64,000 bases of DNA, taken from contig JAJVIP010000002.1 of NCBI GenBank assembly GCA_022072025.1, forward strand, positions 101,356 to 165,355, read 5' to 3'. The notes beneath the pieces are model-generated. The model searched no databases. It worked only from the letters and a program-made list of their open reading frames with translations, and was not told where the DNA came from. A program made the position numbers and the translations under genes. The stretch is from Elusimicrobiota bacterium. Its GTDB lineage: Bacteria > Elusimicrobiota > Elusimicrobia > F11. Shown here one piece after another: positions 1 through 64,000 of the stretch (the stretch's first letter is position 1; the number at the start of each line of letters is the position of its first letter).

Positions 1-1
1 T

Positions 2-611
2 TCCGCAAATCTTATTGAGGGGCAAAAAACAGGATTCTTTCTGGATCAAAGAGACAACAGATCCGTGATGTCGAAGATGGTGACTTCGCAAAAAAAGAAA
101 CGAGTCTTGGATTTGTTTTGTTATTCGGGCGGGTGGGGCCTTCGGGCCCTCAAGGCGGGCGCGGAGTTTGTGACGTTTGTTGATGAAAGCAAGGCCGCTC
201 TGCAATTGGTGAGGGAGGGGGCGGAGCTCAATAATTTTGATTTATCGAAAATGCAATGTGTGGCGTCGGATGTCTTTAAATTTCTTGAGCGTAAGGAGGG
301 GTCCTATGATGTGGTGGTGGTTGACCCTCCGGCATTCGTGAAATCCAAAAAAAATATTCCACAAGCCCTTCGAGCGTATGAAAAACTCAACCGCCTGGCT
401 TGGCAGCAATTGAAAATGGGAGGCCTTCTTTTTACCAGCAGTTGTAGTTTTCATGTTTCAGAACAAGAATTCATGAACTTGTTGCAGGAATCTGTTGGAA
501 AAGAAAAAGGGTGGGCCCGCGTGGTTTACCGGGGAAGTCAAGCGGCCGACCATCCTGTTTTGCTCTCCATGCCGGAAACGCGTTACCTCAAATGTGTGGC
601 CCTTCAAAAAA

Positions 612-631
<20 letters not shown>
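2..631 (+). CDS. Class I SAM-dependent rRNA methyltransferase, RlmI/RlmK-like (5' end outside window)
   Basis: This is the C-terminal part of a cytosine-C5-type 23S rRNA methyltransferase of the RlmI family. The reading frame is open from base 2. The first codons encode EGQKTGFFLDQRDNR, a hallmark of the family that lies inside the protein, so the GTG at 65 is not the true start and the gene begins upstream of the window. Motif I (VLDLFCYSGGWGLRALKAGA) binds S-adenosylmethionine. The VVVDPPAFVKSKK stretch is the catalytic DPPxF motif, and LLFTSSCSFH follows as usual. The missing N-terminal part would hold the PUA RNA-binding domain. The stop codon overlaps the start of queA. The family is certain, but the exact target base cannot be told from sequence. 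Confidence 0.9.
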
Positions 632-3941
<3,310 letters not shown>

Positions 3942-3964
3942 ACAAGAAAGGAAAAGAAATACCT

Positions 3965-4438
3965 ATGAAAATATCCCCAGTTAATCGGCTCCCTTGTCGC
4001 CTCGGCAATCTTCTGGCCGGGATGAAGACTCTGAAGTCACTATCAAACCTGTTACTTTTCTCGATTGTTTTGTTGACCCAGGCCAATCATTCTCTTTGGG
4101 CCATGGCGTCTAGGCCCAATCCCGATCCATCGGCGCCGCCCCCTCCGGCTTGGGTTCAATGGTTTCCCATTTTGTTTATGGTGGTGGTTTTTTATTTCCT
4201 TCTTATTCGACCTCAATCCAAACAACGTAAAGAAAGAGAAAACTTGCTCAGCAACATTAAAAAAGGGGACCGGATTGTCACACAAGGAGGCTTGATCGTA
4301 ACCGTGGTGAACGTTTCAGCGGACGTTCTCGATATCAAGTTAAACGATGAAACAAAAGCCAAGCTGAAACGCTCGGGAGTCCAAGAGGTATTAAAACCCG
4401 AAACCCCTGTCATTGAACCGGTTCTGGTGGAAAAATGA
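3965..4438 (+). CDS. yajC: Preprotein translocase accessory subunit YajC
   Basis: YajC is the small membrane partner of SecD-SecF in the holotranslocon. The core is recognisable: a transmembrane helix ending in FYFLLIRPQSKQRKE, then the conserved basic and SH3-like part with IKKGDRIVTQGGLIVTV. At 157 residues it is longer than the usual 85-110. The extra part is N-terminal: a signal-peptide-like segment (about residues 20-47) and a proline-rich linker (PNPDPSAPPPP) before the anchor. The ATG at 3965 follows an AAGGAAAAG stretch. ATG at 4022 would remove 19 residues and start at the hydrophobic segment. The stop overlaps secD as ATGA. Confidence 0.92.
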   Translation: MKISPVNRLPCRLGNLLAGMKTLKSLSNLLLFSIVLLTQANHSLWAMASRPNPDPSAPPPPAWVQWFPILFMVVVFYFLLIRPQSKQRKERENLLSNIKKGDRIVTQGGLIVTVVNVSADVLDIKLNDETKAKLKRSGVQEVLKPETPVIEPVLVEK

Positions 4439-5874
4439 ACAACAAGCTCACCTGGAAAACCATCATCATCGTTCTTGTGGTAGGGTTTTCTCTCTATAAA
4501 CTCTATCCCAATTTTCTGTGGTACAGTCTTCCGATTGAAGAACGTCAGGAGCAAGCCAAACGAAAAAATCCACTGGTCAGAGAAGTCATCCCGTTGGGTC
4601 TTGACCTTCAAGGGGGAGTGCATTTGGTGTATCAATTGGATTTGAGCAAACTTCCAGACGTGAGCGATGAAACAGTGCATCGGGCCATTGATCAAAACAT
4701 GATCGTTATCAACAACCGGATCGATGGTCTCGGAGTGGCCAACGCTTTTGTGGCGCGTCAAGGCCGAGAGTTTATTGTCATCCAAATGCCCGGCGTCTAT
4801 GGAAGCGAAGAGGCGAAGAGTATCATTGGGAAAACAGCGCTTTTGGAATTTCGGCTGGTAAAAGACGATGAGGCCTTGGTGAAAATACTGGACGAAGTTT
4901 CTAAAAAAGGGGTGCGCCCAGAAGACGTGGTGAGCGGGCGTTTGCCTGAAGAAATAAAAAAATTGTTGCCAGCAGGAACACAGTTGTTGCCGCAACGAGA
5001 AGGCGGGTATCTTCTTGTGACTGACAAAGCGGAATTAACGGGAAAATATCTAAAGCAAGCGCGTGTGGAAATGGGCAACAGTATGACGGTGGGAGGTCTC
5101 TCCATCGGATTTGAGCTCGATGCCGAAGGGGCCACATTGTTTGAGGCGCTCACAAGTGCTCACATCAATGACCGTCTGGCCATTGTTCTTGACAGCATGA
5201 TCCAATCCGCTCCAAGAATTGAATCGCGCATCCCTGGGGGGCGCGGACAGATCACGGGAAGTTTCAACGCGCAAGAAGCCAAAACATTGGCCAATATCCT
5301 TAATTCCGGAAATCTTCAGGCTCCCATGTCGGTGGTGGAAGAACGTACGGTGGGGCCCGAGTTGGGTGAGGATTCAATTCGGGCCGGCGCGAAAGCGATG
5401 CTGGTGGGGTTCTCATTGGTCATTTTGTTTATGGTGATTTATTACAAGTTTTCGGGTCTTTTGGCGGATGCCGCCCTGCTTCTTCAAATCATCATTCTTT
5501 TCGCCATCATGACATGGATTAAAGCCACGATGACCATGCCTGGAATCGCTGGGGTCATTTTGTCATTGGCCATGAGCGTGGATGCCAACGTCATCATTAT
5601 GGAACGCATTCGAGAAGAACTTGCTCTGGGGAAGGACGTCAAATACGCCATTGAGGAAGGATATGATAAGGCCTTCTCGGCGATCTGGGACGGAAATGTG
5701 ACGGCCATATTGGCCGCGGCATTTCTGTTTCAATTTGGCACAGGCCCGGTGAAAGGATTTGGCATCACACTGATGTTGGGTTTGGCCATCTCGATGTTCA
5801 CCTGCGTTTTCGCCACAAAAATATTTTATGACGTATGGGTTTTTCTTCGCCGCCCCAAAACGCTCAGTATTTAA
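4435..5874 (+). CDS. secD: Protein translocase subunit SecD
   Basis: SecD uses the proton gradient with SecF to pull secreted proteins through SecYEG. An N-terminal helix (about residues 8-24) leads into the GLDLQGG motif (residues 55-61), a periplasmic P1 region, and a C-terminal block of about five helices with the signature SVDANVIIMERIREEL. The last part, GPVKGFGITLMLGLAISMFT, is also typical. At 479 residues it is shorter than the 615-residue E. coli protein but normal for many phyla. It overlaps yajC by 4 bp and is followed 11 bp later by secF, giving the standard yajC-secD-secF unit. Confidence 0.97.
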   Translation: MNNKLTWKTIIIVLVVGFSLYKLYPNFLWYSLPIEERQEQAKRKNPLVREVIPLGLDLQGGVHLVYQLDLSKLPDVSDETVHRAIDQNMIVINNRIDGLGVANAFVARQGREFIVIQMPGVYGSEEAKSIIGKTALLEFRLVKDDEALVKILDEVSKKGVRPEDVVSGRLPEEIKKLLPAGTQLLPQREGGYLLVTDKAELTGKYLKQARVEMGNSMTVGGLSIGFELDAEGATLFEALTSAHINDRLAIVLDSMIQSAPRIESRIPGGRGQITGSFNAQEAKTLANILNSGNLQAPMSVVEERTVGPELGEDSIRAGAKAMLVGFSLVILFMVIYYKFSGLLADAALLLQIIILFAIMTWIKATMTMPGIAGVILSLAMSVDANVIIMERIREELALGKDVKYAIEEGYDKAFSAIWDGNVTAILAAAFLFQFGTGPVKGFGITLMLGLAISMFTCVFATKIFYDVWVFLRRPKTLSI

Positions 5875-5885
5875 AGGGAGTTTCT

Positions 5886-6779
5886 ATGCAACTTTTTAAA
5901 AATACAAACATCGACTTTATAGGAAAGAAAGTTTATTGCTACGGATTGTCGCTCCTGCTGATTTTGGCGGGAATTTTCGGCATCTTGAAGGTGGGGCCTG
6001 AAATGAGCATTGAGTTCACGGGGGGAACTCTGTTGCAGATTGGGTTTAAAGAACTCCCTCCGATCGATCAAATTCGATCCTCCCTGAATGAGGGCGGATT
6101 TGAGGGCTTTTCACTTCAAACGCAACCGGCCGATCATTCGATTATTGTTCGTTTGAAACAGGGCCAACAATCAAAGGAAGACATTACCGCGCGTCTGCTC
6201 AAAACGTTGCAATCTTCATTTTCGGGGAATGTGAAAGAATTGCCAGACCGGGTTGAATTTGTGGGTCCCGTGATCGGTAAAAAGCTCGCCATGGATGCGC
6301 TCATCGCCATCCTGGGCTCGTTGCTCGTCATCGTTATTTATGTCGCGATCCGGTTCAAGAACTGGATATGGGGGGCCGTTGGAGTTTTGGCTTTGGCTCA
6401 TGATGTTTTCATAACTTTCGGGTTGTTGGTCTTCCTTCATAGAGAGATAACCCTCGTCGTTATCGCGGCGCTTCTGACTCTGGCCGGTTATTCCATCAAC
6501 GACACCATCGTCATTTTCGACCGTGTTCGAGAGAATATCCGGTCCTCGCGAAAAGAATCCCTACGCGATTTATACAATCGGAGCATCAATGAGACGCTGA
6601 GCCGCACCTTGATCACCTCCTTTATCGCTTTGATCACCTCTTCCAGTCTCTTTTTTGGAGGAGAGGTTCTATTCGATTTCGCGGCCGCGATGACTTTTGG
6701 TATTTTAATTGGATCCTACTCGACCATCGGGGTGGCCATCACGTTGATCCATCAATGGGAAATGGCTCGGAAGGCATAA
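5886..6779 (+). CDS. secF: Protein translocase subunit SecF
   Basis: SecF is the partner of SecD. It starts with the family pattern of a short cytosolic segment containing NIDFIGKK, a first helix, then SIEFTGGTLLQI in the periplasmic region. Five further helices include AGYSINDTIVIFDRVREN and the region with DLYNRSINETLSRTL. The reading frame is open further upstream inside secD, but ATG 5886 is preceded by AGGGAG at 5875-5880 with proper spacing, so it is the likely start (297 residues). Confidence 0.97.
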   Translation: MQLFKNTNIDFIGKKVYCYGLSLLLILAGIFGILKVGPEMSIEFTGGTLLQIGFKELPPIDQIRSSLNEGGFEGFSLQTQPADHSIIVRLKQGQQSKEDITARLLKTLQSSFSGNVKELPDRVEFVGPVIGKKLAMDALIAILGSLLVIVIYVAIRFKNWIWGAVGVLALAHDVFITFGLLVFLHREITLVVIAALLTLAGYSINDTIVIFDRVRENIRSSRKESLRDLYNRSINETLSRTLITSFIALITSSSLFFGGEVLFDFAAAMTFGILIGSYSTIGVAITLIHQWEMARKA

Positions 6780-6792
6780 GGCCCCGCAAAAA

Positions 6793-7407
6793 ATGAAAGT
6801 AAAAAAATTCCGCATAAAGTCCCGGCTTTCTTCGGTGGCCCGTATATTGAAAATTATTATGGGAGTGAAACAATTGCCGGAGGAACTTGAAGAGTCTTTG
6901 CTTTCTGAGAGTGAAGCATTTTTGAAACATGTGGTTCCGTCAGCCTTCTACACCACTTGGGCTCAGGAAGATGTTCCCTCAGTTCTTAAACCCTCCCTTC
7001 AACAAGCCGGCTTATCCAAAGCTATTGCGGTGAGTGCCCTTGTGGCCACCATTGGATCCGGAGCGGAAGATTACTTGTCGGAGCTTCTCATGAAAGGGGA
7101 AACACAACGCTCCTTGGTTGTTACGGCCCTCAGTGAAGACGCGGCCGATGCCTCCCTTCATTTTCTTATGCGACTCTTAACGGATGACGCCAAAAACGAT
7201 GACTGTGATCTTTCCGATCCCGTTCTTGTATCCGACCCCATTTTCCTTACCGAAATCCTACCGCTGGTGGAAGCCCAACAAGAAGGGGTGACGGTAGATC
7301 ATGCTCAGCATCTTTCTCCTCGATTCACCCGGATTGCCCTTATGGCTTGGTGGCCCATGTCGAAAAAGAAACGCGCTTCATTGGCATCAAAGAAAAAACT
7401 CGCCTGA
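6793..7407 (+). CDS. Unrecognised protein, possibly related to the methionine synthase activation domain
   Basis: I do not recognise this 204-residue protein with confidence. It has a basic N-terminus, no signal peptide and no obvious membrane helix. The order of elements AVSALVATIGSGAEDYLSEL, then RSLVVTALSEDAADA, then LPLVEAQQEGVTVDHAQHLSP resembles the stand-alone vitamin-B12-dependent methionine synthase activation-domain family. In that family an AVTIG strand, a small alpha-helical middle and a GVxLTExxMLxP strand follow in the same order. That similarity is by eye only. It begins 13 bp after secF and its end overlaps or abuts the DUF374-WaaA gene, so it is probably translated from the same message. 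Confidence 0.55.
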   Translation: MKVKKFRIKSRLSSVARILKIIMGVKQLPEELEESLLSESEAFLKHVVPSAFYTTWAQEDVPSVLKPSLQQAGLSKAIAVSALVATIGSGAEDYLSELLMKGETQRSLVVTALSEDAADASLHFLMRLLTDDAKNDDCDLSDPVLVSDPIFLTEILPLVEAQQEGVTVDHAQHLSPRFTRIALMAWWPMSKKKRASLASKKKLA

Positions 7408-9374
7408 ACTCAGCAAAGCCCAAAGCAAGTTTGATTCACATATTGGCCGGCTGGGTGGGAGCCGGATATCTTTATCTGGTGGGAAAAACCTCGTTTGTCC
7501 ACGAATGGGATGATTCCTGCTTTCTTGAATTCCGTCGAAAACTAAAACCCGCCATTTACGCCTTCTGGCACAACGCGCAGGTTTTTCTGGCCTACGCGCA
7601 TCGATCGGAGGGGGTCCATATTATCGTGAGCCGGAGCAAAGATGGGGAATATATAGCGCAAGTCATGAAACGTTTGGGACTTAACGCGGTTCGGGGGTCA
7701 AGCAGTCGTGGGGGGGAATTGGCTCTTCGTGAATTGTGCGATCTGTCGGAAAACGGAAAACAAATCGGATTTACTCCCGATGGTCCGCGGGGGCCAGTGC
7801 AAACTGTTCATGGAGGCGTTGTGATGGCCGCGCAGAAATCAGGCGTGCCCATAATCCCAGCAACCTTTGTTTCAACCCGAGCGATCATTTTTAACAGTTG
7901 GGACAAATTTATGATGCCGCTCCCTTTTTCCCGGATTGTGGTGGCCCACGGCCGCCCTTTTTATATTCCAAAAGACATGGTACTTGAAAAGGCGCAAACC
8001 TTGGTTCGCGAAGCTTTAAATAAAAATGTTCAGGAAGCGGAAATTGTAAAGCGTCAACTGCCCTCTTGGTTCGAAAGTTTCATGGGCGCTGTGTTGTACG
8101 GTTTTTACACCGTTCTTTCGCTTGTTTTTATTCCCGTTGTTTTTATTTTCTCTCTCTTTCGATTTGGAGGAAAAAGAACCTTGTCATTTCTGACAGAACG
8201 GCTTATTCCTCCTGTTCCGATTTCCAGCGGAAAAAAACGGGTGTGGTTGCACGCCGCCTCGGTGGGAGAATGGCAAGCCCTCCGACCCGTTTTACGGCAT
8301 CTCAAAAAGAACCCGCTGCTCGAGTTGATCCTCACAGTCAGCACTCCAGAAGCCAGGCAGTTGGTGAAAAGAGAACAACCTGAAATTCATGTTCAACTTT
8401 TGCCACTCGATTATCCTTTTGTTGTTTCTTCATGGATTAAGCGACTGTGTCCGGCAATGGTTGGAATTGTGGAGACAGAGTTGTGGCCTCGATTGTTAAT
8501 CAATCTAAAAAAGAATCGAATTCCAGTGATGCTGATCAATGGAAGGTTGTCGGATAAGAGTCGGTCTGGCTGGGGTTTGTTTCGTCCGCTTGCAGAGAGA
8601 ATTTTGTCCTCATTTTCGGTTTTGTTTGTGCGAACGGAACTGGACGGTCGGCGATTTGTGGAATTGGGCGCTCCGCCTCAACGGATAAGAGTTGCGGGAA
8701 ACACAAAAATCGACAATTTGACCCCGCGTTATCCTTCCCAAGAAGCACAACAGGAAAAAATGCGTCTCCGAAATGAAATTTTGGGATCCTCTGATGGTAT
8801 TTTGGTTGTGGCCTCAAGCACGTGGGCGGGTGAGGAAAAAAATCTTTTGAGTATTTTTTCTAAAAAGACTGAAAATCGTCTGAGGTTGATTATAGCTCCT
8901 CGTCGACTCGAAAGAATTTCTGAGGTGGTTCGATTGCTGGGGGGGGTGCCTCAGTCTTGGTCCCTTTGGAGCAAAGTTAAAGAATCGCATTCCTGGGAGT
9001 CCGATATATTGCTTGTGGATACGCTCGGTGACTTGAAAGAATTAACGGCCTTGGGCGACATTGGATTTGTTGGCGGTAGTTTGGTTTCGCATGGCGGTCA
9101 AAATCCTCTGGAGTCGGCGGCGAGCGGAATCCCCGTTCTTTTTGGTCCGTCCATGGAAAATTTTCATGAGGAAGCGCGAGATCTCAAGGCTGTAGGGGCC
9201 GCTAGACAAGCTCGGCATGAGGAGGATGTCGTGAATGATATTTTTGAGTTGGCCACCGACGAATCTCTGCGCCTCAGTATGGGAGCGGCAGGGGTTCATT
9301 ATATTGAATCCAAACAAGGGGCCGCTTTGCGAGCGGCCGAAGCCATGAATGAACTTTTACAGGGCGTATGTTAG
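7404..9374 (+). CDS. waaA: DUF374 acyltransferase-like domain fused to Kdo transferase (WaaA/KdtA)
   Basis: Two envelope enzymes are joined in one frame. About the first 215 residues form a DUF374 (LPLAT-like) domain, with AFWHNAQVFLAY (acyltransferase-type His) and FTPDGPRGP. A hydrophobic helix (GFYTVLSLVFIPVVFIFSLF) follows and is the usual N-terminal anchor of WaaA. The remaining part is a complete GT30 Kdo transferase: VWLHAASVGEWQA, VETELWPRLL, LINGRLSDKS, GNTKIDNL and GGSLVSHGGQNPLE. WaaA adds Kdo to lipid IVA. The start is uncertain. The frame opens at TTG 7347, which would overlap the previous gene by 61 bp. CTG 7404 overlaps its stop as CTGA, in the style of this window. TTG 7431 begins just before the first hydrophobic segment. 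I use 7404. Confidence 0.88.
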   Translation: MNSAKPKASLIHILAGWVGAGYLYLVGKTSFVHEWDDSCFLEFRRKLKPAIYAFWHNAQVFLAYAHRSEGVHIIVSRSKDGEYIAQVMKRLGLNAVRGSSSRGGELALRELCDLSENGKQIGFTPDGPRGPVQTVHGGVVMAAQKSGVPIIPATFVSTRAIIFNSWDKFMMPLPFSRIVVAHGRPFYIPKDMVLEKAQTLVREALNKNVQEAEIVKRQLPSWFESFMGAVLYGFYTVLSLVFIPVVFIFSLFRFGGKRTLSFLTERLIPPVPISSGKKRVWLHAASVGEWQALRPVLRHLKKNPLLELILTVSTPEARQLVKREQPEIHVQLLPLDYPFVVSSWIKRLCPAMVGIVETELWPRLLINLKKNRIPVMLINGRLSDKSRSGWGLFRPLAERILSSFSVLFVRTELDGRRFVELGAPPQRIRVAGNTKIDNLTPRYPSQEAQQEKMRLRNEILGSSDGILVVASSTWAGEEKNLLSIFSKKTENRLRLIIAPRRLERISEVVRLLGGVPQSWSLWSKVKESHSWESDILLVDTLGDLKELTALGDIGFVGGSLVSHGGQNPLESAASGIPVLFGPSMENFHEEARDLKAVGAARQARHEEDVVNDIFELATDESLRLSMGAAGVHYIESKQGAALRAAEAMNELLQGVC

Positions 9375-9387
9375 GTTCCCCAAAATC

Positions 9388-10413
9388 ATGAAAATATTGG
9401 TCATTCGATTTTCCAGTTTGGGGGATGTGGTATTAACCACCGCGCTCTATCCCAATTTGCGGGCCAGGTGGCCTGAATCACAAGTAACCGTGTTGACGCG
9501 TCCCGCTTTTGTTTCGGTATTTGATGGAAATCCTTTTGTGGATCACGTGCGTTTATTTGATCCCACCCAACAAACGTTTTCCAAATTGGCCGATGAAATC
9601 CGAATGGAGAAATTTGATGTGATCATAGACTTGCACGGTAACCTGCGGTCCTGGATCATTCGGCTTCTTGCCGGAGGCCCGATGACGGTTGTGGTTGACA
9701 AAGCCACTTGGGCGCGGAATATGGTTCTATATTTCAAACGAACGCCGTCTTCTCTGAAACGATCCGTTCGCGAAAGAATTTTGGATTGTCTTAAACCCCT
9801 GGACGTTCCTTTGGTTCATGAAGATACGCAACTCTATCCTCAAAATATCTCTGGAGTTCTTTCCGCTCACGGAATTGAGCCAAAAAAGAAATTGATTGGC
9901 GTGGCGCCGGGCGCCAAACACAAGACGAAACGTTGGCTTCCTGATCGATTTGCTGATGCCGCAAACCGCTTGGGAGCCTTTCCAAACGCGGAGATTGTGA
10001 TTCTGGGAGATAAAAGTGACAGAGAAGCCGCTGAGCAAGTGTCAAAGTTGGTTCGGGTTCCCTGTAAAAATTTGGCGGGATGGACTGATTTGAAAGAGTT
10101 GATCGATATCATGTCTCAACTTTCCCTTTTGCTCACCAATGATTCGGGGCTCATGCATGTGGCCGAGGCGCTTAAGGTTCCTCTTGTGGCGGTATTTGGA
10201 CCCACGGTGCGCGCTTTTGGGTTTGCCCCTTATCGCGCCACCTCCCGAGTGGCTGAAGTGGTGAACCTGGCATGCCGACCCTGCACCCTTCATGGCGACG
10301 AAAGATGTCCGTTGGGGCATCACCAATGTATGATGGATATCGATGTGAATGCGGTTCTCTATGTGGCGTCTGATTTGTTGGAAGAGGCCCAGGGGGTGGT
10401 TCAGTCGTCATGA
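9388..10413 (+). CDS. Glycosyltransferase family 9, heptosyltransferase-like
   Basis: This is a GT9 enzyme of the LPS heptosyltransferase type, which moves ADP-heptose or a related sugar to the Kdo-lipid A core. The N-terminus MKILVIRFSSLGDVVLTT is typical of WaaC/WaaF. The C-terminal nucleotide-sugar domain has LLLTNDSGLMHVAEAL and AVFGPT, followed by the cysteine pattern CRPCxL..CPLGHHQCM seen in many GT9 proteins. ATG 9388 fits the family start. The in-frame ATG at 9349 lies inside the previous gene. It is translationally linked to waaA (13 bp gap) and overlaps the next glycosyltransferase by 4 bp. Acceptor and heptose type cannot be told. Confidence 0.92.
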   Translation: MKILVIRFSSLGDVVLTTALYPNLRARWPESQVTVLTRPAFVSVFDGNPFVDHVRLFDPTQQTFSKLADEIRMEKFDVIIDLHGNLRSWIIRLLAGGPMTVVVDKATWARNMVLYFKRTPSSLKRSVRERILDCLKPLDVPLVHEDTQLYPQNISGVLSAHGIEPKKKLIGVAPGAKHKTKRWLPDRFADAANRLGAFPNAEIVILGDKSDREAAEQVSKLVRVPCKNLAGWTDLKELIDIMSQLSLLLTNDSGLMHVAEALKVPLVAVFGPTVRAFGFAPYRATSRVAEVVNLACRPCTLHGDERCPLGHHQCMMDIDVNAVLYVASDLLEEAQGVVQSS

Positions 10414-11447
10414 AAATTTTGCATTTGCTCGATGAACGTTGGGATTCGGGCCTCACCCAATATGCCCTTCAAATAACCCAGTTGCTTTCTCAGGCGGGGC
10501 ATGACGCTTGCCTCGGAGTTCTTTCCGAGAAAAAACCAGCTCAAATGGCCCGCGCGATGGGCTTAAATGTTTATTCGATAGATTCCCTTCTTTCATTTCG
10601 GCGGTTACTTCATGCGAAATCCTGGGACATTATCAACGCGCACACCGGCCGAACCCACACGTGGGCCTTGGCGCTTGGTCCCCGTGACGTTCCAATCGTT
10701 CGAACCAGAGGCGATGCGCGTCCGTTAAGTTCGCATCCACTGGCTCGTTTTCTCTATTCTAAAACGGCCGCTGTCATTGCGGCCTCCGCGCACATAGCCC
10801 GCTCGTATGAAGAGACGTTGGGTTTGGGAGAAAATATCGTTCAGGTTGTATATCCCTCTGTGACGGTTGATTTGGATCCAAATCCCCTCCCATTGAACAA
10901 GATTGGAATTTTGGGACGGTTGGACCCCGTGAAGGGACATGCGGCGTTTTTGGAAGCGGCGGCAGATGTGGTGAAAGAGGTCCCACAGGCACAATTTTTG
11001 ATCGCTGGAAAGGAGGCCAATGTCACCTTTGATCTTCTTCACAACCAAATAAAAGAGTTGGGGATCGAGAAATCCGTGAGCTATCGGGGATATCAAGCTT
11101 CCGCGAGAGATTTCATGAGAAGTTGTTCTTTGGGCGTAATTGCTTCGATTGGAAGCGAAGAAATATCTCGGGCCTGTCTTGAATGGATGTCGGTGGGGCG
11201 CGCGGTGGTGGGAACCTTGGTGGGGTGTTTACCGGAGCTCATAGAACCCAATGAAACAGGTTTTTTGGTTTCGCCCGGTGACGGTTCCGCTATGGGAGAG
11301 GCCATTTTGAAGCTTTTGAGGGAACCAGAGAAAATCGAACGACTGGGGAACAATGCCCTCGCCTTGGCCGAATCCAAATACAGTCCTGAGATTCAACTGA
11401 GTAAAACTCTGGGAGTTTATGGAAGCATTGCGCATCGCGCACATTGA
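10410..11447 (+). CDS. Glycosyltransferase family 4 (GT-B)
   Basis: A retaining GT-B glycosyltransferase of about 345 residues. The N-terminal acceptor domain is less conserved (WDSGLTQYALQITQLLSQAGH; INAHTGRTHTW). The C-terminal domain is typical of GT4: IGILGRLDPVKGHAAFLEAA, FLIAGKEAN, then the EX7E-like catalytic region with EEISRACLEWMSVGRAVVGT and GCLPELIEPNETGFLVSPGD. It overlaps the GT9 gene as ATGA and the next GT4 gene by about 29 bp. Together these three likely build the inner or outer LPS core. The sugar is unknown. Confidence 0.88.
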   Translation: MKILHLLDERWDSGLTQYALQITQLLSQAGHDACLGVLSEKKPAQMARAMGLNVYSIDSLLSFRRLLHAKSWDIINAHTGRTHTWALALGPRDVPIVRTRGDARPLSSHPLARFLYSKTAAVIAASAHIARSYEETLGLGENIVQVVYPSVTVDLDPNPLPLNKIGILGRLDPVKGHAAFLEAAADVVKEVPQAQFLIAGKEANVTFDLLHNQIKELGIEKSVSYRGYQASARDFMRSCSLGVIASIGSEEISRACLEWMSVGRAVVGTLVGCLPELIEPNETGFLVSPGDGSAMGEAILKLLREPEKIERLGNNALALAESKYSPEIQLSKTLGVYGSIAHRAH

Positions 11448-12510
11448 CACCGAAAGATCGTGGCGCGGAGGAGAACAGCAGGTTCTCTCATTGATGGAGG
11501 GTCTCAAAGCCCGCGGTCATTTAAATGTTCTGGTCTCTCGCAAGGGGAGTCCGTTGAGTGAGAGGGCTCGCGAAGTGGCTGAGATCATGGAAGTTCACCC
11601 GTGGGGGGAATGGGATTTTGTTACGGCGCACTTTGTGAATCAGAGGATCAAAAAACAGAATATTCAAGTGCTCCATGCTCACACGGGCCATGGGGTATCC
11701 TTGGCTGTTTTATCCCGTTTGGGAACCCGTATTCCAATTGTGGCCACGCGCCGGGTGGATTTTCCTGTCGGTCAAAATCTTTTTTCAAGATGGAAGTATT
11801 CACAGCTGAATCATATGGTGGCTATTTCAAAGGGCGTCCAAAAGGTTTTGATTGAAAGCGATGTCCCGGAACGAAAAATTACCGTCGTTCCAAGTGGGGT
11901 GGATTTTAAACGTTATGAACGCGTTCAACCGTTCACCAAAGATAAACTGGGAGTTCCGGAAAGCCATTTTTTGATTGGTCAAGTGGCTGCCTTGGCCCCC
12001 CATAAAGATCAAAATAATTTTTTAGAGGCCTTAGCGATCTTTAGAAAAGAGGTTCCATCATTTAAAGCGATCATTGTTGGAGAGGGGGAATTAAAACCCC
12101 AATTGGAGAGAAAGATCAGGTCGCTGGGCCTTGAAAACCACATTCAATTGTTGGGATTTAAAGAAAATCCCTTGGACTATTTGGCCGCATTTGACGTGTT
12201 TTGTCTCTCCTCCAAAGAGGAGGGGCTCGGAACATCGATTTTAGATGCCATGGCTCTGCATGTCCCCGTTGTGGCCACTGCGGTGGGGGGAATTCCTGAA
12301 TTGGTGGAGCCTGGTATAACCGGATATTTGGCCAAGCCTCAGGATCCCGCGGCGTTGGCCGAGTCGCTACTTTTGGCATATAAGGCAGGCCCTAAAACTC
12401 AAGAGATCGTGGAAAATGCAGCTAAAAAGGTCAAAAAATTCGATATTTTGGAGACCATCACGAAAATGGAACGTATTTACACCCAATTATCCACAGCTTT
12501 ATCCACATAA
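11419..12510 (+). CDS. Glycosyltransferase family 4 (GT-B)
   Basis: A second GT4 enzyme (363 residues), a diverged relative of its neighbour. The donor loop is TERSWRGGEQQVLSLMEGL. The C-terminal domain has VAALAPHKDQNNFLEAL, IIVGEGELKPQL, LGFKENPLDYLAAFDVF, the catalytic EX7E stretch KEEGLGTSILDAMAL, and VVATAVGGIPELVEPGITGY. Both GT4 proteins also share an AHTGH/AHTGR motif in the acceptor domain, which suggests a gene duplication. ATG 11419 gives a 29-bp overlap; TTG 11428 is possible. The last codons lie in a cluster of DnaA-box-like 9-mers, and a 226-bp gap follows, so this gene probably ends the transcription unit. Confidence 0.9.
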   Translation: MEALRIAHIDTERSWRGGEQQVLSLMEGLKARGHLNVLVSRKGSPLSERAREVAEIMEVHPWGEWDFVTAHFVNQRIKKQNIQVLHAHTGHGVSLAVLSRLGTRIPIVATRRVDFPVGQNLFSRWKYSQLNHMVAISKGVQKVLIESDVPERKITVVPSGVDFKRYERVQPFTKDKLGVPESHFLIGQVAALAPHKDQNNFLEALAIFRKEVPSFKAIIVGEGELKPQLERKIRSLGLENHIQLLGFKENPLDYLAAFDVFCLSSKEEGLGTSILDAMALHVPVVATAVGGIPELVEPGITGYLAKPQDPAALAESLLLAYKAGPKTQEIVENAAKKVKKFDILETITKMERIYTQLSTALST

Positions 12511-12516
12511 TCCACA
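12487..12516. promoter_or_regulatory. Cluster of three DnaA-box-like 9-mers
   Basis: Two exact copies of TTATCCACA (12487-12495 and 12499-12507) and one copy with a single change, TAATCCACA (12508-12516), stand in the same orientation within 30 bp. They span the last codons and stop of the second GT4 gene. TTATCCACA is the strongest E. coli-type DnaA box. Chance occurrence of three so close is unlikely. No dnaA, dnaN or AT-rich unwinding region is in the window, so this is more likely a DnaA titration or regulatory site than an origin. The opposite strand reads as spaced GTGGA motifs, which partly resembles the leader ahead of mraZ. Confidence 0.5.
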
Positions 12517-12540
12517 ATTGATTGAACAATGGCGAGAAAA

Positions 12541-12556
12541 GGGATTTCAGTATCCC
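12541..12556 (+). other. Small hairpin in the 12511-12736 intergenic gap
   Basis: GGGAT and ATCCC form a 5-bp stem with a 6-nt loop 30 bp after the GT4 stop. No T-run follows, so it is a poor intrinsic terminator. The rest of this 226-bp gap has no convincing ORF. It has a palindrome-like ACAAA/TTTGT pair near 12690 and only weak promoter-like boxes. The promoter of the next gene group is probably here but I cannot place it. Confidence 0.25.
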
Positions 12557-12736
12557 ACTTGAATAACCCATACGAGTAGTCTTGGAGTCGAAGCCTCTTA
12601 ACTAAGGTGGGTTTGATATTCTTCTAACAATAGAACTCGATAGTAAATCGCAGCGGGGAGTTTCTTAAACGAACTTTCACCTCACAAAAATATATTTGTC
12701 CTGGAGTGCGCCTTACTATTAGTATTGCGACACATC

Positions 12737-13501
12737 ATGTTGACGCCATTCAACCTCTCCATCATTATAATCACACGAAACGAAGAGCATGACATCGATC
12801 AGTGTCTCGCATCTGTGAAAGATATTGCTTCGGAAATCATCCTGGTCGATTCGGGTTCAACGGATCGAACCTTGGAAATAGCACGCCTCTATACCGACAG
12901 AATTTTTCAAAAAAAATGGGAGGGGTACAGTCGCCAGAAACAATATGCCCTTGATCTCGCTCAGGGGCCGTGGGTCCTTAACATTGACGCCGACGAACGC
13001 GTGACGCCTGCTCTTCGAGAAGAAATTCTTGAGACCCTTAAGAAAAAAGATTCGGCGTTGTTTGGGGGGTATTTCATTCCCTTCCATCATTATTTTATGG
13101 GGCGACGTTTGCGTTTTGGCGGTTTGGCAAATGAAACTCATTTGCGACTTTTTAAAAAACAGGGAGCGTCCTATGGGGCCGAAAGTGTTCATGAGGGAAT
13201 TCGCGCGCAGGGAACGATCGGAAAATTAAAAGGAGCCATTGATCATCAAAGTTACAGGGATTTAAGGGAATATCTTGAAAAATGCAATGAATACACAAGC
13301 GCCATCGCCAAAAAGAAATGGGAAGCCGGAGAGCGGTTTCATTGGTGGCATCATTTGAGATTGCCTCTGGAGTTTGTGGTTCGATATGGATTAAAGATGG
13401 GGTTTTTGGATGGTCAGGCGGGTTTGACCTATGCGCTTCTCTCCTCCTATTATGTTTGGCTCAAGTTTTTAAAATTACGTGAACTTCAGGAGAAAATATG
13501 A
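12737..13501 (+). CDS. Glycosyltransferase family 2, WaaE/KdtX-like
   Basis: A GT-A fold glycosyltransferase of about 254 residues. The N-terminus has LSIIIITRNEEHDIDQCL, then the donor-binding SEIILVDSGSTDRTLEIA, and VLNIDADERVTPAL, where DAD is the metal-binding DxD. WKGY-like KKWEGYSRQKQYAL and the long C-terminal region with RLFKKQGASYGAESVHEG are typical of the WaaE/LgtF type that adds glucose to LPS core heptose. ATG 12737 is chosen over TTG 12725. No ribosome-binding site is evident for either. It opens a new gene group and overlaps the next gene as ATGA. Confidence 0.88.
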   Translation: MLTPFNLSIIIITRNEEHDIDQCLASVKDIASEIILVDSGSTDRTLEIARLYTDRIFQKKWEGYSRQKQYALDLAQGPWVLNIDADERVTPALREEILETLKKKDSALFGGYFIPFHHYFMGRRLRFGGLANETHLRLFKKQGASYGAESVHEGIRAQGTIGKLKGAIDHQSYRDLREYLEKCNEYTSAIAKKKWEAGERFHWWHHLRLPLEFVVRYGLKMGFLDGQAGLTYALLSSYYVWLKFLKLRELQEKI

Positions 13502-14313
13502 TCTCGGCTTTGGTTTCAGGTCTTGCTGTTGCGGCGGTGGGCGCTTTAAGCGCGCGTTGGAACTGGTGGCGTCCGTCTCGGCCAGGCATTCCCATTCTCA
13601 TGTATCACAAGGTGGGGGACCCTCCAGAAGGTTCCCAATTAAAAAAGTTGTGGGTTTCGACGGATGTTTTTCGCAATCAGTTGGCTTACTTGGCTGAACA
13701 TCAATACACACCTATAACATTCAGAGAATTGTACGCGCATTGGGACAACAATCATCCCCTTCCTCCCCGGCCCGTGATCATTACGTTTGATGATGGGTAC
13801 GCCAATAATTATGAAAATGCATTTCCCATCCTTAGAGATTTCGGATTTAAGGCCGTTCTTTTTGTGGTGGTTCAAACCGTTGGTTGGGACAATCGCTGGC
13901 ATGATCCAAAATCTGAAACTCGGATCAACATGATTTCTTGGGCGCAACTCAAAGATCTCCAGAAAGCGGGATGGGAAATTGGGTCTCACACCATGAATCA
14001 TCCGAATCTCCAGAAAATTGAAATGAAAGAAGTTAAGGTTGAGATGGAAAAAAGCCGATCCATCATCACGGAATTTTTAGAAGAAGCGCCTCACACCTTT
14101 GCCTATCCCTACGGCTCGGGTGAAGATGTTCCGAGCATTCGAGAAAAAGTCAAAGAGGTGGGATACCGAATCGCGGTGGGAGTTCATGCGGGCAAGTGGA
14201 ATCTGGACCAAATCAAAAACTCTCCCTACAACTTGCCACGTGTGTTTGTTCGCGGGGATGACACCATGATTGACTTTCATCTTCAACTGACCCGCGGTCA
14301 ATCCAGGTTATAA
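13498..14313 (+). CDS. Polysaccharide deacetylase (CE4 family), membrane-anchored or secreted
   Basis: A NodB-homology deacetylase that removes N-acetyl groups from a sugar polymer. The N-terminal 20 residues are hydrophobic and may be a signal anchor. The catalytic motifs are present: ITFDDGYANNYENAF (base Asp and metal Asp), GSHTMNHPNL (the metal-binding HxxxH), and AYPYGSG. GIPILMYHKVGD at about residue 30 is the usual first strand. Within an LPS glycosyltransferase cluster the substrate could be a cell-surface sugar, but peptidoglycan or an exopolysaccharide is equally possible. It overlaps the GT2 gene by 4 bp. Confidence 0.9.
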   Translation: MISALVSGLAVAAVGALSARWNWWRPSRPGIPILMYHKVGDPPEGSQLKKLWVSTDVFRNQLAYLAEHQYTPITFRELYAHWDNNHPLPPRPVIITFDDGYANNYENAFPILRDFGFKAVLFVVVQTVGWDNRWHDPKSETRINMISWAQLKDLQKAGWEIGSHTMNHPNLQKIEMKEVKVEMEKSRSIITEFLEEAPHTFAYPYGSGEDVPSIREKVKEVGYRIAVGVHAGKWNLDQIKNSPYNLPRVFVRGDDTMIDFHLQLTRGQSRL

Positions 14314-14315
14314 AC

Positions 14316-15260
14316 CTGAGACGTCTGGCTTACCCTTTGTCCCTCCTCTATTTTGGAGGGTTGCGTCTTGACCGGTGGTGGAAATCCAGACGCGCCGTCA
14401 CGCTTCCCAAACCCGTGGTTTCAATTGGGAACCTCACCTGGGGGGGCACAGGAAAAACGCCGATCCTCATCTATATGGCACGGGGACTAAAAGAACGGGG
14501 CGTTCAACCCGCCATTTTGACCCGGGGGTATGGCGTTGATGAAGTCACTCTGATGAAAGAAAAGTGCCCTGGCGTTTGTTTGGGAGTGGGCCCCCAACGG
14601 TTAAAGAGTGCCGAACAGTTGCTCAAAACCAACTCCCTTGATGTTTTTCTGTTGGATGATGGGTTCCAGCATTGGCGGCTTCGCCGAAATTTAGACATCG
14701 TGTGTATTGATGCCACTTCCCATTTGGAAGATGATTGTTTGTTGCCAGCAGGATCTCTCCGGGAACCTTTGGCGGCATTGGCGAGAGCAGATCTAATTGT
14801 TATCACCCGTTCTCACTTGGTTTCATCCATGGATTTGGAAAAACTACGAGCGCTTATCCACTCAAAAAATCCCTCCAGCCCCATTCTCACAGGGCAGTTC
14901 AAAAGTCAATTGCGCCAAATGAAGGGTTCACATATTGTGCCGTGGAACTTTATCAAAGGAAAAAGGGTGGTGGCCTTGTCAGCCATTGGGAATCCTGACG
15001 CCTTTGAAAAAGAATTGGCCATGGAAGGGGCTCAAATCGTTCCGCTGAGATATCGTGATCATTTTAATTATCAACCCCACGACGCGGAAAAAATAAAGAA
15101 CGCGGTCGAAAAACTGGGGGGGCTGTTGGTCACCACAGAGAAAGATTGGGTCAAATTAAAGCAGTGGGATTTGGACGCGTTGGTTGTCGAACAGACTTTT
15201 TCATTTCAAGAAAAAGACGAATCAAAGTTTTGGGAAGTTTTGAAAAGGGTGATATCTTGA
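14316..15260 (+). CDS. lpxK: Tetraacyldisaccharide 4'-kinase
   Basis: LpxK phosphorylates the 4' position of the lipid A disaccharide, giving lipid IVA. The P-loop is VSIGNLTWGGTGKTP, with the downstream LTRGYG, LLDDGFQHWRL and the PAGSLREPL stretch all in place. There is no ATG or GTG at the 5' end. TTG 14337 would remove the residues before PLSLLY. CTG 14316, with AGG 8 nt upstream, gives an N-terminus RRLAYPLSLLY that matches the length of known LpxK N-termini, so I favour it. The stop overlaps the acyltransferase start as TTGA. Confidence 0.94.
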   Translation: MRRLAYPLSLLYFGGLRLDRWWKSRRAVTLPKPVVSIGNLTWGGTGKTPILIYMARGLKERGVQPAILTRGYGVDEVTLMKEKCPGVCLGVGPQRLKSAEQLLKTNSLDVFLLDDGFQHWRLRRNLDIVCIDATSHLEDDCLLPAGSLREPLAALARADLIVITRSHLVSSMDLEKLRALIHSKNPSSPILTGQFKSQLRQMKGSHIVPWNFIKGKRVVALSAIGNPDAFEKELAMEGAQIVPLRYRDHFNYQPHDAEKIKNAVEKLGGLLVTTEKDWVKLKQWDLDALVVEQTFSFQEKDESKFWEVLKRVIS

Positions 15261-16138
15261 AACGTTTGAAACATGTGGCAGAGTTTGTTTTGGTGAAACT
15301 CCTGGATGGTTTTTTTTGTTCGCTTCCATTCCCCTTGGCCATACAGCTTGGGATGGGATTGGGAGTTTTTCTCTCCAAAATTATTCCCAAGCGAAACGCG
15401 CTTATCTTGTCCAATTTGGAACGGGCTTTTCCAGAAATGCCTGAAAATGAGCGTCACCGAACCGCCTGGGCGGTTTGGAAAAACTTGGGACGCGTGGCTG
15501 TTGAATTTTTGCGGCTTCAGGAGATTCTTAAGAATTCCAAGAAATTTCCTTTCATTTGGGAAGGAGTGGATCAACTGGATAACTTCGTAAAACAGAAGAC
15601 CGGAGTCATTCTATTGGCGGCCCATTATTGTAATTGGGAGGTCCTTGGCGCCGCCATTGCCGCCCGTTTTCCTGAGTTTACCGCGATCGCGCGCCCCATG
15701 CGAAACCCCTATGTGGAAGAATGGGTTCAAAAGAAAAGAGGTTTGGGAGGGACAAGAATTATTCTTCATCGTCAAGCGGTGAAGGCCTCTCTCAAGTGGA
15801 TCAAGGCCCATCATATGATTGGAATACTCATCGATCAGAATCTTTATACGGGAGGGGAATTTGTGTCCTTTTTTGGTCGGCCAGCCGCTACAACCACCTT
15901 GCCGGCTTTGCTTCATGCGAGAACCCAAGCCCCTGTCATCATCACCTATGTTGAGCGAGAAGGCGCTGGATTTCGAGCTCGATTCACGCCCCCCATTTTG
16001 CCCCCGCCTCAAATTACGGGTGAGAATTCCATTAAAGCGCACACCCAGGCCATATCAGACAATATCGAGAATATTATTCGACGATATCCCGAAAACTGGT
16101 TTTGGGTTCATAACCGATGGAAACGGAAAAAAGATTGA
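15257..16138 (+). CDS. Lipid A biosynthesis acyltransferase, LpxL/HtrB family
   Basis: This family adds secondary acyl chains to Kdo2-lipid IVA at the inner membrane. An N-terminal hydrophobic stretch leads into ALILSNLERAFPEM. The catalytic His motif is LLAAHYCNWEVLG (HX4E). LIDQNLYTGGEFVSFFGRPA and FWVHNRWKRKK near the end are characteristic. TTG 15257, with AAAAGGG about 8 nt upstream, overlaps the lpxK stop as TTGA and gives about 293 residues, a usual size. An open frame runs further upstream but inside lpxK. Only one LpxL-type gene is seen here. The DUF374 domain at 7.4 kb is a different LPLAT type. Confidence 0.92.
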   Translation: MKRLKHVAEFVLVKLLDGFFCSLPFPLAIQLGMGLGVFLSKIIPKRNALILSNLERAFPEMPENERHRTAWAVWKNLGRVAVEFLRLQEILKNSKKFPFIWEGVDQLDNFVKQKTGVILLAAHYCNWEVLGAAIAARFPEFTAIARPMRNPYVEEWVQKKRGLGGTRIILHRQAVKASLKWIKAHHMIGILIDQNLYTGGEFVSFFGRPAATTTLPALLHARTQAPVIITYVEREGAGFRARFTPPILPPPQITGENSIKAHTQAISDNIENIIRRYPENWFWVHNRWKRKKD

Positions 16139-17139
16139 GAGAAGAACCCAGTCCAAAAAAGATTTTGGTGGTTGCCTTGGATAATTTGGGGGATGCGGTC
16201 ATGGCTTCTGCCTCGTTAAGGCTCATCAAGGAGATTTTTCCTGAGTCTCATGTGGGTTTTTGGGTCAAAGAATATGTGGCTGATTTGTTTGCGGGGCATT
16301 CCTTGATTGACTCCTTGCATGCTGCTGATCCCTTTTGGGACAAATCCCCCGGACATGCAAAAGGAGGTCTGAGAAAATTTTTTCGTGTTTGGAGAGATAT
16401 CAAAAAGGCGAAATATGACCGTGTGTATTTGCTCAATACAGAATGGCGCCGCGCGTTGTGTTGTTGGCTGGCGGGTATCCCAGAACGGGTGGGGTACGAT
16501 CGGCGAAAAAGCCGATTTTTTTTAAGCCACCCCCAGACCTTTTCTGAAACCGCTCATCATATGATTGATATCCATTTGGATTTAATCCAGCGGGACGCTG
16601 AGAAAAATAAGAGCCAACAATATCTTCCGTTTCTCGAGGTAACAGAAAAAGAGGAAGGTTGGTGGCGGGGATGGTCACAGGAAAAGAAGTTTCAGAACGG
16701 GAAAATAATGGCGCTTCACTTCTTTTCTGGAGATGTGGAAAAAAATTGGCCTCTTTCTTCCTGGGGAAAACTCATTCAGCTTTTATTTCAGGAATATCCA
16801 TCGTTTAAATTCTTGGTTTTGGTGGGGCCTGACGAAGAATCAAGGCTTGATGGCCTGCGAGAAGTTCTCTCAAAATCTCAAGTGGAAATATTGTCACCCA
16901 CCTTGGGACAGCTAAAAGAACTCCTGTCTCATGCTTGTTTATATATCGGAGGAGATTCGGGGCCCGGTCATGTGGCGGGAGCGCTGGGAACGTCTGTGAT
17001 TTCACTTTTTGGTTCCACCGATCCCAGTCGTTACCGACCCCAGGGGAAGGGGCGGTTTAAGGTGCTTCAGAAAATTCCCTTGCGTTCACTTTCTGTGCAG
17101 GAAGTGTTTGAAGAAATAAAAAAAATCACTCATGTATAA
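16117..17139 (+). CDS. Glycosyltransferase family 9, heptosyltransferase-like
   Basis: A second GT9 enzyme (about 340 residues). The first domain has KKILVVALDNLGDAVMASAS, close to the WaaC/WaaF/RfaF N-terminus. The second domain has YIGGDSGPGHVAGALGTSV and SLFGSTDPSRYRP, the nucleotide-sugar site. It lacks the cysteine-rich tail found in the other GT9 at 9.4 kb. The ATG at 16117 overlaps the acyltransferase gene by 22 bp. A role in LPS core assembly fits the context, but donor and acceptor are unknown. Confidence 0.9.
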   Translation: METEKRLREEPSPKKILVVALDNLGDAVMASASLRLIKEIFPESHVGFWVKEYVADLFAGHSLIDSLHAADPFWDKSPGHAKGGLRKFFRVWRDIKKAKYDRVYLLNTEWRRALCCWLAGIPERVGYDRRKSRFFLSHPQTFSETAHHMIDIHLDLIQRDAEKNKSQQYLPFLEVTEKEEGWWRGWSQEKKFQNGKIMALHFFSGDVEKNWPLSSWGKLIQLLFQEYPSFKFLVLVGPDEESRLDGLREVLSKSQVEILSPTLGQLKELLSHACLYIGGDSGPGHVAGALGTSVISLFGSTDPSRYRPQGKGRFKVLQKIPLRSLSVQEVFEEIKKITHV

Positions 17140-17148
17140 TTGGTTTCA

Positions 17149-18405
17149 ATGAAATTTTTTCCTCCCTCGAGGCTGATGTTTCTGGCCCTTTTTGGTTTGG
17201 CCCTGAATATTTCCATATCTGTTGCTGAAATTTTGGCTGGTCTTTTACTCATCGAATGGTTCTGGCGGGCGGTGAAATCTTGGAAAAGAACGGGTTTTCA
17301 ACAAGACCAACTCTTTAAAACGCCATTGGATATTCCCATTTTCCTTTTCGTTCTTTGGACCCTTGTTTTGGTGGTGTTTCAACAGACCACCGGAATTCGA
17401 GATATGTTGAGCAACCAATCCGCTTTGCTGCTTTTCTTTTGGGCCGCCAACGCGTTGAACAAAATTGAAAAACAGAAGTTGCAAGAATGGCTTTGTTGGG
17501 GTTCTGTTTTTGTTGGGTTTTGGGGGATTTTGCAGTATGTGGGCAAAGTTAATTATTTGCCTTTTCAGAGAACGTTCGTGATTCCAGAATTCATGACGTC
17601 ATGGCCGCAGTGGTTGGTGCATGAACTCGCGCTTAACAACGAGCGAGCCCAAGGCTTTAGAAGCCATCCAATTACTTATGCTGAAAGTATGGTTCCCGGC
17701 TTTTTCCTTGTTTTGAGTGGAGGGGCTCTTGCTCTTCAGTCCCGGTTTTCAAATGTGAAGAAATCTTTCGGGCTTCTTCTCAGCGTCCTTTTAATGGCCG
17801 GGGGATTTCTGTTTTCGCAAAGTCGCGGCGTTTGGGTGGGTTTGGCCGTTGGGATTCTTGTGTTTGGAGCCCTTCAGGGGCGGCGGTTCTTTTTGACCAC
17901 GTTGCTTGTTTTGTTGGGGTCTATTTCCTTGGTTCTCACTTTTTCTCCAAAAATAAGAGGACGTGTGCTGAGTGTTGTTTCCTCTTCGTCTGGATCGGTG
18001 GGAGATCAGTACAGCAAATCCACCCGTTACGATCTCTGGCGAGGTGCATGGAACGGAATAAAAGAACGTCCGTTGATGGGGCATGGCCTCAGAGGGGTCA
18101 AACTTAAAAGCATCGATCCCATTTCTCTTGAAGAGAGAGTTTGGACGGAAACGCACAACATGTATTTACAAATCACATTGGAGTTGGGAGCGGTGGGGTT
18201 GGGCCTGTTTATTTGGATTCTTGTGGTGATCTGGTGGAAGATTTGGTTTTGGCGTGATCCGTTGCGCCCGGCAATGGGAGGAATGTTTGTCTGTTTTCTC
18301 GTGGCGGGTTTAACCGAATCTTGGACCAAAGATCAAGAAGTGGCCATGATTTTTTGGTTGATGATGGGAATTTTGATGAGTCCGTTCGGTCATGAAGAAG
18401 CTTAA
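17149..18405 (+). CDS. O-antigen ligase/polymerase-like membrane protein (Wzy_C)
   Basis: An integral membrane protein of about 418 residues with roughly ten or more hydrophobic helices. The key feature is the large loop and following helix: RYDLWRGAWNGIKERPLMG, GHGLRG, then TETHNMYLQITLELGAVGL. This fits the Wzy_C domain of O-antigen ligases (WaaL) and polymerases, whose loop Arg and His residues act at the undecaprenyl-linked sugar. SQSRGVWVG in the middle is also typical. ATG 17149 is preferred over TTG 17140. It follows GT9 closely and overlaps gmhB by 14 bp. Ligase versus polymerase cannot be told from sequence. Confidence 0.85.
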   Translation: MKFFPPSRLMFLALFGLALNISISVAEILAGLLLIEWFWRAVKSWKRTGFQQDQLFKTPLDIPIFLFVLWTLVLVVFQQTTGIRDMLSNQSALLLFFWAANALNKIEKQKLQEWLCWGSVFVGFWGILQYVGKVNYLPFQRTFVIPEFMTSWPQWLVHELALNNERAQGFRSHPITYAESMVPGFFLVLSGGALALQSRFSNVKKSFGLLLSVLLMAGGFLFSQSRGVWVGLAVGILVFGALQGRRFFLTTLLVLLGSISLVLTFSPKIRGRVLSVVSSSSGSVGDQYSKSTRYDLWRGAWNGIKERPLMGHGLRGVKLKSIDPISLEERVWTETHNMYLQITLELGAVGLGLFIWILVVIWWKIWFWRDPLRPAMGGMFVCFLVAGLTESWTKDQEVAMIFWLMMGILMSPFGHEEA

Positions 18406-18946
18406 GCCGGCGGTATTTCTTGACAGGGATGGCACTCTCATTGATGAGCGTGGCTATTTATCGGATCCCGAAAAAATTTTCTTTTATCCTTGTGTTTACG
18501 AAGCGTTGCGAAATCTTCATCGCGCGGGGTTTCGACTTGTGGTGATCACCAATCAATCCGGGGTGGGAAGAGGTTATTTTTCACTTAAGCAACTCTCGAA
18601 AATAAATCAGCGGTTTAAAAAGATTTTGGCTAAAAAAGGGGCTCGGGTTGATGGTATTTATTTTTGCCCGCACCACCCAGAAGCGGGTTGCCTTTGTCGA
18701 AAACCGGGCGTTGCTTTGGCGCGCCGAGCCGCGCGCGATTTAAATTTGGACCTCAAAAGGTCATTTGTCATTGGGGATCAAATGACCGATATGAACATGT
18801 CTTCCAAACTTAACATTCCCGGGGTGTTGGTGCTGACAGGATTTGGTCGTTCCAATCGACTTAAAGCAAAGGGGGTGGCTAAAAAAATAACAAGCAATAT
18901 TTCCACCGCCGCGAGATGGATACTTTCCTTCCCTCAATTTAGGTAG
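18392..18946 (+). CDS. gmhB: D-glycero-beta-D-manno-heptose 1,7-bisphosphate 7-phosphatase
   Basis: GmhB dephosphorylates heptose 1,7-bisphosphate on the way to ADP-heptose. It is a HAD phosphatase with the nucleophile motif FLDRDGTLI (Asp11, Asp13), the ITNQSGVGRG motif, the zinc-binding loop CPHHPEAGCLCRKP typical of GmhB and HisB, and VIGDQMTDM near the end. At 184 residues it has normal length. The kinase step is encoded at 22.3 kb. No adenylyltransferase domain and no gmhA are in this window. A gap with palindromic DNA follows. Confidence 0.93.
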   Translation: MKKLKPAVFLDRDGTLIDERGYLSDPEKIFFYPCVYEALRNLHRAGFRLVVITNQSGVGRGYFSLKQLSKINQRFKKILAKKGARVDGIYFCPHHPEAGCLCRKPGVALARRAARDLNLDLKRSFVIGDQMTDMNMSSKLNIPGVLVLTGFGRSNRLKAKGVAKKITSNISTAARWILSFPQFR

Positions 18947-18970
18947 ATTCGCCACATATATGAAATGGAA

Positions 18971-19183
18971 TCGTATGATCTTGTTTTTATACGAAGAAAT
19001 GTTTGAAGTACGCCGTCGCCCCGGCCTAGTTTTTAAGCGGAGTGATGGTTGGCAAGTGTATAAGCCGGGGCCTAGTCGTTCCGGCAGAAGGTGTGATGGG
19101 ATCACCTCCCCCTCCGGAGAGGCTGGGTCCCGGCTTATGCTCTTCTCGGCGTACACATCCTTTAAAATATGGGCCGGGACGAC
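18971..19183. repeat. Nested palindromic element in the gmhB-GT39 gap
   Basis: The 280-bp gap after gmhB holds several inverted repeats. A short one is TCGTAT/ATACGA (18971-18976, 18989-18994). A large one is nested. GTACGCCG (19008-19015) pairs with CGGCGTAC (19147-19154). ATAAGCCGGG (19060-19069) pairs with CCCGGCTTAT (19129-19138). Inside is GTGAT/ATCAC (19093-19105) and the palindrome CTCCGGAG (19112-19119). A competing pair is GTCGCCCCGGCC (19015-19026) with GGCCGGGACGAC (19172-19183, one mismatch). The element is richer in GC than the flanks. It looks like a mobile palindromic (REP/MITE-like) unit and not like a gene, although short ORFs on both strands cross it. Confidence 0.6.
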
Positions 19184-19225
19184 GGCCATGCTTGATCCCT
19201 TGTTGGGTTGCGGCTAAGCCGCGAT

Positions 19226-21418
19226 ATGTTTCATTCCAATTCAATGTCCCGATGGATTGTCGCTTTGCTTTTGTTGATGGTGATCAACGGCATGTCTCTG
19301 TTCTCCTGGGTGAAAAAAGACACCAACCCGCTCGCCTGGGACCAATCCACGCATACCAATATCGCTTTTGATTATAGAGATCGATTTCAACAAGGACCGG
19401 TCGACCATTTTTTTCGGCCGGTGGAATGGAATTATCCGCCCCTTTACCATTTGATGTTGGCGCCTACTGTGTCGTATTTCTCTGATGTCACCGACGCAAG
19501 CTCTGTCATTAATTATTTTTATTTGTGTTTGCTGATACTGATGGTGTTTCTGATTGGGAAAAAAATGATGGATGCCTGGGTCGGGTTCACCGCCGCGGCC
19601 ATGGTCACTTGTTATCCCATTGTTGTTGAGCTGAGCCGCAACACCTTAATTGACTTGTCTCTCATCGCGTGGGTTTCGGTGGGTTTTTACTGTCTCCATT
19701 CCTCCGAGAATTTTTCCAAATTAAGGGGGTCCGTACTTTTCGGGGTTTCCTTGGGTCTGGCTATGCTGACCAAATGGACCGCTTTGGCTTATTTTCTTTT
19801 TCCATTGATTCCTTCTTTGTGGAAAGCTCTGAGGTTAAAAAATATCAGAAATATTTTTATCTCTTTTGGCATCAGCTTTTTATTGATGGCTCCGTGGTAT
19901 GTTCAGAATTTTGTTCCGATGATGATCCGAATTCCCAAGCTTTCAGGCTTGCCTCCCGCGAGCGGGACCCACATGTCGGGGCTGGCCAATATATTTTGGT
20001 ATCCACTCAGTTTTGGGGAGCAAATGGGTTTGATTTTTCTTTTGTTATCCATCCCAGGCCTTGTTGTTGTTTTTTGGAAACCAAAACTGAGACCGCTTTT
20101 TCTTTGGTTTTTGGGAACGCTTGTCTTGTTTAGCTTAATCCGAAACAGGAACACGCGCTATTTCGCTCCAGCTCTCCCCGCGGTGGCGCTCTTAACGGCC
20201 TCTTCTTTATCTGTCCTGACAGCCCTGATAGAAAGGCGTCGCCCCCCTTCGTCGCTCTCCGGAGTGGCAACATTGACATCGCAGGTGGCGGTAAAGTCTC
20301 CCTATTTAATTATCTTGTTTGTTACTGCGATGATTTTCTGGGGCGCCAATGTTCAAGGAACGATGAGTCGATCTTATTCTCTGTTGTGGCAATCGGCGCG
20401 TGTGCTGGAAGGTCGTTCCCCTTTGCCCTACGATTGGAAACATCAGGAGATAACAGAAAAGATCAGAGAATTGAATGGGGATCGACCCAAGCCACCCCAT
20501 GTTCTTGTGGCTTCCAATCACCCTTTTTTCTTCGGGCAGAGTTTGCATGTGTCCATGCGATCCAAAGGGATTGTGGATGTTGCATTTCATGGGGCTCGCA
20601 AACGGCGTCCCTTTGAATTTAATGAATTTGTTCTGGTTAAAACGGGAGACTTGGGGCCTGTCAATTCATTAAAAGCCACAAATGCCTGTCTCGAAGTGAT
20701 CAATACTCCCAATTCATGGTTTTTAAAAAGTTATAAACAAAAAGCGAAGTGGGATTTGCCCGAGGGGGCACAAGGGATTCTCTATCAGTTTGATCCGACT
20801 CCTCAACAAAATGCAGAACCATCCCTTATCAATCTTGAATTAAAAGAATTGGAACTCCCGCATATTTCTGCCACTGATGTGGTGGTTTCAGCTCTTCCGC
20901 ATTCCAAAGCAGACACCGCCTTGGGGCGGTTCAAACTTATAACGCTTCAAGCCTCTCGAATAACTTACAAAGGGGTGGTCTTGCGCGACGTAAAAGTTAA
21001 ATTGATAGAACCTCAAATCAATCTTCCTTATTTTTCTGAAACTCAAGAGATACAGCTGGCTCGGTTGGGAGCGCTTGAACCACAGGCCACGATACAGGCG
21101 GAGGATCTGTTGGCTTTACTTGAGAAAAAAGCAAAGTGGCTTCAATCTCCTCAGATTTCATTTGAAGGTTCCTTCATTCGCGTCGCCGGAAATGTATTTG
21201 GAATTCCGATTTCTGTAGCGCTTGAGGTTCAGGCACAAAACAATATTTTTTCAACACGCTTACAACGGCTGGCCATTGCAGGTCTTCCTCTTCCACGGGT
21301 TTTATTTAGGGGCGTTACTGATAGAGATATTAAACTTAATCGCGGTGAAGATTGGGCCTATGACATTCAAATTCCACAGATTAAGGGGACGGGATCCCAA
21401 TTGAGGCTGGGAATTTGA
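19226..21418 (+). CDS. GT39-like membrane glycosyltransferase with extra C-terminal domain
   Basis: A large protein of about 730 residues. The N-terminal 380 residues have about nine or ten hydrophobic helices and GT-C features of the PMT/ArnT type: acidic residues early in the protein, YPPLYHLML, ELSRNTLIDLSLIAW and LAMLTKWTALAYF. Such enzymes use polyprenyl-phosphate sugars. After a soluble middle region, the last 170 residues (from about TALGRFKLITLQASRI to the end) resemble the DUF2993/LmeA lipid-binding fold, with repeated beta-strands and ALEVQAQNN. That assignment is by eye. ATG 19226 is chosen; TTG 19208 lies at the edge of the palindromic element and ATG 19244 is also possible. It ends as TTGA with the next gene. 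Confidence 0.8.
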   Translation: MFHSNSMSRWIVALLLLMVINGMSLFSWVKKDTNPLAWDQSTHTNIAFDYRDRFQQGPVDHFFRPVEWNYPPLYHLMLAPTVSYFSDVTDASSVINYFYLCLLILMVFLIGKKMMDAWVGFTAAAMVTCYPIVVELSRNTLIDLSLIAWVSVGFYCLHSSENFSKLRGSVLFGVSLGLAMLTKWTALAYFLFPLIPSLWKALRLKNIRNIFISFGISFLLMAPWYVQNFVPMMIRIPKLSGLPPASGTHMSGLANIFWYPLSFGEQMGLIFLLLSIPGLVVVFWKPKLRPLFLWFLGTLVLFSLIRNRNTRYFAPALPAVALLTASSLSVLTALIERRRPPSSLSGVATLTSQVAVKSPYLIILFVTAMIFWGANVQGTMSRSYSLLWQSARVLEGRSPLPYDWKHQEITEKIRELNGDRPKPPHVLVASNHPFFFGQSLHVSMRSKGIVDVAFHGARKRRPFEFNEFVLVKTGDLGPVNSLKATNACLEVINTPNSWFLKSYKQKAKWDLPEGAQGILYQFDPTPQQNAEPSLINLELKELELPHISATDVVVSALPHSKADTALGRFKLITLQASRITYKGVVLRDVKVKLIEPQINLPYFSETQEIQLARLGALEPQATIQAEDLLALLEKKAKWLQSPQISFEGSFIRVAGNVFGIPISVALEVQAQNNIFSTRLQRLAIAGLPLPRVLFRGVTDRDIKLNRGEDWAYDIQIPQIKGTGSQLRLGI

Positions 21419-22221
21419 AAAAAAAATCCACAGTAAAGGCTCTGTCGTTATTTCTTGTTGCCGCCTTTGGGAATATGGGGATGGTGGGTTTGAGAAGTGA
21501 AAATCCCATCGTTTTTAAAGAAATTCAAAACAGTGCCTTTTGTTTGGGGGAGAAACTCACTTTCGTCATCAAATATGAATTCATTAAAGCCGGTTTTGCG
21601 ACCATGACTGTGACGGAAGGGCCACAGATTCAAGGACGGTCGACTATTCATTTGGAAAGTCGAGCGGAATCCACGGGATTTGTTGATTCATTTTTCAAGG
21701 TTCGGGACTTTAATGCCTCAACGGCCGACGAAAAATCGTTGATCTCTTTTAACTTTCACCAGAATCTTAAAGAAGGTCATTATAAAGTGATTCGAAACAC
21801 GTCATTTGACTATGACAAATTGATTTATAAATTTAATCGCGTTAGAAAAGGGAAATTGGTGGAGCGAGAAGGTCCCATCAGTCAACCTTTGTTCGATATG
21901 CTTTCTGCCTTCTTCTATGTGAGGACTTTGCCTTTGAAATTGGGAAGCCGCTATGAAGTGACGGTTTTTTCAGACGAGGAAGTCTATCCATTGGCTGTCA
22001 ATGTTCTTCCTTCGCTACAGAAAGTGAACGTGCAAGCGGGCAAGTTTGAATGCCTTCGAATTGAACCGGTGTTTCTGGGAGACGGTATTTTTAAAGCCAA
22101 AGATGGAAAAATGACCATCTGGCTCACGAACGATGAAAAGAAAATGCCGGTGCTTATTCGTTCGAAAGTTTTCATTGGTTCATTTGACGCAGAATTAACC
22201 GACTTTTCGTTTGGAAAATAA
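21415..22221 (+). CDS. DUF3108 domain protein, probably periplasmic
   Basis: A protein of 268 residues with an N-terminal signal peptide (STVKALSLFLVAAFG) and no later helix. The mature part fits the DUF3108 family of beta-rich envelope proteins: FCLGEKLTFVIKYEF, KAGFATMTV, then a YKVIRNTSFDYDK strand and the closing PVLIRSKVFIGSFDAELTDF. Its function is unknown. The family is often found among envelope genes. The start is TTG 21415, which overlaps the upstream stop as TTGA, with GAGG upstream. A small gap with a promoter-like box follows, so it probably ends its unit. Confidence 0.82.
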   Translation: MKKKSTVKALSLFLVAAFGNMGMVGLRSENPIVFKEIQNSAFCLGEKLTFVIKYEFIKAGFATMTVTEGPQIQGRSTIHLESRAESTGFVDSFFKVRDFNASTADEKSLISFNFHQNLKEGHYKVIRNTSFDYDKLIYKFNRVRKGKLVEREGPISQPLFDMLSAFFYVRTLPLKLGSRYEVTVFSDEEVYPLAVNVLPSLQKVNVQAGKFECLRIEPVFLGDGIFKAKDGKMTIWLTNDEKKMPVLIRSKVFIGSFDAELTDFSFGK

Positions 22222-22235
22222 ACAACCCGATTTTT

Positions 22236-22265
22236 TTGACACCCAAAGTATGAAATGATAAGGGA
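22236..22265 (+). promoter_or_regulatory. Possible promoter ahead of the heptose/Kdo/Lpt gene run
   Basis: A perfect TTGACA stands at 22236-22241 after a run of T, 30 bp before the hldE start. The AT-rich DNA behind it has no good TATAAT match at 16-18 bp (TAAGGG at 22259 overlaps the ribosome-binding AAGGGAAA). The position is sensible for the start of the unit that runs to lptB, but the assignment is weak. Confidence 0.3.
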
Positions 22266-22271
22266 AATTGA

Positions 22272-23279
22272 ATGAAAATAAAAAGGAACCCGAAGGTAGA
22301 TTCGGGCTTGGCCAATTGGGTCAAACAATTTAAAGAGGTGCCGGTCCTGGTGGTGGGTGACCTGATGGTGGACTTGTCTTACCGTGGACCGGCGGAGAGG
22401 ATTTCACCCGAAGCTCCTGTTCCTGTCATTCATGTTCAAGAGTTTTTGTTTATGCCAGGAGGAGCCGGAAATGTTGTTAACAACTTGGCGGTTCTGGGGG
22501 CTCGTCCGACCCTGGTCTCGTTGGTCGGAGACGACAAATCTGGCAAAGATATCGGAGAAGATTTAAGACGTCGAGGGATTGACGTGACCCCTGTGCTGGT
22601 TGATAACAGTCGGCCCACCATCACCAAACACCGCGTTTTTGCCGGTCATCAACAAGTGGCGCGTTTTGATTTTGAAAAGCGCGGAGCTGTATCGAAAGAG
22701 TTGGGGGAGAAAATATTAAATTCCTTAAAGCGACTCATTCCTCAACAGAAGGCCGTTGTGATCTCTGATTACGGCAAGGGCCTGATTACCCCCGAGGTGA
22801 TTCGAACCTGTTTACGAGCGGCCAAACTCCATCATATTCCTGTTATTGTGGACCCCAAAATTGAGAATTTTTTGTCCTATAAAGGGGTTGACTGCATCAC
22901 CCCCAACACCAAAGAGGCTGTTGAAGGGATGCGAGTTTTTTCTCCCAAAACTGAACAAGAGCTTCTGTCGCTGGGTTTAAAAATCCTTAAGAAACTCAAA
23001 TGCAATTCTTTATTGATTACCCGGGGTGAGAAAGGGATGACTCTTTTTGATTCTCATGTCGCTCCTCGGACCATTCCGGCCTTGGCTCAAGAAGTGTATG
23101 ACGTCACTGGCGCGGGCGACACGGTGGTGTCTACTTTTTCTTTGGCTCGTGCCGTGGGGGCGCCCCATTTTATCGCGGCTCAATTGGCCAACTTGGCCGC
23201 CAGCCTGGTTGTGGCCAAGGTGGGCACAGCGGTGGTCAGTCAGCAAGAGCTCTTGGAGAGAATTAAACATCGACCATGA
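22272..23279 (+). CDS. rfaE1: D-glycero-beta-D-manno-heptose-7-phosphate kinase (HldE N-terminal type)
   Basis: A PfkB/ribokinase-fold kinase that phosphorylates heptose 7-phosphate at position 1. It has VVGDLMVDLSYRGPAERISP, the sugar-binding PGGAGNVVNNLAVLGA and the anion-hole motif YDVTGAGDTVVSTFSL with catalytic Asp at about residue 283. At 335 residues it has only the kinase half of HldE; the adenylyltransferase half (RfaE2) must be encoded elsewhere. ATG 22272 follows AAGGGAAA. It overlaps kdsB by 4 bp and heads the Kdo/LPS-export genes. Confidence 0.95.
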   Translation: MKIKRNPKVDSGLANWVKQFKEVPVLVVGDLMVDLSYRGPAERISPEAPVPVIHVQEFLFMPGGAGNVVNNLAVLGARPTLVSLVGDDKSGKDIGEDLRRRGIDVTPVLVDNSRPTITKHRVFAGHQQVARFDFEKRGAVSKELGEKILNSLKRLIPQQKAVVISDYGKGLITPEVIRTCLRAAKLHHIPVIVDPKIENFLSYKGVDCITPNTKEAVEGMRVFSPKTEQELLSLGLKILKKLKCNSLLITRGEKGMTLFDSHVAPRTIPALAQEVYDVTGAGDTVVSTFSLARAVGAPHFIAAQLANLAASLVVAKVGTAVVSQQELLERIKHRP

Positions 23280-24004
23280 TGTCAGTTTTAGGGGTCATTC
23301 CTGCTCGATATGCCTCAACAAGATTTCCAGGGAAACCTTTGGCCATGATCCATGGCAAACCCATGATCGCGTGGGTTTATGAAAGAGCCAGGAGAGCGTT
23401 GCCCCAGGTGGTGGTCGCGACGGATGATCAACGGATCAAGACGGCGGTGGAAAATTTTGGTGGAAGGGCGATAATGACGCCTCGTTCGCTGCAAAGTGGA
23501 ACTGAAAGAATGGCGTATGTAGCCCGAAAGATGAAAGTGTCCTATTACGTGAATGTTCAAGGTGATGAACCTTTGATTCGAGCGGGAACCATTCGAGCGG
23601 CTGTGGCCTTGTCAATGAAAAGGAAGGCGATCGCGACCCCGGTGACGGATTTGGCCTTTCAGGATTTCAATAATGAAAACGTGGTGAAAGTGGCGGTGGG
23701 GCACCACGGTCGAGCCTTATATTTTTCCAGAGCTCCCATTCCCTACCCACGAAATCAAATGGCCGGGATCACACCGTTGAAACATGTGGGACTCTATGTC
23801 TATCCTCGGAAAGATTTGTTACGGTTTGTCAGCCTTCCATCAACGCCATTGGAAAAGACCGAGATGCTTGAACAGTTGAGAGCCCTTTATTATGGGATCC
23901 CGATTTTTGTGGTCAAAACCAAATTCGACTCGATGGGAGTGGATACCCCGGCAGACTTGAGAAAAGTTCTAAAGAATTGGATCAAATTGAATAAGGAGCA
24001 GTGA
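23276..24004 (+). CDS. kdsB: 3-deoxy-manno-octulosonate cytidylyltransferase
   Basis: KdsB activates Kdo with CTP to CMP-Kdo, the donor for WaaA. It carries the nucleotide-binding N-terminus [28 protein letters not shown], the [12 protein letters not shown] metal and substrate site, and the [13 protein letters not shown] motif. 242 residues is normal. ATG 23276 overlaps the kinase stop as ATGA; the second ATG at 23279 is equally possible. It is followed after 1 bp by pyrG, which makes the CTP it needs. Confidence 0.96.
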
Positions 24005-24005
24005 A

Positions 24006-25601
24006 ATGACGAAGTATATTTTCGTGACAGGCGGCGTTGTTTCTTCTTTGGGAAAAGGTATTACCGCGGCCTCTTTGGGTCGGCTTCTCAAGGCGCGCGG
24101 ATTTAAAGTGACCATGATTAAGCTGGACCCCTATTTGAATGTGGATCCAGGGACGATGAGCCCTTATCAACATGGAGAAGTGTTTGTCACCACGGATGGA
24201 GCTGAAACAGATTTGGATTTGGGGCACTATGAAAGATTTTTGGATCAAGACATGTCCCGCCACAACAACTGCACAACTGGAAAGGTGTACGACACGATCA
24301 TTCAGCAAGAACGGCGAGGAGAATTTCTTGGAAAAACGGTTCAAGTTATTCCCCATGTCACCAATGAAATAAAACGACGTATTCGCCAAATCTCAGATGG
24401 GTTCGATTTTGTTTTGGTCGAAGTGGGAGGAACGGTGGGCGACATCGAATCGTTGCCTTTCCTCGAAGCCATTCGCCAAATCAGGCTGGATGTGGGGCGG
24501 GACAATGTGCTCTATGTTCATGTGACCTTGATTCCCTATATTCGAGCTTCGGAAGAACTGAAAACCAAACCCACGCAGCATTCGGTTATGAAACTTCGAG
24601 AAATTGGGATCGAGCCGGATATTCTTGTTTGCCGGACGGATCGAGAACTCAGTCGAGATATCAAAGAAAAATTGGCTTTATTTTGCAGTGTTGTTCCTGA
24701 GGCGGTTATTGAAGCCCATGACGTTAAAAGTATTTACGAGGTCCCGCTCATGTTTCATCGTCAGGGCATGGACGAACAAGTGTTGATGCTTTTGCGCCAG
24801 CGAAGCGGCAGTATAGATTTGGAGAAATGGCGCGACTTGGTTGAAACGTTGAGTTCGCCTCAGTCGCATGTCACAATCGCTGTGGCGGGAAAATATGTGG
24901 GTGTTAAAGACGCATACAAATCAATAGCCGAAGCCCTGTTGCATGGAGGCGTGGCCAATAAAACAAAAGTGGAAATTCGATATGTGGATGTGGATGGACC
25001 GGATTTGGAGGAAGAGCTTTCCGGTGTTCACGGGATCCTCATCCCGGGCGGGTTTGGAGACAGGGGAATTGAAGGGAAAATAAACTCCGTTCGAATAGCT
25101 AGGGAACAAAAGATCCCATTTTTTGGAATTTGCCTCGGAATGCAAGTGGCTTGTATCGAATTTGCCCGAAATGTTTTGAATCTTAGACGAGCCAATTCCA
25201 CGGAGTTCGATGCCAAAACGCCGAACCCGATTATCAGCCTTCTTGAAGAACAAAAGAAAATAAAAAATTTGGGGGGGACCATGCGTTTGGGGCTTTATCC
25301 CTGCCATTTAAACCGGGGCACATTGGCCTATTCGCTGTATGGAAAGAGTCTCATCCAAGAGCGTCACCGTCACCGTTTTGAATTCAACAACCACTACAGA
25401 AAAAATTTCGCCAAACACGGGATGCGGGTTGTGGGGGAGTTCCGGAAAAATCACTTGCCCGAAATTGTGGAATTAAAAGGTCATCCCTTTTTTATTGGTG
25501 TGCAGTTCCATCCCGAGTTTCAGTCACGTCCTCTAAAGGCGCATCCCATTTTTCAAGGATTTGTATCCGCCGCTCTCAAGAAAAGCATGGGGGGCCTTTG
25601 A
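24006..25601 (+). CDS. pyrG: CTP synthase
   Basis: PyrG aminates UTP to CTP with ATP and glutamine. The synthetase domain starts with [17 protein letters not shown] and has [16 protein letters not shown] and [18 protein letters not shown]. The C-terminal class I amidotransferase domain has the nucleophile elbow GICLGMQ (Cys376) and, near the end, the His-x-Glu of VQFHPEFQS. It is about 531 residues, normal length. AAGGAG just upstream of ATG 24006 is a strong ribosome-binding site. The kdsB-pyrG-kdsA order is a known arrangement that couples CTP supply to CMP-Kdo formation. Confidence 0.97.
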
Positions 25602-26440
25602 TGTCAATCGGCCACCCTGTTTCCGTTGGTTCCATTAAGTTTGGGAACTCGCTTCCTTTTGTTCTTATTGGCGGACCGTGTGTAATCGAATCAGAAAAAC
25701 ACACGCTTTCAACGGCGCTTCAACTTAAGAAAATTGCGGCGGGGCTTCGCATCCCCTATGTGTTTAAAAGTTCATATGACAAGGCGAACCGTTCATCGGT
25801 CGAATCCTTTCGGGGTCCAGGACTTCGGGAAGGATTAAGAATTTTATCTCGCGTTCGCATGGAGCTTAAGCTCCCGGTGTTAACCGATGTTCATTCCGTT
25901 GAAGAAGCCGCGGAGGCGGCGCAGTTTGTGGATATTATTCAGATCCCCGCCTTCCTTTGTCGTCAAACCGATTTGCTTTTGGCAGCCGGACGAACGGGTG
26001 TGGCGGTGAATGTGAAAAAAGGACAATTTATGTCGCCCCAAGAAATGAAAAATGCCATTTCCAAAATTTTATCCACAGGCAACCGTAAGATTCTTTTGAC
26101 CGAACGTGGGAACTCTTTCGGCTATAACAACTTGGTGGTGGATATGCGGGGTTTGGCCATTATGAAATCCTTCGGCTTTCCTGTCATTTATGACGCCACC
26201 CATTCCGTTCAATTGCCAGGAGGTCAAGGCGCTTCGAGCGGTGGGCAACGGGAGTTCATTCTTCCATTGGCGAGGGCGGCCACGGGGCTGGGAGTGGCGG
26301 GATTGTTTATGGAAATTCATCCCAACCCAGAATTGGCCAAGTCCGACGGACCCAATTCGGTGCGTTTGAGTTCACTGAAAAATTATTTGAGTATCCTCCG
26401 AAAACTCGATGCTGTTTCTAAAGAGGTGAAAAGTTCATGA
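25601..26440 (+). CDS. kdsA: 3-deoxy-8-phosphooctulonate synthase
   Basis: KdsA condenses arabinose 5-phosphate with phosphoenolpyruvate to Kdo 8-phosphate. The TIM-barrel motifs are VLIGGPCVIESE, FKSSYDKANRSS, LTDVHSVEEA, IPAFLCRQTDLL, VNVKKGQFMSP, ERGNSFGYNNLVVD and DATHSVQLPG. It has about 279 residues. The GNSFGYNNLV form, with Asn and not Cys at the metal-ligand position, is typical of metal-independent enzymes (judged by eye). ATG 25601 overlaps the pyrG stop as TGATG, with a GGGGGG stretch upstream. It overlaps the next small ORF as ATGA. Confidence 0.97.
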   Translation: MSIGHPVSVGSIKFGNSLPFVLIGGPCVIESEKHTLSTALQLKKIAAGLRIPYVFKSSYDKANRSSVESFRGPGLREGLRILSRVRMELKLPVLTDVHSVEEAAEAAQFVDIIQIPAFLCRQTDLLLAAGRTGVAVNVKKGQFMSPQEMKNAISKILSTGNRKILLTERGNSFGYNNLVVDMRGLAIMKSFGFPVIYDATHSVQLPGGQGASSGGQREFILPLARAATGLGVAGLFMEIHPNPELAKSDGPNSVRLSSLKNYLSILRKLDAVSKEVKSS

Positions 26441-26667
26441 AACCAAATAAAAAAGACAATGCACGGGACGTCCAAAAAGAAGAGGCACATACCCAATCGA
26501 TGGAGCCTTTGTGGCAGCCCACTTGGAAGTGGCATCTGAAAGTTCTGGCGGGAGTGTATGTGTTTTTGATTTTTGCTTATTTTGCGGTTTCCACTTTCTT
26601 GAGCAAAGTGCCGCCCCCTTACCGTCTTCGAGAAATTCCCAAAGAGCTCACTCCTTGGATGAAATAG
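26437..26667 (+). CDS. Small single-pass membrane protein between kdsA and kdsC
   Basis: A 76-residue protein of unknown function. The N-terminal 28 residues are polar and charged. One hydrophobic helix follows (about residues 33-53, HLKVLAGVYVFLIFAYFAVS). A short C-terminal tail of PPPYRLREIPKELTPWMK suggests a conserved proline- and charge-rich end. The gene is tied on both sides: ATGA overlap with kdsA and 1 bp before kdsC, with TTGGATGAAATAG linking them. I cannot relate it to a known Kdo or LPS protein. Tight coupling makes it likely to be translated and related to LPS or the membrane. Confidence 0.75.
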   Translation: MKPNKKDNARDVQKEEAHTQSMEPLWQPTWKWHLKVLAGVYVFLIFAYFAVSTFLSKVPPPYRLREIPKELTPWMK

Positions 26668-26668
26668 A

Positions 26669-27211
26669 ATGCCTTTGAAAAAAGCTCAATTGGTGAAACG
26701 CGCAAAGATAATAAAAATCATAGGGATGGACGTTGATGGCGTTTTAACCAATGGCGATGTGGTGGTTCGCGATTCTGGAGAAGAAGTTAAGGCTTGGAAC
26801 GCCAAAGACCGTTTGTGCCTGGCGCTTATCCGAGACAGGGGGGTGCCGTTGGAATTTGCCTGGATCACCGGGCGGTCATCTAAAACAGTTGAATCCAACG
26901 CGAATGATTTGGGGATTCAACATTTGGTTCAAAAATGTTCGACCAAAAAGGAAGCATTTGAAAAAATCCTTAAATCACGAGGGGTGTCATTTGAGGAAGC
27001 CGCCTATATTGGAGATGACCTCATTGATATTCCAGTCATGCGAGCCGTGGGTTTTTCCGCTTGTCCCGCCGATGCAGTGCCCGATGTGCTCAAACGATCC
27101 CATTACGTTTCATCCTTGGAAGGAGGGCGCGGGGCGGTTCGAGACATTCTTGAATTTATTTTGAAAGCGCAGGGTCGATGGGACGGGTTGATCGCCTCTT
27201 TTTTACAGTAA
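26669..27211 (+). CDS. kdsC: 3-deoxy-D-manno-octulosonate 8-phosphate phosphatase
   Basis: KdsC is a capless HAD phosphatase (C0 type) that releases Kdo from Kdo 8-phosphate. Motif I is GMDVDGVLTNG (Asp21, Asp23), motif II is AWITGRSS, motif III uses the Lys of CSTKKEAFEKIL, and motif IV is AYIGDDLIDIPVM. Its 180 residues are the usual length. The C-terminal GGRGAVRDILE stretch is conserved in KdsC. It overlaps lptC by 34 bp. It completes the kdsB, kdsA, kdsC set; the arabinose-5-phosphate isomerase KdsD is not in the window. Confidence 0.95.
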   Translation: MPLKKAQLVKRAKIIKIIGMDVDGVLTNGDVVVRDSGEEVKAWNAKDRLCLALIRDRGVPLEFAWITGRSSKTVESNANDLGIQHLVQKCSTKKEAFEKILKSRGVSFEEAAYIGDDLIDIPVMRAVGFSACPADAVPDVLKRSHYVSSLEGGRGAVRDILEFILKAQGRWDGLIASFLQ

Positions 27212-27777
27212 TTATTTTTTCGTTGGGAGTGGGTTGCCATTCGACTCCTCAGCCGAAAAAAGAAACCGATTCCACCGCCATGTCAAAAGGACATGAGCCT
27301 TCTGATTTGCGGATGACGGGAATGCATGTTCAGTCCTATGAACAGGCCGGTTTGGATTGGGAAGTGATCGCCCCTTATGGGGAAGTTTTTAGCAAGCGGA
27401 ATTTAATGAGACTCAAGTCGTTGGCTGTTCAATTGTTTGATGCGGGTCAAAAATCCACTGACATATCTGCCGAGCAAGGCATCATGTATTCCAATACGAT
27501 GCTGGGACCGCCAAAAGAGAATACGCAAACTTTTTGGGGGGTTGACCTTGAGCCGGGGGATATGTTTTTGGTTGGCAATGTGGTGATGGTGTCGACCGAT
27601 GGAACGAAAATGTCGACCGATTGGGCTCATTACCACAAAAAAACTGATTTGATTACTTCCACCGCTCCCGTCAAAGTTTTGAGGGCTGATTCGATTACCT
27701 ATGGTGTGGGGATGGAGGCCACCGCCGATTTGTCAAGCGTTCATATTTTCAATGAAACACTCGTTATCCCCGATTAA
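27178..27777 (+). CDS. lptC: LPS export protein LptC
   Basis: LptC is the membrane-anchored periplasmic link that passes LPS from LptB2FG to LptA. An N-terminal hydrophobic stretch ends in SLGVGCHST, so the protein may be a lipoprotein or simply anchored. Downstream is the beta-jellyroll pattern with MTGMHVQSYEQAGLDWEV and the repeated strands of LptC. Sequence identity is low, so the call rests on size (199 residues), signal and context: it stands between kdsC and lptA-lptB, the standard order. ATG 27178 overlaps kdsC by 34 bp. Confidence 0.88.
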   Translation: MGRVDRLFFTVIIFSLGVGCHSTPQPKKETDSTAMSKGHEPSDLRMTGMHVQSYEQAGLDWEVIAPYGEVFSKRNLMRLKSLAVQLFDAGQKSTDISAEQGIMYSNTMLGPPKENTQTFWGVDLEPGDMFLVGNVVMVSTDGTKMSTDWAHYHKKTDLITSTAPVKVLRADSITYGVGMEATADLSSVHIFNETLVIPD

Positions 27778-28498
27778 CGCAACAATCAACATAAAGGGAA
27801 CTGTTTTCCCGTTGGTTCTCTTTTTATTCTGTTTGATGATACTCCCTGTTGGTGCGGTGGAAACCCGCATCAAGGGAGGGCGGATGGAACTCCTGAACAA
27901 AGGAGACACCGTCCTGTTCCATGACGGTGTTCGACTTGAGAGAGAGTTCGACACTCTTGAGGCCAACGAAATGCAGACGAATAAGACCCGTGATAAAGTG
28001 AATGCGCAAGGAGATGTCCGGTTATTCCGTCAAATAAGTGCCACTGAAACTTGGCATGGGTATGGAGAAAGTGGTTTTTACAACACGCAAAATGGCACTG
28101 GCTTTTTGTTGGGGGACAACAAAAAAAAAGCCAGGGTGGTGCATACTGAAATTCTCACCTCCACGATGTCCCGGGTTATGAACGTGACCGCCGATCGTAT
28201 CGATTTTTCTCGTGGAGCCAAAACAGCCAATGCGAAAGGATTTGTGCAAGGCGCCACCACCGATCCCTGGACAGGAGAGCGGTATGAATTTTGGGCGGAC
28301 CAAGCTGATTTTGATGAAGAAAATAATAAAGTGACGCTTTATGGGGCCTATCAACCGATTGTGATTCAATCATTGATTCAAGGGCGACGAACGATTAAGG
28401 GAGACAAAATCATCTACTTCTCGCTAGAACAACGGTTTCGCAGTGAGGGAAACGCAACGGCCGTTTTCGAAGAAGACAGGAGCAACAAAAATAAATGA
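27752..28498 (+). CDS. lptA: LPS periplasmic bridge protein LptA (OstA-like)
   Basis: LptA forms the periplasmic bridge that carries LPS to LptD. ATG 27752 leads into a signal peptide with GTVFPLVLFLFCLMILPVGA. The mature part has the OstA repeat pattern: TRIKGGRMELLNKGDTVLF, DTLEANEMQTNKTRDKVNAQ and GRRTIKGDKIIYF. An open frame reaches upstream to 27701, but inside lptC. The 26-bp overlap with lptC and the ATGA overlap with lptB show strict translational linkage. About 248 residues, a little longer than E. coli LptA. Confidence 0.9.
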   Translation: MKHSLSPINATINIKGTVFPLVLFLFCLMILPVGAVETRIKGGRMELLNKGDTVLFHDGVRLEREFDTLEANEMQTNKTRDKVNAQGDVRLFRQISATETWHGYGESGFYNTQNGTGFLLGDNKKKARVVHTEILTSTMSRVMNVTADRIDFSRGAKTANAKGFVQGATTDPWTGERYEFWADQADFDEENNKVTLYGAYQPIVIQSLIQGRRTIKGDKIIYFSLEQRFRSEGNATAVFEEDRSNKNK

Positions 28499-29214
28499 GC
28501 CTGGTCGCAAAGAAATTGGAAAAAAAATACGGCAGTCGACAAGTCGTAAAGGGAATTTCCCTTGAGGTATCCCCTGGTCAAATTGTGGGGCTTTTGGGCC
28601 CCAACGGGGCCGGGAAAACCACCACGTTCTATATGATCGTCGGTTTGGTTCAAGCCGATGCGGGGACAGTGACCATGAATGGGATCAACCTCACCAAAAT
28701 GGCCATGTATCAACGGGCCCGGTCGGGAATCGGCTATTTATCTCAAGAGCCTTCCATCTTTCGCCAATTGAGTGTGGAGGATAATCTGCGAGCCATCCTG
28801 GAGCATCAGCCGGGTTCAAAATCAGATAAAGAAACCAGAATTGATGTCTTGTTGGAAGAATTCGGTTTAACCAAATTACGCAAACAAATGGCGGTAACTT
28901 TATCTGGTGGTGAAAAAAGACGTTGTGAGATCGCTCGGGCTCTCACCACCAACCCCGAAATTCTTTTATTGGATGAACCTTTCGTTGGTATTGATCCGAT
29001 CACAGTGGCCGATATTCAGAGTATGTTGCAGGCTTTGAAAAAACGAGGTTTGGGAATTCTTATTTCTGACCACAATGTTCAGGCCACACTGGAAATTGTG
29101 GACCGGGCCAGCATCGTATATGACGGCGGTATTTTAACTGAAGGTTCTTCTGAAAAATTGTTAACAGATCCAGAAGCTCGGCGAGTTTACCTTGGCGAAA
29201 AATTTAAAATTTAA
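28495..29214 (+). CDS. lptB: LPS export ABC transporter ATP-binding protein LptB
   Basis: LptB drives LPS extraction as part of the inner-membrane LptB2FG complex. It has all ABC ATPase motifs: Walker A LLGPNGAGKTTTFYMI, the Q-loop region, the signature LSGGEKRRCEIARAL, Walker B ILLLDEPFVGIDP and the switch HN in SDHNVQATL. At 239 residues it is the usual length. lptF and lptG are not in this window. In many bacteria rpoN and hpf follow lptB before ptsN; here a 33-bp gap leads straight to the PTS genes. Confidence 0.97.
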   Translation: MSLVAKKLEKKYGSRQVVKGISLEVSPGQIVGLLGPNGAGKTTTFYMIVGLVQADAGTVTMNGINLTKMAMYQRARSGIGYLSQEPSIFRQLSVEDNLRAILEHQPGSKSDKETRIDVLLEEFGLTKLRKQMAVTLSGGEKRRCEIARALTTNPEILLLDEPFVGIDPITVADIQSMLQALKKRGLGILISDHNVQATLEIVDRASIVYDGGILTEGSSEKLLTDPEARRVYLGEKFKI

Positions 29215-29247
29215 TACGATCCCGGAGGTCTTCGTCGGAAATCCACT

Positions 29248-29721
29248 ATGATAACGGAAACTATGAAAGTTCTTGAATTCCTCGATTCAGCATCAATTTG
29301 TTTGGATATTAAAAGCACGTCAAAACAAGAAGCCATCGCAGAGCTCTGTCAGATACTTGAGTCCAACGGAAAGATAAAAAGTGCAGACAATGTGATGGTG
29401 GCGCTCATGGAACGTGAAAAATTAGGGTCAACCGGAATTGGCCAAGGAGTGGCCATACCCCATGGGAAAACAGAAGCGACCACCACCTTGGTTGGGGCGC
29501 TTGGAATTTCGCGAAAGGGAATTCAATTCGATTCCTTGGATGGAGAACCGGTGTTTGTGATGTTTATGTTGGTCGCTCCCAATGATTCCAGTGGACAACA
29601 TCTGAAAGCATTGGCCCGCGTTTCCCGCCTCCTCAAAGATAAATTCTTCCGCCAGGCTGTAAAAGAAGCCAAACAAACTCACGAAATAGAAAAAATCATT
29701 CGAGAAGAAGACGAGTACTAA
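29248..29721 (+). CDS. ptsN: PTS EIIA protein of the nitrogen/fructose family (PtsN-like)
   Basis: A free-standing EIIA domain of 157 residues. The phosphorylation-site motif is GVAIPHGKT with His72. REKLGSTGIGQG before it and FDSLDGEPVFVMFMLVAP after it are typical of the EIIA-Ntr family. It is a regulatory phosphocarrier, not part of a sugar permease. It starts a set of six phosphotransferase and kinase genes with no EIIB or EIIC. It is 4 bp ahead of hprK. ATG 29248 is used; a second ATG lies at 29263. Confidence 0.93.
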   Translation: MITETMKVLEFLDSASICLDIKSTSKQEAIAELCQILESNGKIKSADNVMVALMEREKLGSTGIGQGVAIPHGKTEATTTLVGALGISRKGIQFDSLDGEPVFVMFMLVAPNDSSGQHLKALARVSRLLKDKFFRQAVKEAKQTHEIEKIIREEDEY

Positions 29722-29724
29722 CCC

Positions 29725-30681
29725 TTGAGCCAACTCACGATTAAAGAGTTTTTTGATTCCTGCGCAGATGACCTGAAGCTGGAATGGATTTCCGGGAAAA
29801 CAGGTGAAACTCGGATCGTTAATGTCAGTGACATCAACCGCCCCGGGTTGTCGTTGGCCGGATATTTCGAGTTTTTTAGATCGGAACGAATTCAAATTCT
29901 CGGCCAGGGAGAATATGCCTATCTTCAAACTTTGGACAACGCCCGTCGCCTCGATGTCCTTGGAAAAGTGTTTTCTTTTAAAGATTTACCCTGTGTTATT
30001 TTAACCCATGGTCATGAGCCCACCGCTGAAATTCTCGAACAATCCAACCGCAACAACATTCCTGTTTTTAAAACACAGTTAACAACCGCTCATTTGGTGA
30101 GAGAATTGTCGGTTTATTTGGAACGGCGTTTGGCTCCAATGGTGATGATGCATGGCGTGTTAACGGTGGTGTATAGCCTTGGAGTTTTAATCATGGGAGA
30201 TTCCGGCAGCGGAAAATCCGAGTGTGGTCTTGAGCTCGTTAAAAGAGGACATATTCTTGTATCGGATGACGTGGTGGAAGTTCGACATCATCCCGGAGAC
30301 ATTTTAATTGGATCGGCGGGTCCTTTGCTGAAGCATTATATGGAAGTCAGAGGGTTGGGAATTATTGACGTTAAACAAGTCTTTGGCGTTAGCTCAGTAA
30401 AAGAGAGCGCACGCATTGAGTTGGTTGTTCGCCTCGAAACCGAAAAAGGGGACGGCGAGTACGAACGAATTGGATTGGAAGACAAGACGAAAAATATTTT
30501 AGGAGTGCAAATTCCTGAGGTTGTGTTGCCACTTCGCCCCGGTCGAAACGTGGCCGTGTTGTTGGAAGTGGCGGCTTTAAATCAACGGCTGAAACAAGAT
30601 GGAGTTTTCGCGGCGCGAGACCTCAATCAACAATTGTTGGAAAAAATGGCGCGAGAAAAGGAAAAGGGAGTCAAAGGCTGA
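29725..30681 (+). CDS. hprK: HPr kinase/phosphorylase
   Basis: HprK phosphorylates, and dephosphorylates, Ser46 of HPr in response to metabolite levels. The P-loop is MGDSGSGKSECGLEL at about residue 158, followed by the SDDVVEVRHH motif and the signature EVRGLGIIDVKQVFG. At 318 residues its length is normal. The start is TTG 29725 and has no strong ribosome-binding site. The matching HPr at 31958 has Ser46 in context, so the kinase has its substrate in the same operon. Confidence 0.96.
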   Translation: MSQLTIKEFFDSCADDLKLEWISGKTGETRIVNVSDINRPGLSLAGYFEFFRSERIQILGQGEYAYLQTLDNARRLDVLGKVFSFKDLPCVILTHGHEPTAEILEQSNRNNIPVFKTQLTTAHLVRELSVYLERRLAPMVMMHGVLTVVYSLGVLIMGDSGSGKSECGLELVKRGHILVSDDVVEVRHHPGDILIGSAGPLLKHYMEVRGLGIIDVKQVFGVSSVKESARIELVVRLETEKGDGEYERIGLEDKTKNILGVQIPEVVLPLRPGRNVAVLLEVAALNQRLKQDGVFAARDLNQQLLEKMAREKEKGVKG

Positions 30682-31535
30682 GAGAGGCTTTCCATTGCAT
30701 TATTGTGACTGGTCTTTCAGGTGCTGGTCGCTCTGTGGCTCTTAACGCGCTTGAAGATTTAGGAATTTTTTGCGTCGATAACCTTCCATTACAGCTCCTG
30801 CCCAAGTTGGTTGACCTCTATCATGAAAGTGGCATCCATTTAAAGCAAATTGCTGTGGGCATTGATGTGCGGGTCGGGGTGTTGCTCGATGAAATTACCA
30901 AGTCCCTCCAGGACTTATCTCGCCGCGGAATTACCTACCAGATCATATTTCTTGAGGCCAATGATGAGGTTTTAACCCGTAGATTTTCTGAGACCAGGCG
31001 TCGCCATCCGCTGGGGATGTCATTGGGCGGCGGTATTCGAGAAGAACGACGCAGAACCAAAGCGCTTCGTGAAATTTCCGATCGAATTATCGATACCTCA
31101 CAATCAAACCCCAATCAATTTAAAGAAATTTTGGCGCGGGCCATTCGACTCCAGAAAACCCGGAAAATGTCTATTACGGTAACTTCTTTTGGCTATAAGT
31201 ATGGGATTCCCATGGATGCCGATATTGTGTTGGACGTAAGATTCCTGCCCAATCCCAATTACAAACCGAGTTTAAAGCGGTTGACGGGCCTCCATCCGCG
31301 GGTTTCCAAGTTTGTAATATCGCAAAGATTGACGAGAAAATTTCTTGACTCAGTTAAGACCATGTTGGACTTGACGGTTCCCCAATATGCTTTGGAGGGG
31401 AAAAGTTATTTAACTTTGGCGATTGGTTGCACGGGAGGCCGTCATCGAAGCGTGGCGCTGGCTGAAATGCTGAAAAATTATTTGGCGATGAAAAAGTTTC
31501 CTGTGCGTATTGTTCATCGCGACATCGGAGCGTAA
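30678..31535 (+). CDS. rapZ: RapZ/YvcJ-family nucleotide-binding protein
   Basis: RapZ family protein (RNase adapter in E. coli, YvcJ in Bacillus). The N-terminal P-loop region reads IIVTGLSGAGRSVALNALEDLG, followed by VDNLPLQLLP. The C-terminal ligand-binding part has GIPMDADIVLDVRFLPNPNY and IGCTGGRHRSVALAE, both well conserved. The Walker A lysine is replaced by Arg (GAGRS). GTG 30705 would cut off the first beta-strand. CTG 30678 overlaps the hprK stop as CTGA and has GGGAG at 30666-30670 with 7-nt spacing, so I favour CTG. Size with this start is about 285 residues, normal. Confidence 0.92.
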   Translation: MREAFHCIIVTGLSGAGRSVALNALEDLGIFCVDNLPLQLLPKLVDLYHESGIHLKQIAVGIDVRVGVLLDEITKSLQDLSRRGITYQIIFLEANDEVLTRRFSETRRRHPLGMSLGGGIREERRRTKALREISDRIIDTSQSNPNQFKEILARAIRLQKTRKMSITVTSFGYKYGIPMDADIVLDVRFLPNPNYKPSLKRLTGLHPRVSKFVISQRLTRKFLDSVKTMLDLTVPQYALEGKSYLTLAIGCTGGRHRSVALAEMLKNYLAMKKFPVRIVHRDIGA

Positions 31536-31542
31536 TAAACAC

Positions 31543-31947
31543 ATGATCGGAATTTTAATCTTAACCCACGGCGCTTTTGGCGAAGATATGCTTAAAACGG
31601 CTTGTGGCATTATGCATGAAACGGAAAAGACGGCGGCCCTCAACTTGTCTCGGCGGTTGGATTTCCCGACGCTTCGAAAACGGGTTTCGGAAACCATCAC
31701 CGGTTTAAATGCCGATGGAGGCGTCTTGGTTTTGATTGATGCTTATGGCGGAACCTCATACAACACGTCGCTTCCGCTTATGTCAACATTTCCCATCTCG
31801 CTAGTGACCGGCGTCAATTTACCCATGGTACTTTCGGCTCTCACGAATCGACAAAGAATGATGTTGGACGCTTTGGCAAAAAAAGTGTCAGAAGACGCCA
31901 AAAAAACAATTTCAGTTTTATCTGGAACCAACGTTCCCGCCAGCTGA
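31543..31947 (+). CDS. PTS EIIA protein of the mannose family
   Basis: A second free-standing EIIA, of the mannose/DhaM fold. The phosphorylation-site motif is ILTHGAFGEDML with His9. GGVLVLIDAYGGTSYNTSL is the conserved central part (usually DLxGGSP). At about 134 residues it equals an isolated EIIA-Man domain. There is no EIIB, EIIC or EIID partner in the window, so it is likely a regulatory phosphocarrier. ATG 31543 is preferred over an in-frame upstream codon that lies inside rapZ. Confidence 0.88.
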   Translation: MIGILILTHGAFGEDMLKTACGIMHETEKTAALNLSRRLDFPTLRKRVSETITGLNADGGVLVLIDAYGGTSYNTSLPLMSTFPISLVTGVNLPMVLSALTNRQRMMLDALAKKVSEDAKKTISVLSGTNVPAS

Positions 31948-31957
31948 GGAACTCACT

Positions 31958-32236
31958 ATGGTTCAAAAAGAATACACCATCAGCAACCGTTTGGGCCTGC
32001 ATGCCAGACCAGCTTCGTTGTTCGTGAAAACAACGAGCCGATATACTTCTCAAGTGAAAATTTATAAGGACGACAGGGAAATAGATGGGAAAAGCATCAT
32101 GGGGCTCTTGATGTTGGCGGCAGGACCCGGAACCGTTCTTTTAATTAAGGCCGAGGGGCCGGATGAATCTGATGTTATCAAGGCGTTGGATGATTTATTT
32201 CAACGACATTTTGATGATGACGCGGAAGGAGAGTAG
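31958..32236 (+). CDS. ptsH: Phosphocarrier protein HPr
   Basis: HPr of 92 residues. His15 sits in NRLGLHARPAS, the EI phosphorylation site. Ser46 sits in DGKSIMGLLML, the HprK site, so both regulatory residues are present. It is next to EI (3-bp gap) and the two EIIA proteins. The residue numbering matches the classical HPr exactly. The acidic end (FDDDAEGE) is slightly longer than usual. Confidence 0.96.
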   Translation: MVQKEYTISNRLGLHARPASLFVKTTSRYTSQVKIYKDDREIDGKSIMGLLMLAAGPGTVLLIKAEGPDESDVIKALDDLFQRHFDDDAEGE

Positions 32237-32239
32237 GGT

Positions 32240-34021
32240 TTGAGCGAAGATAAAGATTCAACATTTGTCTTACGTGGCGTGGCCGCGTCTGATGGTATTG
32301 CCATCGGTCCTGCTTTCATTATGGAAGATGAAGATGTTGCCATTCCCCGGTGGGAGGTTCCCAAAGATCGCGTCAAAAGCGAGTTGGCACGTTTTCGATA
32401 TGCCTTGGGTCGGACCAAAGATGAGATGTCCTCTATTCATAACAAAGCACTCAAGGTTTTCGGGAAATCTCATGCGAAGCTCATGGACGCCTACCTGCTC
32501 ATTCTCAATGATCCCTTCCTCAACAAAGATGTCATAAAAATTATTGAAACAGACCGGGTCAACGCTGAATATGCATTAACACAGGTCATCGACCGGACCA
32601 TCAAAGTCATGGAAAATTTTGAAGATGAGTATTTCCGTGACCGAAAATACGACATCATGGACGTGGGGCATAAAATTTTGCGTCATTTGATGGGGCACGA
32701 AAAGAAAACCCTCCATTCCATCAAAGAACCCTCAGTGGTCCTGGCGCACAATCTGACCCCCACAGACACCATGAATCTCAAAGATCACATGGCCATCGGG
32801 TTTGCCACCAATATTGGCGGTAAAACGTCTCACGCCGCGCTGTTGGCTCAGTCCATGACGATTCCCGCTGTTGTTGGAATGCGAGATGTGACCAGTCGGG
32901 TTCGTACGGGCGATATGGTTATCGTCGATGGTCATGAAGGTATTGTCATTGTTAAACCCGATGAAGCCACGGTGGCCAGGTACCGGGCTGACCAAAAACG
33001 AAGGCTGGATGAAGAAAAACGTCTGGAAAAACTCCGTGATTTGCCCGCTCAGACAGTGGATGGTCACCGCGTGACTTTGGCCGCCAATATTGAGGTGTCA
33101 GAGGATGTAAAGGTGGCCTTGAAACAGGGGGCAGAAGGAATCGGCCTTTTTAGAACAGAATTTTTATTCCTCAATCGAAAATCAGCTCCCACTGAAGAAG
33201 AGCAGTATCAAAGTTATAGGCACGCTGTTCGCGCTTCGGTGCCATTTCCCGTCATTGTGCGTACACTCGATTTGGGAGGGGATAAATTAACTCCATTGGG
33301 ATTGGGAGGAATGTCTCCGGAAAGCAATCCCTTCCTTGGGCTTCGAGGAATTCGACTTTGTTTGAAATTTCCAGAAATCTTCAAGACACAATTAAGAGCC
33401 ATTTTGCGGGCATCGGTCGACGGGAAAATTAAAATCATGTATCCCATGGTTTCAGGGTTGGATGAACTGAGAGCCGCGAATTCCCTATTGCAAGAAGTCA
33501 AAAGCGAGATGCGCTCAAGCCTGATCCCTTTCGATGAATCGATGGAGGTGGGCATGATGGTAGAGGTCCCCTCGGCGGCTTTAATGGTGGATATTTTGGC
33601 TCGCGAGGTTGACTTTTTTTCGCTCGGGACCAACGATTTAATTCAATACACCTTGGCCGTGGACCGAGTGAATGAAAATGTGGTGAATTTATATCAACCA
33701 CTCCACTTAGCGGTTCTCCGCCTGATCGATCAAACCGTCAAGGCGGGCCACAACATCGGGAGCAAATGGGTGGGTGTTTGCGGTGAAATGGCCTCAGAAC
33801 CTGACTTGGTCCCTATCTTGGTCGGGTTGGATATTGATGAACTCTCTGTTTCGCCCAGTGCGGTTCCAAAAGTCAAAGAAGTGATTCGTTCCACCAGTTA
33901 TGCCGATTGTGTTCAGTTGACGCGCAACGTGATGAACGCGTCCAGTGTTGAAGCCGCTCAGCGCATATTGCGTTTGTTTGCCATGCAACAAAAACATTCT
34001 GCGCTTCCCGCCGTTCCTTAA
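32240..34021 (+). CDS. ptsI: Phosphotransferase system enzyme I
   Basis: EI takes phosphate from phosphoenolpyruvate and passes it to HPr. The active-site His is in NIGGKTSHAALLAQS (about His198), and the PEP-binding barrel has EGIGLFRTEFLFLNR, RTLDLGGDK and the DFFSLGTNDLIQYTLAVDR motif. It has 593 residues, near the usual 575. TTG 32240 is preceded by AAGGAGAG, which supports the start. It completes the core energy-coupling pair HPr-EI. No GAF domain is present, so this is EI of the sugar type and not PtsP. Confidence 0.96.
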   Translation: MSEDKDSTFVLRGVAASDGIAIGPAFIMEDEDVAIPRWEVPKDRVKSELARFRYALGRTKDEMSSIHNKALKVFGKSHAKLMDAYLLILNDPFLNKDVIKIIETDRVNAEYALTQVIDRTIKVMENFEDEYFRDRKYDIMDVGHKILRHLMGHEKKTLHSIKEPSVVLAHNLTPTDTMNLKDHMAIGFATNIGGKTSHAALLAQSMTIPAVVGMRDVTSRVRTGDMVIVDGHEGIVIVKPDEATVARYRADQKRRLDEEKRLEKLRDLPAQTVDGHRVTLAANIEVSEDVKVALKQGAEGIGLFRTEFLFLNRKSAPTEEEQYQSYRHAVRASVPFPVIVRTLDLGGDKLTPLGLGGMSPESNPFLGLRGIRLCLKFPEIFKTQLRAILRASVDGKIKIMYPMVSGLDELRAANSLLQEVKSEMRSSLIPFDESMEVGMMVEVPSAALMVDILAREVDFFSLGTNDLIQYTLAVDRVNENVVNLYQPLHLAVLRLIDQTVKAGHNIGSKWVGVCGEMASEPDLVPILVGLDIDELSVSPSAVPKVKEVIRSTSYADCVQLTRNVMNASSVEAAQRILRLFAMQQKHSALPAVP

Positions 34022-34032
34022 ACCCCATAGCC

Positions 34033-35820
34033 ATGCCAGATAATATTCGAAACTTCTGTATCATTGCTCACATTGACCACGGGAAATCCACTTTGGCGGA
34101 TCGTTTGTTGGAATTGACGGGCACCATTGCTGTCAGGGATATGCGAGGCCAAATCATGGATGGGATGGAGCTTGAACGGGAACGCGGAATCACGATCAAA
34201 GCAAAATCAGTGCGGATGCAATACCAGGGCAAGATCCTCAATTTGATCGATACCCCCGGTCATGTCGATTTCACATATGAAGTGTCCCGTGCTCTTCATG
34301 CCTGCGAAGGGGCTTTGCTCATTGTCGATGCCAGTCAGGGAGTCGAAGCCCAAACGATGGCCAATGCCACTTTGGCCGCAGAGGCGGGATTAAAGATCAT
34401 CCCCATTATCAATAAAATTGATTTGCCGGCTGCGGATCCTGACCGAGTCCATGAGGAAATTTTTGAAATTCTGGGAATTGAAGACGATCCCCTCCTCATT
34501 AGCGCCAAAACGGGCCAAAATGTATCGGCGGTGTTGGATGCTGTTATTAACCGAATTCCACCTCCCAAAGGTCAAGCGGATGGGCCCGTGGCGGCTCTTT
34601 TATTTGACTCTGTTTTTGATGTGTTTCGCGGTGTCATTATTCATGTTCGGATGATGGAAGGGGAAATCAAGGTCGGAGATAAAGTCCGGTTTATGACCAG
34701 TGGAGATGAATTCACCGTTGAAGAATTGGGGACTCTCGTCATGAAATTACAGCCCACCAAAAAGTTGTCGGTTGGCGAAGTGGGATATTTAATTCTGGGC
34801 ATACGAGATGCCGCTCAAGTTCACATCGGAGACACGGTCACGTCGGTTCTAAAACCCGTCACGCATGCGCTTGCGGGGTATCATGAAGTAAAACCATTTG
34901 TTTTTTGCGGTATGTTTCCCGTTAACTCAAGCGATTATGGGCCATTGAAATCAGCCCTCGAAAAACTTCACCTGACGGATTCCTCCTTTCAATATGAGCC
35001 CGAAACGTCGACCGCTTTGGGCTTTGGCTTCCGATGTGGTTTTTTGGGCCTGCTTCACATGGACATTATTCGCCAACGCTTGGAAAGAGAGTTTGATTTG
35101 AGTTTGATTATCACCGCACCAAACGTGGTGTACCAAGTCAAAGACCGGAAAGGACTTGTATCTGAAATTCACAATCCCTCTGATTTTCCTGCCACCGGGC
35201 ATGAGTCCGAAATTCGTGAACCCTATGTCAAAGCCACCATTTTGACTCCGTCGGATTACACGGGGGCCATTATGCAGCTTTGCCAAGATCGAAGAGGAGT
35301 CATGTTGGATATGAAGTACGTGACCACGACGCGGGTGCGTTTGCAGTATGAATTGCCGCTGGCTGAAATTGTGGTGAATTTCTTTGATCAATTAAAATCC
35401 CTGTCACGTGGATATGCGTCTTTTGATTATGAACCCATGGGGTACAAACCTGGTGATTTGGTGAAACTGGAAATTTTGGTTGCCGGAGAAAACTTGGACG
35501 CGTTGTCGTACGTGGTGCATAAATCCAATGCTTATGCTTGGGGGCGACGAATCACGGAAAAAATGAAAGATCTGATCCCCCGGCAAATGTTTGAGGTGCC
35601 CTTACAAGCGCGTATTGAGGGCCGAATGATTGCGCGTGAGACTGTCCCGGCCTTGCGGAAAGATGTGTTGGCCAAATGTTATGGGGGCGACATTTCTAGA
35701 AAAAGAAAATTACTTGAAAAACAAAAAGAAGGAAAAAAACGAATGAAGCAGTTTGGGACTGTCGAGATTCCACAAGAGGCATTTCTCGCGGTTCTCCAAC
35801 TCTCCGAGGAGAATAAATAA
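34033..35820 (+). CDS. lepA: Elongation factor 4
   Basis: LepA is a ribosomal GTPase that back-translocates or aids ribosome assembly. G motifs: IAHIDHGKSTLADRLL (G1), RERGITIKAKSVRMQY (G2), LIDTPGHVDF (G3), NKIDLPAADP (G4). Later are GIEDDPLLISAKTG and the LepA-specific C-terminal domain with KCYGGDISRKRKLLEKQKEG. 595 residues is the usual length. It overlaps lepB by 1 bp, as in many genomes (lepA-lepB). Confidence 0.97.
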   Translation: MPDNIRNFCIIAHIDHGKSTLADRLLELTGTIAVRDMRGQIMDGMELERERGITIKAKSVRMQYQGKILNLIDTPGHVDFTYEVSRALHACEGALLIVDASQGVEAQTMANATLAAEAGLKIIPIINKIDLPAADPDRVHEEIFEILGIEDDPLLISAKTGQNVSAVLDAVINRIPPPKGQADGPVAALLFDSVFDVFRGVIIHVRMMEGEIKVGDKVRFMTSGDEFTVEELGTLVMKLQPTKKLSVGEVGYLILGIRDAAQVHIGDTVTSVLKPVTHALAGYHEVKPFVFCGMFPVNSSDYGPLKSALEKLHLTDSSFQYEPETSTALGFGFRCGFLGLLHMDIIRQRLEREFDLSLIITAPNVVYQVKDRKGLVSEIHNPSDFPATGHESEIREPYVKATILTPSDYTGAIMQLCQDRRGVMLDMKYVTTTRVRLQYELPLAEIVVNFFDQLKSLSRGYASFDYEPMGYKPGDLVKLEILVAGENLDALSYVVHKSNAYAWGRRITEKMKDLIPRQMFEVPLQARIEGRMIARETVPALRKDVLAKCYGGDISRKRKLLEKQKEGKKRMKQFGTVEIPQEAFLAVLQLSEENK

Positions 35821-36758
35821 TGGAAGCGCGACTTTTTTTCGTGGCCCTTTGGTGTGGCCTGTATGGTTACCTGATCCGACTGGCGATGCGTAAAGAGGAC
35901 CTCATTGAAAATCCGGCGGTTATTATGGTGATTAACAGCCTTTTCTGGATGACTTTTGCGGCCATGGTTGGGATGTTGGTGGCCAGCTATTCAGAAAGAT
36001 TGGATCAAACGACCCGGTTTTCTCTGGTTTTTGGGTTGGTTGGAGGGGTGATTGGAATTGTATCGGGATTGAGAAAATCACGTCAGCCTGAAGCCAGGGA
36101 AGAATTAATACGAGATGATTTGGAATGGGCCGATACGGGGTTTTCCGCCATCTTATTGGCCTCGGTCGTGATGTTTTTTATTGTCCAGGCCTTTAAAATT
36201 CCATCGGGATCGATGCGTATGACCTTTGTGGAGGGAGACCATCTCTTTGTGAATAAATTCATTTACGGTCTGCCCATTCCGTTGACTCAGAAGAAAATTG
36301 TTCCACTTCGAAAAATCAAACAAGGAGACATCGTTATTTTCCGATATCCAGCGCGCAACAAGGACAATCCCCACTATGGCAAAGATTTCATCAAACGGTG
36401 TATTGCTCTTGAAGGGCAGAAGGTGGAAATCATCGACAAAAAAGTTTTTGTAAATGATGTGGAGCTTGTTGAGCCCTATAAACAACATGTGGAAGATAAT
36501 ATTTTTCCCAAGGTGCCTTACGCTCTCCAAGATTTTCAAGAAAAATGGCAAAGCGGACTGTTTGAAGGTCTTGCAGGCAATGACATTCGGGATAATTTTG
36601 GCCCCGTGGTGGTCCCACCCGGTTGTATTCTTGTTATGGGAGACAATCGCGACCGGTCATTCGACTCTCGGTTTTGGGGACCTTTGAAAGTTTCCGCGGT
36701 TAAAGGCCGTGCGTGGTTGCGCTATTGGCCTTTGAAGAGATTTAAGCTGGTGAAATGA
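35820..36758 (+). CDS. lepB: Signal peptidase I with extended N-terminal membrane region
   Basis: LepB cleaves signal peptides at the outer face of the inner membrane. The catalytic dyad is visible: Ser131 in IPSGSM and Lys192 in FIKRCIALEG. MGDNRDRSFDSRFWG is box E. The 312-residue protein has about three hydrophobic helices before the catalytic Ser (around residues 4-20, 33-56 and 63-81), plus the helix just before it (112-127). Most LepB proteins have one or two. ATG 35820 overlaps the lepA stop as TAATG. It overlaps hemW by 4 bp. Confidence 0.94.
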   Translation: MEARLFFVALWCGLYGYLIRLAMRKEDLIENPAVIMVINSLFWMTFAAMVGMLVASYSERLDQTTRFSLVFGLVGGVIGIVSGLRKSRQPEAREELIRDDLEWADTGFSAILLASVVMFFIVQAFKIPSGSMRMTFVEGDHLFVNKFIYGLPIPLTQKKIVPLRKIKQGDIVIFRYPARNKDNPHYGKDFIKRCIALEGQKVEIIDKKVFVNDVELVEPYKQHVEDNIFPKVPYALQDFQEKWQSGLFEGLAGNDIRDNFGPVVVPPGCILVMGDNRDRSFDSRFWGPLKVSAVKGRAWLRYWPLKRFKLVK

Positions 36759-37837
36759 AACCCATTGGACTCTATGTTCATATTCCGTTTTGTGATGCCA
36801 AATGCCATTACTGTGATTTTGTTACCTTCACGGACCGGTCTTCTCAAATAACTCCCTATCTTGAGGCGGTCTACGGGGAATTGTCCATCTATAAGGGTTG
36901 GCCTGTCCGCACCTTGTTTATTGGGGGAGGCACGCCAACGGTTTTATCGCCAAGTCAGATTGAGGTTCTTCTTTCCACCATCCACAGCACCATGGATACC
37001 CGTCTCTTAACAGAGGCCACCGTTGAAGCAAATCCAGAAAGCGCCACTCTGGACCGGTTGGCCGCCTATCGAAATGGGGGGATAAATCGGCTCAGTTTTG
37101 GACTCCAATCCACCAACAATGCGCTATTAAAAAAAATGGGCAGACTTCATGACATTGAAAGATTCTTTCATGTTTATGAATTGGCGCGATCATTGGGGTT
37201 TGAAAACATTAATGTTGATTTGATGTTTGGTCTTCCGGAACAATCGTTGTTGGATTGGGAAGAGACGTTGGACCGAATTAGAGAACTTTCCCCGGAACAT
37301 GTTTCCACCTATGCGTTAAAAATTGAACCGGGTACCAAATTTTCTGCAGAAGGATTCAAGGTCAATGGTGATCTCGAAGCGGATATGTATTTGTTGGCAT
37401 CACAGAAACTACGAAACTGGGGATACGAACATTACGAAATATCCAATTTCGCAAAACCTGGAAAAGAATCAAGGCACAATCTATTGTATTGGGAAAATCA
37501 AGACACGCTTGGAGTGGGAGTGTCCAGCACCAGTTATTTGGGAGGAAGGCGTTTTAAAAATACCACCCATTTACAGACCTATTTAGAAGCTTCCGCGAAA
37601 GGTCAAAGTGTTTGTCAGGAAGAAACGGTCTTGGAGCGTGGAGACAGGGAACGCGAGACCTTGATGCTGAACTTGAGATTGAAACGAGGGGTGGCATCCC
37701 ATTTGCTTGATCCGCTTCAATTACCGATTTTTAAAACATTTCTGGATCAGGGGCTGGCCGTGCTTGAAAAAGGAATGTATAGTCTCACGCCGAAAGGTTG
37801 GTTGCTTTCCAACTTGTTGTTTCAACAACTCGTTTAA
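36755..37837 (+). CDS. hemW: Radical SAM heme chaperone HemW
   Basis: A HemN-like radical SAM enzyme. The cluster motif is FCDAKCHYCDF (Cys13, Cys17, Cys20), with the glycine-rich FIGGGTPTVL and LSFGLQST. HemW has long been annotated as coproporphyrinogen III oxidase, but the family lacks the residues for that and inserts heme. Length is 360, normal. It overlaps lepB as ATGA. The next gene begins 20 bp later. Confidence 0.93.
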   Translation: MKPIGLYVHIPFCDAKCHYCDFVTFTDRSSQITPYLEAVYGELSIYKGWPVRTLFIGGGTPTVLSPSQIEVLLSTIHSTMDTRLLTEATVEANPESATLDRLAAYRNGGINRLSFGLQSTNNALLKKMGRLHDIERFFHVYELARSLGFENINVDLMFGLPEQSLLDWEETLDRIRELSPEHVSTYALKIEPGTKFSAEGFKVNGDLEADMYLLASQKLRNWGYEHYEISNFAKPGKESRHNLLYWENQDTLGVGVSSTSYLGGRRFKNTTHLQTYLEASAKGQSVCQEETVLERGDRERETLMLNLRLKRGVASHLLDPLQLPIFKTFLDQGLAVLEKGMYSLTPKGWLLSNLLFQQLV

Positions 37838-37857
37838 GGAGCCGAACTGAAAGTCCC

Positions 37858-38766
37858 ATGCCACTCGTACCATCTTGTTTAACTCCGCTAAAAAAAGCTG
37901 TTTCAATTTTAATCCCCGCCTATAACGAAGCTGATGCCATTTCCACGGTTATAAACGATCTTAAAGAAGCCTTTAAAAATTCTGATTGGACTTATGAAAT
38001 TATTGTCGTGGATGATTGCTCAAAAGACAACACCGCCCAAGCAGCCGAAAAGGCGGGAGTGAAGGTGATTTCCCATCCAAAAAACATGGGTTATGGTGGA
38101 GCTCTTCGAACGGGAATTGAACATTCTTCTTATGATTGGGTTGCCACCATTGATGCCGATTCGTCCTATCCCGCGCGTGAATTGATTAAGCTTCTTCCCC
38201 ATGCTTCTACACATGATATGGTGGTCGGCGCTCGCCAAGGTAAACACTATTGGGGCACGGTCTTCAAACATCCCGCTCGATTGGTCTTTTTGGCTTTGGC
38301 GCAGTTTGTGGTGGGATACCGAATTCCAGATGTTAACTCAGGTTTGCGTATGTTTCGTCGGCAAATTGTCCTTGAAATGTTGCCTCGGCTTTGCCGAGGG
38401 TTTTCATTTTCAACAACTTTGACTTTGTCTTTCTTGAGCAGTTACAGATTCGTTCATTTTGAACCTATCGAGTATTTGTCTCGAGTCGGGTCCAGCAAAG
38501 TGCGATATGTAAGGGACACGTTAAGAACCTTGCAATTGATGCTAGAAACCATTGTCTATTACAACCCTTTAAAGGCGGGCGTGTTGCTGATGTTGTTCCC
38601 TTTTTTCGTGGGATCCGTTTCCCTTTTACTTTCTCTTATCGAAAGCGATTTGTCTTGGTTGTTTTTTTCGGGTGTGATGTATTGCTTTTCTCTCGTTTTC
38701 TTGGGGATTGGACTCATCCTTTTTTTAATATCTCACAGCCCTGAAAAGAAAATCTCCTCCCGTTGA
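37858..38766 (+). CDS. Glycosyltransferase family 2, polyprenyl-phosphate sugar synthase-like
   Basis: A GT2 enzyme of the DPM1/GtrB/ArnC type that transfers a sugar to polyprenyl phosphate. The N-terminal domain has VSILIPAYNEADAI, EIIVVDDCSKDNTAQAA, VATIDADSS (DxD) and ELIKLLPHASTHDMVVGAR. NSGLRMFRR is also typical. Two transmembrane helices at the C-terminus hold it to the membrane. ATG 37858 is used; the frame opens further upstream inside hemW. Its TTGA overlap with the GT-C gene suggests a pathway in which the lipid-linked sugar is the GT-C donor. Confidence 0.9.
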   Translation: MPLVPSCLTPLKKAVSILIPAYNEADAISTVINDLKEAFKNSDWTYEIIVVDDCSKDNTAQAAEKAGVKVISHPKNMGYGGALRTGIEHSSYDWVATIDADSSYPARELIKLLPHASTHDMVVGARQGKHYWGTVFKHPARLVFLALAQFVVGYRIPDVNSGLRMFRRQIVLEMLPRLCRGFSFSTTLTLSFLSSYRFVHFEPIEYLSRVGSSKVRYVRDTLRTLQLMLETIVYYNPLKAGVLLMLFPFFVGSVSLLLSLIESDLSWLFFSGVMYCFSLVFLGIGLILFLISHSPEKKISSR

Positions 38767-40940
38767 AAAAGAAAAAAGAGAAAACCCTCCGATCCGTTCA
38801 ACCTGTCCCCTCTCCCTTTGTTTTGTGGAAATCTCTATTGGGTTGGGGCATTTGCGTGTGGCTGATATTTGTCACTTTTCATTTTGATGAAAAGTTTCCC
38901 GGTTCGTTGGATCCCATGTTTATGTTTTTTGAGGGGATGTTTAGCTTTTCCCTGATCCCCTTTTTAAAAGCCTCCGTTGGATATCTTAAATCGATCTGCC
39001 TCTTTTTGCTGATTGTGGCGGGGGTGACGTCTTGGGGTATGATTTTTATTCGACGGTTTCTGGATGAATCCATTTCTCTTTTGACGAAAGTCGTTCTATC
39101 GACATTGGTCGGGTTAATTTTTCTTTCTTTAACGACAACGGCTTTCGGATTCCTGGCTTTATTAAAACCGCTTTACCTTTTAAGTCTGGTTTTTTTGTTT
39201 TCCGCTGTGGGAGTTTTTTTTACTCATCAAGATTGGCGTCAAGGCGCCTCTCAGATTCGTTCTCAATCTTGGTTGTGTCTTGTTGATTCTCCAGTAAAAA
39301 TTCTTTGTCTGCTTCTTTGTTGTTTTCCATTTTTTATGGCATTTGTTCCCGAGATATTTTACGACGCACTTGTTTATCATTTGGGATTGCCTCAGATATT
39401 TATAAATGAGGGACGAATTATCGATACACCCCATGTGTATTTCTCCCGTTCCCCTATGCTCATTCACATGCTGTATACATTGGCCGTTGGATTGGATGGC
39501 AGCACGTTGGCCAAACTGATGAATTGTTTATTCCTTATGTTGGGGGTGGGAGGCTGTTTTATCCTGTCAAGAAAATTGGGATGGGAAAAGTCCGCGCCCT
39601 GGGCTGTTGTGATTTTCCTTTCTATCCCGATCGTTCAAATGAATTCCTGGACAACCGCCATCGATTCGGCCATGGCCGGAGTTTTTGGATTGGCGGCCTT
39701 TTGCTTGCTCGAGTGGCGAACTTCTGAAAAGAAATTATTTTGGGCATCGCTTACCGGCCTTTTTTCAGGGGGGGTTTTTGCCATCAAATATCCGGGTGTT
39801 GTCGTTACCGGATTGATGGGAGGGGTGTTGATCCTTCTGTCATTGAAGCGAATTCGTGAGACCTCGATATTTTTATCTTTGATTCTTTTTGCATTGTTTT
39901 CTGTGATAACCGTTGCTCCGTGGTTGGTTCGAAATTATGTGTGGACAGGAAACCCCGTCTATCCCATTCTCTCCAGCGTTTTTGAAAGCCGACATATGAA
40001 TCATCGAAAGATGACAAATGAAAAAAATATAACGAAACGATCCAAACCCGAATCCGTTAAGGATCTGCTCATTTACCCTTGGAAACAGACGATGCTTGAA
40101 ATTTCCAATTTCAATTTCGTTGGACCCATGATGTTGGGATTATTACCTTTGATATTGTTGTTGCCGCTCAAGGACAGTTCCGTCCGAATATTTTCCCTTA
40201 TAACCTTTGGATATTTTCTTTTACAACTTCAAGTGTTGGGGGAGCTGCGATATTTGATGCCCGGTTTCCTTTTGTTAGGGACTCTTTTTGCGGGTGGACT
40301 TGCGGCCTTAAGCCAAATTTCCTCTCTAAATGGATGGGGGATAAAATTAATCTTGTTTGGGGTATCGCTTTATCATTTGGGATGGATCTTTCAATGTCTG
40401 GAATCCCGATATAAACCTTGGCCCCTCATTTGGGGGCAGCAAACCCGAACAGATTATTCTGCCACCATGCACAATGGTCTCAATTTATGGCCTTGGCAAG
40501 TGATGTATGACGATATCAAGAATTTGCCGGATCCTTGTCGGGTCTATATTCTCGGCAATGAGCAGGTTTTTGGATTTCCCAAAAGATATTGGTATTCAAG
40601 TGTTCATGATTATGTCCCTTTGGTGTTGTGGACGAACGAGAGTTCAAGCGCGGATGAGCTATACCGGAAGATGAAAGATCAAGGTTTTACTCATCTTTTG
40701 ATTAACATCCCGGAAACGGTGAGATTGGAGGGGTATAAGTTGTTTACCTGGACGGAGGAAGGAAAAAAGATTTTTGCTGATTTTGCGAACCGTCACTTGA
40801 AACTTGTCAATGTAAAACCCATCGCTGGTTATGCGGAATCTCTTCTTTTATTTGAGATTCAGGAGTCAGTTTCATCCCCACATCCCTTTGGGGATTTTGG
40901 TTTTTATTATGGAAAAGTGTTTCAATTGGGCCCCTCATGA
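38763..40940 (+). CDS. Polytopic GT-C-type glycosyltransferase-like membrane protein
   Basis: About 725 residues with roughly ten or more hydrophobic helices in the first 570, then a soluble C-terminal region. PEIFYDALVYHLGLPQIFINEG in the first large periplasmic loop, with its Asp, followed by PHVYFSRSPMLIHMLYTLA, fits the GT39/GT83 GT-C class that uses polyprenyl-linked sugars. DGSTLAKLMNCLFLML and GGVFAIKYPGVVVTGLMG are also GT-C-like. The start TTG 38763 overlaps GT2 as TTGA. The GT2 protein before it could make its donor. The acceptor is unknown. Confidence 0.78.
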   Translation: MKKKKEKTLRSVQPVPSPFVLWKSLLGWGICVWLIFVTFHFDEKFPGSLDPMFMFFEGMFSFSLIPFLKASVGYLKSICLFLLIVAGVTSWGMIFIRRFLDESISLLTKVVLSTLVGLIFLSLTTTAFGFLALLKPLYLLSLVFLFSAVGVFFTHQDWRQGASQIRSQSWLCLVDSPVKILCLLLCCFPFFMAFVPEIFYDALVYHLGLPQIFINEGRIIDTPHVYFSRSPMLIHMLYTLAVGLDGSTLAKLMNCLFLMLGVGGCFILSRKLGWEKSAPWAVVIFLSIPIVQMNSWTTAIDSAMAGVFGLAAFCLLEWRTSEKKLFWASLTGLFSGGVFAIKYPGVVVTGLMGGVLILLSLKRIRETSIFLSLILFALFSVITVAPWLVRNYVWTGNPVYPILSSVFESRHMNHRKMTNEKNITKRSKPESVKDLLIYPWKQTMLEISNFNFVGPMMLGLLPLILLLPLKDSSVRIFSLITFGYFLLQLQVLGELRYLMPGFLLLGTLFAGGLAALSQISSLNGWGIKLILFGVSLYHLGWIFQCLESRYKPWPLIWGQQTRTDYSATMHNGLNLWPWQVMYDDIKNLPDPCRVYILGNEQVFGFPKRYWYSSVHDYVPLVLWTNESSSADELYRKMKDQGFTHLLINIPETVRLEGYKLFTWTEEGKKIFADFANRHLKLVNVKPIAGYAESLLLFEIQESVSSPHPFGDFGFYYGKVFQLGPS

Positions 40941-42370
40941 GTAATAAAAATAAAATAATTATTTTGGGTGCGGGCCCCACTGCCTTGGCTTCGGCGGTGA
41001 AGTTAGCACAAGAAGGGCGGAAGGTTAAAATTATTGAACGCCTGGCCTGGACAGGTGGGTTGTGTCAAACCTATCAACGGGGTGAATATGCCTTGGATTT
41101 GGGGCCTCATCGTTGGACTCCTCACAACCGCGAAGTATTTGATTTCGTGAATGATCTTCTTGATGGGCAACTTAATACAGTCAAGTATCGAGCGGAGATT
41201 TGGATTGGTGATCGATTTTTAAGCTACCCATTTCAGTTGGGGGAACTCCTCTTGAAAATTCCGCCCAAGCTTTCAGTGAAACTTGTAACGACCTATTTGT
41301 TGGCTTTTTTGAATGCCAATAAAAGGGGGGAAAGAACCTACGAGGAATGGGTTATGAATCATTTCGGTCCTGAGGTGACGAAATTAATATTTCGCCCCTT
41401 GATTGAAAAAGTGTGGGGAACTCCTCTGCCGCAATTGGCGGCGCGTTTTGCAAGACAAAGGATTGCCATAGCGAGCTTATGGGAGATTGCTTGGGAAGTT
41501 TTGTCGGGGCGGCGGCCCAAAAAGTTTCGTTCTGAATTTTATCCAGATAATTGTTTTCTTTATCCGCCTCAAGGGTTTGGGCACATAATGAACCGGATGA
41601 CCGAGGCTTTTATAAAGGCGGGAGGGGAGGTTGTTCTCGAGGCAAATGTAAAAGAGATCCATGCTGACAAGGGACGCGTCACCAAAGTTTTCTATGAACG
41701 GAAAGGGGCCATGGAGGTGGAGGAAAATCCTGATTTTGTCATCACCACCATTCCAATCCAACATTTTTTTCAAATGGTGAAGCCCCTTCCTGACAAAATG
41801 TTCCTTGAATCCGCTCATAAACTTAAAACGCGGCGGTTGATACTGCTCTATTTGGTCCTCAAGATGGATCGATTTTCTAAAAATACTTCCCTTTATTTTC
41901 CTCCCAGTGAATTTCCTTTTGGGCGTGTCTGGGAACAGAAAAACCACAGCCAGAAAACAGTGGACGTTTCCGGGAAAACGGTGTTGGGACTTGAGATGCC
42001 TTGCTGGGAGTCGGACCCGCTCTGGAAAATGGAGGACAAAGATGTTTTTGAGAAAGCAATTCAGCCTTTGGAAAAATATAAATTATTGAAAAGGTCTGAT
42101 GTCGAGGAATTTTTTACGGTTCGGCTGGGTTCAGTCTATCCCGTTTGGGATATTGATTTTGAGAAGAATCTAGAGGTTTTGCTTGGTTTTGAGCGGAGCA
42201 TAGAAAACCTTATTTTCAATGGTCGGCCGGGACTCTTTTTCTATAACAATCTACATCATTCCTTGGATATGGGGTTTGTGGCGGCTCGTCATATACTTTC
42301 AGGAAAACCCAAGAGGGAAAAGTGGGAAGTTGACTCTCAAGTTTTTAAAGAATTTGCGCTCGTTGAGTGA
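40937..42370 (+). CDS. FAD-dependent oxidoreductase (amine oxidase/UDP-galactopyranose-mutase-like)
   Basis: A flavoprotein of 477 residues. The Rossmann motif is IIILGAGPTALASAVKLA, with VKIIERLAWTGGLCQTY as the second FAD-binding part and a central YALDLGPHRWTPHN loop. It lies in the amine oxidase/protoporphyrinogen oxidase/UDP-galactopyranose mutase clan. No substrate-specific motif lets me choose. Linked by ATGA to a GT2 and a GT-C gene, it may act on a sugar or polyprenyl-linked intermediate. A 96-bp gap with a promoter and CIRCE follows. Confidence 0.8.
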   Translation: MSNKNKIIILGAGPTALASAVKLAQEGRKVKIIERLAWTGGLCQTYQRGEYALDLGPHRWTPHNREVFDFVNDLLDGQLNTVKYRAEIWIGDRFLSYPFQLGELLLKIPPKLSVKLVTTYLLAFLNANKRGERTYEEWVMNHFGPEVTKLIFRPLIEKVWGTPLPQLAARFARQRIAIASLWEIAWEVLSGRRPKKFRSEFYPDNCFLYPPQGFGHIMNRMTEAFIKAGGEVVLEANVKEIHADKGRVTKVFYERKGAMEVEENPDFVITTIPIQHFFQMVKPLPDKMFLESAHKLKTRRLILLYLVLKMDRFSKNTSLYFPPSEFPFGRVWEQKNHSQKTVDVSGKTVLGLEMPCWESDPLWKMEDKDVFEKAIQPLEKYKLLKRSDVEEFFTVRLGSVYPVWDIDFEKNLEVLLGFERSIENLIFNGRPGLFFYNNLHHSLDMGFVAARHILSGKPKREKWEVDSQVFKEFALVE

Positions 42371-42403
42371 CCGTTTTCTATATTTAGCAATCTCCCTCCT
42401 TGC

Positions 42404-42432
42404 TTGACAATAATAATAACCTCTGTTAGGAT
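42404..42432 (+). promoter_or_regulatory. Sigma-70-type promoter of the hrcA-dnaK operon
   Basis: TTGACA at 42404-42409 is followed after 17 bp by TAGGAT at 42427-42432 (four of six matches to TATAAT). The predicted transcription start falls inside the CIRCE operator, so HrcA binding would block initiation. This is the arrangement expected for a vegetative promoter under HrcA control. Confidence 0.8.
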
Positions 42433-42458
42433 TAGCACTCGAAATGAATGAGTGCTAT
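42432..42458. promoter_or_regulatory. CIRCE operator (HrcA-binding inverted repeat)
   Basis: TTAGCACTC (42432-42440), a 9-nt spacer, then GAGTGCTAT (42450-42458). It differs from the canonical CIRCE by only the last base (T for A). It overlaps the last base of the -10 box and ends 8 bp before the hrcA ATG at 42467. The HrcA repressor encoded just downstream should bind it. Confidence 0.95.
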
Positions 42459-42466
42459 TTAAAATC

Positions 42467-43543
42467 ATGAGAATATTACCTTCAGACGAACATCACGCTC
42501 GCAAAGAGAAAATGCTCCAAGCGGTTGTGCATTTGTATATCAAGACTGGAAAACCAGTGGGTTCCAGTACGATTGCTGAGAATTTTAAATTGAATTTGTC
42601 TCCTGCCACCATTCGAAATGTGATGGCGGAATTGGAAAAGGAAGGGTTCTTGACACATCCCCATACTTCTGCGGGACGCATTCCAACCGATCGTGGTTAC
42701 CGATTTTATGTGGACTCCATAGCCCATGTTCAAAAATTAGCCATGGAGGAAGAGAAACGGATTCGAGACGAATATGCCCGTCGCCGACGAGAAATAGAAG
42801 ATTTGATGTTGTCTACGACGCGGCTATTATCGATGTTGTCGAATTGCACGGGATTTGTTTTGCCGGGGAAAATTGAAACCGAACGTTTAAGGCGTCTCGA
42901 ATTGATTCCGGTCAGTGAAACACAGATCCTCGGAGTTTTGGTGTCCGACACGGGGTTTGTGCGAAATCAAATGATCGATGTGTCTCATACACCCGATGAA
43001 GAAACGCTGCGCAGTGCCTCTCGCTACTTAAACCAAAAACTGGCGGGTTTAAGCTTTACAGAAGCGCAGCAACGTGTGCTTTCTGAATTGGATAAATTTC
43101 ATCGCCAAGAAAGCGAACAAATGGAGTTGATGCAGTCATTGTCCAAATATTTATTTGGATCAGAATTTCGGAAAGATATCTATGTGGAAGGAGCCAATAA
43201 TATATGGAAATTTCCGGAAATGAGAGATGTGGACACCTTGAGAAATTTCGCGCATTTCGTGGATGAAAAAGAGGCGTTGGGAGCCATGTTAACGCGGGGA
43301 TTGGTGGAAGAAGGACTGCAGGTCCGAATTGGTTCCGAATATTTCCCGGAAATGAAAGATTTCAGCGTTGTCTCTTCAGGATTTCAAATTCGCGGCCGTC
43401 CCATGGGAGTGCTGGGTATTTTGGGACCCAAACGAATGGAATACCATCGCATGATGGCGATTGTTAACACGGTGGCCAACATCATGAACAAATTATTGGA
43501 AGGGGAAGATAAATTCATTGATGACCGGAGGCCCCATGCCTGA
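42467..43543 (+). CDS. hrcA: Heat-inducible transcription repressor HrcA
   Basis: HrcA represses the chaperone genes by binding CIRCE. The winged-helix domain has LYIKTGKPVGSSTIAE, LSPATIRNVMAELEKEGFL and HPHTSAGRIPTDRGYRFYVD. The C-terminal regions with GFQIRGRPMGVLGILGPKRMEYHRM and VNTVANIMN are conserved. ATG 42467 follows CIRCE by 8 nt and has no Shine-Dalgarno. A second ATG at 42512, with AAAGAG upstream, would drop 15 residues and still leave the domain whole. The stop overlaps grpE by 8 bp. Confidence 0.96.
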   Translation: MRILPSDEHHARKEKMLQAVVHLYIKTGKPVGSSTIAENFKLNLSPATIRNVMAELEKEGFLTHPHTSAGRIPTDRGYRFYVDSIAHVQKLAMEEEKRIRDEYARRRREIEDLMLSTTRLLSMLSNCTGFVLPGKIETERLRRLELIPVSETQILGVLVSDTGFVRNQMIDVSHTPDEETLRSASRYLNQKLAGLSFTEAQQRVLSELDKFHRQESEQMELMQSLSKYLFGSEFRKDIYVEGANNIWKFPEMRDVDTLRNFAHFVDEKEALGAMLTRGLVEEGLQVRIGSEYFPEMKDFSVVSSGFQIRGRPMGVLGILGPKRMEYHRMMAIVNTVANIMNKLLEGEDKFIDDRRPHA

Positions 43544-44105
43544 TCAACCAACATCAGACCCCATAGAAATAAGACCAGAGCTTGAGACAAAACTTTCAGA
43601 ATTAGAAATCCTTCGGCAATCTTTGGTGGAAGCCAAAGCGAAGGAGAAGGACGTCTTCGACCAATTGTTGAGATTGACGGCGGAGTTCCAGAATTTTCGA
43701 AAGCGGAGTGAATCTCGGCTGGTTGACGCTCGGAAAGCGGGTAAAGAAGAAATACTTCTTTCCATTATTAACCTTTCCGATACGTTAATGCAGGCCGAGC
43801 TATCCAGCCGGCAAACGACGGATCTCGATGCGCTTAAAAAGGGATTGTCGATGGTGCGGCAACAATTTGAAAAATTTTTGGCTGATCAGGGCTTAACTCC
43901 GATCAAAGCCAAAGGAGAAAAGTTGGATCCATCCCTGCATGAAGCGGTGGCGCGCGTGTCGAGTGAGGAACTCGACGAGGGCGTAATTGTTGATGAGATC
44001 CAACGTGGTTACACACTGAATGGACAACTGGTGAGGCCATCGCGCGTTAGCGTGGCGGCCAAATCGATCGAAACAGCGGAAGCCAAATTTAAGGAGGAAA
44101 ATTAA
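43536..44105 (+). CDS. grpE: Nucleotide exchange factor GrpE
   Basis: GrpE speeds ADP release from DnaK. A long N-terminal helix ([26 protein letters not shown]) leads into the conserved [14 protein letters not shown]. The C-terminal beta domain has [19 protein letters not shown] and [26 protein letters not shown] 43536 with GGAGG upstream is the best start, giving about 189 residues. It is 1 bp from dnaK. Confidence 0.96.
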
Positions 44106-44106
44106 C

Positions 44107-45972
44107 ATGTCTAGAATAATTGGAATTGATCTTGGAACGTCAAACTCGGCGGCAGCCGTTATGGAAGGTGGGAAGCCCACCATCATCCCGTCGGCGGAAG
44201 GCACAACCTTGGGAGGGAAGGCATTCCCTTCGTATGTTGCGTTTACAAAAGGTGCCGAATCACAACTTTTGATTGGTGAGCCTGCCCGTCGGCAGGCGGT
44301 GTCCAATCCGGAAGGAACGGTCACAACCTTTAAACGGAAAATGGGCACGGACTATAAATACAAAGTGTTCGATAAGGAATTTACTCCACAACAGTTGTCG
44401 GCTTTTATTTTGCAAAAAGTGAAAAGAGATGCCGAAGCTTATTTGGGAGATAAAGTCGAAAAAGCCGTGGTGACTGTCCCGGCCTATTTTAACGATCATC
44501 AACGCCAAGCCACCAAAGACGCCGGCACCATCGCGGGCCTCGATGTGGTGAGAATTATCAATGAACCCACGGCTGCTTGTTTGGCCTACGGCATTGATAA
44601 AAAAGGGGCCGATGAGAAAATTATGGTGTTCGATTTGGGCGGTGGAACCTTGGACGTGACCATCATGGACTTTGGAGGAGGGGTATTCCAAGTGATCTCC
44701 ACATCAGGCGATACCCAATTGGGTGGAACCGATATGGACAAAATCATTCTTGATTTCATTGCCGAGGAATTTAAGAAGGACGCGGGTGTGGACGTGCGCA
44801 AAGACGCCATGGCGGCGCAACGGATCAAAGAAGCGGCGGAGAAAGCCAAGATCGAGCTTTCAACAACGCTTGAGACCGATATCAATCTTCCCTTCATAAC
44901 GGCAGATGCTTCCGGCCCCAAACATCTCACGATGAAATTGAGCCGAGCGCGACTTGAACAATTGATTAAGCCGGTGGTGGACAGATGCAAACATCCCATT
45001 GAGCAAGCGCTCTCTGACGCGAAACTCCAGCCAAACCAAGTGACCAAAATCATTTTGGTGGGGGGACCGACCCGCATGCCCATCATTCAGAAATTTGTTG
45101 AAGACACAGTGGGTCGAAAGGTGGAAAGAGGTATCGATCCCATGGAATGTGTGGCCATGGGCGCGGGTGTTCAGGCGGCGGTTCTGACCGGAGAAGTCAA
45201 AGATGTGCTTCTTTTGGACGTAACGCCCCTCACGCTGGGTATTGAGACTTTGGGGGGAGTGTGCACACCATTAATTGAACGAAACACCACCATCCCTGTT
45301 CGCAAATCGCAGGTGTTTTCAACTGCTTCTGACAATCAGCCAGCGGTCACCGTTCATGTCCTTCAAGGCGAGCGTCCTTTGGCGAAAGATAACTTGTCAC
45401 TTGGCAATTTTGACTTGACGGGAATTCCTCCCGCCGCTCGAGGGATTCCTCAAATTGAGGTGGGTTTTGACATCGACGCCAATGGTATTTTGAACGTGAC
45501 GGCCAAGGATCTAGCCACGGGAAAAAGTCAGAATATCACGGTTACTGCGTCAACCAAAATGAGCAAAGACGCTGTGGAGAAAGCGGTTAAAGAGGCGGAG
45601 AAATTCGCTGAAGAAGACAAAAAGACAAAAGAGAAAATCGAAGTTCGCAATGAGGCCGACAGCGTCGTCTACAATGTCGAAAACATGCTGAAAGAGGCGG
45701 GGGACAAAATTGCGAAAGAGGAAAAAGAGACCATCGAAAAAGCAGTCACTTCTGTGAAAGAAGCTCTCAAGGGGGAGGATTTGGATAAGATCAAATCCGC
45801 TAAGGAAGAGCTTTTAAAATCCTCCCACAAATTGGCAGAGCAGATGTATAAGTCCGCGGCTGAAAAGCAGAAAAATGCTGCTCCTCAAGGCGAAACCGGT
45901 GAGTCGTCAAATGGAAAAAAAGCCACCGATGATGCGGTGGATGCCGAGATTGTAGATGAAGGTAAAAAATAA
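44107..45972 (+). CDS. dnaK: Chaperone protein DnaK (Hsp70)
   Basis: Hsp70 chaperone of 621 residues. The ATPase domain has [19 protein letters not shown], the [19 protein letters not shown] and [14 protein letters not shown] motifs, and the phosphate-2 loop [15 protein letters not shown]. The substrate-binding domain has [18 protein letters not shown]. The strong AAGGAGG upstream of the ATG fits a highly expressed gene. The tail is short and acidic, with [13 protein letters not shown]. Next gene: dnaJ, 12 bp downstream. Confidence 0.98.
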
Positions 45973-45984
45973 TTCAAAACCTCC

Positions 45985-47103
45985 ATGGCCAAGCGCGATT
46001 ACTATGAAATTCTCGGAGTGGGCCGGAATGCCACCTCCGATCAAATAAAGGCGGCCTATCGCCAACAGGCGATTAAAGTCCATCCGGATAAAAATCAGGG
46101 AGACAAACAGGCCGAAGAAAAGTTCAAAGAACTCAACGAGGCTTATAGCGTTCTCTCAGACGCTGAAAAGCGGAAGGCGTATGACCAATTTGGTCATGCG
46201 GCGGTTGATGGTTCTCAAGGAGCGGGTGGATTCCGTGGTGGAGCCGGAGGTTTTGGGGACCTGGGCGATATCTTTGGGGATATCTTTGAACAGGCCTTTG
46301 GCGGACAAGGAGGCAGGGGATCTCGAGGGGGCGGAGCGCCAGGTCGCGACCTTCGTGTGGACCAAGAGGTCACTCTCATTGATGTGTTGAATGGTATTGA
46401 TGTCACTCTTGATGTGCCCAATTTCCAAGCCTGCGACGCTTGTGGCGGGTCTGGAGCCAAATCGGGGACCGGGAGAAAACAATGTCCCGACTGTCGTGGT
46501 CGTGGTCAAGTGCGGGTGTCGCATGGATTTTTCACAATGGCGCAAACCTGTCAACGCTGCCGCGGGTTTGGAGAGATCATCGAAAATCCTTGCCCAACCT
46601 GTTCAGGATCTGGACGGGTTCACCGAAATAAAAAAGTCAAAGTTAGAATTCCTCCGGGGGTTGAAAATGGCACCACCTTGCGTATCTCAGGGGCGGGTGA
46701 AGCGGGGGAACGAGGCGCGGGATCTGGGGATTTGTATGTGGTGGTTCATGTTCGAGAAGACAAACGGTTTGAACGGGATGGCGCAAATCTGGTCACCGAT
46801 GCAGTTATTTCTTTTCCTTTGGCCGCGTTGGGTGGAGAGATTGACGTGCAAGCGTTGGAGGGTTTCGTCCGTCTCAAAATTCCAGCTGGAACTCAACCTG
46901 GGGCTCACTTCAGAGTATCTGAGCATGGTCTTCCACACTTAAAATCACGATCTCGAGGAGACCTTTTTGTTCGGGTTCAGGTCAACATCCCGAAAAAATT
47001 ATCCAAAGAAGAGAAGAAGCTCGTCTTTGAATTGGCCGAAAAAATGGGTGAGAAAAACATATCGAAAGACGACGGTGTTCTTAAACGTGTATTTGGGAGC
47101 TGA
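45985..47103 (+). CDS. dnaJ: Chaperone protein DnaJ
   Basis: Hsp40 co-chaperone, 372 residues. The J domain has the HPD tripeptide at residues 33-35. A Gly-rich linker ([17 protein letters not shown]) follows. The zinc region has four CxxCxGxG repeats: [24 protein letters not shown] and CPTCSGSG. The C-terminal substrate-binding domains end with [18 protein letters not shown]. All four zinc motifs are intact. Confidence 0.97.
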
Positions 47104-47114
47104 GCCTCTCTTTC

Positions 47115-47855
47115 ATGTCACAGATTTTCATACCGCCTGAAAATATTGTCGGCCAAAATTTCTTCTTGGAAAATCGTGAGGCTCATCACGTTTTGAATGT
47201 CTTGCGAAAAAAGATCGGTGATCAAATTAATTTGTTTGACGGGCAAGGGCGGCAATATATCGGAGCATTGACGGTTGTGGATGAAAGTTCATCCCACTGT
47301 CGAGGTCAGATTGTTTCAGAAGCGGTCCCTTCGCAACACAAGGTGGCTTTGTTCCTTTTTCAAGGTTTTCCCAAGGGATCCAAGTTCGATTTTGTCGTTG
47401 AGAAAGCCACAGAGCTCGGAGTTGACGGGATCACTCCCTTTTTGAGTGATAAAAATCCGGTTCGCACCCATCATGAATGGAATTCCAAAAAACAGAGGTG
47501 GGAACGGGTGGCCCTGGCCGCCGCCAAGCAATGCGGACGAAGCACCCTTCCCGCGATTTCAGAACCGCGATCCCTTAAAGAGTTGGAATATTCTCTCAAA
47601 GACGGCGTTTCGTTCTTTTTTTCTTTGGCGCCCGATTCGAAGAATCTTCGCGAATGCCTGGATCCTGGAAAAGTGAAAAACCTTCGAAAAATCAACTTGA
47701 TTGTAGGCCCGGAAAGCGGTTTTTCTGCAATGGAATCGGAATGGTTCCGTACCTTGGGATGCACTCCTCTCACCTTGGGATCTCTGACTTTCCGGTCGGA
47801 GACAGCCGGTTTGGTGGGGTTGTCGATTGTAAAATATGAGTTGGGACTTCTTTAG
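47115..47855 (+). CDS. rsmE: 16S rRNA m3U1498 methyltransferase RsmE
   Basis: RsmE is a SPOUT methyltransferase that methylates U1498 of 16S rRNA. Recognised by the early EAHHVLNVLRKKIGDQI, EKATELGVDGITPFLSDK, and the knot-binding motif NLIVGPESGFSAMESEWF, then LTLGSLTFRSETAGLVGLSI near the end. Length 246 is normal. It ends the hrcA-grpE-dnaK-dnaJ unit (11-bp gap after dnaJ), which is a common order in bacteria. Confidence 0.95.
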   Translation: MSQIFIPPENIVGQNFFLENREAHHVLNVLRKKIGDQINLFDGQGRQYIGALTVVDESSSHCRGQIVSEAVPSQHKVALFLFQGFPKGSKFDFVVEKATELGVDGITPFLSDKNPVRTHHEWNSKKQRWERVALAAAKQCGRSTLPAISEPRSLKELEYSLKDGVSFFFSLAPDSKNLRECLDPGKVKNLRKINLIVGPESGFSAMESEWFRTLGCTPLTLGSLTFRSETAGLVGLSIVKYELGLL

Positions 47856-47895
47856 GAAAACGATATCAACTTTTATATTGAAATTTCACCGGAAT

Positions 47896-47910
47896 TTAAG
47901 GCGGCCTTAA
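47896..47910. other. Short perfect inverted repeat in the rsmE-mtaB gap
   Basis: TTAAGG and CCTTAA flank a 3-nt CGG centre, 49 bp before the mtaB start. It could be a small operator. It is not followed by a T-run, so it is not a strong terminator. The rest of this 103-bp gap has only weak promoter-like boxes. Confidence 0.3.
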
Positions 47911-47958
47911 TCCAATGACCCGTATATTAATCACAAGTCGTCGTGGAGATAACACCAT

Positions 47959-49197
47959 TTGAAAATTTGGTCTTTTACATTTGGATGCAAGGTCAATCAG
48001 TATGAAACTGAACTTTTGCGTCACCGATTAACCGGCTCAGGGGATGTTCATGTTCAGCGCATTGAAGATGCCGATCTTTGCCTCATCAATTCATGCAGCG
48101 TGACTTCGTTCGCTGATCGGGAGTGCCGAAAATTAATTCGACGGGTTTTACGTTCCAATCCTCGAGCTCGAACCATCGTGACGGGGTGTTATGCCACCCG
48201 GGCTCCTGAGGAAATAACCAAGATTTCCAATCGAATTGAAATCTATTCCAATCAGCAGAAGGAGGATCTCCCCTCTTGTGTGGGTTTTGAGGTGTCTCAG
48301 AAACCGTTGGGGATTCATCAATTTTCAGGCCGTACGCGCGCATTTTTAAAAATACAAGATGGTTGTCGCGCCCCTTGTAATTACTGCATCATTCCAACGG
48401 TCAGGCCTGATATGTGGAGTAAACCGTTGCCAGACGTCCTCTCTGAACTGGAGGCTCTCTTGAACAATGGATATCAGGAAATTGTCCTGACCGGAATTCG
48501 TTTGGGACTTTACCGCGGGAGTGATGGCCTTGGCGGAAAAGTCGACCTTTTGGGACTCTTAAAAAAAATGGTTCTTCTGAATAAAAAATTTCGTATTCGC
48601 CTTTCCTCGCTCGAAGTCACGGAGGTAACAGATCGTCTGATTTCATTTGTAGCCAATGAACCGAAAATCTGTCGACATTTTCATATTCCCCTGCAATCGG
48701 GGCATTCGGAGGTTTTGAAGTCCATGCAGCGATGGTATGACCTTGGTTTCTATCAGGAACGGGTGAGAACTGTTCGCCAGTTTTTACCTGATTGTGGCAT
48801 CACGGCCGATGTGATGGTCGGGTATCCAACCGAAACGGAGAACCAATTTCTGGAGGCCTGTCAGAGTATTGAGAACATGGAGCTTTCTGGACTTCATGTT
48901 TTTCGGTTTTCACCTCGAGAAGGAACACCAGCTTCTCGATTGAAACCTTTGGCCCCTTCTGTGGTTAGTCATCGAGCGGATGTTTTGGGGCAATTGGATC
49001 AAGTGCTTCGGGAACGTTTTTATCGGAAATTTGAAGGGAGTGAACGGGAATGTCTACCGGAACCCAATGGGGAAGGGTGGACGGACAATTATATTCGAGT
49101 CGAACTCCCATTGGCAGAAGTTAAGAAAGGTTTGTCACTTAGACGGGTCGAGTCGTCTCAATTCGGGCGAAAAGAAATAGGGATGGTGAGGGTATGA
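47959..49197 (+). CDS. mtaB: tRNA (N6-threonylcarbamoyladenosine) methylthiotransferase MtaB
   Basis: MtaB adds a 2-methylthio group to t6A37 of tRNAs. It is a MiaB-family radical SAM enzyme. The N-terminal UPF0004 domain has FTFGCKVNQYETE (first cluster Cys), CLINSCSVT and IVTGCYATRAP. The radical SAM cluster motif CRAPCNYC is at residues 136-143. KVNQYE after the first Cys separates MtaB from MiaB and RimO. TTG 47959 has GGAGAT upstream. Length 412 is normal. Confidence 0.93.
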   Translation: MKIWSFTFGCKVNQYETELLRHRLTGSGDVHVQRIEDADLCLINSCSVTSFADRECRKLIRRVLRSNPRARTIVTGCYATRAPEEITKISNRIEIYSNQQKEDLPSCVGFEVSQKPLGIHQFSGRTRAFLKIQDGCRAPCNYCIIPTVRPDMWSKPLPDVLSELEALLNNGYQEIVLTGIRLGLYRGSDGLGGKVDLLGLLKKMVLLNKKFRIRLSSLEVTEVTDRLISFVANEPKICRHFHIPLQSGHSEVLKSMQRWYDLGFYQERVRTVRQFLPDCGITADVMVGYPTETENQFLEACQSIENMELSGLHVFRFSPREGTPASRLKPLAPSVVSHRADVLGQLDQVLRERFYRKFEGSERECLPEPNGEGWTDNYIRVELPLAEVKKGLSLRRVESSQFGRKEIGMVRV

Positions 49198-49538
49198 ACG
49201 GTTGTATTTTTTGTAAAATCGCCGCCGGTCAAATCAAGGCTGATGTGGTCTATACCAACCAGCAAGTGATGGCTTTTAGGGACGTGAGTCCCAAAGCCCC
49301 TGTCCACATTCTCATCATTCCCAAAAAACATATTGAGCGACTCTCCACGATCAGCGAGGCTGACTTCGGTCTCGTTGGCGAAATTCATCGCGTTGCTCAA
49401 TGGGTGGCGAAAAATGAGAAGGTTGAAGAATCAGGATACCGTTTTGTCACCAATAACGGGGAAGACGCCGGACAAAGTGTTCAACATTTGCATTACCATT
49501 TGCTCGGGGGGCGAGTTTTCAATTGGCCTCCTGGGTAA
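49194..49538 (+). CDS. hinT: HIT family protein, HinT-like
   Basis: A histidine triad nucleotide-binding protein of 114 residues. CIFCKIAAGQIKADVVY is the N-terminal zinc-type Cys motif, PVHILIIPKKHI is in the middle, and the catalytic triad is QHLHYHLLGG. HinT hydrolyses AMP-amino and acyl-AMP compounds. The ATGA overlap with mtaB and position before rpsU are common in bacteria. Confidence 0.95.
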   Translation: MNGCIFCKIAAGQIKADVVYTNQQVMAFRDVSPKAPVHILIIPKKHIERLSTISEADFGLVGEIHRVAQWVAKNEKVEESGYRFVTNNGEDAGQSVQHLHYHLLGGRVFNWPPG

Positions 49539-49563
49539 CACAAAAGGAAGGTGATGTTTTACT

Positions 49564-49764
49564 GTGGTTTTAGTTAAGTTACGTGAAAATGAGTCCATTG
49601 AAGAAGCGCTGCGTCGATTTAAACGCGAGTGTGAGCGCAATGGAATTATGCAGGAAATCAAACGGAGAGAATATTTTGAATCTCCCGCGATCCGAAAAAA
49701 ACGGAAAGCGGCAGAAGCTCGGCGGAAGCTGAAGCGCCGAATGATGCGACAGAAACGACGATAA
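49564..49764 (+). CDS. rpsU: 30S ribosomal protein S21
   Basis: S21, 66 residues, highly basic. It has the core VKLRENESIEEALRRFKREC and the basic tail KRKAAEARRKLKRRMMRQKRR. GTG 49564 is the only start that gives the usual MVxVxVRENE N-terminus. An AAGGAAGG stretch lies 12 nt upstream, slightly far. It heads the rpsU-dnaG-rpoD macromolecular-synthesis operon known in many bacteria. Confidence 0.94.
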   Translation: MVLVKLRENESIEEALRRFKRECERNGIMQEIKRREYFESPAIRKKRKAAEARRKLKRRMMRQKRR

Positions 49765-49773
49765 TCGGTTCCC

Positions 49774-49798
49774 GAACCTCCAAGGTTGGAGCGGGTTC
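49774..49798 (+). terminator. Weak hairpin between rpsU and dnaG (possible attenuator)
   Basis: GAACC and GGTTC (49774-49778, 49794-49798) with an inner TCCA/TGGA pair can form a bulged stem. It is not followed by a U-run. E. coli has a partial terminator at this same place in its rpsU-dnaG-rpoD operon, to make more S21 than primase. That parallel is only suggestive. Confidence 0.35.
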
Positions 49799-49819
49799 TA
49801 CAATGAGATAGGGATAAGA

Positions 49820-51628
49820 ATGTTCAGCCGAGAACAAATTGAACAAGTTCGGTCCGCTGTTGATATCGTTGAGACCATTCGGGAGTACGTGCCTTCTCTT
49901 AAATCATCGGGAAGGTCGGTGAAGGGACTTTGCCCGTTTCACAGCGAAAGAACGCCCTCTTTTCATGTGCATGCTGAAAAGGGGTTGTTTAAGTGTTTTG
50001 GGTGCGGTGAGTCTGGGGATGTGATTGCTTTTGTTTCAAAGCATGAACAGCTCAGTTTCACCGAGGCTGTTCAATTCTTGGCCGATCGCGCCGGGCTTCG
50101 AATTGAAACCCAACGTTCCGTTGAGAAGAGAGAACCCGAAGGTTTGAGAGAAAAGTTGTTTCGGGTTCTTGAGGCTGCCTCAAAGATTTACGAAGACCAA
50201 TTGTGGGATGACCGTCTGGGAGGAGTGGCGCGAGGTTATCTCGATCAACGCGGGATAACGGAGCAGACTCGGCAGTTTTTTCATTTGGGTTATGCCGCCT
50301 CAACAGGAAGCAGTGTTTTTGAGGCCCTTGTTAAAAAAGGTTTTTCAATAGAGTTGTGTCAGCAGGCGGGGTTGGTCAGTCGTTCCAGCGCCGGTCGGTT
50401 TTACGACCCGATGTTTGGTCGGTTGATCTTTCCCATTTTTGATGGGTTCGGGCATGTTATAGGTTTTGGCGGTCGAGTCCTTCCCCAACTTAAAAAACCT
50501 TTATTGGGAGATGAGATGAGGGAGGATGATTCAGGTCCCAAATATCTGAATTCTCCAGAAACACCTGTCTTCTCCAAAGGGAAGTCGCTGTATGGGTTGG
50601 TTCAAGCCAAACCATCCATTTTGTCCTCGCGCAAAGTATTGGTAATGGAAGGTTACATGGATGTGATTGGTGTGGTGCAGGGAGGGGTTCGAAACGCGGT
50701 GGCCACGTTGGGTACAGCTTTTACTCGAGATCATGCCAAGGTCCTTAAACGTTATGCCAATGAAATAACAGCTTTTTTTGATCCAGATGAAGCGGGGGAA
50801 AAGGCGGCGATTCGCAGTTTGGAGCCCATGATTCAAGAGGATTTTTTCCCACGGGTAGTGATGACGAATGAAACACTCGATCCCGATGAGTTCATTGGGG
50901 AAAAAGGGAAGGCTGTTTTTGAAGAATTGGTGGGAACTGCGCCAGATTATTTAAGTTTTTTATTAAGGATTTCTCAGGCATCTCCTGGGATGCCGCTGCA
51001 GAAAAAATCTGAAGTGGCGACACAAATTTTGGCTCTTATTGCGCAATGCCCCAATGAGATTCTTAAAGCCGAATGGATGGGGCGTCTGGCCGCGGGATTG
51101 GGGCTGCGGCTTGATTCATTGGAAGAACAAGCCAAGAAGAAGAAAATGGGGAAGGGAGAAAATCTCTCACCAGGAGGGACGTTGAGATCTCCTCAACGAA
51201 CCCTTCCCTCTGTTGAGGAAGAGTTGATTCAATTAATTCTTTTAAATCCATCGATGGGAAGAGATTTGGATGTTCAGCCCTCGGATTTCACTGAGGAGCG
51301 TCATCGAAAGATATTTGTTCGGATACAAGATCAGTTCACACGGACCGGTGTCCTCTCGGTTCCGGCATTGTCCGATGAGTCAGATGAATCTGAACGAGAT
51401 TGGCTGATTCGTTTGACCATGGAAGACCGGGAGTTTTCGGATCCCGCGGAACATCGTGATCAGTTGGTCAGAAGTATCAAGCTTAAAAAAGACCGAAGTC
51501 GTTTTATGGAGTTAAGTCGAAAAATGGCCGAAGGGCCAACGGATACAGATTTGCAGATTGAGTACAAAGAATTGTTACGACGTTTAAAAGGTTCGCTCAG
51601 CGAAATCAAGGGAATGGTGACAAAATGA
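49820..51628 (+). CDS. dnaG: DNA primase
   Basis: DnaG makes RNA primers at the replication fork. The CHC2 zinc ribbon uses Cys38, His41, Cys59 and Cys62 in [15 protein letters not shown] and [11 protein letters not shown]. The TOPRIM domain has [17 protein letters not shown] and [15 protein letters not shown]. The C-terminal helicase-binding domain follows. About 602 residues, typical. It overlaps rpoD as ATGA. Confidence 0.97.
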
Positions 51629-53361
51629 TCCAACAACATAACAAGTCCATCATCGATAATGATGTGTTGATGAAGGGACTCATCAGTCAAGGAAAAGAAG
51701 CCGGTTACATCACGTATGAAGAAATTATGCGCCGTCTGCCGGAGAATACGACGCCAGAAGATTTGGATAATTTCTTTGGTCAATTGGAAGAAATGGGAAT
51801 TCAAGTTCTTGAAGGTGAGGATACCGGGCGGGCCAAGCCCATCGTTCCTGAGGGAACACCTCAACCTGAGATTGAGTTGGATACTCAAAATTCCATCCGA
51901 ATGTATTTGTCTGAAATGGGACGCGTTCCGCTTTTAACGCGCGAGCAGGAAGTTACTTTGTCTCGAAATATTAAAGAGCATGAAAAAGAATTGCGACTTT
52001 TGGTTCTCCAGTCTCCTATTACCCTTCGCGAAATTAGCAATTGGCAAACCCTTCTCGAACAAGACGAAATGACCCCGAAAGAACTCATGCCGCGTGGTCG
52101 AAAGACAACCGCTGAACTGAGTCGAATGAAGGTGAAAGTAAAACAGGTGGCGCAATCAATCCAGAAGAGTGAGAAGGTTATCAACTCTCTGACGGAGAAA
52201 ATTCAAACACCGAACTTGCCGCTTAAAACGAAAGCCAAACTTCAACTTCAATTGGATCAGGAGAGCAAGCATATTGTTAATGAGATTATTGGTCTCAATC
52301 TCAATCAGGACAAGATTAAGCGTTTGACCAATAAGATTAAAACCATTGCCCTCAAAATTCGGGAATGTGAGGAAGAATTGGTCCGTTATGAAAAACGACT
52401 GAATATGCCATGCGCGGAGCTGACCAGTGTCTATGATAAGGTTTTGGCCAAGAAGGTAACACCGGCCGCGTTCAAGAAATTGACCGGTTATACGTTAACG
52501 GCCATAGAATCCACCATGGAGAACATTAAGGCCGTTGAGAGTCGCCGAATCCGAATTCTCCAAGTCCTTCCTGTCTCAAGAGACAATATCATTGATCTTG
52601 ATATAAAGATCCGAAATCTTGAGGAGGCCATTCTCAAGGATAAGTTAAAGCTCATTCGCGCCAATCTGCGGTTGGTGGTTTCGATTGCCAAGAAACATGT
52701 GGGAGCGTCGAACCTTGAACTTCCGGATCTCATTCAAGAGGGTGGTTTGGGGCTTATCAAAGCTGTGGAAAAGTTTGAATGGAGACGCGGATTTAAGTTT
52801 TCAACTTACGCCACTTGGTGGATTCGTCAATCCATCAATCGTGCCATTGCCGATCAGGCCCGCACGATTCGAATACCCGTTCACATGAAGGAAATTATTT
52901 CGAAATTGACGAAGGTGGCCCGCAAATCACGTCAGGAATTGGGTCGTGATCCAACATTGGATGAATATTCCAAGGCTCTGCGCCTCTCCATTGACAAGGT
53001 TCGGGGAATTCTTAGGATTATGCAGGATCCTGTTTCGTTGGCCACTCCCGTTGGAGAAGATGAGGATTCTTATCTTGAAGAGTTTATCGAGGATGAGGGG
53101 AGTTCTGAGCCCTCTGAAGGCGCCCAAGACTTTTTGCGCCATCGGGAGGTCGAGAAGGCTCTATCGTCTTTAAGCGAACGGGAGGCGCAAATCATACGTC
53201 TTCGTTTTGGTATCGGGACGGGTTACCCCCGAACATTGGAAGAATTGGGACGAATTTTTAATGTGACACGTGAACGCGTTCGTCAAATTGAAGCCAAAGC
53301 CATTCGGAAATTGCGCCATCCATCTCGCAGTCGAGTGTTGAAAGAGTATTTGGAGAACTGA
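51625..53361 (+). CDS. rpoD: RNA polymerase primary sigma factor RpoD
   Basis: The housekeeping sigma-70. Region 1.1 is in [19 protein letters not shown]. Region 1.2 has [21 protein letters not shown] long, lysine-rich helical segment (about residues 130-330) separates it from region 2. Region 2 has [33 protein letters not shown] and [19 protein letters not shown]. Region 4 has [16 protein letters not shown] and [19 protein letters not shown]. 578 residues. Its gene ends the rpsU-dnaG-rpoD operon. Confidence 0.97.
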
Positions 53362-53403
53362 CCCAACTAAAATGTTTTAATCTGTGGGCCAGAATTTCTT
53401 TTA

Positions 53404-53477
53404 GGGCCCATAGCTCAGTTGGTTAGAGCACTCCGCTCATAACGGAATGGTCGGTGGTTCAAGTCCACCTGGGCCCA
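53404..53477 (+). tRNA. tRNA with anticodon CAT, probably tRNA-Ile2
   Basis: A 74-nt cloverleaf. The acceptor arms GGGCCCA/TGGGCCC pair perfectly, the D stem is GCTC/GAGC, the anticodon loop is CTCATAA, and the T arm is GGTGG TTCAAGT CCACC. One C-A mismatch closes the anticodon stem. CCA is not encoded. A CAT anticodon fits elongator Met, initiator, or lysidine-modified Ile2. The acceptor GGGCCCA and overall likeness to known Ile2 genes make Ile2 the better guess. It stands 42 bp after rpoD. Confidence 0.9.
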
Positions 53478-53522
53478 TATATTTATGACAGTATGGTTTT
53501 GTAGAAAAACAATACGCCATGA

Positions 53523-53576
53523 CGTCTTCGTAAAAGCCGGGCATTCCCCCGGTGAAGCCGTGGTTTGACGAAGACG
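53523..53576. repeat. Large inverted repeat between the two tRNA genes
   Basis: CGTCTTCGT (53523-53531) pairs perfectly with ACGAAGACG (53568-53576). Inside is a second stem, CCGGG/CCCGG (53537-53541, 53548-53552). The last base of the outer arm is the first base of tRNA-Val. The element would form a stable two-part hairpin in DNA or RNA. It may be a repeat unit, an RNA processing signal, or a small RNA. Confidence 0.6.
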
Positions 53577-53647
53577 GGCAGTTAGCTCAGCGGGAGAGCG
53601 CTCGCCTCACACGCGAGAGGTCATAGGTTCAATCCCTATACTGCCCA
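53576..53647 (+). tRNA. tRNA-Val (anticodon CAC)
   Basis: A 72-nt cloverleaf. Acceptor GGGCAGT/ACTGCCC, D stem GCTC/GAGC with a short 7-nt loop (AGCGGGA), anticodon stem CTCGC/GCGAG around the loop CTCACAC (anticodon CAC), and T arm ATAGG TTCAATC CCTAT. All stems pair. CCA is not encoded. The anticodon reads GTG codons. Confidence 0.95.
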
Positions 53648-53715
53648 TTTTTAAATCTTCAACTCCACTCACAATATCAAGTCAGAGATAGGCATCTTTT
53701 TCCACCAGAGGATCC

Positions 53716-53735
53716 TCCACCGTTAAATAGGTGGA
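53716..53735 (+). other. Hairpin in the gap between tRNA-Val and the zinc-ribbon gene
   Basis: TCCACC (53716-53721) pairs with GGTGGA (53730-53735) around an 8-nt loop. A palindrome GAGGATCCTC lies just before it. A T6 run comes 15 nt later, too far for a standard intrinsic terminator. The other bases of this 163-bp gap show no ORF or clear promoter. Confidence 0.35.
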
Positions 53736-53810
53736 AGCTCGCCCCCACTTTTTTGGCTATTGCTGTAGTTAAAGTTGTTGAGCCATGAGCTCTATGCTAC
53801 ACTCCGAAAC

Positions 53811-54566
53811 ATGCAAGGTGAACTTTCATTTCTCATCGAACTTCAGAAATTTGATGGAGCCATTGATGATCTCCAGCAAAAAAGTGACGAACTCCTTCCG
53901 CTCATTCAAAATAAAAACAAACAAATTGAGAAACTTAAAGCCGATCTAAAGTTCACAAAAGAGGCCCTCTCTCATCATCAGCTTAAAAAGAAGCAGTTGG
54001 AGGCCGATGCTGAGGCCCAAGAAAAATTGATTCAAAAACACAACTCTGAGCTTAATTCTCTGAAGAGTAACGATGCCTATAAAGCCATGTTGGGTGAAAT
54101 TCAAGCAGCGAAACAGAAGGTCGTTAAAATCGAAGACGAAATTCTTTCCCTTATGGAGGCTGTGGAAATCGACGACAAAAAATATAAAGAGTTGGAGAAA
54201 AAATTTAAATCGGATGAGGCCACTATTCGATCCGAGATTCAATCGTTGGAATCTCAAAAAGAGAATCTATCCTCAGAAGTTAAAAAGAAAAAAGAGGAGC
54301 GATCTCAATATGCCACCACCGTTCCTCCCACACTTTTGGGTCAATATGAAGCCATCCGTGAAAAAAGAGGCAGTTTGGCTATTGTGCCCATGGTGAATAG
54401 TTCCTGTAGTGGCTGTAACATGGGACTGACCCAGTCCAAAGCCAACGAGATTCGCAAAGCCAAATCAATGGTGTTGTGCGATTCCTGTTCCCGTATTTTG
54501 TACGTCTTGCCCGAAGATCCTGTTGCTTCCGCTTCCCCTGCTGTTCCTCCCGCCGCATCCGTTTAA
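53811..54566 (+). CDS. Coiled-coil protein with C4-type zinc ribbon (CT398-like)
   Basis: About 251 residues. The first 190 residues are almost all charged heptad-like helix, predicted as a long coiled-coil hairpin. Near the end is a C4 zinc ribbon: SSCSGCNMGL and then VLCDSCSRILY. This is the architecture of the DUF164/zf-RING_7 family (e.g. CT398), a presumed nucleic-acid or protein-binding helper of unclear role. The tail is rich in Ala, Pro and Ser. ATG 53811 is chosen; the frame opens at 53775 but lacks support there. Confidence 0.88.
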   Translation: MQGELSFLIELQKFDGAIDDLQQKSDELLPLIQNKNKQIEKLKADLKFTKEALSHHQLKKKQLEADAEAQEKLIQKHNSELNSLKSNDAYKAMLGEIQAAKQKVVKIEDEILSLMEAVEIDDKKYKELEKKFKSDEATIRSEIQSLESQKENLSSEVKKKKEERSQYATTVPPTLLGQYEAIREKRGSLAIVPMVNSSCSGCNMGLTQSKANEIRKAKSMVLCDSCSRILYVLPEDPVASASPAVPPAASV

Positions 54567-54587
54567 GTTTCCTTCCTTCGTTTTTTC

Positions 54588-54629
54588 CTCTAGACAAGGA
54601 ATCTAGAGATCCCTCACTCCGTTCGGGAT
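54588..54629. repeat. Palindromic element ahead of the mra cluster
   Basis: CTCTAGA (54588-54594) and TCTAGAG (54602-54608) form a perfect 7-bp stem with a 7-nt loop. Directly after it, ATCCC (54609-54613) and GGGAT (54625-54629) form a second stem. The TCCCTCACTCCGTTCGGGAT part resembles short palindromic elements found scattered in many bacterial genomes. It may act as a terminator for the gene before it, but lacks a T-run. Confidence 0.55.
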
Positions 54630-54688
54630 GACACTCCGTCGGTAACTCAGGCGTCTAAAGAGACACTTTTTTTCCGGCTCATTTTTAT

Positions 54689-54717
54689 TTGACACTGATC
54701 CATTCTGGTATTAAACT
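54689..54717 (+). promoter_or_regulatory. Promoter of the mra (dcw) cluster
   Basis: TTGACA (54689-54694) and TAAACT (54712-54717, four of six matches to TATAAT) are separated by 17 bp. The predicted start of transcription is near 54724, inside the repeat array that precedes mraZ. The next coding start is mraZ at 54793. Confidence 0.75.
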
Positions 54718-54720
54718 GCG

Positions 54721-54785
54721 TGGGTAATAATGGTTAAAAGTGGTTAATTGTGGATAACCTGGTGGAAACTGGGGATAACCTGGGA
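54721..54785 (+). promoter_or_regulatory. MraZ-box-like array of seven TGG direct repeats
   Basis: TGG recurs at 54721, 54731, 54741, 54751, 54760, 54770 and 54781, that is every 9-11 bp, on one face of the helix. Several copies share TGGTTAA or TGGATAA. In E. coli MraZ binds direct TGGG-type repeats with about 10-bp spacing at its own promoter. Here the array starts at the predicted transcription start and runs to the ribosome-binding site of mraZ, the right place for autoregulation. A DnaA-box 9-mer (complement strand, 54749-54757) lies inside it. Confidence 0.7.
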
Positions 54786-54792
54786 GGATGGA

Positions 54793-55230
54793 TTGTTTTT
54801 AGGGACGTACGAATATGCCATTGACGCAAAGGGACGATTGTTTCTCCCCGCAAAACTCAGAGAAGGTGAGTTGACCAAGGGAGGAAATTTTGTGGTCACT
54901 CGGGGGCTCGAAATGTGCCTTTATATATATGACGCAGAAACTTTTCATGGGCCATTGTTGAAGCGCTTGGAGAATTTGCCTGTGAAAAATCAACAAGATG
55001 GCCGTGCTTTTAAACGGTTGTTGTTGGCTGGAGCTCAAGAAGTGGCATTGGATGACATGGGGAGATTGGTGATCCCGAAGTCCTTAATGGAATATGCCGA
55101 TTTGAAAAAAGAGGTGTCAATCCTTGGGGTTGGAGAACGGATTGAATTGTGGTCTTCCTCTCGATGGGGCGCTTACAGTCGAAAGGCCACAGGAACATTC
55201 CAGAAAATGGGCAAACATTTGGAAATTTAA
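54793..55230 (+). CDS. mraZ: Transcriptional regulator MraZ
   Basis: MraZ is an AbrB-like DNA-binding regulator of the dcw cluster. It has two SpoVT/AbrB-like repeats: FLGTYEYAIDAKGRLFLPAKLRE at the start and EVALDDMGRLVIPKSLMEYA near residue 90. The frame is open upstream, but TTG 54793 gives the standard N-terminus, and GGGAGG at 54782-54787 is well spaced. About 145 residues. It is followed without gap by rsmH. Confidence 0.95.
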   Translation: MFLGTYEYAIDAKGRLFLPAKLREGELTKGGNFVVTRGLEMCLYIYDAETFHGPLLKRLENLPVKNQQDGRAFKRLLLAGAQEVALDDMGRLVIPKSLMEYADLKKEVSILGVGERIELWSSSRWGAYSRKATGTFQKMGKHLEI

Positions 55231-56130
55231 TTGGTCGAGGCACACAAAAGCGTTTTATTAAAAGAAGCGATTGAATGGCTTAACGTTAAACCCAATGGTT
55301 TGTATGTGGATGGAACCCTGGGGTTGGGCGGGCATGCCGAAGCGATCGCGCAAAGGTTGGGGGAACATGGTCGATTACTCGGTTTGGATGTGGATTCTAA
55401 AAATTTGGCAAAGGCAGAACGCCTTTTGCAACCTTTCGGAAAATTGATTCGTACAAAGCAGATCAATTTTCGAGAATTAAACAAAGCTCTTGTCCAAGAA
55501 GGGTGGGACGGTGTTGATGGGTTGTTATTTGATTTGGGTGTGGCCAGTCCACAGTTGGAGAGTGCTGAGCGGGGATTTAGTTTTCAAAGCGAAGGCCCCT
55601 TGGATATGCGCCTTGACCCTTCCCATGGGAAATCCGCCTATGAGTTTCTTTCAACCATAAAAGAAGAGAAACTGGTCTCTCTACTAAAAGAGTTCGGGGA
55701 AGAGAGAAATGCCCATCGATTGGCGCGCTCGATCCTTTTTGAAGTGTCTCAAGGAAGACTCAACACCACCCGTGAATTGGCGACACTTTGTTCAAGATAT
55801 TGCACCCGAGGGGGAAAAAGTCATCCGGCCACGCGTGTTTTTTTGGCCCTTCGTTCTATGGTGAATGATGAACTGGGAGCGCTTGAAGATCTCCTCTCTC
55901 AATCTCCCGACGCATTGAAGATTGGGGGGAGATTGGTCATTATTTCTTTTCATTCACTTGAAGATAGAAAAGTGAAAGAAAAGTTTAGAGTTCTTTCACG
56001 AGAACCCTCGTTGAATGGAAACCGATTTGTGGTTCTTACCAAAAAACCGGTGGTTCCATCTTTTGAAGAACAACGAGAAAACCCGCGAGCAAGAAGCGCC
56101 AAACTTCGAGTTTTAGAAAGAGTTGCTTGA
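55231..56130 (+). CDS. rsmH: 16S rRNA m4C1402 methyltransferase RsmH (MraW)
   Basis: RsmH methylates N4 of C1402 in 16S rRNA. AHKSVLLKEAIEWL, the SAM-binding YVDGTLGLGGHAEAI, LLFDLGVASPQLESAERGFS, GPLDMRLDP and LVIISFHSLEDRKVKEKF are all hallmark motifs. 299 residues. The start is TTG 55231, directly after the mraZ stop. It is followed by an FtsL-like gene. Confidence 0.96.
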   Translation: MVEAHKSVLLKEAIEWLNVKPNGLYVDGTLGLGGHAEAIAQRLGEHGRLLGLDVDSKNLAKAERLLQPFGKLIRTKQINFRELNKALVQEGWDGVDGLLFDLGVASPQLESAERGFSFQSEGPLDMRLDPSHGKSAYEFLSTIKEEKLVSLLKEFGEERNAHRLARSILFEVSQGRLNTTRELATLCSRYCTRGGKSHPATRVFLALRSMVNDELGALEDLLSQSPDALKIGGRLVIISFHSLEDRKVKEKFRVLSREPSLNGNRFVVLTKKPVVPSFEEQRENPRARSAKLRVLERVA

Positions 56131-56131
56131 T

Positions 56132-56422
56132 ATGCGAGAGAGAAAATCCGTCATTACTTTTGAACCCTTGCGGCGAATGGCCATTGTTTTTGGATTGGTG
56201 GGGGGGCTTCTTTTTGTAAGGGTGTGGTGGCCCATTCAAGCCGAAAGGAATTTGGGAAAACTGCAACGGGTTGAATCTAAAGTATTTCAGAAAAAATCAG
56301 AGCTTAATTTATTAAAGGACCGTTACGCCAATTTGACATCATTGACGGTAATTGATGCTTGGGCGAAAAAAAACGGGCCATGGGTTCCTCCCAATGGGGA
56401 GAATGTCATTGCGATCAAATAA
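56132..56422 (+). CDS. ftsL: FtsL-like cell division protein
   Basis: A 96-residue protein with one transmembrane helix (about residues 15-32, MAIVFGLVGGLLFVRVWW) followed by a helical, coiled-coil-like region (ERNLGKLQRVESKVFQKKSELNLLKDR). Identity within the FtsL family is low, so the call comes from the shape and from its place between rsmH and ftsI, where ftsL is expected. FtsL joins FtsB and FtsQ to activate FtsWI. ATG 56132 is used. It overlaps ftsI by about 20 bp. Confidence 0.82.
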   Translation: MRERKSVITFEPLRRMAIVFGLVGGLLFVRVWWPIQAERNLGKLQRVESKVFQKKSELNLLKDRYANLTSLTVIDAWAKKNGPWVPPNGENVIAIK

Positions 56423-58088
56423 TAAAACGCCAGCTCACGTAACTCCGATGAAGGCCCGGTTTTTACTGGTGCGATTTTTTGTTTTATTGGCATTTTCATC
56501 ATTGGGGTTTCGATTGGTTTATGTGCAAGGTGTGTTGCGCTCTGAGCTTGAAGAACGTGCCGATCGGCAGTGTCCTGTTAAATCTTCATCCAAAGAGGTC
56601 CGTCATCGAATAGAGGACCGCAATGGCCTAACTTTGGCTGAAACAGTTCAAGTGTCATCCTGTTTTGTAGATCCCTCTTTGATCAAAGATAAAGCTCGAA
56701 CCGTTAAAAAGTTGGCGCTCGCACTTGGAGTCAATGAGTCCCAGTTGGAAAAACGGTTGAATAAATCAAAAGGTTCTTTTCTTTGGGTGAAAAGAGGGGT
56801 TCCATCCCCACTTGTGGAGAAAATCAAGGAGCTGGATTTACCAGGAGTTGGATTCAAACAAGAAAAAAGACGCCATTACCCTTTGGGGGTTTTGGGGAGT
56901 CATTTGTTGGGATTTGTTGGTTATGAAGGAAAAGGATTGTCTGGGATTGAGAGCGCGTTTGAAAATGTTTTATCTGATCAAACCGAAAATGAAGAAAAAC
57001 CAGGAGGGAACGTTCAACTCACTTTGGATGCGACTATTCAGAAAATCGCAGAGAGTGAGTTGGAGTGGGGTGTAAAAAAGACCAAATCAAAAAAAGGAAT
57101 GGTTGTCATTCAAGATCCCATAAGTGGGGAAATATTGGCGATGGCTTCATGGCCACCCGTGTCTTTGGATCCTGATAATCCTTCTATGCCGGGTGAATTG
57201 CGCGTTCCATGTTTGGTGGATACCTTTGAACCTGGATCCACTTTTAAAATCGTCACGGGTGCGGCTGCCATTGAAGAAAAATTGTTTTCAGGGAAGGAAG
57301 TATTTGATGGGGAAAACGGTGCCTGGAAGATTCCTGGCATCACCATACACGATCATGAACCACTCAAGCGTATGACCTTTGAAGATATTTTTGTTCACTC
57401 TTCCAATATTGGAACTGGCAAGATTGCCGATCGGTTGGGGAATGCGAAATTGTACCAATACGCCAGGCTTTTTGGATTTGGTGTTCAACCGGGATCGGGT
57501 TTGGTGGGCGAAGCGAAGGGAGCCCTTCGGACTCTCAATAAGTGGAGTGGCGTCTCCAAGTATGTGGTTTCTTTTGGTCAAGAATTGAGTGTTTCACCTC
57601 TGCAGTTGGTGGGAGCTTATTCTGCCCTCGCAAATGGCGGAGTTCTTATGGAGCCGAAACTCGTGAAACGAATTGTTGATGATAAGGGCACATCGCTGTG
57701 GACTTCAAGATCCGCGGAAGTTCGCCGAGTCGTTTCTGTTGAAACAGCAAAAAAAATGACAGAGGTATTGGTTCACGTGGTTGAGCGTGGAACTGGGATT
57801 AATGCAAAAATTCAATGGGATCCGCACACACAAGTTGCCGGGAAAACTGGGACTGCCCAAAAGTGGGACAGTGTTCTTCGACGTTATCATCCCACCTTAA
57901 CATTGGTTTCATTTTGTGGTTTTTTTCCGGCCTTTAATCCCAAATACACCATAGTGGTTATTTTGGACGAGCCTGCCGGTCGAAGTTGGGGAGGGTTGGA
58001 TGCCGCTCCCATTTTTCGGCGTATCGCCGAAAAATTAGGGACGAAGGCTGTGGCGATGGTGAATCAAAATCAAGGGGCCACCCTATGA
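56403..58088 (+). CDS. ftsI: Peptidoglycan transpeptidase FtsI (PBP3-like)
   Basis: A class B PBP. An N-terminal anchor (ARFLLVRFFVLLAFSSLGF) is followed by the dimerisation domain with ALGVNESQLEKRL, then the transpeptidase domain: FEPGSTFKIVTG (active Ser279 with this start), VHSSNIGTGK and VAGKTGTAQKW. It has no PASTA repeats. ATG 56403 overlaps ftsL by 20 bp. ATG 56448, which starts just before the anchor, is also plausible. It crosslinks septal peptidoglycan. Stop overlaps murE as ATGA. Confidence 0.95.
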   Translation: MSLRSNNKTPAHVTPMKARFLLVRFFVLLAFSSLGFRLVYVQGVLRSELEERADRQCPVKSSSKEVRHRIEDRNGLTLAETVQVSSCFVDPSLIKDKARTVKKLALALGVNESQLEKRLNKSKGSFLWVKRGVPSPLVEKIKELDLPGVGFKQEKRRHYPLGVLGSHLLGFVGYEGKGLSGIESAFENVLSDQTENEEKPGGNVQLTLDATIQKIAESELEWGVKKTKSKKGMVVIQDPISGEILAMASWPPVSLDPDNPSMPGELRVPCLVDTFEPGSTFKIVTGAAAIEEKLFSGKEVFDGENGAWKIPGITIHDHEPLKRMTFEDIFVHSSNIGTGKIADRLGNAKLYQYARLFGFGVQPGSGLVGEAKGALRTLNKWSGVSKYVVSFGQELSVSPLQLVGAYSALANGGVLMEPKLVKRIVDDKGTSLWTSRSAEVRRVVSVETAKKMTEVLVHVVERGTGINAKIQWDPHTQVAGKTGTAQKWDSVLRRYHPTLTLVSFCGFFPAFNPKYTIVVILDEPAGRSWGGLDAAPIFRRIAEKLGTKAVAMVNQNQGATL

Positions 58089-59527
58089 TGTTAAATGACT
58101 TATTAAAGAAAAGTGGAATTGTTCACGAGATTGCCCCGGATGTTGAGGTTTCTGGATTGGCCTATGATTCGCGTTTGGTTAAAAACGGACATCTTTTTTT
58201 TGCCATTCAAGGAGCGAATTCAGATGGGCATAATTTTATGAATGAAGTCTCCAATCAAGGCGCTTGCGCCGCTGTGGTGGAAAGACAAACCCCATGTCGT
58301 TTGCCGGTCATACAAGTGGAATCGGTTTTGGTGGCGTTATCAAAAATAGCGAATCAATTTTTTGAACAGCCTTCAATGAAAATTCCTGTCATTGGAATTA
58401 CCGGTACCAATGGAAAAACCACCGTTACATATTTAATTGAAGAGATTTTAAAGTCTATGGGAAAATCTTGCGGGGTTTTGGGGACAGTGAACTATCGTCT
58501 AGGAAAGGACATTCGTCCTGCTCCGAACACCACTCCGATGTCATTGGATATTCAATCCTTTTTATCGCTTGCTCTTGAAAGAAAAGCAGAAGCCGTCGTA
58601 ATGGAGGTATCTTCTCATGCGCTTGAACTCAATAGAGTTGATGATGTCCGTTTTTCTGTGGGAGTTTTTACCAATCTCACACAAGATCATTTGGATTTTC
58701 ATGGATCCATGGAGAATTACTTTCAGGCAAAAAGAAAATTATTCATTCGTCCCGATGCCCCCAAAGCTGTTATTAATATCGATGATGAATTTGGGGTTCG
58801 GTTGGCCGAGGAAATAAAGGGAGCATTGTCTTTTGGACAGAACAATCAAGCGCGTTTAAGGGCAAGTGAAGTCACCTGTGATTTATCGGGGAATCGATTT
58901 AAACTACAGTCCCCTTCGGGAAAGGTCTTCGATATTTCGAACAATTTGTTGGGGATGCACAATGTGTCAAATTGTTTGGCGGCCGCAGGCGCCCTTTTAG
59001 AGCATGGATTGGCCGAAGAAGATATCGTGTCGGGCCTCAATAGGAAAATAACCGTTCCCGGTCGGTTGGAGCGGGTTGAATCGGGACAGGAGTTTGTGGT
59101 GGTGGTGGATTATGCGCATACCCATGATGCGTTGGCTCAAGTCTTAACAACATTGCGGAACACGGGCCCCAAGAGACTTTTGTGTGTGTTTGGTGCGGGG
59201 GGAAATCGAGATAAAACCAAACGTCCGAAAATGGGAGATGTGGCCGTCCAATTGGCTGATGAAGTCTTTGTCACCTCAGACAATCCTCGGTTTGAGGATC
59301 CCGCCGACATCGTTAAAGATATTGAAGCTGGAATAGAAAAAACAGGGAAGAAAAATTACCACATTATTTTGGACCGGGAAGAGGCTATTCGTATGGCTCT
59401 GTCGAAGGCTAAGCCGGGAGACGCGGTATTGATCGCCGGAAAAGGGCATGAGACCTACCAAATTTTTGGAAATAAAAAGGTTCATTTTTCTGATTTAGAA
59501 ATGGCGCGGAAGTTATTGAGGTCATGA
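58085..59527 (+). CDS. murE: UDP-N-acetylmuramoyl-tripeptide synthetase MurE, meso-DAP type
   Basis: MurE adds the third amino acid to UDP-MurNAc-dipeptide. The ATP site is GITGTNGKTTVTYLI at about residues 104-118. The DNPR motif (Asp399) of VTSDNPRFEDP marks a meso-diaminopimelate enzyme. It has 480 residues with ATG 58085 (or 479 from 58088). Overlaps ftsI and murF as ATGA. Confidence 0.96.
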   Translation: MMLNDLLKKSGIVHEIAPDVEVSGLAYDSRLVKNGHLFFAIQGANSDGHNFMNEVSNQGACAAVVERQTPCRLPVIQVESVLVALSKIANQFFEQPSMKIPVIGITGTNGKTTVTYLIEEILKSMGKSCGVLGTVNYRLGKDIRPAPNTTPMSLDIQSFLSLALERKAEAVVMEVSSHALELNRVDDVRFSVGVFTNLTQDHLDFHGSMENYFQAKRKLFIRPDAPKAVINIDDEFGVRLAEEIKGALSFGQNNQARLRASEVTCDLSGNRFKLQSPSGKVFDISNNLLGMHNVSNCLAAAGALLEHGLAEEDIVSGLNRKITVPGRLERVESGQEFVVVVDYAHTHDALAQVLTTLRNTGPKRLLCVFGAGGNRDKTKRPKMGDVAVQLADEVFVTSDNPRFEDPADIVKDIEAGIEKTGKKNYHIILDREEAIRMALSKAKPGDAVLIAGKGHETYQIFGNKKVHFSDLEMARKLLRS

Positions 59528-60933
59528 ACAAGTCCATTAAAGAAATCACAACTCTTCTTCAAGGTCAATTGATTTTGGGAAATCCAAAAACCATGGTAAC
59601 TGATGTGTCGATTGACTCAAGGCATATTGTCCCTGGATGTTTGTTTTTTGCGTTTAAAGGCGAACATGCCGATGGTCATCATTTCGCTGTGTCGGCCAGC
59701 CTACAGGGGGCCGCTGGTCTGGTGGTTTCTCATTTGGATTGGTTTAAAAGTGATCTGCCCTTGGAGGCCGCCATTATTCGAGTGAATGACACCTTTGAAT
59801 CTCTCCGACATTTGGGGCGGTCGTTTCGCAATGAATTCAAAGGACCCGTGGTGGGGATAACGGGTTCGAATGGGAAAACAACCACGAAACAAATGACTTC
59901 CAGCATATTGGCGTCTTTGGGCCCGGGATTATCAACCCCCGGTAATTACAACAGTCAAATTGGATTGCCGCTTGTTCTTTCAAAATTATCTCCCGATCAC
60001 AAATGGATGGTTTTAGAGATGGGTGCCTCGGCTCCCGGCAATATCGCCACATTGGCCGAAGTGGCCCATCCTTCCCTTGGAATCATCACGACCATTGGAC
60101 CTTCTCATTTGGAAACTTTTGGATCCGTTGAACGTATCGCTGAAACGAAATGGGAATTAATGGATTCTCTTCCCAGTGATGGATGCGCTATCGTTCCTTG
60201 GGGGAATCCTCACCTTGAACCATTGGTTCGTCGGTTCAGAAAAAAATTGGTTTTTTTTGGAGACGCTTCATCTTGTCCTGTTCGATCTTCTTCTGTTGAA
60301 GCTGGTGAAAAAGTTCGATTTATGTTGCACATCGGTTCGCAAAGCGCCCCCGTCACTTTGCCGATTCCTGGGCGGCACAATGTAATGAACGCGTTGGCCG
60401 CGGCAGCGGCAGGCTGGACGTTGGGTTGTTCCTTGGAGTCCATCGTGCAGGGGCTGGAGAGATTCGAACCACCCCAAATGAGAATGCAAGTCATGAAACA
60501 CCCTTCCGGCGCGGTGTTTATCAACGATGCCTATAATGCCAACCCGTCTTCCATGTTGGTGGCCATACGTTCGCTGGTCGAGTCTTATCCAAAGAAAAAA
60601 CGCATTTTGGTTTTGGGACCCATGTTGGAGTTGGGATCAGATTCCGAAAAATATCATTTTCACCTGGGATCGGAATTGGCGCATTTTTCCATGGACCATG
60701 TGATATTGGTTGGACAAGAAGCGCAATTCATATTGGAGGGAGCCATTTCATCGGCCGCGCCTAAACAGAAATTCTCAACCTTTTCGACAACTCAAGAAGT
60801 GGTTCCGGCCCTAAAGAAATATTTGACCCCTGAACATGTCGTTTTATTGAAGGCTTCTCGCGGAATAAAACTGGAAAACATTCTGGATGGATTGGAAATT
60901 AAGCAAGTTCAGACGCAAGTGAAGGTGGTTTGA
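59524..60933 (+). CDS. murF: UDP-N-acetylmuramoyl-tripeptide-D-Ala-D-Ala ligase MurF
   Basis: MurF adds D-Ala-D-Ala to UDP-MurNAc-tripeptide. It has SIDSRHIVPGCLFFAFKG in the N-terminal domain, the ATP site GITGSNGKTTTKQM, and FINDAYNANPSSM, the signature of MurF. Length 469 is normal. Its stop overlaps mraY as TGATG. Confidence 0.96.
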   Translation: MNKSIKEITTLLQGQLILGNPKTMVTDVSIDSRHIVPGCLFFAFKGEHADGHHFAVSASLQGAAGLVVSHLDWFKSDLPLEAAIIRVNDTFESLRHLGRSFRNEFKGPVVGITGSNGKTTTKQMTSSILASLGPGLSTPGNYNSQIGLPLVLSKLSPDHKWMVLEMGASAPGNIATLAEVAHPSLGIITTIGPSHLETFGSVERIAETKWELMDSLPSDGCAIVPWGNPHLEPLVRRFRKKLVFFGDASSCPVRSSSVEAGEKVRFMLHIGSQSAPVTLPIPGRHNVMNALAAAAAGWTLGCSLESIVQGLERFEPPQMRMQVMKHPSGAVFINDAYNANPSSMLVAIRSLVESYPKKKRILVLGPMLELGSDSEKYHFHLGSELAHFSMDHVILVGQEAQFILEGAISSAAPKQKFSTFSTTQEVVPALKKYLTPEHVVLLKASRGIKLENILDGLEIKQVQTQVKVV

Positions 60934-62018
60934 TGTTATACGCTTTGGCTCAATTCAGGGAAATATGGTTCCCTGTGAATGTATTCCAATATATTACCTT
61001 TCGTTCGGGAGGAGCCTTTCTTACCTCTCTGCTCATCATGCTCGTGTTTGGCCAAAAATTTATTGATTTGGTGAAACGCTGGGAGGTCACCCAAACCATT
61101 CGAGAGTATGGTCCTCAAACCCATTTAAAAAAAGCCGGCACACCCACCATGGGGGGCCTTTTAATTCTGATGGCGTTGGTCATCTCAACACTGTTATGGG
61201 CTCGTCTCAACAATCGATTTATTGTGATAACTCTCTTGTCCGCGGTCTATTTGGGGGCGTTGGGTTTTTTGGATGACTATAAAAAAATGATTCTCAAACA
61301 TCCTTCCAAAGGGCTTTCCCAAACCGGGAAGATTTTTTTTCAAATGCTATGGGCGGTGGTGATCACGGGTTATTTCTATTTATATCCATCGCATGATAAA
61401 TACTCGACGGTTGTCCAGGTTCCCTATTTAAAATATGTTTTTGTAAACCTTGAATCATTCATTATTTTGTTCGGTATCGTCGTGGTGGTTGGAGCTTCGA
61501 ATGCGGTTAATTTAACGGATGGGTTGGATGGTTTGGCTTGCGGAACACTTCTCATCAGCGCGTTGGCTTATGGAATTTTTGCCTACTTGGCGGGACATGC
61601 GAAACTCTCCTCTTATTTGAGATTGATTCCAGTGGCGGGCGCTGGAGAACTCAGTATTTACCTGGCCGCCATGGCGGGGGCGTGTTTGGGTTTTTTGTGG
61701 TTTAATGGATATCCAGCGGCAATTTTTATGGGAGACACTGGATCCCTTTTTTTAGGTGGAACCATTGGACTCGTGGCGTTGGCGATAAAACAAGAATTGT
61801 TGTTGATCATTGTTGGGGGCATTTTTGTTGCGGAGGCGGCGTCAGTGTTACTTCAAATCGGTTCAATAAAAATTTTTAAGCGGCGCATTTTTAAAATGTC
61901 GCCGCTTCATCATCACTTTGAAATGTTGGGTTGGCCGGAAACCAAAGTCACTTTGCGATTTTGGATTGTCGCTGTCGTGTTGGCCCTCATTGCCATGACC
62001 TCTCTAAAGTTGCGATGA
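60933..62018 (+). CDS. mraY: Phospho-N-acetylmuramoyl-pentapeptide transferase MraY
   Basis: MraY makes lipid I at the membrane. It has ten or so hydrophobic helices. The motifs are HLKKAGTPTMGGLLIL, FLDDYKKMILKHPSKGLS, AVNLTDGLDGLA, FMGDTGSLFLGG and MSPLHHHFEMLGWPETKV. Length 361. ATG 60933 is better than TTG 60930. Confidence 0.97.
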   Translation: MLYALAQFREIWFPVNVFQYITFRSGGAFLTSLLIMLVFGQKFIDLVKRWEVTQTIREYGPQTHLKKAGTPTMGGLLILMALVISTLLWARLNNRFIVITLLSAVYLGALGFLDDYKKMILKHPSKGLSQTGKIFFQMLWAVVITGYFYLYPSHDKYSTVVQVPYLKYVFVNLESFIILFGIVVVVGASNAVNLTDGLDGLACGTLLISALAYGIFAYLAGHAKLSSYLRLIPVAGAGELSIYLAAMAGACLGFLWFNGYPAAIFMGDTGSLFLGGTIGLVALAIKQELLLIIVGGIFVAEAASVLLQIGSIKIFKRRIFKMSPLHHHFEMLGWPETKVTLRFWIVAVVLALIAMTSLKLR

Positions 62019-63289
62019 AAAAACAACAAGTGGTCGTTGTGGGCGCCGCCAAATCTGGTATCGCGGCGGCTCAACTTCTCCTCCGGCATGGCGCCAAAGT
62101 CACTTTGGTTGATGAAAAACCACTGGCGCAGATAAAACCCGTTCCCAAAAACCTTGGCCGTTTTTTTAAGTTCAAGGCGGGGGTCCGAAAATTTTTCAAT
62201 TCCCGCTTAGATTTAATCGTGGTAAGCCCTGGAGTTCCATGGAATCACTCGGAGCTCAATCGCGCCAGAAAAAGAGGAATTTCAGTATGGCCTGAACTTG
62301 AATTGGGATGGCGATTGTCTTGTCCCAAGATCACCATAGCTGTCACAGGCACCAATGGGAAGACCACCACCACCGCTTTGATCGGACATATTCTCAGACA
62401 AGCTGGGTTTCCGACTGTGGTGGGAGGGAATATCGGAACCCCGTTGAGCGCTTTAGTAAACAAAATTACCCCATCGACCTACCTTGTGCTTGAAGTTTCA
62501 AGTTATCAATTGGAAGGACATCGTACGTTTCATCCCAATATCGCAGTTTTTTTAAATCTTACTCCCGATCATCTCAAACGGCACGGAACCATGTCACGTT
62601 ATGCTGCGGCAAAGGGAAAATTGTTCCAATTGATGCGAGGGCCCGATGTCGCCGTTTTAAATAAATCGGACCGATGGTGTCGGGAATTGGCGAAATCAAT
62701 TCGCGCACAGAAAAGATTCTTCCCCAATCCCAGTGATCGAAGGCTGGCCAAGAACCTCAAATTGCCGGGTCGTCACAACTTAGAAAATGCCATGGCCGCC
62801 GTGGGGGCTTGCCGCGCGCTGGGAATTTCTGACTCAATTATTCAATCCGGTTTGTCTTCGTTTAGAGGGGTTCCACACCGAATTGAATTTGTTCGGGAAT
62901 TAAAAGGGGTGCGGTATTTTAATGACTCTAAGGCCACCAACGTTGACTCAACCAAGGTGGCGTTAAATTCATTTAAAGAAAAAATTGTTTTGATTTTGGG
63001 GGGGGAACACAAAGGGTCTTCCTATCGCCCTCTCATTCCCCTTATTAAAAAAAATGTGCGTGCCATCATCACGATCGGCGAGGCCGCTCCCTTGATAGAA
63101 AAAGAATTAAGAAGGGTGGTTCCCTTGTATTCTTCCGGAAATATTAACAGCGCGGTTCGATTAAGCCAGGGTCTCGCGTTAAAAGGAATGGTGGTTCTTT
63201 TGTCCCCTGCCTGTGCCTCGTTTGATCAGTTCCGGAATTATGAGCACCGCGGTGATGTTTTTATTCGTTGTGTGAGGCAACTGCGGTGA
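62015..63289 (+). CDS. murD: UDP-N-acetylmuramoylalanine-D-glutamate ligase MurD
   Basis: MurD adds D-Glu to UDP-MurNAc-Ala. It starts with QQVVVVGAAKSGIAAAQLL (a UDP-binding Rossmann fold). The ATP site is AVTGTNGKTTTTALIG. FNDSKATNVDSTKVAL and LILGGEHKG are typical. About 424 residues. ATG 62015 overlaps mraY as ATGA. An upstream open frame lies inside mraY. Confidence 0.95.
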   Translation: MKKQQVVVVGAAKSGIAAAQLLLRHGAKVTLVDEKPLAQIKPVPKNLGRFFKFKAGVRKFFNSRLDLIVVSPGVPWNHSELNRARKRGISVWPELELGWRLSCPKITIAVTGTNGKTTTTALIGHILRQAGFPTVVGGNIGTPLSALVNKITPSTYLVLEVSSYQLEGHRTFHPNIAVFLNLTPDHLKRHGTMSRYAAAKGKLFQLMRGPDVAVLNKSDRWCRELAKSIRAQKRFFPNPSDRRLAKNLKLPGRHNLENAMAAVGACRALGISDSIIQSGLSSFRGVPHRIEFVRELKGVRYFNDSKATNVDSTKVALNSFKEKIVLILGGEHKGSSYRPLIPLIKKNVRAIITIGEAAPLIEKELRRVVPLYSSGNINSAVRLSQGLALKGMVVLLSPACASFDQFRNYEHRGDVFIRCVRQLR

Positions 63290-64000
63290 AAGTTCAATTT
63301 GTCTCGAATTCAAGAAAAGAAAAGAAAAAATTGACCAAATTATTTTCGATTGAGGCTTTGATGCGAAGCCCCTATCCCGACAAAGGACTTGTCTTGTCAG
63401 TTTTTGGTTTGTTGGTGTTTGGATGGGTTATGATTTATTCCTCAAGTGCTTTGTTCGCTGAAAACCGATATGGGGATCAGTTCTATTTCATAAAAAAACA
63501 ATTGCTCTGGTCTTTGGTGGGAGCGGTGGCTTTTTTATTAGCTGCCAATGTTCATCTTTCCTTTCTTCAGTCCAAGGTCAAACCCATTTATCTGGTTACT
63601 GTGTGTTTGTTGGTGTTGGTCCTTATCATTGGCCCCAAAATATCAGGGGCGCGGCGATGGATTCATTTGCCAGGAATGAACTTTCAACCTTCGGAAGCGG
63701 CGAAACTCGTGATGGTTTTATTGGTGGCGGATTATATGGACCGACGACAAAGCCGGTTAAAAGATTTTAAGCGTGGAGTGATGCCTTTATTGTTGATGGT
63801 AAGCGTTATGGTGGGGTTGATACTCGTGGAACCCGACTTGGGGACTCCCGTTCTTATGATGGGCGTTTTGTTCTCTTTGCTCATGTTGGGCGGTGCTAGA
63901 TGGAGTCATTTTTTTGTCTTGGGTTTAGCCTCTCTGCCTGTGTTGGTTATCGGAATTCTTAAAGTTCAATACCGATTGGAAAGGTTTTTCGCCTATTTAA
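63286..64000 (+). CDS. ftsW: Peptidoglycan glycosyltransferase FtsW (3' end outside window)
   Basis: An incomplete SEDS-family protein. The frame is open from GTG 63286, which overlaps the murD stop as GTGA, to the end of the window, 238 codons. It has a 30-residue polar N-terminus, then hydrophobic helices starting at GLVLSVFGLLVFGWVMIYSS. The SEDS signatures SGARRWIHLPGMNFQPSE and VEPDLGTPVLMMG are present, and the last visible residues RLERFFAYL fit the family. FtsW polymerises septal glycan with FtsI. The rest of the gene and its usual neighbours lie beyond base 64000. Confidence 0.95.
   Translation, partial: MKVQFVSNSRKEKKKLTKLFSIEALMRSPYPDKGLVLSVFGLLVFGWVMIYSSSALFAENRYGDQFYFIKKQLLWSLVGAVAFLLAANVHLSFLQSKVKPIYLVTVCLLVLVLIIGPKISGARRWIHLPGMNFQPSEAAKLVMVLLVADYMDRRQSRLKDFKRGVMPLLLMVSVMVGLILVEPDLGTPVLMMGVLFSLLMLGGARWSHFFVLGLASLPVLVIGILKVQYRLERFFAYL

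Follow-up and report, generated by a model that had tools for sequence, protein, structure and literature searches.

The family formerly designated DUF374 is now called LpxJ and is a lipid A 3'-secondary acyltransferase (PMC6148475); in Helicobacter, Campylobacter, Wolinella and Rickettsia it adds the 3'-secondary acyl chain to lipid A (PMC6148475, PMC6286764). Six residues of R. typhi LpxJ (W60, H61, D86, D132, W172 and D173) are essential, with H61 as the proposed catalytic base and D132 as its proposed dyad partner, and the enzyme has no HX4D motif (PMC6148475). The Kdo transferase KdtA (WaaA, GT30) adds one to four Kdo residues depending on the species, and the review that assigns roles to its active-site residues names E31 of A. 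aeolicus WaaA as the proposed catalytic base and R212 as a phosphate contact (PMC6286764). Studied LpxJ proteins stand alone, whereas the LpxJ described here is the N-terminal half of a protein and is joined to KdtA.

The LpxJ::KdtA gene occupies a single plus-strand frame in the window (the whole stretch of 64,000 nucleotides that was analysed), with no internal stop before the terminal stop at 9372–9374 (Table 1). The earlier note had proposed one open frame carrying DUF374 and a complete GT30 WaaA, and the profile searches bear this out for both parts (E = 1e-27 and E = 8e-81, respectively). There is no ATG in the frame, which offers in-frame TTG codons at 7347 and 7431 and a CTG at 7404. 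The most likely start is TTG 7431, because the starts of related genes align with it and because CTG 7404, which was rejected, overlaps the stop of the upstream gene; TTG 7347 or CTG 7404 are possible, the former with a 61 bp overlap with the upstream gene. The choice of start has no effect on the finding of a fusion, and residues are numbered here on the translated frame P0001 (window 7404–9371). The host genome is a draft of 3.64 Mb in 43 contigs with an estimated completeness of 100%. No second DUF374 and no second KdtA were detected in this genome, so that both LpxJ and KdtA were found in it solely as parts of the fusion.

The first half belongs to the LpxJ family, with a predicted function in 3'-secondary acylation of lipid A. 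Pfam DUF374 matched P0001 residues 64–131 (7593–7796) with E = 1.3e-27 and 95.6 bits against a cut-off of 26.8, which disposes of the possibility, raised in the earlier note, that this half is not DUF374. Comparison with R. typhi LpxJ, based on published residue numbers and spacing, located all six essential residues, with successive His–Asp, Asp–Asp and Asp–Asp gaps of 24, 46 and 41 residues in the fusion and 25, 46 and 41 in R. typhi. None of these six residues varies across 11 fusion proteins or across 25 diverse LpxJ rows. As in the studied LpxJ proteins, with which this half shares family, essential residues and near-equal spacing, HX4D/E is absent (H56 is followed by NAQV and then F). 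A structure model of the half (pLDDT 92.8, pTM 0.89) has an LPLAT-type fold according to Foldseek, the nearest solved folds being A. baumannii LpxM (1e-6), T. maritima PlsC (1e-6) and M. smegmatis PatA (1e-5). The "acyl or related step" of the earlier note can be made more specific: since DUF374 is the characterised LpxJ (PMC6148475), the step can be named, and DUF374 no longer counts as a domain whose function is unknown.

The second half is a complete KdtA/WaaA and a predicted Kdo transferase. NCBIfam KdtA models matched P0001 232–652 (E = 8e-81), and the PRK05749.1-4 match covers positions 4–421 of 425 but scores under the 438-bit cut-off of that equivalog model; Pfam Glycos_transf_N matched P0001 272–437 (E = 1.8e-50), above its cut-off. 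A phmmer comparison of the fusion with A. aeolicus WaaA (2xci) gave E = 3e-34, and 2xci was also the best Foldseek match of the whole model (E = 1.6e-22, TM 0.75 by target length), which shows a WaaA-like GT-B fold. All seven active-site residues of A. aeolicus WaaA (G30, E31, E98, K162, R212, N273 and E276; 2xci chain numbering is native + 21 by our own count) are aligned and identical. Family, active-site residues and fold are thus shared with A. aeolicus WaaA and with E. coli KdtA. In the fusion, as in KdtA of the E. coli type, an anchor helix precedes the GT-B domain, the difference from studied KdtA being that about 215 acyltransferase residues come ahead of the anchor; A. aeolicus WaaA appears to be without the anchor segment, as its native E31 corresponds to a residue that is number 65 from the beginning of the anchor in the fusion.

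The WaaA anchor helix noted earlier is present as a hydrophobic helix between the two domains, and hydropathy identifies it as the sole strongly hydrophobic stretch of the fusion protein. The full-length model (12 full-length rows, pTM 0.79), on which the relative placement of the domains is based, contains the anchor as one continuous 33-residue helix beginning three residues past the C-terminal helix of LpxJ, so that a short joint would connect the two heads. The donor substrates, acyl-ACP for LpxJ and CMP-Kdo for KdtA (an enzyme that E. coli requires for normal growth), are both cytosolic, and a single membrane crossing would therefore leave one domain on the wrong side. If both heads are active, the anchor would need either a re-entrant path or a position within the inner leaflet, and the fusion would constrain the topology of KdtA, as an anchor that spans the membrane once fits poorly with an acyl-ACP-dependent domain at the N-terminus.

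Table 1 Features of the LpxJ::KdtA gene and its surroundings (window positions; residue numbers as in P0001).
Feature	Position	Strand	Basis or remark
Conserved hypothetical protein directly upstream	6793..7407	+	No Pfam or NCBIfam family
LpxJ::KdtA fusion gene	7431..9374	+	~647 aa; open frame, start by alignment to relatives, conservation
LpxJ (DUF374) lipid A acyltransferase domain (predicted)	7437..8057	+	Pfam DUF374, structure model, folds
Trp55-His56	7566..7571	+	R. typhi LpxJ W60-H61, by spacing
Asp80	7641..7643	+	R. typhi LpxJ D86
Asp126 in DGPRGP	7779..7781	+	R. typhi LpxJ D132, proposed His partner
Trp166-Asp167	7899..7904	+	R. typhi LpxJ W172-D173
KdtA membrane-anchor helix between domains	8067..8165 (about P0001 225-257)	+	Hydropathy, model
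KdtA/WaaA (GT30) Kdo transferase domain (predicted)	8097..9374	+	NCBIfam PRK05749, phmmer and Foldseek to 2xci
Gly288-Glu289	8265..8270	+	A. aeolicus WaaA G30-E31; alignment
Arg500	8901..8903	+	A. aeolicus WaaA R212; alignment
GT9 heptosyltransferase (WaaF-like)	9349..10413	+	TIGR02195 above cut-off, Pfam GT9; overlaps fusion's end
LpxK lipid A 4'-kinase	14337..15260	+	PF02606 E=8e-69
LpxL-type lipid A acyltransferase	15254..16138	+	PF03279 E=3e-51
O-antigen ligase-like protein (Wzy_C)	17140..18405	+	PF04932
KdsB-like CMP-Kdo synthetase	23276..24004	+	PF02348 E=9e-51

LpxK, LpxL, heptosyltransferases and KdsB are among the neighbours of the fusion gene, which is therefore part of a lipid A/core cluster. 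Upstream lie yajC, secD, secF and the conserved hypothetical gene; downstream, the GT9 heptosyltransferase is followed by two GT4 genes, a GT2 gene and a polysaccharide deacetylase, and further on by LpxK, LpxL, a second GT9, the O-antigen ligase-like gene, a GmhB-like HAD phosphatase, an HldE-type kinase and KdsB. A single LpxC is encoded elsewhere on the same contig. The hypothetical gene directly follows secF in the window and in locus L060, and a gene of similar size (~190–205 aa) and similar start was observed upstream of lpxJ/kdtA in sister classes (L060:1378-1956, L065:464-1042). A HEAT-repeat protein (2778–3941) adjoins yajC-secD-secF on its upstream side, and the stretch 19208–22221 within the LPS cluster encodes a DUF3108 protein preceded by a PMT-type membrane glycosyltransferase that has a long C-terminal extension.

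Frame analysis of lpxJ and kdtA in 60 relatives and ~295 Elusimicrobiota genomes found both enzymes in one frame in 18 Elusimicrobiota genomes from several families: the window's own family, in which all four genomes have the fusion, family f4 with eight, and family f8 with two genus groups. Among these relatives is contig G006:C18, from the same class. Fusions persist across whole families, down to ~30% identity to the window protein, while in most other members of the class lpxJ and kdtA are two genes in unchanged order that mostly overlap or have a few bases between them. Among named genomes, a scan recovered the fusion in Elusimicrobia bacterium NC_groundwater_250 (JACPBF010000001.1), in the cultured strains Gluconobacter cerevisiae LMG 27748 and G. 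albidus NBRC 3250, and in Neokomagataea, another alphaproteobacterial MAG and an unclassified bacterium. Within the family of Gluconobacter (250 genomes), 26 of the best 30 loci combine a single frame with active-site motifs for each of the two enzymes. The fusion is not rare and turns up repeatedly, both in Elusimicrobiota and among acetic acid bacteria. No fusion on a plasmid was found. Several candidates were rejected: G028 has two TGA codons between the parts, G143, G201, G180 and G245 match both domains but contain stops, and open frames of 600–1000 aa at split-KdtA matches, mostly in GC-rich genomes, were in the examined cases an upstream frame overlapping lpxJ in another reading frame.

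This conservation also settles whether the joined frame is real. A lost stop or a frameshift in sequencing or assembly could merge two genes, and the genome is a draft in 43 contigs; yet 17 further genomes of the phylum, as well as Gluconobacter strains in culture, have the same single frame, and the residue alignment crosses the joint between LpxJ and KdtA smoothly in 11 fusion proteins. An artefact, which the earlier note had named as an outcome that would undo its reading, is refuted by the conservation of the one-frame fusion across genomes and retains a negligible probability; the joined frame is real.

The fused and split forms are interleaved on phylogenetic trees. On the Elusimicrobiota KdtA and LpxJ trees the fused state needs 4–5 changes, at least 3 of them forced by well-supported branches, and on a cross-phyla KdtA tree (127 rows) it needs 8, at least 5 of them so forced, with the qualification that these counts do not separate gain of the fusion from its loss. 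Adjacent lpxJ-kdtA pairs, with the same enzymes in the same order but as two proteins, occur in alphaproteobacteria, Desulfuromonadales, Methylomirabilota, Omnitrophota and other Elusimicrobiota. In several cases a lone stop codon parts two genes that share a frame (L035, L036 and L038 in Elusimicrobia; L084, L086, L087, L089 and L096 in alphaproteobacteria), and such pairs are either one mutation short of fusion or products of fission. The simplest reading is repeated fusion from an adjacent gene pair, given how widely such split pairs occur and that several of them have one in-frame stop between the genes. A related arrangement forms a single clade on the trees: in sister classes of Elusimicrobiota, LpxJ is likewise N-terminal to an inner-core glycosyltransferase, but the partner is a GT9 heptosyltransferase (~555 aa in all) and kdtA is separate, just upstream. 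Two of these LpxJ::GT9 loci (L060:3273-4940 and L065:2902-4581) were checked against Pfam, and L061–L064 and L066–L069 are similar by layout.

Judging from domain content, conserved residues and genomic context, we consider the gene product likely to be a natural lipid A enzyme with two heads, which acts on lipid IVA on the cytosolic side of the membrane. The LpxJ half would acylate the 3'-linked chain on the distal glucosamine of lipid IVA, and the C-terminal KdtA would move Kdo from CMP-Kdo to the 6'-hydroxyl of that same glucosamine, and both domains would work on the cytosolic side of the inner membrane, to which the intervening KdtA anchor helix would hold them. We infer that both heads are active and that the acylated and glycosylated positions are those proposed here; chain-length and acceptor specificity of LpxJ differ among species. 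In five related fusion pairs, dN/dS was 0.05–0.26 for LpxJ and 0.08–0.35 for KdtA (values for relatives, not for the window gene), indicating purifying selection on both halves of related fusions. Either order of the two reactions appears chemically open, since known LpxJ enzymes do not need Kdo to be added first and WaaA takes three to six acyl chains (PMC6286764). It is plausible that a single protein coordinates acylation and Kdo transfer, and joining may improve stoichiometry or the hand-over of lipid IVA. We regard it as on the whole unlikely that the enzyme is obligately coupled, with lipid IVA handed between its heads, and has a KdtA anchor that does not cross the membrane; coupling need not matter, as most relatives run the two reactions on separate proteins.

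The main competitor of a functional advantage is a neutral origin, in which adjacent and co-oriented lpxJ and kdtA occasionally lose the stop between them and both heads stay active with nothing coordinated. The adjacency and frequent overlap of the pair in relatives, the several pairs in one frame with a single intervening stop and the interleaving of both forms on the trees are all in its favour, and we rate it at somewhat under an even chance, given that the fusions are kept across whole families at identities as low as those cited above and that the union of LpxJ with a different LPS glycosyltransferase in sister classes hints at a benefit. It overlaps with the two-headed enzyme proposed here, because each head is active in both. 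The LpxJ half could also be a catalytically dead scaffold or a domain that holds substrate for KdtA, as fused enzymes sometimes lose one activity and the genome encodes a second PF03279 acyltransferase. The invariance of the six essential residues, the purifying selection on this half in related fusions and the position of the second PF03279 gene, which lies beside a diacylglycerol-type glycosyltransferase and away from the LPS cluster, make this improbable. We give equally little credence to acylation of a lipid other than lipid A, such as a phospholipid or glycolipid: the fold does resemble PlsC and PatA, but LpxM is the top Foldseek match, the LpxJ active-site signature is present, and the domain is fused to KdtA or a heptosyltransferase and located in a lipid A cluster. 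A two-headed enzyme with both activities on lipid IVA remains our preferred reading.

The view of the earlier note that no such fusion has been studied agrees with our survey of the open-licence literature (subscription papers lie outside it), where we found no paper on an LpxJ::KdtA or LpxJ::GT9 fusion and no biochemistry of a fused form; the component families are known, and their covalent union appears to be undescribed. The fusions link LpxJ physically to early LPS assembly and indicate that late steps of lipid A synthesis have repeatedly been joined in one polypeptide, with KdtA as the partner or, in sister classes, a heptosyltransferase. Gluconobacter offers culturable hosts in which a coupling of acylation to Kdo transfer can be put to the test.

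The second PF03279 (LpxL-family) gene is encoded on another contig, outside the LPS cluster (L190:5867-6730, G000:C27), and probably serves another lipid. Its neighbour (L190:6734-7891) is a glycosyltransferase that we take to resemble monogalactosyldiacylglycerol synthases, and the pair possibly represents a second acylated glycolipid pathway.
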